Source of the DNA: Heterotrichella gracilis
Taxonomy: Eukaryota; Sar; Xanthophyceae; Tribonematales; Xanthonemataceae
Direction: 5' to 3'
DNA length: 64,000 nt
NCBI GenBank assembly: GCA_032358255.1
Contig: JAULBX010025830.1
Span: 183,697 to 247,696 of the forward strand
The number at the start of each line of letters is the position of its first letter. Positions within the stretch are counted from its first letter, which is position 1. The position numbers and the translations under genes are program-made. The notes under the pieces are model-generated. The model worked only from the letters and a program-made list of their open reading frames with translations, was not told the DNA's origin and searched no databases. Below are positions 1 to 64,000 of the stretch, piece by piece.

Positions 1-993
1 TTGAGGCGATGAGCAACTACAAGTTTTGCATCGCCATGGAGAATGGCAATCTGGAGGAATATGTCACGGAAAAGGTGAGGGGAGCGGATGGCACAGCTGT
101 TCAACATCTTACACATGCCAAAACGCCCTTTTGTCAGCCTATAATTTATTTCAAAGTGGCATCCCGCCATGCTGCCTGTCTTGTGCTCCCCCACAGGTGT
201 GGGATGCACTCGTGACCAGCTGCCTGCCCTTCTACTACAACACCCCTGACATTGAGACCCACTTCTATGAACAAGAACTACAGATGGAAACAACCAATTG
301 CAATGCAGCTTAGATTAGCCCACCTCATGACCAAGCTTTGTAAACTAGCATCTTTCTCGCCAACATCCCCGCAGGTGTGGGATGCGCTCATGGCGGGCTG
401 CCTGCCCATCTACTACGGCGCACCCGACATCGAGACCCACCTGCCGCACCCCTCAGCAGTGATTAACTTCCACCATATCATGGACGTCCCCGCGCTCATC
501 AGCCTCCTCACCCACCTGGCGGCCAATCGTAGCGCCTACGAGGAGCACATGGCGTGGCGCACATGGCCCGAGCACAGACTGCAGCACTCCTACCGCCAGC
601 AGCTAAAGACCATGCAGGTGTGTGGGGTGTTGGGTTGGGTCAGGACTAACCAGTCCCTGCTAAATTGTTTGGGATTGCTGCAGGATCAGGGTCACTAGTA
701 GTTCATTCTCCATGCATTAATGACATGTGCACATGGTGCGATGATGTGAGGCATAAATGGCAATATTGTGAGCGCCATGCGTCAAGATGATTAATCTCTT
801 TCTCAAAACAGTAGAGATCTCTACTGTTTTGCCTTGACAATGTATGTGGCTGAACCTCAAGAGCATTTCCGTGCCCATGGGTGCCCTGCAGGTACATTCC
901 AAGTGCCGACTGTGCAGGCTGCTGATGCGGTGGCGGGTGGCGACAGGCATAAGGGACGCAAGGCAGCGGGGGCATCTAAGTTGGGCAACGTGA
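1..993 (+). CDS. alpha-1,3-fucosyltransferase-like protein (GT10), 3' end only
   Basis: This is the C-terminal part of a family GT10 fucosyltransferase, a Golgi enzyme that moves fucose from GDP-fucose to glycans. Exons are 1-74, 375-617 and 892-993 (TGA 991-993), all joined in phase 0. The first exon encodes YKFCIAMENGNLEEYVTEK and the second VWDALMAGCLPIYYGAPDI, the conserved GT10 donor-site block. The last exon is short and basic with paired cysteines (SKCRLCRL), as in plant FUT C-termini. Codons read open to the left edge, so the gene starts outside the window. The intron at 75-374 contains a second, decayed copy of the 375 exon (see 197-272). The family call is firm; the sugar acceptor cannot be told from this fragment. 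Confidence 0.85.
197..272 (+). repeat. decayed copy of fucosyltransferase exon 2
   Basis: A CAG acceptor at 194-196 is followed by a frame reading VWDALVTSCLPFYYNTPDIE, close to the functional exon at 375. The copy loses similarity after about 25 codons and runs into a TAG near 313. If spliced in, it would truncate the enzyme. Confidence 0.8.
804..831. repeat. 28-bp perfect palindrome
   Basis: CAAAACAGTAGA, GATC, TCTACTGTTTTG forms an uninterrupted palindrome inside the last fucosyltransferase intron. It could be a remnant of a small inverted-repeat element; no function can be read from it. Confidence 0.7.
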
Positions 994-2031
994 TCATGAT
1001 GATCCTCAAGTTGGGGCCTGGGTTTCCCTACACGTGCAGTGTGTTGGGATCTGGCATTGCCCAATGGGCATAGAGGATGACATCGCATTGTGCCCACTGC
1101 AGCAGCTGATCATGATGAAGAAACTTATGGTCTCAAATGCTCATTCAATGAGAAGTTCTGGCGTTCAACGTGCAACTTGTCTGTATGATGTAACACTGTC
1201 CACAATTGTAGTTTGTTTGATTCATGTTACAAGGAGCGAATGATTCGCTTTCATAATGTTCTGACATGTCACATGCGGTTCGTCTGATCATGCATGGTCA
1301 GTGATCGAGTATCGAGTATCATACCGCAATGGCGCACCCTGCGCTTTCACACCCTCAGCATGTGGGGGATGTGCACCACCCTACGGATTATTAGGGATGA
1401 AAAAGTTTCAAGCTGAGTCAGAATACCGTTTAACGCTGCTCCCAAAATGCTGCTTTGACATGCAACCGCTGACAAGCATGCTGAACAAGAACATCCCGGA
1501 ACTTGTGCTGTAAGCTCTGCAGTCACTGACTTGGTAATCACTGCCTAAGGCTATAAACACTACGTAGTAACAAATGCTGCTGACGGCTGAGTGAGATGCG
1601 TACTTCTAACAATTTTCTTATACAGAGAGGTCAAGTGCGACTATAAAACAATTGAGACTACCTGCTGCATGCGTGTAAATCAATAATGATCACCACCTGG
1701 TGACACCATCGATCACACTAGCACTCCAATCTAATACTTGCACTGCAACGCTGCACATGCACCTAACACCCCAACAATTCTCTGACAGTTCTCCTACCAA
1801 CATATGTCAACATCTGAAGGGAAATACTAGTCAAACGGCAAGATGTCATACCGCGTAGCTGCTGGCATTGCTGCAACCCAAACTGGGCCACCACCCCGCT
1901 ACCTCTTTGCATAAAAAATAGAAGCGCCCCAGGCACACATAATCCACACAGCTTCTTGATGTGGCGCCGGTAGTGCACAACCCCAGCGTGTCCCAGGAAC
2001 CCTAAAACCCTCCACCCTTGCGTCCCAGACC
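994..2031. other. intergenic, between convergent genes
   Basis: This spacer lies between the 3' ends of the fucosyltransferase and the patatin-like gene. It is more AT-rich than the exons. I see no conserved reading frame and presume it holds both 3' UTRs. Confidence 0.6.
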
Positions 2032-4223
2032 CTAAACAACCTTCTGGGGCGCGGGCACACCAGGCACCAGCGTGTCCCACGCCTTGCTCAGCGCCGCGTA
2101 CAGCCCGGGGCGCCGGTACCGCTCAAAGTCGGGGCCGAACCCGCCCGCCGCGTCCACCCGCTCCGCGTACTTGTACCCCGTGTCAATCAGCTGCAGCACC
2201 TCGCCGTAGCCCCGGAGCTTGAGGAAGTCCAGGCGCGAGAACTGCATCTGGTCGTCGTTGAAGTAGTCCACCACAAAGGCCTGGCCGTTGCACTTGAGCA
2301 GCGGGGAGTTGTCGCCGTACCTGCAGGGGCAAGGGGTGTAATAAGATTGAGGTGATGATGCCACATGCGCCTCATTCGATCAAACCTTGAAGTCACAATC
2401 CCATCGCTATGCACATACACAGCACATGAAAATCATCAAAGATTGTCAGGTTGCACATTATGATTCCTCTCATTAATTTCATACTCATTTGTTTACTCTT
2501 GTTCTGCAACCCACCAGAAGTCTGCCAGGCTGCCGTCGATGCAGCGCTTGCCCCTGTACCGCATGGTGGCCCTGCCATCCAGGAACCAGGGCACGTGCGC
2601 AGAGGCCATGCAGGCCTCAATCAGGTCCTCCTTGGTGGCAAAGTCGTCTGCGTACAGCTGCTTCAGGCTGGGCATCTCTGTGAATATCATCTTGACCCTG
2701 CCCTGGCACAGCTCCACCGCGTTGTCGGGCAGCAGCTGGTCCAGCCACTGGCGGATGAGGGGGCCCCAGATGCCTGCAAGGGGAGGAGGTAGGATTTAGG
2801 GTTTGGAGTGTAGGGTTTCAGGCGGGGGGACAGCATGGGAGGGACAGAGGCTCAAAAACATTTAGGAGCCCACTTCTTATGCCTGTTACTGGGCCTCCTT
2901 TCCATGCCCTAAACCCTAAACCCTAAAGCTGGTTGCGCCCCTCCACATGCACCGCAAACGCTGTGCAGCGCAGTGCTCATTCAGTGCGGCTTACCTACAA
3001 CGCCGCCCTTGCGGTTCCAGATGTCGTTTTCGATCGCCAGCTGGTATGCCACTGTGACGGCTCGCTCCGGCTCCACGTTGCAGGCAGTGAGTACTGCCAC
3101 CAGGGAGCCAGCGCTGCTCCCTATCAGCTGGGCCTTCCTGATGTCAAAGTGGTGCATCATGTATTTCATCACACCTGCACAGGCAACAACGTGTCAGCAA
3201 TAGCACGGCAAGGGCAATTTTTTTCACCACAGAGGCAATGACCTGTCCTGCCAAGCCTGTGATAAACGCCATTGTTCAGTTAAACTGCTGCAACGACCGT
3301 GACAGGTATGGAAGGGAAGCTAATTTCAGTCTACTGCAAGCAGGCACATGCTCGATAATATTTGCAATTGCATAATCAATCCAGTTGACCATACCTAGTT
3401 CCCAAAAGAAGAAGATGCCGCCGCCAGCGATGCTCAATAAGGGCAGCTGCTCTGTTTCCTCCTCGTCCGTGGACCATGTCAGCAGGTTGAGAGGGAACGG
3501 TGGGCCTGGGCTGACCTCCCTACTTGGCCCAGGCGCTGCCTCTGCTGGTGCTGCCACTGATACTGAAGCTTGATCCACAATAGGTGTGGAGGTCCCTGGT
3601 TGTGCGTCTGCTGGAGGGCCCAGGAACAGGCTGAGGGGGAAGCCTGCACCCTTGGGCTGTTCCTTGGAGGGAGTGAGGACTTTTGTCGTCCCATGCACAC
3701 CTTTTGCCTCAGACGTGCTCTCTTGCTGCTCTGCTTTGTCTGGAGAGCCGGAAAATAAGCTGAGGGGAAAGCCAGCCTTGGTGGGCTTGTCTGAAACAGC
3801 AGGGCTGTCTGGTAGTGGCCGTGCCTCAGCTCCTGACACTGTAGCTTCCAGGCTGCTAGTACTGGCTGGAGATCGCCAGAAATAGCCCCTCACCGTCCCC
3901 AGCAACGACCCACTGTTACTGGAGCTGGGTTCGCTGGCTTCCTCCGTTGCGATCCTCTCGACTGACGCCCGGTCCTTGGTGCCAGTGGCCTTGCTGCTGC
4001 TTGGGTTGTTTTGGTTTGAACGCTGCTTGGAGAAACTGCTGAACAGGTCGCTTCCTCTGAACGCGGCAGCAGGCGGGCAAAGCTGGCGAGGGGCTGGTCG
4101 AAGCACGGAAGCCCTTTGAAAGCCATGGGGCTTCACACCAGCAGGCCGTGGAGGTTGAACCGCTGCCATCCGACCCGTTGTAGTTGGAGTGTTTGTGATC
4201 TGACCCGCCATAACACCCGACAA
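2032..4223 (-). CDS. patatin-like phospholipase
   Basis: Predicted lipid acyl hydrolase of the patatin family, about 518 aa. Exons on the minus strand are 4223-3395, 3174-2995, 2773-2515 and 2320-2032, and all phases match. Residues 1-about 260 are low-complexity, rich in Ser/Pro/Ala, and may include a targeting peptide. The catalytic domain begins LPLLSIAGGGIFFFWELG, the glycine-rich oxyanion loop. The nucleophile elbow GSSAG places the serine at about residue 297. The second dyad residue is in IDGS, Asp about 416. A family-typical tail follows and ends in PAPQKVV. Met at 4211 is an alternative start. It is the left member of a tandem minus-strand pair with the COQ11-like gene. Substrate preference (galactolipid, phospholipid or triacylglycerol) is unknown. 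Confidence 0.88.
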
Positions 4224-5072
4224 CTTGGGTCAGGGCAGGGTATACAACAAACACAGGCAAAGTAGTTAAGCAGCAAGGCAAGCAAGTGTAGCTCTGCGAT
4301 CACTGTTGATACAGCACAACCCGGCGGGTCAAATCAGTATCCAAGCAGCATGTGTGTCATGCGGGTGCACCCACAAGGCTTTGCATGCAAGTTTAAAACA
4401 GACTGGATGCGAGTGGGCGATATAAAAAGACGTTCACAGTGGTATACAAGGTGGTTTTGTGCGCCTAAATATTCGTGTCGAGGACCTGACTGTTTGGACG
4501 GCAGGCAGTCGGCAGGTGCTGTTTTGGACGGTCCGCAAAACAGTGCGCACTGCCTGTAGTAGAACCCTAGGGTATGCTTAGTTCCCGCCATATATTTAAT
4601 GCATGGTTTCTGTCATTTATTTCTGTTTTATTCTGTAAGAGTGCACCCACTGGCACTTTCGTTGGCAGGTACAATACAGGTGAGCTGTGTCCGCTGGGAT
4701 CTGTTGCAAGCTGGCCTGCCCTTGCAAGGCAACGTCTCATGCTGCCATCCCACTGGCGGTACTCGCTTGCACAACATCCACTCTTCAAAGAAGTAAGTTA
4801 CAGCCTCGCATGTCACATACCACGTGGCAACATGTCCCCGTCCAAGTCACTGCAGGCAGTCTCAATATGGCATTACTCACAATCGAGATGCAATGGAACC
4901 AGGGGGTGGTGAGGTAGAAATTGCATCTACAAACCAAGGAGATCCGCTACCCACAGGACTGCTGACAGGCCTTCAAAGTAAACATGGAGTTATGCTGCCT
5001 CAGGAGAGGACTAATGTCAGCCCATCCACATCAAGGCAGCCCTGCTGGCATGATGATCACTCATCATCGCGA
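4224..5072. other. spacer upstream of the patatin-like gene
   Basis: This should hold the patatin-like promoter and 5' UTR and the 3' UTR of the COQ11-like gene. It contains a TGCATGCA-type core near 4381. No convincing coding exon is seen. Confidence 0.5.
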
Positions 5073-7433
5073 TCACTCGTAATCGCGCTTGATTGTGTAA
5101 ACGTCCATTGGTCCAGGCGGCACTGACGGGTCTGTGGCTCCAGCAACCGCAGCCTTGGCCACCGCCTCGACTGATACTGGCGGGACAAACGCTGGGCCTA
5201 TCACCGGGGTGGACGCCAACGACTGCGCTGGCAGCATGCTGAGAACCTGCATGGATCCAAGCCGATTGTGAGGGGCCTGTGCATATATGCAGGTTTTATT
5301 TGCAACCCGTGAATTGCAACGGGATGGTATATTATTGAAGCATTTCAAAGATGGCACTGGCATTCGACCATGGCGGTGTTTTGCGCTTCCCCAAACACAA
5401 TGTTTTCTCACAAGAAATACTCATAAATGACAGAACAATATTTGAGAGAAAGAAAGACCAAGCGGGTTGGTAGGCCACGGGCGACTGCCAAGAAACGAGC
5501 ATCCCCAATCCCAAGGAGGCATGCAAGAACATTAAAACACACAGACGTTGTGTTTTTGAACACTCCAATGGCGCTGCCTACTCGCCTTGTCAAGGGGGGC
5601 TCCCACCATACCCAGCGGGATGCGCATGTTGCCAACCTGGCGCGTGCCGTAGATGAAGCCGGGCCGCAGGGCCACCCCGCTCAATGGGAAGCGATCAAAC
5701 AGCACCTGCGCAGGAAGAGGATTCAAGGTTTAGGGTTGAAGCAGGCGGCAGAGGTGTTGATCAAACAATGCATGTCATGTGGGTAGACGTTCACCCTAAG
5801 ATTATGGGGGGTCAATTGATCAATAGAGTTCAAGATGATCGCAATTCATGCCAAGGATGTGTGAGTCCTCTAAACAGGGTGGGTACATTGTCACTACAAG
5901 GATGGGTATCCTACAAATGTCAGCATAGGTAAGGTCCATCGCCACCTTCTCAGCTGCGCGCTTGCCCTGGAAGTAGCCCTTGAGCAGGAAATCCTGCATG
6001 TGCCACGCCCCAGCAAACTTGTAGTCGTGCACCGACAGGAATGACGCCCCACCCACTCCTGCATCGGCTGCAGCATTGAATATCTCCATGTTGGCGGTGC
6101 CGCAGACCTGCCAGACCATTTTGCATTTTCTTGCTAAGTATTTTTGGCATGTATGCATGGCGTTGCACTATCCGAGCCAGATTTTGTTATCTCTAAGGAT
6201 TTGATGTACCTCTCAGCAAATCCATGGAGGTAAATGACCATTGCGGCATGCACCCTTCCTCCCATGCACCTGAATGCCCACTGGATGCACGTGGCCACGC
6301 AAGCAAACCCCAACCTAACAGATTGAAGGCCAGGGTTTTGAATATCCACAAAACTGCATCACACACTTGCCTTGTACATGAAGTCGTTGCTCCCAAATGT
6401 CCCCACAGTTGAGATCACTGCGGAAGCTCCCGAGAGGAGGTGCTTGTACGTCTCTGGCTTCAGTGCATCTCCCTGAGAAAAACACAAAGTCAGCCCTCAT
6501 CCTTACATTTGTGTTCATGCTGTGCTGCTCAGCTTGATTCAATGCCAAAGATATCTGCTGCAAAGTGTGTGCTGGGTGCGATCTCCAGCCACCTCCAACT
6601 TGCCTTGACCCACTCCACCTCCGGCACCCACGGTGCATGTATGTGGCTGGGTCGTCCGGAGCGGCTAACGCTGACGATCTGGAACCCTTGTTGCAGCCCC
6701 TGCAAAGGTTCGTGCAGGGTTACATGGGCACAGCAGGCTTGCATGGGCATAGTACGCTTCCATTCAAGCAAAGAACCACATGCCAATATTTGAGAACTGC
6801 AGGCTTGGCGTTCATGGCGTGTGGCCACTGTGGGTGAGTGCAGTCTATCCAAGGGCACCCATGTAGTTGACACAGTACGCTCTAGATCCCATGCCAGTGG
6901 AGTGCGCGGTGTCTCACCTGTTGGCATATGTGGCTGCCAACGTAGCCATTGCCTCCAAAGACAACGATGGTTGGCATACCCTCGTATGGGGCATCCTGAC
7001 GGCAGGTTTTCAAGTCAGCGTCGGTGCTTATGCAAATAATTAAGCCTTGGAAGCAACGTCAGCGAGCACAGCAAACGTCACGCAGCAACCTACCTGGCTG
7101 CTGGTTCCTGCCTCCTGTTGCGTCTGGCTTTCTGTCCCCAGTGGAGTGCCTGGCACTCCTCCAATAGGTGGTGGTGGCGGCGGTGGTGGTGGTGGTGGTT
7201 GTGTGGCCACCATCCTGTGTACCACAAAGAGAGTTGGAGTGCGTGTCCACCTGCTACCAACACGTAGCAAGACTTTGACCACCACTGGCACCAGTTTGTG
7301 GCCGGGTTTCGCCTCACCTGCTGGTACTTGACGCCGCTGCCAGGCAACCCTTGGCAGACCCTAGGTCCAATACTTTGAGCTGGCTGGGTCGCAGCAACCT
7401 CAAAGCCGTCCACACCGCCATGCCTGTAGACAT
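5073..7433 (-). CDS. NAD(P)-binding Rossmann protein, COQ11/NDUFA9-like
   Basis: Atypical short-chain dehydrogenase/epimerase related to yeast Coq11 and plant mitochondrial homologues; a role in ubiquinone synthesis or complex I is inferred from family only. Eight exons (7433-7318, 7250-7094, 6995-6918, 6699-6604, 6472-6371, 6107-5946, 5705-5586, 5246-5073) give about 334 aa. The dinucleotide motif GGNGYVGSHI starts at about residue 105. Next come VSVSRSGRPS, GASAVISTVGTFGSNDFMYK, the helix GYFQGKRAAEK, and FPLSGVALRPGFIYGTRQVG. The C-terminus ends TIKRDYE. The N-terminal 90 residues hold a basic presequence and a run of 11 prolines (about 7155-7195). Three introns need GC donors (after 6604, 6371 and 5586) to keep frame. 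An in-frame Met at 7556 is an alternative start. Confidence 0.88.
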
Positions 7434-8182
7434 GTTGCTGCCGTGTAGAACCACTGCACTGTCTGAACGGAGTGCTGTAGGGGCAAGCCTGCAGCAAGGG
7501 GTAAAGTTGGCGGGTGCAAGGGTTTGTATTGCTGGGCTGGTATTCACCCACGTCACTTGCTTCAGCCAGACCCAGTAGCACTAGATGGCCAGGTAGGCAA
7601 CTAGACAAAGGGATGGAATACATCCACGCGTTAAATGTATGCATATGTATACGTGTTCAGCGGTAGCTCGCGGAAGGGGCGGTGGCACCACGCATGCATG
7701 CATATGGGAACATGCAGGCGGGCGAGACGTACGTGTACCGGTGGTGTGAGACTGGAGCGATACACAAGCAGCTGGATGGCTTATCGAAAGAAGGATACAA
7801 GAATTCCAGATCGTGCCTTTTTGTTCTGGCAACCAGTGCGTTATACGGTGAGGGGTGAAAAGTGAAAGGGCTGGGGAGAGTTGCCTGCAGTATTGTACTC
7901 GCCCTTGATGGTCCATGATATAACGCCCAATAGACACGCCAGCGACACCAAGACTGGGGAAAGAGGGTCCGCATTTTCGCACTGCAGTCGCAGACACTTC
8001 TTGCTCGTGTCCCGCCCCTCTGACGGAGATCGAGCCACCACATGCCTGGCATGCCATTGTACAAATTGGGCATTCATTTGACATGCCGATGACGTTGCTA
8101 GGAGTGCCTAAGGGACGGATGCGCCAAGCCGGGCAGTTAAACGCGTGTTGTTGACCGGTACAGCGTAGGGCTTCTGAGCAGC
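7434..8182. promoter_or_regulatory. divergent promoter region, COQ11-like / NHX
   Basis: About 750 bp between two genes read outward, so both promoters must lie here. Alternating purine-pyrimidine motifs built on TGCATATG and GCATGCATGCATATG occur at about 7636-7650 and 7689-7706. I cannot identify a reliable TATA box or start site. Confidence 0.5.
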
Positions 8183-11100
8183 ATGCGCAGCGTCAGTCGC
8201 CTGTTGTTGGCCGCAATGGTCGGGGCAAGCGGTGCTTATGCCTCAGGCGACCCTGTAGCAGCCCAAGAAACGCCTGGCGAGGAAGTGACGGAGCATGACT
8301 TGCTACACTTATACGCCATGCACACAAGTGAGCTGTACCACTACCCAAAACACGCAACTGTGGTCACCAGCACACCCTTGCATCGCTCCTGCACCTGCTC
8401 TGCTGAACATGGTGATATAAATACTGCTGTATATGGCACACCCAGCCCAGCTCAACCCAACCCAACCCATTGCACACCGTTACCAGTGTAGCTGTGAATA
8501 AAGTAGCTGCCCATATGAAGCCAGCCTTCAGCATCTGCTCCCTTGCTGCAGGTTTTATTGTGATTCTCCTGCTGCTGTACTTCTCCCTTGGCCACAAACT
8601 GGCACACCAGTAAGTGGCGCCACTGCACACACTGCACAACCATGTTGCCAGTTTTGCATAGCAAGAAAGTGGCCATAGCTGGTACCAAGCCATTGGGTGT
8701 GGTGTAAGTGGTGTAACTGTGTGCCCCTCACTGCTGCAGCTCAAAGCTGATTGGCGAAGGCAGTGCAGCGTGTCTGATAGGCCTGGCCTCAGGAGCAGCT
8801 CTGCTCCTCCTTCGGCCCATTATCGGTGTAGACGTCATCAACGATATTCTCAGCTTCAGCCCTGGTGACTTTTTTACGTAAGTATGTGGGCCTTGTCCAG
8901 CAAATGTTGTGACCTCTGCAACAATGGACTCCACCTGTCACTGACTGGTGACTGTGCCCTTTCAGGTATTTCCTTCCGCCAATCATTCTCTACGCAGGCC
9001 TATCGGTACAGAAAAAGCACTTTTTTAGGAACATATTGAGTATTGGGGGCTTTGGGGTGCTTGGGACGTACGTCTCCTTCTCCATCATGGCGTCGCTGCT
9101 GTGGGCGTTTTCAAAAGTGCTGGGCCACCTCACTGTAGCGGTGGGTAATTCATTTTTTCTGTGTGCACCTGTTGTGAATTTTTGTCATTTGCATGTGGAT
9201 ACACTGGCGTTTTCAAAAGTCCTGGGCCACCTCACTGTAGCTGTGGGTTATGCTCACTTCGTGTCTTTCTGTGTGCACCTGTTGTCTCTTTCTCATCATT
9301 TTGCATCTTGGTACATTGCCAAACCTAACCCAGCATAAGGGCTGGCTTTGGAATGGAATTCTGGCAAAGTGGACTGCGGCTTGGCCTGACTGCTTGCCAA
9401 GCAGATATCGCCATGTGTATACAGTCTGAGACCATGGTGTGCTGTGCGCAGGACTGTCTGTCTATGGGCGCAATCTTTGCAGCCACCGACTCTGTAGCCA
9501 CCCTTCAGGTGTTGCAGCAAGACAGGGCGCCACTGCTGTACAGCCTGGTGTTTGGGGAAGGGGTGATCAATGACGCCACGTCCGTTGTGCTGCTGCACTC
9601 TATACAGGTGCTTCAAAAGCGGCATTGTTGCGTGCATGCTCAATCCACTGCTTCTTTCTTCCAGGAAATGGACACACACATCCACACACTTTCGCTGCAG
9701 CTACAGGTTACACTCCCACCCCGACGGGAGACCAATATGTATGTTGGCCAAGCCCTGGGAGTGTGCGCTTGTCCAATAAAACTGTGTAATACACTCAGTG
9801 CCATGGCAGTGTAATAATCATGCGCTGCAGTTGTTCATGGATGTCTGCCAGTATCTAACAGCTGCTGGCGTGATCGCCATGGGCACAGGACTTCACCAAG
9901 AAGAAATCCATGAGCGCTGTGACCATACTGGCCATCTTTGGGGAGTTTTTGTACCTCCTCATTGCCAGCGTGGCGCTGGGCACAGCGTTTGGACTGGCCA
10001 CTGCAGTCTTGCTGCGGTCAATGAAGACCCACAATGCAGCCCAGGTGAACTTGACTTGATTATTTACATGTGCGTTCCAGCAGTACAGCAGATGAGCAGT
10101 CCCCGTGCACAGGCTGTGCCAAGTAGCCCTGGCTTGGCAGACAACTTTTGGATGTTAGCTCTGTTTTGGCAGACCATTTTGAGATACATCTTATGCTGAC
10201 CCTTGGGACGCAGGGATGAGGAGGCTAAACCTCTTTTCTCCCCCATCGCCTTCCTCGTTGACACACACTTTTGGACTGTTGGGCTGTTGGGAAGAATTCG
10301 ATCTATTTTTATTGCTGTGCAGGAGGTGGCACTGATTGGTCTGTCAGCCTACCTGTCCTACCTATTTGGGGACCTGCTGGGCCTCAGTGGCATCCTATCG
10401 CTGTTTGTGGCGGCAGTGGTCATCAGCCACTACGCGCTGAACAATATCCAAGCCAAGTCAAAGCTCATCACGCTGAACATGTTCAAGGTGGTGAACAACA
10501 TCAGCGAGGGCATGATCTTCATATACGTGGGGATGGATGCTTTGGATCCCCTGAAATGGGCGGTACGTTGCACCAGGCTGCTCTCTTAAGCCTGGCGCTT
10601 GTACACTGGGTTTACTATTTTGGCCAAGGCCTTGGGCGGAGCATAATGAGGATTTCCATTACAAATTCATCCAAAAAGGAAGCATTTTTGTCACAAATTC
10701 ATCCACACGGGAATGCAGACTGTGGCAGTCCATCCAAGCTGATCATACGTTTGCCGCGTGTGTGCACAGAACACCAAGTTCAAGCTGGCTTTTTGCCTCT
10801 TTTGGATCCTGCTCCTTCTGCTGATGTTCAGCCGCGCAGCATTTGTGTTCCCACTATCCATGCTCCATAATTTCTTCAAGAGGGAGAAGATATCGGGCAA
10901 GGAAATGGTAGTCATATGGTAAGACTTTCTTATTATTTTGAATGTGCTTATCCATGGATGGTAAGGGTAAGCTGATTCATTCAAAAATATTTATAGGCCG
11001 ACTTGAGAGCTGTATGTTGCAAAGTAAACATTTGTTACTTAGACACACCATGATGGATTGATCAAACAGCGCTGCTTGATCACCCCATGTGCGCACATTT

Positions 11101-13475
11101 GGACAGTGTCTTCTATCATTGATAATGAATGTGTATTTTTTTCCTGTTGCTATGGCAATGAATTTGCAACATCGGGTATGTACCCTACTAGGGTGAAGCA
11201 GCATGTCATCATTGATATGAATGGTTTTTGATGCAGGTGGTCTGGCCTGATGCGTGGTGCGGTGTCAGTCGCCTTGGTGTACTACAGCTACGACCCCCAT
11301 GGAGTGTCGTCTGACCCCCTTCTGTCCACACTGATATCAACCACACTGGTCTCAGTGCTGTTCTCGGTACTGTTCTTTGGAGCCCTGACCAAGCCCCTCC
11401 TTGACTACATGCTTCCCCCTCAAAGTGGACACGACGATGAAGGTAAGACCCCTGTCCTTACCCTCTGCCTACAGCTGTTCTACTAGTCCCAATGGCAACT
11501 TGCCAGATTCATATCCATGTTCATTGGCAACATATAGTGGGGTGTATGGCCACAATTGTAGCAAAATGCACAATTGTTGCAAAATGGCAACATTTTTGCA
11601 AAATGCACACAAATTGGCTGCACGTAGCATGGGAAGTCGCATGGGGAGCCCTTGTGCCAGACTCTGACGGTTCTCATTTTGCCACTTATTTCTTACTTTA
11701 TCCACAAGAGCTTCAACTGCAAGTTGAAGTTAAATGCATGCTGCAGCAGGTGATCATGAGGCCCAGGAGGCAGAGATGGTTGGCTTCAGTGCTGGCAACC
11801 ACAAGAGTGGCGGTGGCTCGTGGGGTTGGCTGGCACACGAGGACAGCTTCACTTATGCCCCTGTTGGTACGGAACCTGGCCCAGTGCATTGAATCTGCAT
11901 TTTTTGTGGACATGCATACTAAATCCATGCAACATGGTGGTGATACTGCTTTCTCGAAGTCGAGTGAAGCTGATAAAGCGTAGGCATGCAAGCACCACGT
12001 TCTGTTTGCATTGGTCAGGTGCAACGCTCGCAAACTGATAATGCACGGGATGCTGACTGGTGTCAATTGGTGCAGGCTTCCAGCTGCCCCATCACGAATT
12101 CATTTATTTATTTATGTAATTATTATTTGTTTGTTTATTTCGGTGCAGGCTTCCAGCTGCCCCATCACGAAGACGCTGCTGCAGATGCTGTGACCCACAC
12201 TGTGGACGGCAACGAGGATGACTTCCACACACACATGGAAATCGTTGCTGACCAAGCACATGGACACCATGACCCATCCAGCGATGCAGCTACAATCGGC
12301 GTCACTGATGCTGATGCCCTGGATGCGGGCGGCAATGCCAATTTTGGTGCGTGATTGTGAAAGTATGAAAAAAGAAGTAAATGAGTTATAACATGTTTGC
12401 AATTGCGCAGTCCTGTGTGTCTTGAATGTTACATGGGGGTCCCCATACGAGAGCTAAACGTGTTACATGCTGCAACAACCTGGCAAATGCATGCCATATG
12501 TACTTTATATTTATATTACTGTGCAACATCCAGCGGTTATTCAGCCAATGCCACCATGCATTTACCTTTGGAAATTAATGATTCGAGGCTTGGCAACACT
12601 TTGCAGATGACATACAGTTGTCAGAACCCGTCGCGACTGGATCATCGTCTTCCCCACTCACCTCTCCTACCCAAAAGGACGCCCCAGTCAAGCTCAAATG
12701 GGCAAGCAAGCTCAAGACGCTCATCCCGACCAAAGCACGCGGGTCTAATGACGACCTGCAGAGCATCTCAAGGGACAGGCAACAACCCACGTTGTCAGGA
12801 AACCTGGCGTCACTATCACCTCAACTAGGACGGGCATCGGCTCCTGCTGGGCGCGGCATTGTGCGCTCCTTGTCAGGAAGCAACCTCAGCACAACAATCT
12901 CAGGGCCAGGCTCCAGCGCATCCCCAATGGCGATGCCGGGGCAGCACTTCCAGCCTCCCCGCCTGGTTCGCGTGTCAGCCCCCTTGGCTGGGGAGGATGC
13001 GGAATTCAGCGTCATGCCGAGCTCCCACAGCTACACCAGCGGCCAGACGTTCATGGACCACTATGGGCTCTCGCGTGCCAGCGCACGCCCATCCGGCACC
13101 GATCAGGATGAGGAGGCGGCTGGCGCGGTGGTGGGCAAGGTGTCCAAATGGTGGAAGAAGTTTGATGCGCGGTACATGCAGCCCATTTTTGGCGGACCCT
13201 CCGCCCCAGGCTACCAGCAGTTTGTGGAGCAGATGCAGCGCAGTGGGAGCGCCCCATCCCTGCAGGGTTTTGACGCACTGGCTGCCAGGCAGATACCTAG
13301 CCAGGCCTACCATGGGGTCAATCCCTCGCCAACCATGGCTCCCAACCTGGGGCGGGTGAGTGCGGGGCCCTCACCTGCATCTTTCACAGGCCCACAGGGC
13401 CGAGCTGGCCCCACAGGCCCCAGCAGGCAGGGTCCCAGCCAACCCTTGCAGCCGCAGCGCAAGGGCACTCATTGA
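8183..13475 (+). CDS. NHX-type Na+(K+)/H+ antiporter
   Basis: Endomembrane cation/proton exchanger of the CPA1/NHX family. Twelve exons (8183-8327, 8552-8609, 8740-8877, 8966-9140, 9452-9607, 9889-10044, 10323-10562, 10770-10918, 11237-11442, 11750-11866, 12149-12346, 12607-13475) join in phase to 868 aa. An N-terminal hydrophobic stretch (MRSVSRLLLAAMVG) looks like a signal peptide. The amiloride-site motif FFTYFLPPI is at about 112-120. The ion-site helices are ATDSV (about 183-187) and GEGVINDATS (Asn212-Asp213). WWSGLMRGAVSVAL lies near residue 400. Membrane helices end near residue 465. The remaining about 400 residues are a Gly/Ser/Pro-rich, His-containing cytosolic tail, long for the family. 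Intron copies of exons 4 and 11 are listed separately. Confidence 0.92.
9206..9300 (+). repeat. tandem copy of NHX exon 4 end plus donor
   Basis: The segment starting GGCGTTTTCAAAAGT at 9107 (exon 4 end, donor and intron start) is repeated about 100 bp downstream with scattered changes. The copied donor is GTGGGTTATG. It is now intronic. Confidence 0.8.
12075..12098 (+). repeat. copy of NHX exon 11 acceptor and start
   Basis: TGCAG plus GCTTCCAGCTGCCCCATCAC occurs at 12071-12094 and again at the functional acceptor 12144-12168. A T-rich ATTTATTT tract separates them. The copy diverges after CACGAA. Confidence 0.85.
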
Positions 13476-14141
13476 GGGTCACTCTCCTTGCGTTTGGAAC
13501 CCTAGCTCTAGCTACCAGGGTGTTTATTGCTTAGGACTATTTTAGATACCCAGTAAATACGTAGGAATTGGGGACGACGGCCTGTTGTAACAGTTTGTAG
13601 TACAAGCCACTTGCAGCTGGATGCTGATAAATTGGTCCATGAGATTGGGGTGTTGACCAGCATTTTGATGTAATCACTTCGTTAGGTGATAATTGAAATG
13701 CAAAGTTGACCGCCGCGGCGCTGCACCACCGTGCTGAAGGCTTCCTGTCTCGCCAGCGGCCTGGCCCTTACGAAGCATACCCTTAGGCTAGGGCAGGATA
13801 GCAACCCCACGATGGTGGTGGTGCAGGGCATTTGAGCCCACTTGGGGTTTTGGATCCCTTTGCATCCTGTGAATGCATTCTATCCAGCAGGATAATCCTG
13901 AAATAATATGCCTGCATCAAAAATCACTGCATGAAATCCATGAACCTCAGCACCCTGCACCTCGGGACAGGATCAAACAATGGGGATTGAGGATTCTAGA
14001 ACGACAAAATGGGTTTTCGAGAAAAACCTGGTTAGCATACATCATGACAAGGTATCGCTGTTTGGTGACATAGTTCTCCTCAAGAAACACGATTATGTGA
14101 ATGGTTTTGCCCCATCGCAGATTGTAACAGGGTCCTGCAGG
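13476..14141. other. NHX 3' UTR and RBM5-like promoter
   Basis: TGTAA, the chlorophycean polyadenylation signal, occurs at 13586-13590, about 110 bp after the NHX stop. The rest is taken as the upstream region of the next gene; no coding exon is recognised. Confidence 0.55.
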
Positions 14142-17100
14142 ATGTCGTACAGTGAGTGACATGCTCTGTTTCCTTTGGTGCCTTTTTGCAATGCCCTTTG
14201 GCACGCTACTGAAGCTCTCGACACGTTTTGCAGGAGAACGGCGCAGGAGCCGCTCGCCGCGTAGAAGTAGGTCCCGCTCCCGTTCCAGGTATGTGCTTAT
14301 TGCATGCATATGTTCGTGTTACAAGGGTGCATGCCACATGATGGGCTGCCATTTCAGGCGCATTACGTTCCTCTTCCGCAGGGATAGACACAGGAACAGG
14401 GACAGGGACAGGGATAGGGATAGCGACAGGAGCTACAGAGGGGAACCCAGGAGGTATGTAGGCGAATGTGGAAGTCCCATGTTGCTCCATTGTGTGTGTG
14501 CCAATGCGTGGGGGTTCTGAAGTGGCACTATAAACCGTGCAAAAACATCAACACAAGGACACCACGCGTTGTAGGTATGAAACGGAAAGGGATGGAAACC
14601 GTGGCAGGCCTGAGGAGAACCGGGTGGCGGACATCAAAGGTAAGTACCCTTACCCCCTTGGTCCCATGCTGTGTCCATGCTCACCTGTGCAGCACAAAGC
14701 CCAGCAAACCACGCACTGGTGCAGGCCACTACGAGCAAACCTTCAGTAGCGCTGGGCGGGCCTTTGAAGACAACGGTGGTCTCCCTGCCATTGGCTCTCA
14801 CAGCGCTCAACCCCCCCTTGAAACGTTCCATGGCAGTGGTCCCCCACCAGACCAAGGCTTCCAGAACACGCCTGGCTCCGAGCCCTATTACCCTGAGTAT
14901 TATGACGTACCCCAGGCAAGGCTTGCTTCCACCGTGCCATGTCCCATGCCCCAGCCCTCTACTGTACCCCCAAGGAGCAGCCCCAGCAACCCAACCTCAG
15001 CCCCCTGCCCCCGGCCGCGCCCTGCCCTGCCCCCACTGACAGTGCTGCCTACCAACACAGGTCGCTGCCCTGCCCACCCCCCCCACCCTGCCTGCCCCTG
15101 TGGGAGCGCAGCCAGTGCAGTCACGACATGAAGGGGCACACTACTACCCAGGGACCAACCCCGAGCGACAGTACCAGGACCCGCAGTACTCTGGGCAACA
15201 ATACCACGGTTCACAGTATTCCGGGCAACAGTACCAAGGGTCTGGCCAACGGGGAGGGGTAGATGAGGGCCATTTTTGGGACCCTAACAACCCTAGCACT
15301 GACCTGGGCCGCTACGCTGACACGTACGAGGATGATTACCACCAGGAGAGAATGGAACATGGCCACGAGGTAGGGATCTGGTTGGTCAAATGTTCGCCAT
15401 ATTGCATATCTCTCTGCGCGCCACCTACAGTAACATCTGTCAACCCGGGGTTGTGGTGCCGCCGCTGGCATGTACCTCCGGTAAGAAACCCTAAACCCTA
15501 AACTCTCCGGTTCCTGACTGTGCTGCTACAGTGCCACTCCGCATCGCTGTCAGGTTGCATATTGCGCTCTCAACCCCACAGCCGTGCATTGTGTAGCCCT
15601 AAACGCTACATTGCTTTCAACCCTTGAACCCTAAACCCTCAACTGCAGGGCGGGCAGCAGCGGCAAAACTACTACCATTGCTATCATGTTGCATATTGCG
15701 CTCTCAATCCCCACGGAATGTTTGCCGTGCGTCGGTGTAAACCCTACAGCGTAAGCTTCCCTACATCGCTCTCAAACCCTTGGGTGGCTTGAACCCTGAA
15801 CCCCCACTCGCAGGGTGGGCAGCAGCGGCAAGATGATTACCATCGGAATCCTCACCGCAGCCATGGGCACAGGCGCCGGAGTAGCCGCAGCAGTAGCCGC
15901 AGCCGCAGCCGGAGCAGAAGCCGGAGTAGGAGTAGGAGTATGGGCAGGGGGCGGGACAGGAGCAGGGAGCGGCAGCGGGGCAGCGACTGGGACAGGAACT
16001 ATTACCACAGTGCGTGCCGCGCGCTCCTGCGGGTTGTGGGCAAGGGTGGCAGGCGCTTGGTGTAGCTTTTCGTGCATTTCCAAGGGTGTAGTGCAACTGG
16101 AGGTGTAGTAAGCCGTGGGGATTCTCCATCTAAATACTTGCCGCACTTCAATGGGCAATGGAGCACAGTGGGCAACCGTGCACATACTTTTCCAATGCCC
16201 CACATGGCCACATCATGAGCAAAGCTGCGCCTTGCTCGCACTCTTTTACCCCAGCAGGGTCTCAGCAGCCACTCTCGTGCTCTTTCGGGGGACCCAGTTC
16301 TGGTTGTTCACATGCCCATGCACATGTTCCAGGCCGGTATGCTGCCAACCTGGCTGCGGGGTTGGACAGCGACGACGGGGGGCGCAGCGAGGGGGATGAA
16401 GGGGATGACAGGCACCACTCGCGCAGGCGCAGGGATGAGCCGGGCAGCAAGATCCTGTGTGTCAAGGTGCGCGTAAACCCCAATCAGGGTTGCCTTAATT
16501 CTGTTACTGGGGCAATGCTGTGGTTAATCAGGCAGGCTGCTTGATAAAGAAATTACCAGTATGTGGCATGTTTTACTGCTTACCCATGTGCTGGAACCGA
16601 CATGGCTACAAAGCACATTTGTAACCAGAAACCCATGCCATTTGGGTTCCAGCAGCAATGGATGAGCTGTCACCCTTTCACTATCTGCGCCATCCTTGGC
16701 CCTGCCTTGGCATTTTTGCCCATCATGCAAACGTCCAAGGACACTTTTGGCCATGGCATTGTGACACGCGTGGTGCCCAGTGCAGTCAACTCGTTCCTCG
16801 ATGTAAGATTAGCATATGCCTAGCTATCCTGATGCACTTGGAGGAGCTTATCACTTTCTCTTGGGAAAATATTTCCATTTAGGGTTTAGGGTTTGAAATT
16901 GCCCATTCCAAGAAATTGCCCGGCATTTGCATTGCACCAACTTTGTAGTTTGTAGTCTTTAATTTGCTATTTTCTTGTGCTTGCAGGGCCTGCCAGATGA
17001 AGCAGAGGAGGCGGACATCTACAAGCTGTTTGAAGGTGTGTGTGGGGGGGGGGGACGGTGGTGCTGTGTAGTTGTGGGTGGATGGGTGGGGGCAGGCAGG

Positions 17101-20100
17101 AATTGGAGTGTCGTGTGCTGGCAGCTGCCGAAAGTGCTCTGCCCCACTACCTGCGGCTGTTAACTGCCGAGTTCAAGTGGGTCTGGATAACATAGTGTGC
17201 CTGGGTAAGTAAAGAGTGTTAGGGTGCAATGCACTGGTTGATCCCTGGCCATGCATCTTCACTTGGTGCTGACCCCTGGCTGTGCATGTGCAGGCCTGCC
17301 TGGGCTTCTGGATGTGCGGCTGCCAAGGGACAGGGCAACTGGGCTGGCGAGGGGCACAGCCTTCGTGGTGAGTGGTGTAGGGTTTCGGGTTTAGGGTCAC
17401 TGGTGAGTTGGAGGCAAAGACCAGCTGCGTGGCCGCATCCCAGCATGCAAGTGGATCTTTGGGTGCCAAGGGCAGATCCCAGCACATTGCGCCAGCACAA
17501 GGCAGCAGCATTGCTTCATCACATACGGCATGCTCGCCTATCGTGGAACACATGCCTGCACCTTCTGAGAACCCTGCTCAATCCACTCCACCTGCCCGCC
17601 ACCCCCCCGACCCTTCCCCACACACCACCTCTCCCCCGCCCCACAGGAATTCGACACTACTACCTGCGCTGACCCCATCATGCGCACAGAGAGGAGGTTC
17701 CAGCTGGAGGTGTGCGGCCAGCCCGTGAGAATAGCATACAGCCGCATTCCGCCACCCGGCCATGCTGTCTCCTCAGCGCAGGACGCGCAGTCCGCCCTGG
17801 ACTGGGTATGCAGCAGGTGCCAGGCGGTGAATTTTGCAAGGTGGGGTGCGGTAAACCATATACCTTAATCCTGAACTCTGCCAGTTTAGTGTCATATCCC
17901 AAAACCCTACATCTTCAATATGTACGGTGAGGATCTGCCACACGTGGCAGGCGGTAAATTTTGCAAGGTGCAGGCCCTCAACCCTGTAAACCCTAAACCC
18001 TGAACCCTGTGCTTTGCCTTTTGGGGCGCTTGAAACCCTGAACCCTGCCATGTGGGTCGACAACAACCCTTAAGGTTTAGGGAATAGGGTGCTACCAGTG
18101 CAGCTACGTGGGTCCATCCAATACTGTAGAAATGCCAAGAAAGATTTCCTCGCCTTGTGCCTCCCACCTTATATGACCCCTCCCCTCCCCTTCCAGGCGA
18201 CTTGAGTGCTTCCAGTGCAGCTGCGTGCGCTCATCAGATGTGGAGCGGGTGAATGCTGAGCCAGAGGGGCCCTCGCCCATACTCAAGGTGTCGGGGCTGG
18301 AGCCGCAGACAGGGTGAGTCGGCGTTGTCTAAGGTTCTAGGGTTTTCCGTTCAGGGTTAGAGGGTGTAGAGTAAGGTCATAGGGTTAAAGGTTTAGGTCA
18401 TGCCTCGTACCGCTCCATCCATGAGCTGTAGTTTGATTGTCAATGGCCGACGTATTTTACCGCCTTCTGCTCCCCGTTTGGCCTAGCCAGGACATCGCCT
18501 GTTCTCCATGTATATAGCTAATTACCAACCACCTCCTCCCCCCTGTCCCCAGCGAGGACACGCTCCACTACCTGTTCTCAGTGCACGCCGCGGTGCGCGA
18601 CATCCGCATCATTCGCGACAAGTTCACAGGGGCGCCGCGCGGCTTTGCCTTTGTGCAGTTTGCAACCGTGCTGGAGGCAGCCAAGGTCATGCAGCTGATG
18701 CAGGTGGGTTTCAGGGTTTTAGGGTTCGCCTCAATGCACTTTGCCACAGCCACCAAGCAGGTCAGATCATGCAGCCGGTGCAGGCTTGGGCTGCGCCAGA
18801 AGTGTGGGAAAGGAAACGCTGGTTTCGTATGTGTCTAGGGTTGACACCACAGCGATTGTAATTGAGTAGGCTTGCAGTTCAGGATGCTCTCACTTACCCT
18901 GCCTCCTCCACTGTTGACCACAGGGCACTGAAAAAATCCTAAACCCTAAACCCTCCTCCCCTGCCTCCATCAGGGCACCGTCCCCACCGGCCAGACCACC
19001 CCCCTGCGCCTCATGTACGCCAAGGACCGCATCACCAAGGACCGGGAGCGGGGGCCGGGGGCAGCGCAGGCGGTACAGGCAGTGGAGGTGGGTGGGTGGG
19101 TGATGTGTGTGGGGTGTGGGGTGTGGGGGCCGGATGGGGGCACAATCTGAAGGGCAGCATCCACGTGGGACTGTGCCAGCCACATGGGGCTAGCCTTCCC
19201 TCATGGCCCTCTCCAACACTGCAACATTGGGCGATTCCTGCGTGTATCACCATTGTGTTGCCGTATGCCATGTCGAGACAAAGCTAGGGAGAACGGCGCC
19301 GCGCGTTGGTCACCCCCGCGGTGCCGCTGCTCCTCACCCCCTTGTTTACCCTCCGCGCCCATCCCCCCGCAGGCCGCTCAGGCCATGAATGCCTATGCCG
19401 GGTGGGAGCCCACCGAGTTTGATGAGGCGGCACTGGACCCTGCGGCTGGTGGTGGTGGTGCTGAGGGTGGTGGTGGTGGAGGGGGTGGTGGCGAGGAGCA
19501 GGCGGGCAGCAGCCAGCAGGACGCCAACAGTGCCAACGCACAGCAGTTGGGCTTTACGTACGACAGCGCGACAGGTGCGTGCATAGGGTTTGGGGTTCAG
19601 GGTGAACAAGTGTATAGGGGTTAGGGTTCAGGGTTCAGGTGGGTTGCCTGTCCTGATTCACAAGTGTTGTGGCGATTTGAAGTTGTGATTGTGGGGGATA
19701 GGTTGTATTTGGTGGAAAGACGTAAGAAAGCTGACCCCCGTGTGTCCACAGGGTATTGGTATGACCCCACCTCGGGGCTGTATTACGATGCCAACACGGG
19801 GCTGTACTACGATGGCCAGCAGCAGCAGTGGATACAGTACGACCAGGCCACGGGCCAGTACAGGCCAGTGGGCACAGGGGAGACACAGGGGGAGACTCAG
19901 GGAGGGGCAGTGACCACAGCAGCACAGAGCGCGATAGGTGCGACCCTGTGCATTGTGTTTGGGGTTGCGAGGTTTGGGGTGTAGGGTGTAGAGTTTGGGT
20001 GAGCGCGCCTGTGAACGATTTGGTAGTACCAGTAGAGTCCAAAGCATACATATGCGTGCATATGAAGAGAATAATCAAGAAAATGATGAAGGCAGGGGAT

Positions 20101-20796
20101 GACTGATTAATGCCCTTCTGCTGTTGCAGCTGCAACGGATGCGGCAGTGTCTGCCGCCAAGGCACCCGCCCCCAAGCCCTCCGCCCCTGTGCGCCGCCAG
20201 AAGGGTGCAATCATCGGCGCCGCACCCAAACTCAACCACGAGGGGCTCATGGCGGCTGCAAACGCTGCGGAGCAAAAGGTAGGGGCCACGGCACAGGCCG
20301 GACGTAGCAGAGGAGAGGGCTGGCTGGGAACGGATGTGCAGCGAATGGCAGCTTGCATTGCCTCCATGGCGGGGGGGTTACTATGCTGTCAGTTGGGCAG
20401 TGACAGTAAAAATGCCAGCTGGCACACCTGCAGCTGCCACCTCACCCTCGTTGCCAACCCTTGCTTTCTCGATCATGCTCTCCTCCCTGTCCACCCTCTC
20501 GCTCTCACCCCCCTTCCCCCCTCCACCACCAGGCCAAGCTCCACTTGCAGCAGCTGGCACGCGCAAAGAAAGCTGCCGCCAAGGCCACCCGAGCCGCACC
20601 CCCACAGGCCACTGGTGCCGCCAGGCCAGGTCTGGGATCCATGGCCCCACCCACTGCTGCGGCGCCTGCGGCTGGGGCTGGGGCTGGGCCTGGGGCTGGG
20701 GCTGGTGGGGAGGGTGCGGCGCCCAATGTGGTTGTGACCACCCAAGGGGGCGTGCAGGGGCGCATCTTCAAGGGCAAGTGGAGCAAGAAGAACTAG
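14142..20796 (+). CDS. RBM5/RBM10/SUA-like splicing factor
   Basis: Nuclear alternative-splicing regulator of the RBM5/SUA type. Eighteen exons join in phase to 868 aa: 14142-14151, 14234-14288, 14382-14453, 14575-14639, 14725-14915, 15061-15369, 15814-16009, 16258-16466, 16987-17035, 17294-17367, 17647-17840, 18197-18313, 18553-18703, 18974-19087, 19373-19574, 19752-19937, 20130-20278, 20533-20796. Order: RS/RD-rich N-terminus (MSYRERRRSRSPRRS), Tyr/Gln/Pro-rich stretch, second RS block, RRM1 (SKILCVKGLP, RGTAFVEF), RanBP2 zinc finger (DWVCSRC, then CFQCS), RRM2 (ILKVSGL, RGFAFVQF), poly-Gly linker, and OCRE (GYWYDPTSGLYYDANTGLYY). It ends GRIFKGKWSKKN with no G-patch or C2H2 finger. The exon 5 donor at 14916 is GC. 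Exons 5 and 6 are the least certain. Confidence 0.9.
15651..15685 (+). repeat. partial copy of RBM5-like exon 7 start
   Basis: CAG followed by GCGGGCAGCAGCGGCAAAAC at about 15648-15671 matches the real exon 7 start (15811-15835). It is followed by TACCATTG, as in the exon. It sits in the preceding intron between CCCTAAA tracts. Confidence 0.7.
17946..18122 (+). repeat. decayed copies of both zinc-finger exon halves
   Basis: GGCGGTAAATTTTGCAAGGT near 17950 copies the end and donor of exon 11 (17823-17842). TACCAGTGCAGCTACGTG near 18092 copies exon 12 (about 18209). Both lie within the single intron that splits the RanBP2 finger. Confidence 0.75.
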
Positions 20797-21757
20797 CACA
20801 GAGTGTGGTTGGGGTAATGGGCCCCGCGAGGGGGGGCGGTAGGGTAGTGTATTGTAGGTGATGGCAGCATGCAGTTTGAGGGCAATCCGCTGTGCTTATG
20901 GCTGGGGGTGCGCAATGCGAATGCCATGCAAAGTGAACGTTTTCAGTAGCAAGAGCTAGCTTAGGCATTGGTGGCGCTTTGATCTCAAATCGGCGTTGAA
21001 CTGAACTTCAGATCATCATATTGCGATGGATCAATCCATATGTAGAGGGCGCGGACATAGGGCATGGAAAGTGCCTTCAAGGATTGACACTCTTAAGTTA
21101 AGAGTGTCAATCATTGGGTCAAGTTTACGCCGGCGCCGCTGATCTGGCTCCAGAATGCTTGTAATAATAATACCCGACTGTAGCCTTGAATTAATAAATG
21201 AAGTTCATTTAATTTAATAAATGAAGTTCATTGAAGGGTTTGTGCAAATGGCACACCGTCCATGACTGTCACACGGGTGCATGGCATATGCATATGCCGG
21301 CATGGTAGCCTAAGCGTGCCCTTTCATGTCAATTTGAGCAACTATTCAAAGAAATGGAAATTTCAAGCGCGAGAACAATGATGACATGGGGCTGCAGCCT
21401 GCTCCCAGGCTGGGCATGCTGTCAGTGAGCACCATCTTCCAGAACTTGTGGCAAGACTCTCGATACACACGTACAGCGAGCAACATCCGCGGCTGCGTAG
21501 CATTACAAACAAAGCCTCATCGCCTCATCTACCGATGAACTGCAGGGTTGTCAACGAGTACCTTAGGTCACGTCAGTGACCGGGGTGACTATTATGTTGA
21601 TCATCATGCACAGGCTGCATGCCACCATTTAATGGGGATTTATAACTTATGGATGTCAACATCAGATTGCCCTGCAGCTCCCCCCCTCCCCTTGACCAGC
21701 AACACCCCCGCACTTGCGCCCCCCCCCTTCCCTGCCCCTTGCGCTCCCCTCCCCCCC
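20797..21757. other. intergenic, convergent, with small inverted and direct repeats
   Basis: Lies between the 3' ends of the RBM5-like gene and eIF2B gamma. It holds the inverted repeat listed at 21082-21112 and a direct repeat of AATAAATGAAGTTCATT at about 21191-21231. No coding exon is seen. Confidence 0.6.
21082..21112. repeat. 31-bp inverted repeat
   Basis: Arms GATTGACACTCTTA and TAAGAGTGTCAATC pair perfectly around AGT. It lies between two convergent genes. It may be a transposon remnant or affect 3' end formation; the sequence does not decide. Confidence 0.75.
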
Positions 21758-24700
21758 TCAGCTGGCCGCCCTCCCCTTCACCAGCTCCCCCCCCCTGGCC
21801 AGCACCTCCCCCCTGTGCTCCGCCTCTGCAGCGATGGTCACCCCCGGGCCCACCTGGCAGTCGCGCAGCGAGGCGCCCGCATGCAGCACGCACCCGCTGC
21901 ACACAATGGAGCCCTGTATGTGGCACCCCTCCTCCACAACCACACCATCCATCACCACGGAGTTGATCACCTGCGGGTGGGGTGGGGGGTTTATGAGGGT
22001 GGGTGGCGCATGCAGTGTTGGGGATGGACGGGGGAGGGGGAGAGGATACACATTATGATGTAGGGTTGGCAGTTAGAGGACGCAGGTGCCTCCTGTTGTG
22101 TGCGCGGGTGTTTCCAGCGGTGCCAATGGTCGTGTTTTGATGGTCACTCCATGCCACTGGCGGGGAGCTGTGCCTGGCAGGGAGGTGTCCCTCCTCACAC
22201 CCAGTGTATGTACATGTCTATGAGACCCTGACACTGCTCCTCCGCCGTCCCTAACCCATACCTTGACATTGGTCCCCCGCCTGCATTCTGACCCCCCAGC
22301 ACGGTGGCCCGCACCACCCCTCACGCCTTTGCACATGAAACCATCCTAAATCCCCCTAATCCCTGTCACTTCGGAGATAGATATGCAAATAAATGCCACC
22401 AATCCTGCAACTCCCGTGATCCTGCGCCCCGCTAGCATATCCCCGTACCTTGACATTGGTCCCCAGCCTGCACTCCGACCCCAGCACGCTGCGCTTGACG
22501 CTGCACTTGTCCCCCAGCACGGTGGCCCGCCCCACCACGCACCCTGGCGCCACCGTGGCCTTGTTGCCTAGGGTCACGCTAGGGTGAATGAGCGCCTCCT
22601 GGCCAGCGGTGGCGCCCAACAGGCTGGCGGCCACGTCAGGGGAGGCGACCTCGCTGCGGGGAAAAGGGGAGGGAGTGTAATGCAAGACCACAATAGAACA
22701 AAAAGATAATAAAATAGAAACGATGATGAATAAAAATGAAAATAGACTTTTTCATAATAATTATAAACATGAGCATGCATTGTGACTATGTGATGCTAGG
22801 GTGTGTGCGAGGCTCGTGGTCCGCGGCGGCGCCAAGCTGGTGGCAATTTTGTTATTATATTGTTAAAGTTGTTCTGTACCATGTGTAAACTCAATAACGG
22901 GGCTGCCTAGGTCCTTCCACTCACCGGTTGACCTCCGCATAGCTCTGCAGCGTGTTTGCCCGCTGGCAGTAGGTGCCCCTTGGAGCCTCAAATATCTGGC
23001 AGGGGAAGGGCGCACAGGTCATTGGGTGGTGGTGACGATGCTGCTGCTGATGGTCGTGCATCGATATGTAGATTGCACTATTTTGGTTGCTAATAAAATT
23101 TGACAGGTAGTGATTGTGGCAGTGTTTGCAATGTGGTTGTACTTTCAGCACTATTAGCTCCCGCACCTGGCAGTGGAAGGGGGCGGCCGCTGGCAGCGGT
23201 GGCAGCAGCTCTCCTTCACTGTGGTTGAGGCCAGTCATGTCCTGGAGGGCGGTCTCGGAATTGGAAGTAGTCACTGCAGTGGGATGGGGGGTGGATGACG
23301 GCGAGGTTGTGGGTGGGGTAGGATGAGGGGAGAGCGGGCAGGTGGCGCCGGGTGGAGGTACGGAGTAGGGACGATACTCATTCGCCACCCGCTGAAAATG
23401 CATGCCCCGTCCCTAGAATAACCCCAACCCCGTGCACCCAAATCCTGGTGCAGTCCACCCGCTCCTTAAACCCTGACTTCAAATAAAGCCTCATCCAACT
23501 TACATGACAGCGCCCGGGTGAGCTCCGCAGCTTCCATTGACCTGCTGCGCGCCGCGCTGAACTGGTACCGCACCAGGTAGGGCAGGAAGTCCATCTTTAG
23601 GCTGGCCAGGTTGGGCTTGGCAGCCAGGAGAGGCATCACAGCCGACCTGGGACGGGGGGTCAGATTTGCAAGCGGGTGCAAACAATATGGAGCTATGCCA
23701 GGTTTTTTAAGGATCTCAATTTTGAGACGCATGGCATGTAGGCTGGCCAGGTTAGGCTTGGCAGCAAGCAGGGGCATGGCAGCAGACCTGGGACGGGGGG
23801 GTCAGATTTGCAAGCGGGTGCAAACTTTATGGAGCTATGCTATAAAAATGAGAATCTCAATTTTGAGACGCATGGCAGCAGACCTGGGGCAGGTGGGTGG
23901 CAAGTGTTGCAAGCGGGTGCAAATAGGGGGGCAGTGCTTGGATTTATTCTTTGAGACCCATGACATGTAAAGGGTCGATGTTGCTTTCAAAATAGTTTGA
24001 TCCATTTTCACACTGTTTAGGGTTTACGGTCCCTCATGACCCCAAAACAGCCTAAACACTAAACAGGTGCATGCCAGGGTGCCACACCCACCTCCTGAAG
24101 ATGTACATGTGCATGTCCATGAGGTCCGTCCGGATGGTGATGGCGCCAAATCGGTTAATGACCGCCATGGGCACCTTCAGGTCCCGCACCGAGTCGGGGT
24201 TGCTGGCGTAGAACAGCAGCTGTTGGGCACGTGCGTCCAGGCCTGCGTTCGTGGGTAAGGTTGGTAAGGTGTGAGTGGTGCGGTGGGGAAATGGAGGTGG
24301 TGGCAAATGCTGAGGTTCGGTGGTGGTGGTGGTGCGATGTGGTGGTGGTGGTGTGGCGGGTAGGTAGGGATATGGTGCGGAGTGCGCCACCCACCTATGC
24401 AGTCCACCTCTTCCACCCACCTATGCCGTCCACCTATGCCGTCCGCCTATGCCACCCACCTATGTAGTCCACCCCCTTGGGCGCCTTGCCCGGCTTGGTC
24501 TCGGTAGACGCCAGCGTCCTCCTCCCATTCACAAGCGCAGTCACCGCCGCCCCGCTCACAAAGTGCTGCGTCATCATCGCCTTGATAGACACGTTGGCCA
24601 CAAGATCCCCCGAAAGTACTACGAAGTTTTCCGAGGTGATTTTGTGCGCGTATTTGCGCAGCGAGTCGGCTGTGCCAGTGCCTTCGGGCACCACTTTGAC

Positions 24701-25394
24701 CTCGACCTTCATGGGGCCGTCGTAGGAGCGCAGCCACAGGGAAATCTGCTGGCCCTGGTGGTCGCCTTGGGCTATCTGCACCGCGCGTGGACGAGGGTTT
24801 AGGGTTTAGGGTTGAGGGTTGAGGAGGTTTCAGGAAGGGCATGGTGTGTTGGGAGGTGAGGGGTGCGCTCCTGGTGCGCAGGCAAGCGTGTGTGCGTGTG
24901 AGAGAGTTGGGAGCCTGGGGCGTACGAGTAGGGGACTATTAGTGCAAGGAATCGATATACTGTAAGTGGACGTCTTGGATACACTTAGCATTGACCCTTG
25001 TTCCAGAGGCTTACATGGGGCTGGCACAAGGGGCAGCTTGGCAGAGACATGAATGCACGGCGTGTGGGCCCTGGTGATGGTTCCAACCCACGTGCAACAA
25101 TCAAAGTTACTGCATGCAATCATACATATGTACTGTAACCCCGTATGATACTCAAACTGGATGCATGCATGCATGTCTGCATATGCATGCATATACAGTG
25201 TCGCAGCAGCCATGGCGATGCCAACCCACCACGAACAGGGACTTGATCCCTCCCTCCTCAAGCATCCGCACGGGGAATGAAAGCAGCGTTCTATTGGCTA
25301 TGGGCAGAAGCACCTTGGCGGTGTGGTTCGCGTTAAGTGGGTAGAGCTTATTGCCCGTGCCCCCCGTGAGGAGCACGGCTTGTGACGCCAACAT
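21758..25394 (-). CDS. translation initiation factor eIF2B subunit gamma
   Basis: Gamma subunit of the eIF2B guanine-nucleotide exchange factor that recharges eIF2 with GTP in the cytosol. Eight minus-strand exons (25394-25230, 24775-24460, 24242-24092, 23646-about 23478, 23391-23167, 22995-22925, 22653-22449, 21970-21758) give about 504 aa. The N-terminal nucleotidyltransferase-like domain starts MLASQAVLLTGGTGNKLYPL and continues KVLLPIANRTLLSFPVRMLE and VPEGTGTADSLR. After the family motif CQRANTLQSYAEVNR comes a left-handed beta-helix of hexapeptide repeats (IHPSVTLGNKATVAPGCVVG, GSIVCSGCVL). The exon 4/5 join is uncertain: the best donor, GTAAGT at 23503, is out of phase with the next acceptor, while a weaker GTCAGG at 23477 restores phase. 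Met at 25463 is an alternative start. Confidence 0.88.
22262..22335 (-). repeat. decayed copy of eIF2B gamma exon 7
   Basis: CCTTGACATTGGTCCCC plus GCCTGCATTCTGACCCC and CCCAGCACGGTGGCCCG repeat pieces of exon 7 (22449-22653). Internal deletions have joined parts of the exon. It lies in the following intron. Confidence 0.75.
23741..23935 (-). repeat. two tandem copies of eIF2B gamma exon 4 acceptor and start
   Basis: The unit at about 23605-23735 (exon start, CAG acceptor, GACGGGGGGTCAGATTTGCA, and AATTTTGAGACGCATGGCA) is repeated at about 23741-23878 and, without the exon, at about 23879-23935. The first copy keeps an intact acceptor (exon edge 23787) and the MPLLAAKPNLASL reading. It lies 141 nt upstream of the normal acceptor with no stop between, so its use would insert 47 codons in frame. 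Confidence 0.85.
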
Positions 25395-26044
25395 GGTGGG
25401 GCCCAGTACACTTGCGACAGATTTTGAGTCCCGAAAAGGAGAGTTTTTAAGGTTGTAGGGCACAGAGCGCTATCGGCAGGCTTGAGCGAAACGGCCAGAT
25501 GGTCATTCCATAAGCAGAAAGTTGCAATGCGGTGCTGCGAGACAACGGCAGCGCTAGGGCAAGCGGTGTTTGAGCCTTGTAGCAATAGCAGTAATAACGA
25601 TGATGTTGGTTCAGGTCCCAGTGCATTAGACTGCTAGGAGCCGCGCTGGTACTGTAAGAGCAAGCCCACCCAGCGGGCACGGGAAATTTTGCTCGACTAA
25701 TGCATGCATAATATCCCGCATATATTGGTTTGCCCACACCCAGGCAGGTCATTTACACTCCCAATACCTGTACTTCAAGATTGAGTTCTATCATGCTATT
25801 GTTGCGTGCATCAGTGCAAGGCTGCCGCGTATAAGCATGCAATAACGTCCAACACGTCCAACGTCCCCATCAGACATGCCGTTCACTTTTGGAGCGTCGC
25901 CTCCTTGTGCCGTCGGCACAACAGCAGTCAGCAGTACCTCTCGATGAACCCTCTACGTATTATTCTGTGGAATACCACTGCGAAGGAGCACAACGCTTGG
26001 GTGCTGTGCGTTTGCCTTTGCTCCTGGGGCCACGCCACAGCTCA
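25395..26044. promoter_or_regulatory. divergent promoter region, eIF2B gamma / GH47
   Basis: About 650 bp between outward-facing genes. AATGCATGCATAATATCC occurs at about 25700-25717. No further element can be assigned with confidence. Confidence 0.5.
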
Positions 26045-30769
<4,725 letters not shown>

Positions 30770-31442
30770 TTTATATGCTAATTTGTCCTAGGATTTGGTT
30801 GCATAGGTGATTGTTTTGCATAGGTAGGCAGATGCCATCGGTCCAGGATCCAATGCAGAATTGAATATTTGAAACTCTTTTATCGCGTGATAGGATGGGC
30901 AGGGCCCATACTCCAACTTGATTTTTCCTTGCATGCCTGACGGATTTAGCGAATGCCATGCCATTGGCTGTCGAGCACCAGTTCCGATGCTTTTCAAGAC
31001 CGTTGCATAACTTTTTGTAGTAGCTTGGCAATGGCCATAGTAGTTTTCGCATGCAAACATATTCAACAACGGTGGATTGCAAATTGCAGTTTGCTGTCTT
31101 TTAAAATTGGATACCAATGTCAATGATTATCATCAAGAGTCATGCATGATCACCTTGTGACGAGGACACCGCAAACTGAATGGAAACCGATGGCGCCCTG
31201 GATGGCATGTGATTGGGGCCACATTGTCGACGCACCCAAGGCTTGATGGGAACCCTCTAACCATTTTTTGACAACCCCAAAACAAGTGGCACCGAACTTC
31301 TGCCACAGCCACCCCCCTTCGCCATGGCGTTTGCTCTCTGCTCCCCTTGCGGCTGTTCCCTTCACAGCAAGCGCAGTGAGCATGCGGCAGCTTAGGATCC
31401 CAAGGGCTTTGACACATGCGCAGCTGCCAACAAGCACGGGGG
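30770..31442. other. intergenic, between convergent genes
   Basis: Holds the 3' regions of the GH47 and Nudix genes. I see no coding exon or clear repeat. Confidence 0.5.
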
Positions 31443-33232
31443 TCAGGTGCGCTCTTGCGCTTCCTGTTGTGTAAACCCGAATCGCTCCGCTGCCTCGGTG
31501 ATGACCCGCGCACTGTTCACTGTCAGGTCTGCAGGGCACACACAAGACTTGGAATATGATCCAATCCAATCCAATCCAATCACTGGAAGATCCAAGCCAA
31601 TGATATGATATCGATTGGTGATTAATCATTGCCCTATGGCGTGAGTCCAACTGTACACAATGCCATGATTGCGTGCGCACTTGGCCTGTAGATCAAATGC
31701 CTACATATAAGACAATACATCCACTGGTGCATTTCTCCTCACCTGGCTTGTCATACAGCTGGCTCACAGGCGTCCACTGCACGTCGTCCACATCTCCCCC
31801 CGCAACAGGAACCTGGGTAGGGTCTTTGGGCACCCCCGCAACCTCCACAATGGCGTAGTGGAAGGGGTATCCACCCTCTGCGTCCTGGGAGATGACGTCC
31901 ACTGCAGTGTATGGTACTGGCGTGTCCAGGCTGCGCCAGCCGCCTGCATGCAAGGTTAAGGGTTTAGGGTCGGGCTTTGGGGTTGGGATGTATGTGGAAT
32001 GGCAGAGGCAAGTCCGCGATGCATCCGCCACATTCAAGCTCGGGTACAGGGTTTTAGGATCCTAGCTAAGTGACAAAGGTACGACTGGCCACCTAGCCGT
32101 GGAAAACAATCTACACTGCACATTACTCATGTGATATGAGGTCAGGATTTAGGGTTTAGGGTTGCACTCCTAGCCTTGGCATGGTATTGGCACTGGGATG
32201 CAGCGCACAGCAATGCGCCACAAACGTGTTTCATAGTCTTGCGAAAATGGCTCCAATGCCACAGCGCTCACTGTACCTGGCTTCCCCGAGTTGTGCAGCT
32301 CTATGCCTGTCTCCTCTAGGAGCTCCCGCTCAGCACACTCAACAATGCCCTCCCCTGTGCAGCACACACGCACAGGCAACATTAGAGACTACACCGCACC
32401 AACACTATGCCCTCGCCGGTGTGCACACACACAGACGACGCTTGAGACAATTCCCCACCACCACTGTGGCCTTACCTGCACACAAACAGGCACAGACAGG
32501 AAACCGTAGGGTTATCCCACCCGTGTGTTGTTGTCAAATAGGCTGAAGTTGCAGTGTTTGCAGTGTCTGCAGAGTTTAGGTTTGCTGCTATGAGCACATG
32601 CGGGAAGGTGGTACCTAGCTCGAGGCTCCCGCCGGGTACGGACCACATCCCCTTGCTAGGCTCCTTGGCTCGCCGTATCAGGAGGACCTGGGGGAGTGGA
32701 GCGTTGGTGGTAAGGACTTACGGAGCACTTCTGGGTAGCGCATGGTCCACCCCACGTTTGCCCCCTCAAGCATGCGTACTTCCACAGCAGGCTGTCAACA
32801 AGCTTGGCAGGTGCAGGTGCCAGAGGCAGCTAGCGGCCCTCTTAATGCATCAAGGAAGTTTCAATGCATGCATCCTGATGCTTGCATATCATGCTAATCC
32901 ACCCTTGGTGCCAAGTTGACCCAAGATGGGCAACGAGAGTTGCTTGAAGCAGTCCATGTCGAGTGATTTGCAGCACAGCGCACCTCTGCACCCGCGGGCC
33001 CCTCCCTCAGCACCACCACACCAATCCCCACCCGTGGCTCGTCTGGGTACCGCCGCGACTTCCCTTGCCCTGATGGAGCTGACGTTGCCATGCTCTGTGT
33101 GCAAGGTGGTGCCAATCTCTGCCGCAGGGCAGCGCCACCTGCTGGTAAGTTGAGCGCTGGGTGGTTGCGAGTCAGGTGGCGCCCTGCCAACCACGCCTGT
33201 CTCAGGAGCATGGCTGGAAGAAAAGGCGCCAA
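31443..33232 (-). CDS. Nudix hydrolase, probably organellar
   Basis: Nudix-superfamily pyrophosphohydrolase, 228 aa, from exons 33232-32984, 32687-32615, 32354-32277, 31943-31743 and 31528-31443, all in phase. The Nudix box at about residues 103-125 is complete: G-x5-E-x7-RELLEETGI, within GGSLELGEGIVECAERELLE. The domain starts RVGIGVVVLREG and continues VLLIRRAKEPSKGMWSVPGG. The later strands PYTAVDVISQDAEGGYPFHY and DVDDVQWTPVSQLYD fit ADP-ribose or NADH pyrophosphatase-like members. The first 55 residues are basic with almost no acidic residues (MAPFLPAMLLRQAWLAGRHL), suggesting import into a mitochondrion or plastid; Met at 33091 would remove this. The substrate is not determinable. It is divergent from the ARGLU1-like gene. 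Confidence 0.9.
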
Positions 33233-33552
33233 CCCGGAAAGAATGGTTCCTCAACAATAAAACGTACGTTGCTGGGGGTCTATTTGTAAACTCTGTTTGC
33301 AAGTGGGCGGAAACCACAAGCCTATTTATTTGCCCTATTGATACAGGACGTCTATCACAGCCGAACACCACATGCAGAAGAAAAGGCAAGCCATCACGGT
33401 CTGAAAAGAGTATTCGGATAACCACAGTGGTGCAACCCTGCTGTCACCTTGGGCTCGGTGCATGCCGACCGCCACATCTGCGATTTGCCATGGACGTGAC
33501 ACCGGTTTGACTCCGACTCTTTGGAACTTACAAGCTTTTCCAGACTTTCGCA
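33233..33552. promoter_or_regulatory. compact divergent promoter, Nudix / ARGLU1-like
   Basis: Only about 320 bp separate the two outward start codons, so the genes may share a bidirectional promoter. No TATA box is convincing. TGCATGCAT motifs sit in the first intron on both sides (about 32866 and 33622-33646). Confidence 0.55.
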
Positions 33553-36500
33553 ATGGCAAAATCAAGGTCCCGGTCACGGTCTCCCGGCAGACGACGCACC
33601 AAAACGTAGGGACACGGGCAACATGCATGCATTCGCATTCGCATGCATGCACTGGGCGAAGGACCTCTCGTACTCTCCCGAGGGCCTGGAAATAGTATTT
33701 TACCCGTTGACGCATAGAAACATGTATTCTGCTGCGTCGGAAGCGCGCTGTTGCGTCTGTTCAGTTGTACTCCATATGCATGCATATTGCATTCTGCTGC
33801 AAACCCAAAAAACGACACGCATACCTGGTGTCATCTGCGCCATAAAGATTGTGAGGCACAATGGTAGCATGGCAGCCTTGTTTGCAGTGGTCGTTTGTAG
33901 CGAGCCAGTGCCCAGGCCAGGGCAATGCAAGCGGCCCTACTGGTCTCTCTCTCAAGCTACAACAACGTCGCACGTTCATTCTGCACAGTTGCATTGCCTT
34001 CGCTGGTTCAGCCGTCTACGCCCTGGCAGCCTGTAAAGGCCATGCAGGGCGTGACCTGTGCCATTACCCCTCCCCAAAACCCTAAGCCCTAAACCCTAAC
34101 CCAAAGGCAAAAGAGCCTAAACCCACTGCAGGAAGAGTAGCATCCCCACCCTTAAACCCTGCGCCTTGCAACGTAATTCTAACCGTGGACATTACAACTC
34201 TACGTCGCCCTTCCCGCAGGAAGCGCAGCAGCCCCAGCTCTTAACCCTGCACTTCTCGCCCTATACCCTGACCCCAAAATCCTGAACCTTCACGCCCTTC
34301 CCGCAGGAAGCGCAGCAGCCCCAGTCCCCGGCGCAACCGCAGGGGCCACAGCCCCTCCCCTGGGGCAGAGCCCAGCAGGAAGAGGTCTCGCACACCCACC
34401 AAGCGCAAGCAAGGGAGGGCGGAAAGGCACGGCGTAGGGTTGGTTGTTTAGGGTTTAGGGTCTTAAGGGTTGGTGTTAGGGTTTCGTCCCCCTGGCGCAG
34501 AGCCCAGCAGGAAGAGGTCGCGCACACCCACCAAGCGCAAGCAAGCAGCAAGGCACGACCTAGGGTTTTGACACTACATTGCTTGGCGGCTGACCGCTGC
34601 ATTTCGCCGTGGGTGGAGTCATTGGTGGGGGGCTGGGGGTGGAGCACTCCCTACAAAAGAACTAGTGAGGATCCAGTCCCCGTTTGTCAGTTCTTCCCTG
34701 CACAGACTGCAATGCCTTCCATGCGCTTCATGTGTGGATGCAATGCATTTGTGCAGGGAAGAAATGACCCACGGGAATTGGATTCTCACTAGACAATTTG
34801 TAGGGAGTGCTTCAAATTTGTAGACAGTGGCACATGACTGTCTAAGATTTCAGGGCTCCACTCCATGTGCTTCACCCCATTCCATTCCCATTTTGTGCAT
34901 ATGCATTGGGTCTGTGGAGTTGCCACACAGGCAGTACCCATATTGGACCAAGATGCAGTGCATTGCACGCGATTGCTGTTGCCCGCTCTTGTCACCTTGC
35001 CATATGTATACACACCGTGCCTCTGCAAATGGTTTGCTGACATCCCCCCCCTTGCACCTGTGGCGCAGGCGGTTCCGCAAGAAGAAGGAGACCCCTCCTG
35101 CACCAAGGTATGCGCACTGCAGCGCCCCATTCTAAGGGTTGGGGCAGAGTCAATTCTTGCACTGCACCATCCCATGGCCTGGCGTGCCACGCACTGCACA
35201 GCACCCATGCCCCTACAGACCGGCCTCGGGCAGTCCTGTACCCCTTGGCATACACCCACCCTTTAGGGTCTGGGCTGGTTGTGCGGTGTGGCCAGTCAGG
35301 GGTGTAGGCTTTCACTGCATTGTGTTCCCCCCCAGTATCACCATTCCCATAGCGGCAGGCCTGGCTAGCTTTCTCTCCACTCTGTTTAGGGTTTAGGGTT
35401 TATCCCCTCGCCTCTGTCCCATCTCACCCCTGTCTTGCATGCCATCCTACCTCCCCCCTCCCCCGACAGGACCGCCTCTAAACCCTAAACTCCAACCCTT
35501 GCAGGGCCGCCTCCCCCTCCCCTTCCCCCCCACCCCTCCCCCTCGTGGATGACGCCATGCTCGAGCGCATTGAGGCGGCGGTGGCTGCGCGTGTGGCTGA
35601 GGCCATGGCCAGTGCGGAGGTGCAGGAGCAGATTGGCCAGAGGCTGAGGGAGGAGCGGACGCGGCTGGAGGAGAAGGTGGGGGGGATGTGTTTGTGGTGG
35701 TGTGTGGTGTGGAAGGGGGCTGCATGCATGGCTGGGGCTATGGCCGGTGCAGGCACAGATTCGGGCAAAGGCTGAGGGAGGAGAGGGCGCTGCCGGCAGA
35801 AAAAGGGCGGGAGATGTGGTGGTGAGTGGTGGGTTGTGGGTGGTAGGAGCGCACCACCTGGAGGTCCAGCACAGCGTACCCTCACACACACGCCATGTCC
35901 CGCATGTGCCACTGCACCCACTTCCCTGCAGGGGTTTAGGGTTTAGGGTAGCTGATCCCACCGCCCCGCCTTTGCCGCAGGTGACCCAGCAGCTTGAGTT
36001 GGAGCGCAAGCTGCTCCTTGAGCGCAAGCGGCAGGAGCAGGAGGAGCGGCAGCGCAAGCAGGAGGAGCTGGAGCGCATCCTTGATGAGAACAGGCGCAAG
36101 GTGGAGGGGGCGCAGCGGCGGGCGGAGCAGGCGCAGGCGCAGGAGGTGGCGGACAGGTGGGGGTTTAGGTTTAGGGTTTGAGGTTTCGGGTTGAGGGTTC
36201 AAGGGGCGCAAACGGCAGGCGGAGCAGGCGCAGGCGCAGGAGGTGGCGGACAGGTGAGGGATGGGGTAGGGCTGTCGGCCATTGTAGAGGATCTTCTCTT
36301 CAGTGAATGTAAGCTTGGCTTCCTAACGCTGCCTCACACCCTGCATTGCCAGGGAGCTTATTATGTGATAGGTTCTGAACCCTGACCCTTGTACCCCCTG
36401 TAACCAGAGTCCTGATCTTGCTTCCACCTCCTCATGCAGGGCTGGGGAGCAGCTGCAGGTCCAGCGGCGCAGGCAGCAGGTGAGGCTAGGGTGCAGGGTG

Positions 36501-36625
36501 TAGGGTTTCAGGTGTAGGGTGTAGGTGTAGGTGTAGGATGTATGGTGTAGGCAGCACGCGCTGCGCACACGTGTGGTGCACCTGCCGTGCTCTGGGGTGT
36601 GTTGACAACCGGCTAGCAGGAGTAA
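33553..36625 (+). CDS. ARGLU1-like arginine/glutamate-rich splicing co-factor
   Basis: Small nuclear protein, about 201 aa, like animal ARGLU1, which modulates splicing and transcription. Exons: 33553-33605 (MAKSRSRSRSPGRRRTKT), 34307-34426, 35069-35107, 35505-35676, 35981-36156, 36440-36479 and a final GAG-TAA exon at 36620-36625. The N-terminal half is RS/KR-rich (KRSSPSPRRNRRGHSPSPG, RRFRKKKETPPAPR). The C-terminal half is a charged coiled coil (LEEKVTQQLELERKLLLERK) with the family signature EELERILDENRRKVEGAQRR. The exon 2 donor is inferred as GCACGG (34427) because it alone keeps phase into exon 3. The two-codon last exon is the least certain part. A long inverted repeat sits in intron 2. 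Confidence 0.85.
34480..34560 (+). repeat. copy of ARGLU1-like exon 2 end
   Basis: GCAGAGCCCAGCAGGAAGAGGTCGCGCACACCCACCAAGCGCAAGCAAG repeats exon 2 (about 34363-34412), including an AAG-GCACG sequence at the donor position. TTTAGGG tracts lie between original and copy. Confidence 0.85.
34643..34811. mobile_element. foldback/MITE-like inverted repeat in an intron
   Basis: A left arm starting AGCACTCCCTACAAA (34643) pairs with a right arm ending TTTGTAGGGAGTGCT (34811). Pairing continues for about 70 bp with mismatches, through ACTAGTGAG/CTCACTAG and TTCTTCCCTGCACA/TGTGCAGGGAAGAA. A loop of about 25 bp is left. There is no coding capacity and no clear target-site duplication. It fits a small non-autonomous inverted-repeat element, or an intronic hairpin. 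Confidence 0.65.
35745..36256 (+). repeat. copies of ARGLU1-like exon 4 end and exon 5 end
   Basis: CAGATTCGGGCAAAGGCTGAGGGAGGAG at about 35756 repeats exon 4 (about 35628-35657). GGCGGAGCAGGCGCAGGCGCAGGAGGTGGCGGACAGGTG at about 36218-36256 repeats the end and donor of exon 5. The functional exon 5 (35981-36156) lies between the two copies. Confidence 0.85.
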
Positions 36626-38497
36626 TACTTTGAATGCACTTTCATCTGTGTCAGATCGGCCGGTTTGTTGAGCTGAACTCAATTCTACAGTGTCCCTTGA
36701 ATCACAGTGAGAATGTGGGTTCTAGCGTCACATTGCTGGGCATGCCTCACCATAGCCTAAAACCCAGCCATCCTTTCAAGAATGGCAGATGGTCGAGACC
36801 AAGGAATTTGCAGATTGCCAGGTAACCTGATAGGATAGAGTGACCATGCACCACTGGAGCCACAGGAACACTCTGCAGAGGCATACACCCAGCGCGTCTT
36901 TGCATGACTGAGGCCGCTGTGTGCGTGGGGTTGCAGGGGCTTATTGTGGTGGATGACCTATGACGACACCCCTTGGGTGCACCTCTGAGGCCGGCATGCA
37001 AGTTTGACCTATGGTGGTGCACCCACATTGTTCTACATCTGGGCGAGGTCTGCAAAGAGCGATAAACGGGCACATTTTTCAGCGCTTGTGGGTCACCAGT
37101 CCAGTGTGGAGGGAAGGGGGCCGCACACAGGCCCTGTCCATTAGGGTAACGCAGGGTTTGGGGTTTAAGATTGGGGTTTTCACCACGGTGGTGCGAGGAC
37201 ACAGACTGTCGGCCAACTGATGCCGTTCGGGTGGCAGCCACAGGGCTTTTAAGGGCCTTTAACCCTTCTACACCGAGCGATTTACCCTAAACCTCTGCCA
37301 GTGAATGGCAGAGGTAGCCCTCAGGGGCCGCATGTAAGATAGTGTGGAACATAAACCCTGCCAGTGGTCACCAGTGGTTGGGGCCGAGCTCGAGCATGTG
37401 CAGAGTGCACAGTTTGGGGCCAGTGCCCTTCACAGACCTTCACTTATCAGCAGCGGTGTGGGTTGCTGTGGCCCTCCACCTCGTACGTCGCAGGCACTGC
37501 GGCAAGGGTGACCTGTAGGGTTTTGGTAGGGTTGCAGTGGGGTCCCTGGAAAGCACAAACTTAGATATTTCGCTATGAGCCCCCGGCCTGTGGATTCTGT
37601 AACTCAACACAGCCAAGTAGTAAGGATCCCGCAGCGTGCTGTACAATCTGTGCGCTGCTTCTACGCTCCCCATACCCTCGGCATTGCCGTTGCACTGGAA
37701 GCATATTCTTTTCATACAGTCGAATCCTGGCGTCGCTGCTTTACGTACTGAAAGCCGGTGACAATTGCTGTCTGTACGTGGCTGTTTTTAAACAACCTTT
37801 TTCATCTACTTGACGGTCCTCAATCTTTCCAGGCAGTTGGAAAGTCGTAACGCTCATATGCATGCATGCATGCATGTACACGGCAGGGTCGCTTGCTTGC
37901 TCCCCGGCATAGCTCAGCAGCCCTTTTGAATTTTCAAAATTTCTTCGTTATTGAGAGTTAAACTGGTCTGGAAGCGACCGTCGAACGGCTTTCACTGGCC
38001 TCTCAGGGCAATGGCTTGTGACTCTTGATCTTGGCCTGTGGCCATGAAAGTGCCCCTCCACTCAGGTTGGGTCAGCAACAGATACACAGGCACAAGGGCC
38101 TTTCACCACACGTGCAACCCGTGCTTTCAACCACCCTACTTCCCTCAGCACCCACCCCCCTCACCAGCACCACAGCAGTACAGAGCCGGTGCCCAGCCCG
38201 AGTAGACCCCCTCTTACACAGCAGCGCCCACACCCAGCCCTGTTCAGGGCAGCACCAGATCACACCCAATCAAGTACACAGCCGAGGAACAACCCGGCAC
38301 CACTTACCTACCCAGCCCCAGCCCCAGCCCGCATCTTATACCTTACCCAGACCACCTACCTTCCAAGCCCCACCCCAGCACACGGCTGGGTACAAACAGA
38401 TAACACCTACTCACAGGGCCCTAGGGCCACTGTAGGTTCAGGCGACATCCCCAGTGAGCCGCCCCAGTGAGTTGCCGCAGCCACATCTGTGCCTGCG
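36626..38497. other. intergenic, about 1.9 kb
   Basis: Lies between the ARGLU1-like and GT34 genes on the same strand. It contains a (TGCA)n run at 37859-37877 and scattered CCCTAAA tracts. A Pro/Gln-rich stretch near 38100-38400 gives open frames, but these look like low-complexity sequence rather than exons. Confidence 0.5.
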
Positions 38498-41400
38498 ATG
38501 GCGAGGTCCCTCAGCCCCCGGGGCGCCGTGTGGCTCACGTTTGTGCTGTCGCTGCTGGCAGTGGCGCCGGTGCTGCTGTGGATGAAGCAAAAGGCAAGTG
38601 GCCCATTTGAAAAGCTGGCCAAGGGGGTGTCAGAGGGCCCACTGAGTGGTTGTAAAACCCTCAAAACCCTAAACCATACCTGCCCTTGGTTAATTGGCAT
38701 GGTTGCATGTATCGCCCTCCAACCCTAATCATAAACCATAAACGCTTTTTATATGAAGGCAGATGCCTCGTGTAGATGGACACAATAAGCACCATTGGAG
38801 GGGAACGGTTGTACATCCGGGGAGGCGTCAACGAGCACCACACGTGACACGACCCCCTGGGGAATGCACCAGTAGTACCTCCCCTGGTGGCTGACGGCAT
38901 GTCCTGCCCCCCTTGCAGGAGTCCCTGATGGTGAGCCAGCTTCAGCGCTACAACGCCACACTGGGGAGCATAGACATGGAAAAGGTGAGTGGGTTGGCAA
39001 GGGTTTGTAGGGTTTGTCGGGTTTGCACGGCAAGTAGTGCACCCGTCAGGCAGGCTGCATGGCCTGTCTTTTCTTTCTTCCACCTGTCAGCAAACGCATT
39101 TTAGGGTACGCCTTCATCATGATCCCAGCGGGATGCAATTGGCCGATGTCACTGATGCTGGCTCAAAACCCATGCTCCTTGGCGCACCTTGCATCCTGCC
39201 GGTAACGCATGATGGCCAACCAGATGCTTGAAGTAAGCCAATGATAGAGGACGCGCTCCTCAATCTGCGCCTTCCCGCACTGCCTAATTTCCTCTTCTTG
39301 CGCTACAGTGGGTTGACGTGTGTTCCTCCCCTTGCAGGAGCTGCTGGCCGACCTGCACACACAGCTGACCTCAAAGCACACGACACTGGTGAGTCGATGC
39401 ACCCAGATGCAGGCACACGGTTGTGGCTGTGGCTGTGATTGTGATGGTGACTGTACGTCCTGAAAATGGCTACATCTACAACTGCAGTGGTAACTGTTAC
39501 AGTAACCGCGATTGTAGTTGTCGATTCAATTGTAATTTTCGTTATAATGGTGTGATTCAAGCCTCTGTGCAGCGCAAGCAGGCGGCTGATCAGGTGCAAT
39601 TATGATCACAACCTTGATCATTATCCTCATTGTCAATGGGTATCAACTCTTTTCCTCCTGCAGCGCGAGCAGGCGGTTGATCAGCAGAGCGAGCTGGTGC
39701 GGCGCATCGCTGACCTGCGCACCCAGCTGCAGGAGGTGACCTCAGCGCTGCAGGCCAACCAGGAGCAGGTCAAGGAGATGATTGTCAAGAGGATGGGGGG
39801 GCAGGAACCAGGCAAGGCGGAGGCACAAACCTGATAGTTGGGCATTGCTGCGGCGGGTGCTGGTCATTTACCCCTTCTCGTCAGAAGTCCCACATCAAAC
39901 ATCTGCCACAAAAAATATGCAATTGGTCATCATCGCACATGGCCTGAAGCGAGTTCAATGAAAGAATTGGGTTGCTGTCCATACCCATACTATTGTTAGT
40001 CTGTGGACTTTACCTTTAGGGTTTTGTTCTTGTGGCCAAACCTGACCTAGGGTTTCTGCATCTGCCGCAGGTAACTCTGCCAGCCTCAACGACCATGTGG
40101 CTAGTGGGCTCCGCACAGTGGGGGACAAGATTGCGCAGGCGGTGAGTGTGCAGATGCGGGGTATGCAAACTTGTTAGTAAGGCATATGCATTTTAGCAAT
40201 GCAGCTAGATTAGCCCTTGCATGTGCAGATTGGGGTATGCAAATTTGTTAGTAAGGCATATGCAGCTAGATTAGCAGTCATCCCTTGCATGTGCCTTGCG
40301 CCAACCGTATCCTGGCACTGCTTATGCCATCTCTGCACCTGCGGCTTCAACGCCGCTGAGTCGCACAGTGCAAGGGTACAAGCGTGGGCCGTGATGCGCA
40401 CTTTGGGGCGCGCTGACTTCAACCATTGCTGGTGGCGCTGTGCCTGGATTTGCCGCTTGTGAAAAATTGTACATGCATTGTTGGCGTGGCTCTTGCCCAA
40501 CACCTCCAAGCCTGTACCTGTTGCATTCCGCTGCCCAAAACCTCACCACCAAACCCTTCACCACGAACCTACTCTCCTTGTCCTCCTGCACAACCCCCTA
40601 GGTTCGCGACGAGCTGCGCAGCCATCCATCCCTGATATAAAAAACCTAAAATTGGAACTCAAACCCTTACCTTCCTCCACAAGCCCCCCAGGCTTGCAAC
40701 GAGCTGCACAGCCAGCCATGCCCTGAGAAACCCTAATATTGAAACCCAAACGCTCAACTCCCTCCACAACCCCCCAGGTTCGAGACGAGCTGCGCAGCCA
40801 GCTGTCCCCCGAGAAGCAGGAGGAGTACCGGGTGTGTGATGCCGAGCGCCAGTCCCTGCAGTCCAAGGTGGATGCGCTCAAGGAGAGGCAGAGCCAGCTG
40901 AGGGAGGCGGAGGTGGGGGACGTGTTCATATATTCCTTTATGTTGTATGAAAATGGGTCCATGTCGACACCTGAAAAGCAGCCGCGCAAATGGCATTTGA
41001 GTAAATTGACCGCCTTTGACGTTGCCCTGTGTAGGTGGTTAGATACCAGCAATATTTACAATAGTACATGTACCCATTTTATATTATCTCTTTGTATGAG
41101 GGAATTTATTTCTTTGTATGAGATTTTTAATCTTTATTTGCTAAAATAACAATTTGTTAATATATATCTTTTTCACCTAACAGGACCTGCTGTGGAACGC
41201 CACCCACGCCATCTTTGAGCGCTCCAAGCTGCTGTCCAAGGGCAAGGAGACCGCCATGTACCGGGCATACACCCCCGCAATCTGGCCCCACGGCAGGCAG
41301 GACCCCCACCTGGAGGTGGATCCCACCCTACCCAGCGACACAGGCAGTTTGACCAAGTTCAAGCTGTATGAGCAGTTCAAAAACAACGTGCTGCACCTGC

Positions 41401-42319
41401 CCGCGGGGTTTGACCTGGCGACGTGGTTCGAGAAATCTTCCCTGGAGGAGCATTTGGTGGGGATGCCGCTGGCCAAGCGTAATTACTCGGTTGCCATCCT
41501 GCTGATCGTGCCTGATCTGGAGGCGGAGGTGGCCCGGCAGAGCATCGCGGACAAGCGTGCGTACGCTGCGCGGCACGGCTACGAGGTAGGGTTTGTGGAA
41601 ACCCTAAACCCTAACGGAGGGCTTCCCTCTTGCAGTGGTGATTGTGAAAGTATAATTTGGGGGGTTTTCCTAGTGCACAGGGTGAATGTGGTGTTCCTAG
41701 ATGGTTTCCCTTGTGCCCTGTAATTACGGAAATCTGAATGGAGACCTTCCCTTGCGCAAGTGATTGCAGGGACCAAATTGTTAGTTTCCCCATTGCGCAG
41801 GTGATTGTGGAGACCCCAATGGAGGGTTTCTCCCGCGCCCAGCCCTGGCAGAAGGTCCTGTTCCTGCTCCGCCACCTGCCCAAGTACGAGTACGTGTGGC
41901 TGCTGGAGTACGATTCCATCATCATGGCACCTGATCAGCCCCTGGAAAAAGTGATCGATCCCCGCTACGAGGTGATGATCGCATCCGATTGCAATGGGAT
42001 CACCGTGGGCAGCATGATCTGGCGCAGGTCCAAATGGGCCCTGCATTTGCTGGTGGAAATCTGGCGGAGGCCCCAGGGGGAGAAGATCAACGAGTGGTAC
42101 GACCAGGCGTCGCTCATGGAGTGGATGAAGAACCATTATGTAAGGAATCGGATCAAGGTGCTGACTCAGAAGGCGATCAATGCGTACGATCCGAGCATCG
42201 AGTGTGGGTACCACTGGCAGCCGGGCGACTTTGTGCTGCACGTGCTGAATGCGCAGCAGGACCTGGCCCGGTGGAGGAAGTACTGGGACTCGGAGTGGCA
42301 CAAACCCTTTGAAGGGTAA
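38498..42319 (+). CDS. GT34-like (GMA12/MNN10) glycosyltransferase with coiled-coil stem
   Basis: Type II Golgi-type membrane protein, 495 aa. Exons: 38498-38593, 38919-38984, 39338-39388, 39664-39811, 40071-40141, 40778-40912, 41184-41585, 41801-42319. Residues 12-28 form a single anchor (VWLTFVLSLLAVAPVLLW). Residues 33-189 form a Gln/Glu/Leu-rich coiled stem. The catalytic part resembles GT34 galactosyl/mannosyl/xylosyltransferases: NYSVAILLIVPD, HLPKYEYVWLLEYDSIIM, NGITVGSMIWRRSKWALHLL and a near-terminal WQPGDFVLHVLNAQQDL. The usual DxD site reads E-Y-D (Glu359, Asp361). Introns 1 and 4 need GC donors (38594, 39812); without the second, exon 4 would run to a stop at 39835. The acceptor sugar is unknown. 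Confidence 0.85.
39573..39593 (+). repeat. 21-nt upstream copy of GT34 exon 4 start
   Basis: CAG, then CGCAAGCAGGCGGCTGATCAG, then GTGCAA; it matches the start of exon 4 at 39664. It has both splice borders and 21 nt (7 codons), so it could act as a phase-neutral micro-exon. Confidence 0.7.
40598..40725 (+). repeat. two decayed copies of GT34 exon 6 start
   Basis: CCCCTAG-GTTCGCGACGAGCTGCGCAGCC (about 40596-40624) and CCCCAG-GCTTGCAACGAGCTGCACAGCCAGCC (about 40687-40717) precede the true exon start CCCCAG-GTTCGAGACGAGCTGC at 40778. Each unit is about 90 bp and ends in CCCTAA-like sequence and CTCCACAA. Confidence 0.9.
41600..41800 (+). repeat. tandem degenerate units in the last GT34 intron
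   Basis: The motif (TTCCC..TTGCGCAG)-GTGATTGTGGA occurs in degraded forms at about 41626-41650, 41748-41768 and at the functional acceptor (41786-41811). GGAGACC and CAATGGAG echoes of the exon start also recur. Confidence 0.65.
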
Positions 42320-43705
42320 TCGGTAGCCATGGTGTGCAAGGTGCTTCTGTATGTTCCTTTGCAGGTCACCCATGCATTACAGCATCGTATGCATCAAGGT
42401 GGTGGGGATATTTCAGGTGTTCATTGCAGCTGTGACCTTACGCAGGAAAAATGGGGCACCGCATTTGCACTGCAGCATAGAACAACACCATTCTCTGGAC
42501 CGCATGTGTGCCCTCTTGGCCTCTATTTCCTTCAATCCTTGGACATCTTTCGTGAAGCACTTTATAGCTAGGCCCAACTCCCCCCCCTCTTTCATCCAGC
42601 AGTTGTTTTCATTTCATCCTATTCATCCTATTTATGATGGGAATGGTCTTATATAGTTCAAGCGCAGTAGTACCTTGCAATCAAGGGCACCAGTTTCTAA
42701 GAAATATTAAGGTGAATTCTTGGGTTTGTTGAAATTTTAAGGTGCAGAGTGGTGAGGCCTACGGCACACTGCACCCGTCAGTATGGGGCGTGGCATGTGG
42801 CGATGGTTATCACCCCCCCACACAAAATTAGGAGTCGTTAGGACTGGTTATATATTTTTTTTCTGCCTCCTGAAAAGCACCCAGTGGAAAAAATCATGGT
42901 GTAAAACAGGATGAAGAAGGACATACCGCCGGTCAAACAGCAGCGACAAGAATAGTAATAGAAAGACATATGATCGAATAGATGCCCTGCATGCCGGCAA
43001 TGGCTCAGGCGCAGCCGTTCTGGCTGGTTGTGGTGCCCTGATGCAAGCCAGTGGCCATGCCAGACGATGTTAGAGAAGCATTTCAGAGCTGCTATAATGG
43101 CATTGCAAGAAACTTGTTTAGCTTTTTTGATAGTAAAGGTGGGGCCAATGTGGCTCAATTAAATCACAGTTTATTTAGTAAGCGGGGTGACTTTTTCAAG
43201 CACCCCCAACAGTCTTGTGAGCCCGGGTTGGCTCCCTGAATGTGACTGTCAAATAAATCGTGTAAATCTTGTAGTGGCGCCCCAACTCCGCCTCCGAGGT
43301 GTGCGTCCCAATTTTTTTGTCTGCCACCCAGGGCAACAAGGGGGGTTGTGAAAGGAGAAGCGGGAGCAGGCACGCGAGTCCCTGCAACAGGCGCCCGAGT
43401 ATGTTCCCGCATATATGCATGCATTACAAGCTACGAAGCAGCACCAAATCAACACCCCTACCACCTGTGCCACCGTTGCAGTATATCGAATACGACTGGG
43501 CTGCTATGGTGCGCCCGTACCTGATTCACTAGAGGGCTCTAGACGTCTCTGATCACCGAACCTAGTTCGAAATCCCTGGGCCAGCAGGGCTACTTTACCC
43601 CGTGGCCCCTCAAACACAGCCTCCCCTTGACCACGCCCACCCGTCCAAACCCTACAACCCTTCCCACTCCCCCCACGCCCCACCCCCGCCCCCACCCCAC
43701 CCCGC
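42320..43705. other. intergenic, about 1.4 kb
   Basis: AT-richer spacer between two genes on the same strand. It has a TATATGCATGCATTAC motif at about 43410-43425, about 280 bp upstream of the next start codon. The frame at 43051-43239 is short and unsupported. Confidence 0.5.
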
Positions 43706-46056
43706 ATGAAGGCCAGCCATGACGGGGACCACCGACGTCCCCAGCTGCCCTACGTGGTCCGCGACGCCAGGGACCCCCTTGACCGCCCCAGCAGCAGGCT
43801 ACGTGGCTGCAGCATCCTGCTGCTGGTCGGACTGGTGCTCACGTGCGTGGCCGTGGTCACAGTCATGGCAAAACAGCTGCAGCTGCAGGTATGCACCGTG
43901 CACCCTTTAGGGTTTCACACTTGCCAACACCAGGTGGAGTGCTGTAGTGTACAGGGTTTATGACAAACTCTGGGAAACCAAACCCATTACAGTTGCTTGA
44001 TTGTAATCATCGGTTGGTGTCAACCCACCAGGAGTGGCTACACCCCATGCGCATGTCCTTCACCCTGCCAACCCACAAAACCCTGTTCACTTAATACCGA
44101 TCTAGCCACCTTGCTCCAGGCCGCCAAGACCGGCGCCACCGTGGTCCACGCCCAGGAGGCGCTGCAGCAGTTCAGCGTGGTGAGGCACGCGGGGGTGGTG
44201 CGCCAGATGCGGGGGGTGGAGCAACAAAGCAACCGGCTGGCTGCGGCCAACACCGCGCTGCAGGTCCAGTTCACAGACAATGTGACCAGCCTGCAAGCCC
44301 AGGTACTCCACCGTTTCCCCCCTGGCTTATTCCACCCTCCCTGGCTGTCACACACCCTAGCCCAAACCCTGCCCAAACCCTACTCTCCACCAGCCACCAT
44401 GTTTCAGATTCTACCCAAATCCATAGCTATCCCCACAGCCCTACTCACAGCCCAGACACGCAACAAACCCTATCCAAGCCTGCCAAAACCCTACCCGCCT
44501 GCCTGCTTCCGCCAAAGGCTACGCACTCCTAACCCCATCCCAAAACTCTAACAAACCTTATCATCCCCCACCTACCTGCTGCCCCAGGTCCACCAGCTGC
44601 TCCAGACCCAGCAGGAGATGGCAGGGGAGCTTAAAGCCCTGCAGCAGCATGTGGGGGTGAAGCCAGGGGCGAAGGGGGCCAGTAAATCGAGTGCGCTGCC
44701 CGTGGTGGCCGCCAAGGCAAAGCCACAGCCTGCGGCAACAGCCAAAACCCTAAACCCTAAAGGGAGCGCGCAGCCTGTGACGGCAGCCCGAACCCTAAAC
44801 CCCAAGGTGACCCCACAGCCTGTGACGCCAGCCCAAACCCTAAACCCTGCACAGTCCCAAGGGCAGCGGCGCGGTGCGCTGTCCGACGGAACCCTATGCA
44901 GGGGTAAGGACAGTGTGCTGGTGGTAGCGCACCATGACGAGGACACCAAGTGGCTGTGGGGGGTGCACGAGCGCGTGTGCATTGTGCTGCTGTCGTCGCA
45001 GGCCGGGGGCGACCCGCCTGGGATGGCGGCGCGCGTGGATGGCGCCGGCGGCGCGGTGGGCAAGTACCTGTGGTACATCACCCAGGTGGGGCCTGTGTTC
45101 TGCTGGTGGAATTGATAATGGAATATGAAACGGGGGAGAAATATGTTACCTATCATATCTGTTTGCTCCAATTGGAATGGCACATAAAAAATCACAATTG
45201 AATGAATCATCGTTGTTTTTCCTTATGTTTTTTACCTGCATTTTTTTCATTTTTTTGAATAAAATTTAGTAAATAATACCTTCACATCTCGCAGGCGTTC
45301 GGCGACCTGCCGCGGGCAATTGCCTTTGTGAGCGCCCAGCACCAGGTGCCCCTGCTGACACCATTCAGTGGCCAGCTCATAGCGCAGCGCCTGCGCTGGG
45401 ACGCCGCGCCCTTCGCCAACCTCAACTGCAATTTTGGCCAGGCGGGGGCGCGCATCTCGCTGCTCCCCGCTGCGTCTGACTATGCCGAGGAGGGCGCCAT
45501 GCGCGCGCACTCGGAGCAGCTGAAAACCCTGTGGGAGGGCTTCTTCGGCGACGCGCTTGGGGCGGTGCAGGCAAGCGATATTTAGAGAGAGAACTCCATT
45601 CCTGTGTCAAACAATTAGAAGGATGTTCCAGTTCATTCTGCTGTGGCTCTGCAACCTGGGGTGAGGTTTACCGGAGAGGCAGAACATTCACGGTGACACC
45701 CTTGATAATAAATATCCCATGCCAAGATGCTTTATCTACCCTTGGTGCAGGACCGGCTGACCACCATCGCTGGGTCTCAGCTGCTGGTGGCGCGGGAGGC
45801 GGTGCTGAAGCACGACGTGGCGCTGTTCCGCCTGTGGCTGGAGAGGGCGCAGGCAAAAGAGGGCGACACAGAGGCGGACCAGGGCGATGGCAGCCTCCAG
45901 TGGCTGTTTGAGCGCGCCTGGCATGTTGTGTTTGGGGGGGCGTGGGAGTACACGGGTGCGGGGGGGTGGTGGGATGCTGAGGCGTGCAGCCAGCAGCTGT
46001 ATGGGATGTCGCAGGCTGAGGTGCAGCAGCAAGCGCTCAACTCACTACAACATTAA
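43706..46056 (+). CDS. DUF3431-like type II membrane protein
   Basis: Five exons (43706-43888, 44120-44302, 44588-45085, 45295-45570, 45751-46056) give 481 aa. A basic N-terminus (residues 1-33) precedes one membrane anchor (CSILLLVGLVLTCVAVVTVM). A Gln-rich coiled stem follows (FTDNVTSLQAQVHQLLQTQQ). Next is a repeat region with TLNPK three times, encoded by CCCTAAA-type DNA (44745-44853). The luminal domain starts DSVLVVAHHDEDTKWL and includes GGAVGKYLWYITQAFGDLPR, resembling DUF3431, a family of unknown function often near glycosyltransferases. The intron 4 donor is GC (45571). It lies next to the GT34 gene on the same strand with a similar anchor-stem-domain plan. No catalytic claim can be made. 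Confidence 0.75.
44745..44853 (+). repeat. exonised telomere-like repeat
   Basis: AAAACCCTAAACCCTAAAGGG, CGAACCCTAAACCCCAAG and CAAACCCTAAACCCTGC lie inside a coding exon at about 45-nt spacing. They encode TLNPK, TLNPK and TLNPA, each preceded by a QPVT/QPA-type segment. The array is in frame and free of stops. Confidence 0.85.
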
Positions 46057-46809
46057 TGACCCAGTATGGTTCCGTGTTCGCACACTTAAGCCTTGTTCCT
46101 ATCATTTCATTATGGAGCACCAATGAGCTGCCAATGCATGTATGGGAAACAATTCTGTTGACCTATTGGCAATGCCTGACAGTCATGCTTTACGAGTATG
46201 CCAGACAATATACTCTTGGTGCCAGGCGCATGGGATATAAACGCCGCATAATATATTGCATTTCATGCAATACAGCCAGTGACTGCCGCTGTACAGATGC
46301 TGTCACATTGTAAGTGTAACAGTTAGTAATAGTTGTGGCAATGCTATCTGCGATCATTGCTATCTATATAAATTTCTAGCCTAGCCGGCTGGGCCGCGTA
46401 CAGTAATCAAGTAACATGGGTTAGCTTCAGGAATATGGACCTGAAGAGCATGGTGTGCGTGCGTTTCTTCTCGGTTAAAGAAGAAGATAACTTATAAATT
46501 GGCAATTTATTTGCAACAGCCGCAGGGTGCGGAGTCTGGAAACGAATTGCCAACTTCTTTGATTGGTGTACCCATGCCTGCACGGTACATGTGACCTAGG
46601 CTTGACACACTCAACCAATGAATCAGCTGCTACATTAGCTGCTGCAGCATCAGCTTTCTATGATCATTACGAAAACCCAGACGCAACTTGCATAACACTG
46701 TAAATAACAGGAAGGAACTAGAGCAAAAGTCTTGTGATGCACTATAACCTTTAGGTTATTCCAACTTGCGTCTGGGATGCCATGCTCCTTCAGCTTCGGC
46801 TAATCCACA
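46057..46809. other. intergenic, convergent; 3' signals and an inverted repeat
   Basis: Two TGTAA polyadenylation-type signals lie at 46309-46313 and 46315-46319, about 255 bp after the DUF3431-like stop. The inverted repeat CCCAGACGCAACTTGCATAAC (46676-46696) / GTTATTCCAACTTGCGTCTGGG (46755-46776) lies just before the 3' end of the minus-strand methyltransferase gene. Confidence 0.6.
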
Positions 46810-48128
46810 TCACCGCACCAGGTCGGGGAAAAACGCATTCCCATAGTAGTGGCTGGTGTACCCCTGCCTGCACCGCTTGGGCAGGTGCAGCGGCAGTGGC
46901 GCCTGGGGCTTCTGCACCACCCACTTCTTGCCACCCACCAGCCTGAAGCTCAGCTCGCACTGCTTCACAAACACCCGCACCGCCTTCTTCACGCCGGGCC
47001 AGGCGCGCGTGTAGTCGTCCCCCACCAGCAGGCCCCCCGGCCTGACAAAGGGCCACCAAATGAAGATGTCTTCGATGGCAGACCCGTATTCGTGCGCTGC
47101 GTCGATGTGTACCAGGTCTGCTGTGACGTTCATGTGCCTGAAGGATGCAGGGGCGGCCTTAGGGTTTTGAGGTAAGGGTTTATGAGGGTCCCCTGGATGA
47201 CCTTGGAGGCACCCTTTAGGTTTAGGGTTAAGGGCTACCTGAGGACCACAGAGGCTCCGCATGCAGGCGGTAGAGCTTAGAGGTTCTTGGGGGTGTAGGT
47301 TTTAGAGATACCAAAGGTGCCTTGTAGGATATGACTCTATGCATATATCGTATACATTAGAGTTTAGGGTTTAGAGTTACCTGAGGACCACCGAGGCGCC
47401 CTTGGAGGGCTGCGGCAGGGGGACCACCACCCGCTGCAACCCCTCGTGGACCACATTTGAGAGGAAGGTGTAGTACACAGTGGGGAAGCCATGGCTCAGG
47501 CGCATGTCCCTTTCCTCGTCCTCCCCATCCACTGCGGGTTTGCGCCAAAACTCGGGTGCCCCCAGCCACGTGTCCACTGCGATCAGCACTCCTTGCTGCT
47601 TCTCTTTTAGCCACCTGCCCACCAAGGAAGTGCCCACCACAGAAGTGCAGTCACTTAGTAAGCATCCTCCATCGGTTAACCACCAAATTGTACCAGTGGT
47701 CCGGCAACGCTGTGGCGCAAGCCCAACAGATATTCTGTCAATATTGCTTACCTGCCCATCTGCACCGCTGACAGCCCCTTCCACACGCCCACCTCGATCA
47801 CCGTCACCGCCTCCACCGCCTCCAGCAGTGCATGGTACACCTGCTGCGTCACCGACCACCCTTGCAGGTCTGCCTTGCGGAACTGCGGGGTACCTGGCAG
47901 GGTCTCGTAGATTTGCTTGGAATGAAAGAGTGCTTCAAGGGAGAAGCTGCAGTCTGAGGAACCATAGCCCAGGTCACACCTGCACCGGGAGGTTTCACCC
48001 ACGCAGCGGCCATCTGAGGTACACTCTGGCACGCAGGTTGCACCACCATGGCCGAGCAGGGCAGGTACCAACGAGACCACTGACAAGACTGCTTGCGCCT
48101 TGAGCGCACTGGCGGGGAACATGGTCAC
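46810..48128 (-). CDS. EGF-like/methyltransferase secretory protein
   Basis: Three minus-strand exons (48128-47752, 47614-47381, 47137-46810) give 312 aa. Residues 8-30 are hydrophobic (signal peptide or anchor). A compact Cys-rich module follows, CVPECTSDGRCVGETSRCRC, spaced as in EGF/tenascin-type repeats. The rest is a class I SAM-dependent methyltransferase of the Methyltransf_24 type: VIEVGVWKGLSAVQMGRW is motif I, HIDAAHEYGSAIEDI motif II, and RPGGLLVGDDY the post-motif strand. This set suggests a luminal or extracellular enzyme, possibly modifying glycans, but the substrate is inferred only weakly. Met at 48122 is an alternative start. The intron at 47138-47380 holds a copy of the exon 2 end (47227-47258). 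Confidence 0.85.
47227..47258 (-). repeat. copy of methyltransferase exon 2 end
   Basis: GGCTACCTGAGGACCACAGAGGCTCC resembles AGTTACCTGAGGACCACCGAGGCGCC at 47375-47400, that is, exon 2 end plus donor. TTTAGGG tracts flank it. Confidence 0.8.
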
Positions 48129-49313
48129 ATTGGGGTATGTGTTCTAGTCAGCGGCAGTTCACCACAAGGGACATCTTCCAGCTCCACCCAAAGGGCTGTG
48201 CCACCTCATGTGACCTGCCCTAACCCAAAAGTCTGCGCTATTTCTTGGGACCTGGCCACACCCCCACTTCACCCGAAAAGCAACTGTACTTGCATGGCTT
48301 TATTGTATTAGCGCGTGTCAAGCTGCAACCTAAAGAAGGCTGACTCAACCTGCTGCTTTGGCGTAGAAAGACTGTGCCTGTGTGGCGCATGTACCTGTAT
48401 CAGCCCACATGCATGCATGCATACATGTGCATGCATTTTGATTTGATTTGACACAGTCCGGCTCAAGCAAGCTTATCTGGACAACAGTAGGCCATCGCAG
48501 CATAACTTGCCATAATTTACTCTGCATAGTTCGCTTGCCTTGACGATATTGCAAAGGCAGTCGTGTGCCTCGCCTGCACCACCCTTTTGTACCACCCCTT
48601 GCTACCACCCCAAAAGTAGTAGACAATTTGCATGTCATACAACGACGTGACGTGGACCCCTCTAGTCCTGAACCGCACCTTTGTGCCAAAACTCCACACC
48701 AAAACAGGCATCCAACGCATCCAACGCTGCCGTGAAATAGCCACATTGCCTCGCTAAGCTGTACTGGGCGCTCCCGTCCGCATACCCATGGCACATCCTC
48801 CGCATACCTCCGTATGGCATGCCTCAACCTTGATCAACATGTGTGTACTGGGAAAAGTGGCTAGTAGCTAGCCATGCCTGCACGTGACCTCCCTATCCAG
48901 GTGAGAGCTGCATAGCCCTAGGGTTTCGTGCTGGGGGAGAATGCAAGCATAGAATCCTTCCTGGGTGCATAGAATTCTTCCAGGGTGCACTATGGACGGG
49001 CATGCCAACAGGGCCCCGTCAAGTTTACCAGCGCGGTCTTGGGGATGGGTATTATTAGTAACGTAGAGCACGTTATTGGGGTTTAGCCACTGTTTACCTG
49101 GCATCCACCAGCAAGGTGGGGGCCCACTGGTAGCAAGCAGGCACACTTCAAGTTGCCCCCCCCACTGTTTTGCGTTTGCTGCTGAACCCACTATGCGGCG
49201 AGGTAGGCGTCTATATGTTGCATTGCACTTCATGTAGACACCTTTGTCAATACCTGGTGTCTACCCTGCCCCACCACCCAGTAATACTCGCCTGCTCAAC
49301 ACACGGATGCACC
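48129..49313. promoter_or_regulatory. divergent region, methyltransferase / CLC
   Basis: About 1.2 kb between outward genes. CATGCATGCATGCATACATGTGCATGCA lies at about 48409-48436, roughly 290 bp upstream of the methyltransferase start. No exon was recognised. Confidence 0.45.
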
Positions 49314-52300
49314 ATGGGTGTGCCTAGGCCCCGAAGTTTCGCCCTCCTGCCTGGCTCCTATGCTAGGGCTTTCACTAGGGTTGTTATACATCACCTGCTG
49401 TCCACACTCAAAACCTCCGTCGTTGCCTCAGGCAGCAGGCATTGCACACAGGGGGTGCCTCCCCTCCCCTCCTGCAGCAGCCACGCTCTACTCCCCTGGC
49501 AGCAGCAAGCCCTACCCACCCAGGGCACATTCTAGGGTCTCGGCAGCTGCCACAAACCCAAACCACCACAGCAGGCTTCATGCGCACAGCTGCAGCACAT
49601 CCGGCAGGGAGATCCCGGGCAGGTGTCTAGGGTCTAGGCAACACCCTTTAGGGTTCAGCAAGGGCAGCGGTGTGCGATGGCAGTGCCGGGCGGTGCAGCA
49701 GCAGGAGCTCCAGGCGGCGCAGGCCAGCATGGACAGCTACCCACCAGAAGGTACATGGATTTAATAGTCTCCTTTTTCAGCTTGTTGTACAGTGCGCCGC
49801 TGGGTTACGTTGATGCATCACTGCGTTGGTGGCTGATCATCTATGCGTTGCGTCTCAAGTGCTTGGTCATTGGTTGAGATGCAAATGGAGAGCGAGTCAG
49901 GCCCGGATGCTAGTCATTCCATCGCATGTCCCCACTTGTCCGATGGATCAATATGCCTTTAGTACATTTTTGGCTTGGTGTAGCCAAGATCTTGGTACGG
50001 CATGACTTGAAACCATATCAAAAGCCCTGATCAAACCCTTCAAAACCCCCGCAGAGCCCGAGGACGCCGAGGACGCTGGTGGCCTGCATGATCGGGCTGC
50101 TGACAGGCCTAAAACCCTAGCCAAAACCCTAACCAAAACCCTACCCCAAACCCCGCAGAGCCCGAGGACGCCGAAGCCGCGGTTCTGCTGGTGGCCTGCA
50201 TGATTGGACTACTCACGGGGCTGTCCATCGTGGCATTCAACAACCTCATCCACGTGGTTCGGGACCTGACGCTCTACGGGGACTGGAACCAGGGGCGCTG
50301 GCATTTCATTCGTGCCACGCTCCCCTTGGACTTCTGGCCCAGCGTCATCATGGTGCCCACCCTGGGGGGCATGGCTGTGGGGCTGCTGCGCCTGGGGTCC
50401 GGGGGGTTTGAGCCCAAAAAAGGTGCGCGAATTGGAGGTTCAGGCACTTATATACTGGTCACCAAATCGCTGCAAAGTGTTGTGGCTGCATCCCCTTTTG
50501 TCCGCACCACGCCCCCTTGGACTTGAAGCCCAGTGTGCTTATGGTATGGTGCCCACCCTGGGGGGCATGGCTGTGGGGCTGCTGCGCCTGGGGTCGGGGG
50601 GGTTTCAGCCCAAAAAAGGTGCGTGTGCGGGGAGGTCACTGGGTTCCCAAACTGGGCATTGAAAGGGTGGAGCTACTGGCGCCGATTACCCATCGAGGTG
50701 TTTGAAAGGATTGCTAAACACAGAGTGCAAATGGAGCAATATTTTTAGTTATTATGCAAAAACTTGTTTCCTTAAACGGGTATCCAATGACACACATGAA
50801 AACAGTATACTGCTGAAATACTCTGATAATATGTTGATATGTTGCTTTCCAAAATGTATTATTTTGTGCATTATCATAAATACACCTATTTGTCCCCCAG
50901 GCGCACCCCCCCAGGCCGGCTCCCTCATCGCCTCCCTCCCCGAGCAGGGCCAGTCCGTGATCCGCCCCCTGGCCAAGGCACTTTCCGCAGCCATCACCCT
51001 GGGGACCGGCGCATCCCTGGGACCCGAGGGCCCGTCCGTGGAAATCGGGCGCGCGGTCGCCAAGGGCACCGGCGAGGTCCTGCGCAGCAAGCGCTACCAT
51101 TGGATTTCACTCATTGCGGCGGGGTCGGGCGCGGGGGTCGCCGCAGGGTTCAACGCTCCCATCTCGGGGGTGTTTTTCGCGGTGGAGACGGTGCTGCAGC
51201 GGGTGCGGACGCCACAGGGGAAGGGCAGGGGGGCGAATCCGAGCAGTGAGAGCAGCGCGCTGACGGTGGCTATGGTCCTGCTGTCTGCTGTCATTGCGGC
51301 GGTGGTGAGCCAGGCGGGGCTGGGCTCCACGCCTGCCTTCTCGGTGAGCAGCTGCAGGAAAACTCTTAAACCCTAATCCTCACAGTTGCATTGGAGTAGC
51401 CAGTTATTGGAAAACCTACATCCTAAACCCTAGCAGCGAGGGTAGCGCACTGACGGTGGCTATGGTTCTGCAGTCTGCTGTCATTGCAGCAGTGGTGAGC
51501 CAGGCAGGGCTGGGTTCCACGCTGTTTCTTCGGTGAGAAGCTGCAGGAAAACCCGAATCTTCGCCCTTGCCTTTGTCCTTGCCTTCAGGATTACCCCAAA
51601 TCCTAACCCTCTCAAACCTTGTTCTCACCCTTGGCTCCCAGGTCCCCAGCTACCGGATAGCCAGTGCGCTTGAGCTGCCGCTGTTCCTGGCACTGGGCGG
51701 GGTGTGCGGGGCGGTGTCGGCGGTCTTTCTGTACACAAACGAGGTGGGTGGTGTGGTTACCCCAGGGGCGGGGGTTCACTCCTGTTGTGGGGGTTTGGGG
51801 GGATGGGACTAGTGTGCGGGGCAGCGATGGCTGTGTTTCTGTACACAAATGAGGTGGGGGGTTAGTGGGGAGTGGGGGATGAGAATAATGTGTGGGGGGT
51901 GCTGGGCGTGTTTAGGTGCACATATGAGATGGGGGTGGTAATGTGCGGGCTGTGTGTGTGGGGGGGGTGTCGATGGTGACAGTGCATATAATGCAGGGCT
52001 GTGTAGGACATTGATGGTCATTCAAAACCCTAAACCAAACCCTAAATCCTGTACTCTCCAACCCCCCAGATGGCTGAGTTTTTCCAACGACACAAAGTAC
52101 GGACCTTAACCCTGAACCTACAATTTTTTTTTGACCTAAACCCTAATGCACAGGTGACTGAGCGGTTCTTCAACGACATGAAGTACGACCCCTGGCGGGA
52201 GGCGGCGCTGCCAGCCATAGGGGGGTTGGTCACTGGCCTGTTTGCGCTGAGGTACCCAGAGATCATGTATCAGGTGGGGTCAATTTGCATCATTTGAGGA

Positions 52301-54516
52301 CGATTTGTATCTTTTTACCTAGCTGGTTGCGCTGAGATACCCAGACATTACCTTGGGACCTATTTGTTGCGTATGAATTGTTTGCAGTAATTGACCTTGT
52401 ATATACATGCCATAGGGGTCACAGGCCTGGTCACGAGCCTAGTGGCGCTGAGGTCAAGGGCAATAAGATAATAATAGGTCATACTGTTATCTTATCACCG
52501 TTGCTGACGTACCTGGAGATGATGCGCTAGGTGCGGCTTCGGTGGGTGAAAGCAAGTTTCAGTGCGACGGCCGCCGCTTACCCTAAACCCTTAACCTGGG
52601 CCTTGAACCCTAAACGCCTGGAGCGGCTCACTACAGTAGACAACCTCACTGTGCCCCTGGGTCCATACCTCCAGTATATCACATCCCACAGGCAACCCTG
52701 CCTACCACCTCTCCTTTCAATAACACACCCTAAAATAACCCTATTACTTCTGTAACTATAGCGGCAAAGTGATTGCTCAAAAAGGCAAAATATCCCTAAA
52801 AAACAATTTGCTTCATGCGCAGGGCTTTGAGAACGTGAACATCATCCTCCAGTACGACGGCAGCGGCATCTACCAGCCCTGGCTCCTTGTGCAGATCATC
52901 GCAGCCAAGGTGCTGGCCACCAGCGTGTGCAGGTCAACGGGGCTGGTGGGCGGGCTGTACGCGCCATCCATCTTCATGGGGGCGGTCATCGGGTCGGCCT
53001 TCTGTGAGGCAGTGCAGGCGCTGCCGGACCCCACAGGTGCGGATGGGGGGTGGGGCGGGGGTTCCCTTGTTGGGTGGTTGGTGGTGGGGTGGGGATACCT
53101 GTGTGGGGTGGGGGTTCTCGAGGGGTGGGATGGGGTGTTACCATGTGCACGGGGATGGTGGTGGGGCCTGTATGTGTGGGGCATAAATGTTCATTGGGCC
53201 TGTCATTGGGCCTCGTTCTTTGAGACAGGGCAGGCGCTGCCAGACGTTCTCATCATGTTTAAACCCCAAACTCTTAACCCTAAATCTATTACCCACACAC
53301 CACTGACCCCCCTGTGCCGCCCTATGCAGGCGGGGGCATGCTTGCCATCTCGCAGCCGCAGGCCTACGCCCTGGTGGGGGTGGGAGCCATGCTGGCCGCC
53401 ACATGCAACGTGCCGCTCACCTCGGTGCTGCTGCTATTTGAGCTCACACAGGACTACACTATCGTGGTCCCCACCCTGGGCGCGGTGGGGATCAGTAACT
53501 GGGTGGTGGCCAGCGCGCGGCGGTCGGGGCCGCTGGCGGCGGCGCAGCCTGCGGGCGCATCGCTTACTGCGGCGGCGGCAGCGGCATCGAATGGTAGGGG
53601 AGGTTTGGAGGAGACGGCAGGTTTTCTGCTTGTATGAGTACTGTTGTGGGGCCCACTCTGGGCGCGGCGGGTGGGGGCACTTGGATGGTAACAAGTGCAT
53701 AGTGGGTTGGGCCGCTGGCGCTAATGGCAGAGGGATGCAAGGGTATTTCATAGCATGTGTTACTTGTATTAAAAATATTTTTGAAGCCTTGCAAAGGCTT
53801 CGTTCTGTACTGTACAAGGGACAATGGATAGTATGGTGATGCCCATGTCTGTCATGACTCCTCTTCACTATCGGACGCAACAGGCTGCATTTTCACTCCA
53901 TGCATGACATGTGTCTCGTTTTGCAGGCACTGGCGCTGCGCCGGCCGAGGGCAACGGGAGCAGCAACGGGAGCACCGCACCGCCCTTGCCCGACCTCAAA
54001 GCGCCGGTGGCCGCCAAGCCCAGGGGTAACATTGTAGAGGCGGTGGCGGTGGCGCTGGGGACGGTCATGTCGCCCCGCCAGGGCTCAAGTGTGGCCACCA
54101 TCGACGAGCTGGATGGGCTGGTTTTCGATGGCCTGGCCATAAAAACCCCCGGCGGAACCCTCCCGGGGGCCGGGTCCACCCTGCGGGACGCGCTGGCGCA
54201 GGGTGCGTGGGTGGGCGTGGGGTCGGGGGCAGGGGGGGAGCAGCGCTACGTGGTGGTGCTGGGGAGGGAACTGACCGCCCAGGGGGAGGTGATGGTGTCG
54301 GAGGAGCGGGTGGTGAACGCGTGCTTGATCGGGGGCGGGATCGTGGTACGGGAGAGCGTGCCTATGAGCGACGTGCTGCAGCTGATGGCGGGGTGCCAGG
54401 CGGAGAGTGCGGTGCTGGTGGATGCCACGGGGAGGGTGGTGGGGCAGTTCCAGGTGAATTTGGGGGGTGCAGAGGGGGTGCCCAATGTGCAGCTGACCAC
54501 GGTATCGCAGGGGTGA
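49314..54516 (+). CDS. CLC chloride channel/transporter, CLC-e/f-like
   Basis: Plant-type CLC family anion channel or exchanger. Phase-consistent exons: one ending 49750 (QASMDSYPPE), then 50159-50422, 50901-51343, 51642-51743, 52154-52273, 52823-53036, 53330-53593, 53927-54516. The first start codon is uncertain; ATG at 49314 opens a basic Ser/Arg-rich stretch that could be a transit peptide. Selectivity motifs: LGTGASLGPEGPSVEIGRAV (gating Glu in GPEGP), GFNAPISGVFFAVE, and GLVGGLYAPSIFMGA (GxFxP-like). The last helices hold MLAATCNVPLTSVLLLFELT. The 197-residue final exon starts Ala/Gly-rich and ends in a CBS-like segment (VPMSDVLQLMAGCQAESAVL). The first canonical motif (GSGIP) reads QAGSLIASLP, as expected of divergent CLC-e/f members. 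Its introns hold about nine exon copies. Confidence 0.88.
50055..50110 (+). repeat. upstream copy of CLC exon at 50159
   Basis: CCGCAG-AGCCCGAGGACGCCGAGGACG and CTGGTGGCCTGCATGATCGGGCTGCTGAC repeat the start of the functional exon, then stop at AAAACCCTAG repeats. The copy has an internal deletion. Confidence 0.9.
50510..50632 (+). repeat. downstream copy of CLC exon 50159-50422 end
   Basis: The run TGGTGCCCACCCTGGGGGGCATGGCTGTGGGGCTGCTGCGCCTGGGGTC continues to CCCAAAAAAG-GTGCGT and repeats exon end and donor, about 200 bp downstream. A short deletion after CCCAGTGTG breaks the frame. Confidence 0.9.
51425..51545 (+). repeat. downstream copy of CLC exon 50901-51343 end
   Basis: GCGCACTGACGGTGGCTATGG through GTGAGCCAGGCAGGGCTGGG and CGGTGAGAAGCTGCAGGAAAAC repeats the exon end, donor and intron start (about 51257-51362). 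Confidence 0.9.
51800..52105 (+). repeat. copies around the CLC 51642 and 52154 exons
   Basis: 51806-51856 repeats the end of exon 51642-51743 (GTGTGCGGGGCAGCGATGGC, TTTCTGTACACAAATGAGGT). 51890-51935 is a weaker third copy. 52069-52101 (CAG-ATGGCTGAGTTTTTCCAACGACACAAAGTAC) is an upstream copy of the start of exon 52154. Confidence 0.85.
52310..52455 (+). repeat. two decayed copies of CLC exon 52154-52273 end
   Basis: GGTTGCGCTGAGATACCCAGACATTAC and ATAGGGGTCACAGGCCTGGTCACGAGCC plus GTGGCGCTGAGGT echo the exon segment from ATAGGGGGGTTGGTCACTGG to GCGCTGAGGTACCCAGAGAT. Confidence 0.75.
53185..53720 (+). repeat. copies of CLC exons 52823-53036 and 53330-53593 ends
   Basis: GGGCCTGTCATTGGGCCTCGTTCTTTGAGACAGGGCAGGCGCTGCCAGAC (about 53197-53246) resembles the end of exon 52823. 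ACTGTTGTGGGGCCCACTCTGGGCGCGGCGG and GGGCCGCTGGCG (about 53640-53720) echo the exon 53330 segment. Confidence 0.8.
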
Positions 54517-55840
54517 GGGCGCAAAGGTGGCCCTTGAGGGTGTGGGGTGTAGCAAGAGAGGGTGCGCAAATGTGAGACATGGGCAATTTTTTGTGAGTGT
54601 GTTTAGCTGCAGATTGTGGCGGGGCTTTGGAGTGGGGGCGGGTGCGCGATATTGGTATTGGGATTGAGGGCTTCTACATATTGTGTTTTTCAGCCGTACT
54701 TGTCCCGCATGTACAGGTTAAGCCATCTGGTGTGCAAGGATTGTTCGTGCATCAAGAGGGACCTTGTTGAAAGAGACCTACTTGGGACTTGCAGCTTTGA
54801 GCGGCTTGTGAAAGACAGGGGTGCATGGCGTGTTGCCGCTGACGGTGGATGCATCCCACTCGAGCAATGGGTGTACTACCTAGCCATTGTCACACAGTGT
54901 TTGGTGAACACCCGTTGGTTAACATAGTGCCTGGCACGTGTGTACACTGTAGGGAGGGCAGGACTGTAGGGAGGGCACGGGCAGGAAATACCTGCGTCCA
55001 TGGAAATGGCTATCGTCACATGGTGCTGGCAGAAGGAAGAAGAAGAAGAAGAAAGAAAGCAAGGGAACGCACAGAGGCGTAGTTAGGGGGCCACTGGCTC
55101 GCATCAGGGCACCACACCAGCCAGAACGGCTGGTCAAGGTTAGGCCTTGAGGCATAATTAGCCAATGCACGCAGGCATGGCAGATAGTCTCCGAGGCCAT
55201 GTTTTATGTATGAGATTGTGTTCATGGTGGGTGAGCCCTGAACCACAGCACCCCTGCGCCGGTGTCGGTTGCGTAACCCGCAAGTCTTAGCAAGTCCACC
55301 CACCTTAGTGCTGCTGCAGAATGATAAAGCATTCAACCCTAAGCTAGGGTATTGCGGCCTGCATTCAACTTGATAGCCCTAACTTAGGGTTTAAGTCATC
55401 GCATGGACTCGTATCGCACCAAGGGATCCGGTCCAAAAATACGGCATCACGTTAAGGCGCTATGTATAGGTAAAGTGGAGTAAACTGAGTGCCCAAAAAC
55501 TATTCTCCTACAGCGATTTCGGTATCCTGTTCTGTGCCATCGATAGCGAACTTCGTGTTGTCCTGGTTTTGGCGCGTTATACCAGTACCAAGGCTCACCC
55601 ACAGCCTGTCACTTCTCACAGAAAGGCAGAAAAGCCTCCCCTGGTACCACCCGTTTTCCTGACACCCCCCAAAAAATCGCAGTGCTTGGCGCACAAGAGT
55701 AGTCAGCACCCTTTTCTTCCCTTTGCCATGTTAGACCCTGTGACACTTTGGGTCAGCCACGCTGCGTGTGCGTGTATGGGCCTGGTATAGCTGGTTCTTC
55801 CAAACTCAGCGATGCGATAGGAGACGGGGTCTGTGGAAGG
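54517..55840. other. intergenic, about 1.3 kb
   Basis: CLC 3' flank and upstream region of the opsin-kinase gene. The 103-codon frame at 54616 has no recognisable similarity. A purine-rich AGAAGAAGAAG run lies at about 55034-55062. Confidence 0.5.
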
Positions 55841-58800
55841 ATGCAATACGCAGAGGTGGCCAAGGATGGGGAGGAGTCGGGGCTTATTGAGGAGGATGCG
55901 GAGACCCTGTCGGCAGAGATAGACACCCTAGTGAAGCGGGCTGCGCATGGACCTTTTGAGCTGACGTTCACACTCACGGCAGTATGGTGCGCGGACTGAC
56001 TCTGGGTAGACCAGTCTTCCTGAGTATGCTACGAAACAAGCTGCGTATGCTTTGATAGCTACGTGCTGTACTCAACCGTGCTGGTTTGGTCACGCGCCGG
56101 GCTTGGGAGCCCCCTGCTTCCATCCAAAGCTTCCATGGCACGTTCTCAACACGCATCTGGGGAAGGACTGGGTTACGGTGGTTGGCTCGGATAGTAATTC
56201 GTTTCTTAATGCTGCACGCAAGTTGGGTAGGCTCCATCCGTGGGGAACTGTGGTGGCAAGATTGGTCATCCGAGCTGGGCGCAATGTCGTGGCATTCTGC
56301 CGTGCCAGGATCAACACTAAAAGCCACGCATCGCCTCAGCCTCGCCATCTGGCCTCGAACCAAACTTGACTTGCTGAAACCGTCTCTCCTGTCTTGCATC
56401 TAGGTTTCGGTGCACTAGTCTAGGCAATGCCCCTCTAGTGTTGCACCCACTGCTCAATCTCCTCCGTCCAGTGGCCTGTGTTGAGAAGAACCCCACTTTC
56501 AGCAAGCTGTGTGTTTTGCTAAATACCTGGATTCCCTCAACCTGCCTTGGTTTGGGCAATATGTAGTTCCCAGGTTATAAGCCATTCATGCAGTGTTATC
56601 CCACCAGAAAGGTGCTCACAGACCACGAGACCACCGTTCACCCCTCTAAACTTGGTCGTCTACCAACTCATGGCGGTGCACCCGGCCACTGTAGCTACCC
56701 CACCTGGGTATGTGCTGACAGTGTGCCCCCTTCTGCAGTGTGGGTCTCCTCTCCTACACAGCCTTTGCTGTGCACCTGTGTATGGGCAACCACGGGTTCG
56801 AGGTCAACAAGGAGTTTTACAAAACGGTGAGTGGTCCGTTGACCTTTAACGCAGCTAGCTGCACAAACACTGCCATGGTTGCGCATCCCCACCCACCCTT
56901 GCCGTCTCACACCCAGCCTTCAGCCTTTGCTACTTACTCTGTGGGTGGACCGCTGCGGTGCAACTCCGCAGGCAAACCCTGAGTTCCCAACCCCAAAACC
57001 CTTCAAACCCTCCTTACATAACCCGAACCCAGCCATTGTGTGCGCCCACCCATTGCACCACACCACTGGAACCTTAAGTCCCCTCCTCAGACCTGCAAGG
57101 ACACACTCCAGCGCCATACCCACTTGCATGACCATCGGCAATAACCCCATTTCCAGGCCCGGCACGGCGCCTACTCCAGCGTGATGGTTGGCTTTGCCAC
57201 CGCGCTGGTGATGAACCTGGAGAACCTGTTCTTTGTGCCCGACCCCTAAACCCTAAACCTTTAACCCTAAACCCTATACCTCTTCCAGGCCCCGCATGGC
57301 GCCTACTCCAGCGACATACGCACTTGCATCAACACTCACAATACCCTCCTTTTCAGGCCCCGCACGGCGCCTACTCCAGCGTGATGGTTGGCTTTGCCAC
57401 CGCCCTGGTTATGAACCTGGAGAACCTGTTCTTTGTGCGCCACCCCGCCAAGCTTCAGATGTGCGTGCTGGCGGTGTACATCAACGCAGTGGCCGCCAGC
57501 CACGAGTTCCTGTGCTGGCAGGGCTGGGCGCCGGTGGTGATCAACACCTTTGGGAGGGACATGCAGATCATGAGGTGGGTGGGGGGGAATGGCGGTGGGG
57601 GGTGGAGTGGGGAGGTAGGGGTGGGGGGTGAGAAGGGGGGAGGGGGGCCCCGGTATGCAAGAGAAGGGGCGGAGGGGGCGTCAACATTCGGCGCTTGTCG
57701 TCCTTGCATATGCCGGGATTGTATGTGCCGCCAGCTTTGGTGTCCAGGGTTTCAAATTGCCTACGCAGTTGGGTACCATCAACGCTGGGGCATCTGGCGG
57801 TAGCGGCGGCGCTGTGGGGGTGGCAATGGCAGTGGGGATGACAGTTACACACCAGCGTAAAAATCCCTGCCGTCAGAGACATGTGGTATTCACAGCTCCA
57901 CTCGTGACAACGCCCTGACTCTGCCGTTTGCAGATACGTGATGTGGGCGCACGCCACCCCCGCCATGCTGTACGCGCTGAGCATGGTGTCGGACTTCAGC
58001 GCTCGGGAGGTGCTGGATGTGGTGTTGGTGGATGTGGTGATGGTGGTGGCGGCAATCATGGGGGAGATGACCAAAGGTGGGTGGGCGGTGGAGGTGGTGC
58101 TGGTGCTGGTGGGTGTGGTGATGGTGGTGGTGGTGGTGGTGGTGGTGGTGGTGGTGGTGGTGGCGGTGGTGGTGGTGGCAAGCATGGGGGGAATGACCAA
58201 AGGTGGGTGGGCTATGGCGGTGGTGGTGGTTGCGGCGTTGGACGATGGTGGTGGTGGTGGTGGTAGTGGTGGGGCATCCTGGGTCAGATGGTCCATGTGG
58301 GTCGGTGGGGGCGGTGGCCTGCGCTGGCAGTGGGGATGTGTATATTGGCGGGTGTGGGTTGTGGCAGAACCCGCTAGGCGGGATATGTGGTTGAGGTTTG
58401 CCACAACCCAGCAGTGTGTGCCATGCATACCCATTGCATGCATGCCAGAGTATGCATGGAGCATACACATCTGCATTTATGTGTGCAGGTTATAAGCATG
58501 CTCCATCAGCATTCAAATACGCTGCACACAGGATACAACGGGGTCCTTCCATGGGAAATTCCAATCAAATACGCCGCACACAGGATACAAAGGGGTCCAC
58601 CCATTGGAAATTTCACGCACTCCGCTCCCAGCATCCCATCCCCAACCCCCACACTCTCGCCCTTTGCATCACTGCACCATGACTGCACCATGGACCACCT
58701 CCCGCGCAACACTCCCCCCACCCCCCACCACTACCGCCACCCCCCCACCCACCCACCCCCCACACCCCCCCGCCGCAGGTTTTCCTCAGCTGGTGTGGCT

Positions 58801-59832
58801 GGGCCTCTCCTTCGCCGTGTACCCCTTCATCTTTGTGCAGATGTGGGCCATGTTCACCGCAGCCATACGCGAGGCGCACGACCCAAACACCAACAGCGCG
58901 CTGCGGTCGCTGCGGGGCATCACGGTGTCACTGTGGACCACCTTCCCCTGCGTGTGGTGCCTGGCGCAGGGCGGGCTGGTGAATTCATACACGGAGGAGA
59001 TCCTGTGGTGTGTGTGCGACTTCTGCGGCAAGGTGGGTGCGGGCGGGGTGTAGGGGTTGCGCCCTTATGCAATCGGCATGCTGTAGCAGGAACTGGGGGA
59101 ATCAGCAGACCCAAATCCTTGACTGGGTAGACAAAAATGTGGGCAAACACAGCAAATGCATCACCATGGCGTGAGCATGCGGCGACCTGTTCCCTCCCCT
59201 CCTTGCAGGTCATATTCTCCTCCTCGCTCATGCACGGCAACTTTTTGACCATCGACCAGCGGCGCCTCATGACCATGCGCGTGGTGGAGGAGAGCCACAA
59301 GCTGCAGGCAAGGCGGGAGGGGCGTAGGGTTTATGCTAGGGAGTAGGGTTTATAATCTTGGAGGTCGGGTCTTTGCTTGAACCTGGTGCCAAACGGCAAG
59401 TGTGTGGTGGAGGGGCGCCACAAGCTGCAGGCAAGGGGGGAGGGTGTAGGGTGTAGGACGAGGGTCAGTTTTGGGTCGCGCTGTGGTTCATTTGCAACTG
59501 CACTTCGCCATGGATGCTTGCCTGCCGCCACACATGGGCCGGGGTGCAAGCGCACAGCACCCAGTGCACAAATTCCCAATAGGACTCAAAAGGGTCCCAT
59601 CAAAGCATCCTTGGTCAGTGAGTTTGGCCCGGACCACTCTTAGAAACCCCAGCCTCATCCCCACCCCCACCCCGCAGGTCATCCAGCAGCTGCGTGAGCT
59701 GGTTGACCAGAAGGAGCACTTCATCGCTTAAAACCCTATACCCTGGACCCTAAACCTCGTCCCCATCTTCCCCCGCAGGTCATCCAGCAGCTGCGTGAGC
59801 TTGTTGACCAGAAGGAGCACTTCATCGCACTA

Positions 59833-59864
<32 letters not shown>

Positions 59865-62800
59865 GATCATCGGACTGTCTGAGGGCATCCTGGGGGGTTC
59901 CTGTGGGGACGTGAGCGATGCGGTGCGTGTGTGTGTGTGGAGGAAGGAGGGGGAGGGGGGGGGGCGTGGTGCGCACATGTTGGAGATTGTGACATTGGTG
60001 GAAGGGGTAGAAGGGGTGGGGTGCCTTTTCCAGGTTCACGGGGTGTAGACAATGGTGCAGCACGGGAGTCCGTATTTACAAATGGGATCATTGGCCTAGC
60101 CGTGGGGATTCTGGGCGGGTCCTGCGGGGACGTCAGCGATGCGGTGAGAGGGTGGGGTGTGTGCAGCTGTGGGTATGGGTGTGTTGTGGGGAAGGGGGGG
60201 GGCGGAGGGGAAGGGTGCCAACATGGGGATTCAAGGCATGGACATTATGGATTTTGGAAGTGTGGCTAGAGCAATCACCGCCGACCCTATTTCCTAACCC
60301 CTGGTCCCTGCCCCCTGCAGGTGCAGTCCACGATGCAGACGGTGCGCAGCTCTGGGCTGCGCCTACTCAACCTGGTGAGCGACATCCTGGACGCCGCAGC
60401 CATTCGCCGCGGCAAGCTTGTGGTGAACAAGGAGAAGCTCAACCTGGGCAGCCTGGTGCAGACGGTGATGGAGGTGGCGCAGCCGCTGGCGCAGCCGGGC
60501 GTGAGGTGCGGCGTCGGGTGGGGCGGGTGGGTGGTGGAGGTGCATGTGCGGGTGGGGTGGGGTGGGGCGCAGGTGGAGGTGGCGCGGGGGGGGGCGTGAG
60601 GTGCGGGGGTGGGTGGAGTGGGGGGTATCCGGTGCTCGGGTGCGTGTGGGGTGGGATTGGGCGGTTGTAGAGGTGGCGCAGCCTGGCATGAGGTGCAGGG
60701 ATGCGACCCGCATCCGCTGGACTTATAACATACCAGTCAGCATCCACTGGTCTTACATGGTAATGCAAGCCCCCGCACAAGGGCCAAACCCCCTTAACCA
60801 TTCCCCGCCCCTCACCCGTGTGTGCACACCCACCCCTCGCCCGCCCCCTTACACCCCCTACCCCACTCCTGCCACAGGCTGAGCAACGCTGTCCCCTCCG
60901 GCCTGCCCCCCGTGTACGGCGACACCGCGCGCATCATCCAGATCCTGCACAACGTGGTGGGCAACGCCTGCAAGTTCACGCACCGCGGCCAGATCTGGGT
61001 GGAGGCCGACGCCAACGAGCGCACGCGCCTGGTGACGGTGTCGGTGCACGACACGGGGATCGGCATACCGGAGGACAAGCTGGAGGTCATCTTCGGGGCC
61101 TTTGAGCAGGTGGACATGTCCAAGGCGCGCAGGTGGGTGGGTGGGTGGAGGGTGAGGGTGGGGGGTGGGGAATGGGGGTTTGACTACGTTTGCCCCTCTA
61201 CTATGAAAACAATTACAAAATAGGGGAGGAACCCTGTTGCGCCCGCGGTTTCAGTGCCTGCAAAAGAGTGCGGAGATCATTGCACCATTCAGGTGTTAAC
61301 AGTTCGAGGACATAACGTCTGTGCAAGTCGGCTGCTATCTGGTTATAGTAAGTAAGTAAGTATTTGCTTTCCTGCTTTGAAGCCAGGTTATCTGGTTATA
61401 CTGCATGTTAAATAAGCAACCAATCGGCAGTGCCCTACACAATTGCCCCCCTTATCCCCACCACCTTATACCCTCACAGGTACTGTAATGGCAAGAATAA
61501 AGTTTGTGATTCACCTGCTTTCCAGCGGTATCGCCAGGTTAAACATGGCTTTTATGTGTGGGCCATGTTGTGCATGTATGCTGATGTGGCACAGGTACGG
61601 CGGCACTGGGCTTGGCCTGAGCGTGGTGAAGCAGCTGGTGGAGGCGCATGGAGGGACTGTGACGGTGGTCAGCCAAGTGGGGGTGGGGTCCTCCTTCTCA
61701 TTCACCCTCCAGGTAATGGCCGCAGTAGTGATTGGAAGGATTTTTACAGATTCTAAATCCTGAGTTGCTAGTGATTGGTTTATTTTTGCACATTTTTGCA
61801 ATTTATATTATTTCCATGTTTACATTATCTTGTAAATAAATCTTGTATTATGTGCAACAGCGTACAATTCTCAAACAATGTTAATTCTGCACCTCATACG
61901 CTGCTCCGCCCCTGCTGAGCACCGCGACACCCCCTCACCCCCCACCACCCCGCTGCAGATGTGGCGCGACCCCGACTCGCCCCCCTCTGCCTCCGGCCCC
62001 CGCAAGAGCGTTGAGGGGCTGCTGGAGCGCATTATGAGCCGATCGCTGCCTGGCAGCATCCGCACAAGTAGGGAGGATGCGCGGGAGGAGGCGAGCAAGC
62101 TGGCGCCGCTGGGGGCGCTGCGCCTGCGCAGGAAGAGTGGGGGGGGTTCCACAGGGTCTGCCGTGGGATCGACGGTGGGAAGGTTTTCCAGCGACAACAA
62201 GTGAGTGGTTGTAGGGTTTTAGGCTAAAACTTTTAGCCAACTTCAGCGTAAAGTTTACGGTTTAGGGTTTTAGGATTAAGGGCATGTGGTATGGAGGACC
62301 TCGAGTGACAGCAGGAGGGTCGCCCCGTAAACCTTTGGCAGGGTCCACTGGGTGATGACCATAGACCCTAACCACCCTGCGCAGGAAGAGCATGGGCGCC
62401 TCGATAGAGTTGTCTGGTTCGGCGCTGGGGAGGTTCTACAGCGACAACAAGTGAGTGGGGGAGTGGGATGTTTTTTTGTTAGGTGTAAATGGTGTGTGTA
62501 TTGGGAAACGAAAGTGACCTTCAAAATCAAGTTATGGGAAATTGACATTGCACACCCGCATTCAGCTTAGGTATATCATCAGTTAGCCTCTGCGCGTTCC
62601 CTTGCTTTCATCCTTTCTTCTAGGAAGAACTACCTTTCTTCTAGGTAGTTCTGTTGTGTTAATCACCGCAGGCCACCCGAGGGCTATAGGGGGCGGCTGT
62701 ATGGCGTGGGTGTGTGCGGGTACAGACCCCCCAAAGTGTCTTCCGCGCGCATTCACCACCCTGATACTATGCCTGGGGTGCCCCCCATGTGCACCAGCTG

Positions 62801-64000
62801 TGTTGCCGGCGACCCTCAACCCTAAACCTTAAAACCCTAAACAGTGCACACGTACACCACGCCATACCCTACAGGCCACCATCACAACCCTCGGCGCCCC
62901 GCCTGCATCCACAACCCCGCACGCCTGCCCACCTCCCCCCTTCCCATCCCCGCCACCACCCCTCCCCTTCAGGGTCGATGGCCGCAAGTACAGCGCACCT
63001 TCCACCCCAGCAGTGCTGGAGTACTCCGAGGACCCTGCAGGGGAGGACACCCTGCCGCCCACCATCGTGGCCCTGCGGGACACGCACTTCAAGCGCGTGT
63101 CCCTGGAGAGCACCCGCAGCAGCAGCCAGGCCCACAGCAGCCTGGGGCACAACCACAGCCTGGGGCACAACAGCCAGGGGGGCAACAATAGCCCGGGACA
63201 GAGGGCCGAGGGGCAAAAGGCCGAGGGGCATAAGGCCGAGGGGAATAAGGCCGAGGGGCAGGGCAGCCAGGGGCACAAGGCCGAGGGGCAGGGCAGCCCG
63301 GCCAGCGCGCAGGGGAGGCACAAGGGGGGTGGGGAGGAGCAAGCGATGGACCGGGCGCAGGCGGGGGGCGCGGAGGCGGCGGGGCGAGGGGCGGGGGCCC
63401 TTGCGACGACTGGCCAGGTACGTGTGGGCAGCGGCTCATGTGACTGTGCATCCTGGCACCTGCCCAACGCCTCGGGGTGCACCTGCCTCCACAATTGATC
63501 GGCCAGCATGTGCCGCAGTTCTGTGGAATACAGGGGCCAAGCCTGATTGCAATAGGATGTCTTTATGGGTGCACAACACCCATGGGTGCATCCACTTGCA
63601 GCTGCCAAGGAACCCGAATCCTAAACGCTGCACCTGCCATCCCTCGTGCAAGCAGCCAAAACCCTAAACCCTACGTCCCTCCCCCGTGCAGCAGCCAGAT
63701 GCCAGCCGGCCCCCCATGCTGTCCCATGAGCACTGGCACCTCGTGCACCAACCAAAACCCTAAACCCTAGGCCTCCCTTGTGCAGCAGCCAGACGCCAGC
63801 CTGGCCCCCATGCCGTCCTTTGAGCAGTGGCACCTTGTGCACAAACCAAAACCCTGAAGCCTAAGCCCTAAACCTCTTGCTTCCCCTGTGCAGCAGCCAG
63901 ACGCCAGCCTGGCCCCCATGCCTTCCTTTGAGCAGTGGCACCTTGTGCACAAACCAAAACCCTGAAGCCTAAGCCCTAAACCTCTTGCTTCCCCTGTGCA
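55841..64000 (+). CDS. histidine-kinase rhodopsin (enzymerhodopsin), 5' part
   Basis: Retinal photoreceptor fused to a histidine kinase. Exons: 55841-55986, 56739-56826, 57357-57574, 57934-58076, 58779-59032, 59209-59307, 59779-59922, 60321-60505, 60878-61132, 61595-61712, 61959-62200, optional 62385-62450, 62973-63417; about 779 or 801 aa before the edge. Eight helices are predicted: an extra N-terminal one (about 45-70), then a bacteriorhodopsin-like A-G bundle. Helix C reads [13 protein letters not shown] (Arg151; Met154 at the Asp85 site; Ala165 at the Asp96 site). Helix F has [16 protein letters not shown]; helix G has CDFCGKVIF with retinal Lys283 and Asp279. The kinase has the H-box [10 protein letters not shown] (His337), N-box [12 protein letters not shown]1 DTGIGIP, F-box FGAFEQVD and G2 [11 protein letters not shown] low-complexity KAEGQ-type linker follows. 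The exon 6 donor is GC (59308). Receiver and cyclase domains, usual in this family, would lie beyond the window. Confidence 0.9.
57157..57335 (+). repeat. two upstream copies of opsin exon 3 start
   Basis: CCAG-GCCCGGCACGGCGCCTACTCCAGC and on to GAACCTGTTCTTTGTGC (57157-57240) is nearly identical to the functional exon at 57357. A shorter copy begins at 57290 (GCCCCGCATGGCGCCTACTC). CCCTAAACC tracts separate the units. The first copy runs into CCCGACCCC-TAA, a stop. Confidence 0.95.
58107..58190 (+). repeat. GGT/GTG trinucleotide tract in opsin intron
   Basis: A long imperfect (GGT)n run within intron 4 produces spurious poly-Gly/Val or His/Thr reading frames on both strands. Confidence 0.9.
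59398..59445 (+). repeat. copy of opsin-kinase exon 6 end with its GC donor
   Basis: GTGGTGGAGGGGCGCCACAAGCTGCAG-GCAAGG repeats the functional exon end GTGGTGGAGGAGAGCCACAAGCTGCAG-GCAAGG (59281-59313). The GC donor sequence was copied too. Confidence 0.85.
59672..59745 (+). repeat. upstream copy of opsin-kinase exon 7 start
   Basis: CCCCGCAG-GTCATCCAGCAGCTGCGTGAG and on to AAGGAGCACTTCATCGC is identical to the functional exon at 59779 except at one or two bases. It then turns into TTAAAACCCTATACCC, giving an immediate stop just before the H-box. Confidence 0.95.
60075..60152 (+). repeat. downstream copy of opsin-kinase exon 7 end
   Basis: ATGGGATCATTGGCCTAGCCGTGGG through GGGGACGTCAGCGATGCG-GTGAGA mirrors the exon end at about 59860-59928, donor included. 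Confidence 0.85.
60555..60705 (+). repeat. degenerate copies of opsin-kinase exon 8 end
   Basis: GGAGGTGGCG...GGGCGTGAG-GTGCGG (about 60572-60610) and GAGGTGGCGCAGCCTGGCATGAG-GTGCAG (about 60669-60698) echo the exon 8 end at about 60470-60511. Confidence 0.75.
62385..62450 (+). repeat. in-frame cassette copy of opsin-kinase exon 11 end
   Basis: CGCAG at 62380-62384 is followed by 66 nt ending GACAACAA-GTGAGT, the same end as exon 11 (62200). It enters and leaves in phase 2 and has no stop. It reads [20 protein letters not shown], so it could be a genuine small exon or an optional cassette. Confidence 0.8.
63688..63980 (+). repeat. three tandem copies of the next opsin-kinase exon start
   Basis: Units start TGTGCAG-CAGCCAGA(T/C)GCCAG at about 63687, 63781 and 63889. 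Each encodes [19 protein letters not shown] or a close variant and ends in CCAAAACCCT(A/G)A, a stop. The second and third units are nearly identical over about 100 bp. The window ends inside what looks like a further acceptor (CCCCTGTGCA), so the functional exon probably starts at the edge. Confidence 0.9.

Follow-up and report, generated by a model that had tools for sequence, protein, structure and literature searches.

Algal light sensors of the histidine-kinase rhodopsin (HKR) type form a known family. Cop5/HKR1 of Chlamydomonas, which has been described as UV-A/blue bistable (PMC8006352), has the order opsin, histidine kinase, and receiver, followed by a cyclase domain without key residues. 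In the table of PMC7693036, Met at position 85 of the retinal pocket is common to Cop5, Vop5, GpRh4, CsRh1, and ApRh1, and only CsRh1 and ApRh1 combine it with Ala89. These two proteins, which we read as being from Coccomyxa and Auxenochlorella, respectively, by expanding the table's abbreviations with the species that the paper names, are listed there as opsin with HisK and RR, not Cyc. A pair of Gln85 and Asn212 is given for Cop6, Vop6, and GpRh3 (PMC7693036), which is a trait of these members and not the published definition of 2c-Cyclop proteins. Cr2c-Cyclop1 (Cop6) and Vc2c-Cyclop1 (Vop6) contain eight helices, 54 residues between the retinal lysine and the phospho-acceptor histidine, a Thr at H+4, a long linker before the receiver, and a cyclase directly after it.

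The gene analyzed here belongs to this family and adds a further HKR member. It probably encodes a type I rhodopsin with eight helices that is connected by a helical linker to a histidine kinase and a long low-complexity linker, followed on a second contig by a receiver and a helical, Ser/Pro-rich tail, and this protein would be UV-A/blue-sensitive and free of a cyclase. The gene model, the domains, the motifs, the spacing, and the selection, all of which were observed, form the basis of this reading.

In the window, i.e. the whole stretch of 64,000 nucleotides that was analyzed, 13 exons were modeled that are spliced into a single, stop-free frame of 801 amino acids (Table 1). The predicted donors are GT in 12 of 13 cases and GC in one case, and all 12 acceptors are AG. 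The original prediction had placed an opsin and a full histidine kinase core in one splice-corrected gene with at least 12 short exons and decoys, and had assumed that the gene continues off the window. The 801-aa frame with its Pfam domains and kinase boxes, the number of modeled exons, and the partial exon copies are all in agreement with this view. The right edge of the window is also the end of contig C332, which is why the gene leaves it. The decoys are located in introns of the model, and the end of the contig falls inside the last array of Table 1. By comparison with a paralog, exon 14 looks like the receiver exon. For two ORFs immediately upstream of the gene (53908-54516 and 54607-54927), no Pfam family was matched.

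Table 1. Exons, decoy exon copies, and terminal array of the opsin-kinase gene (positions within the window)
Feature	Position	Strand	Content
Exon 1	55841..55986	+	N-terminus and beginning of extra N-terminal helix; first ATG of the frame
Exon 2	56739..56826	+	Remainder of extra N-terminal helix
Decoys 5' of exon 3	57105..57313	+	Truncated acceptor/5' exon copies, separated by telomere-like repeats
Exon 3	57357..57574	+	Helices A and B, then approach to helix C
Exon 4	57934..58076	+	Helices C and D; motif R82-Y-V-M85-W with Met in the counterion position
Exon 5	58779..59032	+	Helices E and F, start of helix G; ends in DFCGK with retinal lysine K283
Exon 6	59209..59307	+	Last part of helix G, then helical linker to kinase; GC donor at 59308
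Decoy	59397..59444	+	Copy of exon 6 3'-end (88%)
Decoy	59670..59727	+	98% copy of exon 7 acceptor and 5' part; in-frame stop at once
Exon 7	59779..59922	+	HisKA, H box, phospho-acceptor His337
Decoy	60081..60154	+	Copy of exon 7 3' part (78%)
Exon 8	60321..60505	+	Remainder of dimerisation domain
Exon 9	60878..61132	+	HATPase_c: N, G1, and F boxes
Exon 10	61595..61712	+	HATPase_c: G2 box
Exon 11	61959..62200	+	Start of linker
Exon 12	62385..62450	+	Linker; 3' end is a repeat of the exon 11 end (86%, 43 nt)
Exon 13	62973..63417	+	Linker with 15-nt repeats (KAEGQ-type)
Array	63658..64000	+	Units at 94 and 108 bp spacing: acceptor, apparent truncated start of exon 14, telomere-like sequence

As had been anticipated for the spliced product, Pfam matched Bac_rhodopsin (4.7e-27), HisKA (3.4e-13), and HATPase_c (3e-29). 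Eight hydropathy peaks above 0.7 were found within residues 1-330, which are predicted helices, and the retinal lysine K283 is part of the motif DFCGK in the last helix of the type I opsin. The proposed eight-helix microbial-type opsin with a retinal lysine in helix G was thus confirmed at the level of the gene model. The kinase boxes are also retained, i.e. H337, the N box, G1 (DTGIGI), F, and G2 (GTGLGL). The distance between K283 and H337 is 54 residues, and Thr and Gly are found at H+4 and H+181, respectively, exactly as in the cDNA-verified Cr2c-Cyclop1 (K298/H352/T356/G533). The best match of the opsin part among solved structures was a rhodopsin phosphodiesterase (7d7q, 7cj3; 2.3e-16), which carries Glu85 and uses a phosphodiesterase as output, in contrast to the Met85 and the histidine kinase found here. 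The best matches of the kinase part were histidine kinases, e.g. 7z8n (3.1e-40), and these matches do not narrow its role. Candidate relatives in viral contigs (8 pattern matches) and in prokaryote genomes (38) were not confirmed in any case.

A paralogous opsin was found on contig C874 of the same genome. The lengths of its exons 2-6 are identical to those of the window gene (88, 218, 143, 254, and 99), and 242 of 268 residues are identical. The values of dN (0.051) and dS (0.746) result in a dN/dS of about 0.07, which, at the sequence level, shows that exons 2-6 are under purifying selection. Because of this conservation, a chance origin of the fusion gene model appears very unlikely. A stretch of ten residues of the window-gene opsin is also present in the paralog opsin. 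The paralog's kinase part is located on contig C862. Its receiver was found on contig C793, directly 3' of the paralog's linker exon. In this receiver, Glu replaces the phospho-acceptor Asp (LLEIMLPG), and an Asn is present within the acidic cluster.

When the paralog receiver was used as a query, 60 matches were obtained genome-wide, and an identity of more than 38% was observed for four of them, two on C793 and two on C761. Contig C761 is likely to be the continuation of the C332 gene, an assignment made by elimination and common features rather than by overlap. It appears to start in the same exon whose truncated copies close C332, and it contains a telomere-like repeat as well as decoy copies of exons, both of which resemble those of the window gene. 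The encoded receiver (Response_reg, 3e-30) contains D-D-D, LLD, Ser, and TKPF, and is 65-67% identical to the paralog receiver; a helical segment comes next, and then a Ser/Pro tail, which runs into a stop codon. The receiver expected after the kinase was found at one remove, on C793 for the paralog and, by elimination, on C761 for the window gene, whereas the cyclase expected with it was not found on these two contigs.

The residues at positions 85, 89, 90, 96, 212, 204, and 216 of the retinal pocket are M-A-T-A-D-E-K. Six of these seven comparable positions are matched by ApRh1 and CsRh1 each, and five by Cop5; position 194, which is a gap relative to bacteriorhodopsin and would be Gly263 by the table's offset, was left out of the count. 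CsRh1 and ApRh1 share Met85, Ala89, Thr90, Asp212, Glu204, and Lys216 with the window gene and differ at position 96, which is Thr in both and Ala here, in a comparison of tabulated residues only (PMC7693036). Cop5 shares Met85, Thr90, Asp212, Glu204, and Lys216, as well as the domain order up to the receiver, but has Thr89 and Leu96 instead of Ala89 and Ala96. Cop6 and Vop6 have Gln85/Asn212 in place of the Met85/Asp212 of the window gene. Because M154 in RYVMW, which corresponds to position 85, places a Met at the main counterion position, as in Cop5/HKR1, the opsin probably senses UV-A/blue light, by analogy with Cop5, the one relative for which the colour was measured and in which residue 89 is Thr. 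On the basis of one residue, Ala89, we favor assignment to the CsRh1/ApRh1 type over the cyclase-bearing Cop5 type.

The original prediction had also proposed a single-protein light-gated two-component cyclase. This was not supported, because no cyclase was found on C761 or C793, of which 2,400 of 16,910 and 2,400 of 15,274 bases, respectively, were read, and because the Met85/Ala89 proteins are listed under HisK-RR. Guanylate_cyc did not match either contig at E <=10 in exon-by-exon searches, in which three first-look candidates were scored and a divergent cyclase could be missed, and fragments of the three cyclases encoded in this genome, used as queries, did not match C761 or C793. These three Guanylate_cyc loci are located on C376, C56, and C626. 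Continuation of the gene into one of them was rejected, as the paralog receiver query had no match on any of the three contigs; in addition, 54 kb from these contigs contained no receiver at E <=1. It is nevertheless conceivable that the gene encodes a true 2c-Cyclop, the frame being spliced out of C761 into a guanylyl cyclase that is light-regulated through a phosphorelay. The stop at 1717-1719 of C761 overlaps a possible donor, GTAGGT (1716), and therefore the frame could go on. The usual poly(A) signal of green algae is TGTAA, and it is absent from the 2,400 bases of C761 read, in which one AATAAA, at 2286, was found. The domain order and spacing are those of Cr2c-Cyclop1, Cop5, Cop6, and others carry a cyclase in the table of PMC7693036, and the genome does contain three Guanylate_cyc loci. 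However, the cyclase searches of C761 and C793 remained negative, the 681 bases 3' of the C761 stop have no coding signal, CsRh1 and ApRh1 are listed without a cyclase in that table, and the pocket lacks the Gln85/Asn212 pair. We therefore regard a 2c-Cyclop as rather unlikely.

Two other explanations question the gene itself. The splice model, which joins opsin and kinase, might have fused two adjoining genes. However, exon 6 bridges helix G and the kinase linker and is kept in the paralog, the K-H spacing equals that of a cDNA-verified protein, and the exon phases join without a stop, which makes two genes extremely improbable. The partial exon copies and the contig break at the right end could also be the hallmarks of a decaying pseudogene. 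Yet, all 13 exons are free of stops, the dN/dS versus the paralog is low for exons 2-6, the kinase boxes are retained, the decoys are confined to introns, and the break is a contig end within a repeat; decay is thus very improbable.

According to the preferred reading of an HKR without a cyclase, retinal bound to K283 would absorb light, most likely UV-A/blue, and the resulting change in helix G would travel the 54 residues to H337 and alter autophosphorylation as well as phosphotransfer to the receiver Asp. We infer the direction of this light effect as well as the output; since no cyclase was detected in cis, other proteins would probably receive it by relay. An unlikely extension would be that the two HKR genes divide the labor without a built-in cyclase, such that the window gene contributes a canonical phosphorylatable receiver and the paralog, which might form a heterodimer with it, acts as a partner that is locked or light-only, with the signal leaving by phosphorelay to other proteins. 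In such an arrangement, the decoy acceptors may be poison exons that lead to kinase-less or receiver-less isoforms.

Together, these findings extend the HKR family by two genes; in at least one of them, the pocket has Met85 and Ala89, and no cyclase was detected. Should the protein indeed lack a cyclase, the question arises where the output of the light sensor goes, a question that Cop5, for which no cyclase activity was observed in oocytes, leaves open as well. With its Asp-to-Glu exchange, the paralog's receiver is a naturally occurring counterpart with which the phosphorelay model can be compared. For genome annotation, it is of importance that exon decoys and repeat arrays both hide and break such genes.

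The 13 exons of the window gene (55841-63417) were spliced into an open frame of 801 residues that begins at the first ATG of the frame, and all splice sites conform to GT-AG, with the sole exception of a GC donor at 59308. A Pfam check of the product detected Bac_rhodopsin at residues 95-291, HisKA at 328-393, and HATPase_c at 440-551. The original prediction of an opsin and a histidine kinase core joined in one gene of at least 12 exons was thus confirmed at the level of the gene model. Hydropathy analysis places eight peaks above 0.7 in the N-terminal 330 residues; beyond these, no peak exceeds 1.3. The retinal lysine is K283 and the phospho-acceptor histidine is H337. According to PMC6284317, the corresponding residues of Cr2c-Cyclop1, which is known from cDNA, are K298, H352, T356, and G533, and their distances (54 for K-H, 4 for H-T, 181 for H-G) recur in the window protein. 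The GC donor follows exon 6 and reads CAG/GCAAGG; the paralog has GTACGG at this place.

The assembly (68.5 Mb, 903 contigs) contains a second opsin gene on contig C874. Among the best candidates scored with the Bac_rhodopsin profile, two of four matches belonged to the window gene and two to this gene. Exons 2-6 are equal in length in both genes and encode 242 identical residues out of 268, with a dN of 0.051 and a dS of 0.746 (Nei-Gojobori script), and the third-position GC content is 0.84-0.90 for the window gene versus 0.73 for the C874 opsin. By similarity links only, the paralog is spread over three contigs, because its kinase exons were placed on C862 (61-86% identity) and a linker exon (55% identity) ties it to C793. 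Intron 5 of the paralog contains a segment of roughly 6 kb whose ends resemble each other and whose minus strand, judged by eye, seems to encode a Ty3/gypsy-like integrase.

The gene had been predicted to run off the window; indeed, the last window base is the end of contig C332 itself, which falls inside an array with unit spacings of 94 and 108 bp. Each unit comprises an acceptor and an exon start, the first deviating in places. One unit used as a query against the assembly yielded three matches, all on C332 (one candidate scored at first look). The corresponding exon on C793 reads RVEAFFAPMVSFEEW and is directly followed by a receiver. With this receiver as query, 60 matches were obtained in the genome: two on C793 at 96-99%, two on C761 at 65-67%, and 56 at no more than 38% identity. 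The C761 receiver scores 3e-30, and the contig seems to begin within the exon whose starts recur in the C332 array. C761 and the window gene also have decoy exon copies and AAACCCTAAACCC in common. The predicted receiver is probably the one on C761, which is likely the continuation of the window gene, by elimination and shared features rather than by overlap. The C761 receiver retains the acidic cluster, the phospho-acceptor Asp, Ser, and Lys. In the paralog receiver, Glu takes the place of the phospho-acceptor Asp and the acidic cluster is Asp-Asn-Asp; judging from these two replacements, it may be locked or unphosphorylatable.

The nucleotide cyclase that had been predicted next was not found in searches of C761 and C793. 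After the receiver, C761 continues with a helical exon (VADQVGGDKSD...), followed by a Ser/Pro exon, which runs into a TAG at 1717-1719, within CTCGTAGGT, where GTAGGT is a possible donor. In the 681 bases read past this TAG, no 30-codon stretch scored above 0 with the window-gene codon model (best -0.7); the best windows of the tail, helical, and receiver exons scored 7 to 22. The 2,400 bases read from C761 contain no TGTAA and one AATAAA, at 2286. Guanylate_cyc matches with E up to 10 (three candidates scored at first look) were confined to C376 (two), C56 (one), and C626 (one); these loci are possible separate cyclases. A query combining the C761 tail with pieces of these three cyclases found the helical exon on C793 (57%), whereas neither C761 nor C793 gave a cyclase match; its power for divergent cyclases is unproven, because the three did not match each other in it.

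The pocket residues bear on the same question. Numbered after bacteriorhodopsin, the seven positions compared in the window opsin are M85, A89, T90, A96, E204, D212, and K216; position 194 is lost to an alignment gap. Within the literature on HKR and 2c-Cyclop proteins, PMC7693036 lists trebouxiophyte members. Its residue table gives M, A, T, T, E, D, K for ApRh1 and CsRh1, which differ only at 96 (six of seven matching), and M, T, T, L, E, D, K for Cop5, which differs at 89 and 96 (five of seven). Met85 together with Ala89 occurs only in the CsRh1 and ApRh1 rows of its table, and its domain table places both under HisK-RR, not Cyc. One residue, Ala89, and the cyclase searches without result thus speak for a protein of the cyclase-free type rather than one like Cop5, and we lean tentatively towards a cyclase-free window protein. 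The resemblance to CsRh1 and ApRh1 may also hint at a trebouxiophyte alga as the source. Because Met85 is shared with Cop5, described as UV-A/blue bistable in PMC8006352, our guess by analogy is that the window opsin might sense UV-A/blue light. In Cr2c-Cyclop1, the kinase phosphorylates the receiver in darkness, a reaction that light inhibits (PMC6284317). The most economical reading is that the window protein would use such a relay as far as the receiver; as no cyclase was found in cis, we infer that its output would be relayed in trans.

Partial tandem duplications occur across the whole window, and within the window gene they cross exon-intron borders; some carry telomere-like CCCTAAA repeats at the join. 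Using 16-base exact seeds 40-500 bases apart, we detected 42 local duplication runs, which merged to 25 clusters; none of the 10 first-order Markov controls had any run. Six clusters lie inside the window gene, where decoy copies had been noted. CCCTAAA/TTTAGGG occurs 74 times, versus 5-12 times in five controls. Nine of the 25 clusters contain a telomere-like site (rotation controls: mean 3.7, at least nine in 11 of 2000), a test that is not independent, because the idea was drawn from the window gene, which holds four of the nine. The duplications could reflect break repair or serve as a source of poison exons.

Positions of partial tandem duplications and other features
Feature	Sequence	Positions
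Notable partial tandem duplication	window	57105-57438
Notable partial tandem duplication	window	59670-59828
Notable partial tandem duplication	window	63658-64000
Notable partial tandem duplication	L071	449-580
Partial tandem duplications, whole range	window	1-64000
GC donor after exon 6	window	59307-59308
Segment of about 6 kb in intron 5 of the paralog	L006 (C874)	3500-9250
Receiver of the paralog	L070 (C793)	871-2284
Guanylate_cyc locus	L008 (C376)	
Guanylate_cyc locus	L009 (C56)	
Guanylate_cyc locus	L010 (C626)	

The assembly (G000) seems to include bacterial contigs, since on C1, C43, C111, C222, C442, and similar contigs numerous receivers and kinases are encoded in long frames without interruptions.
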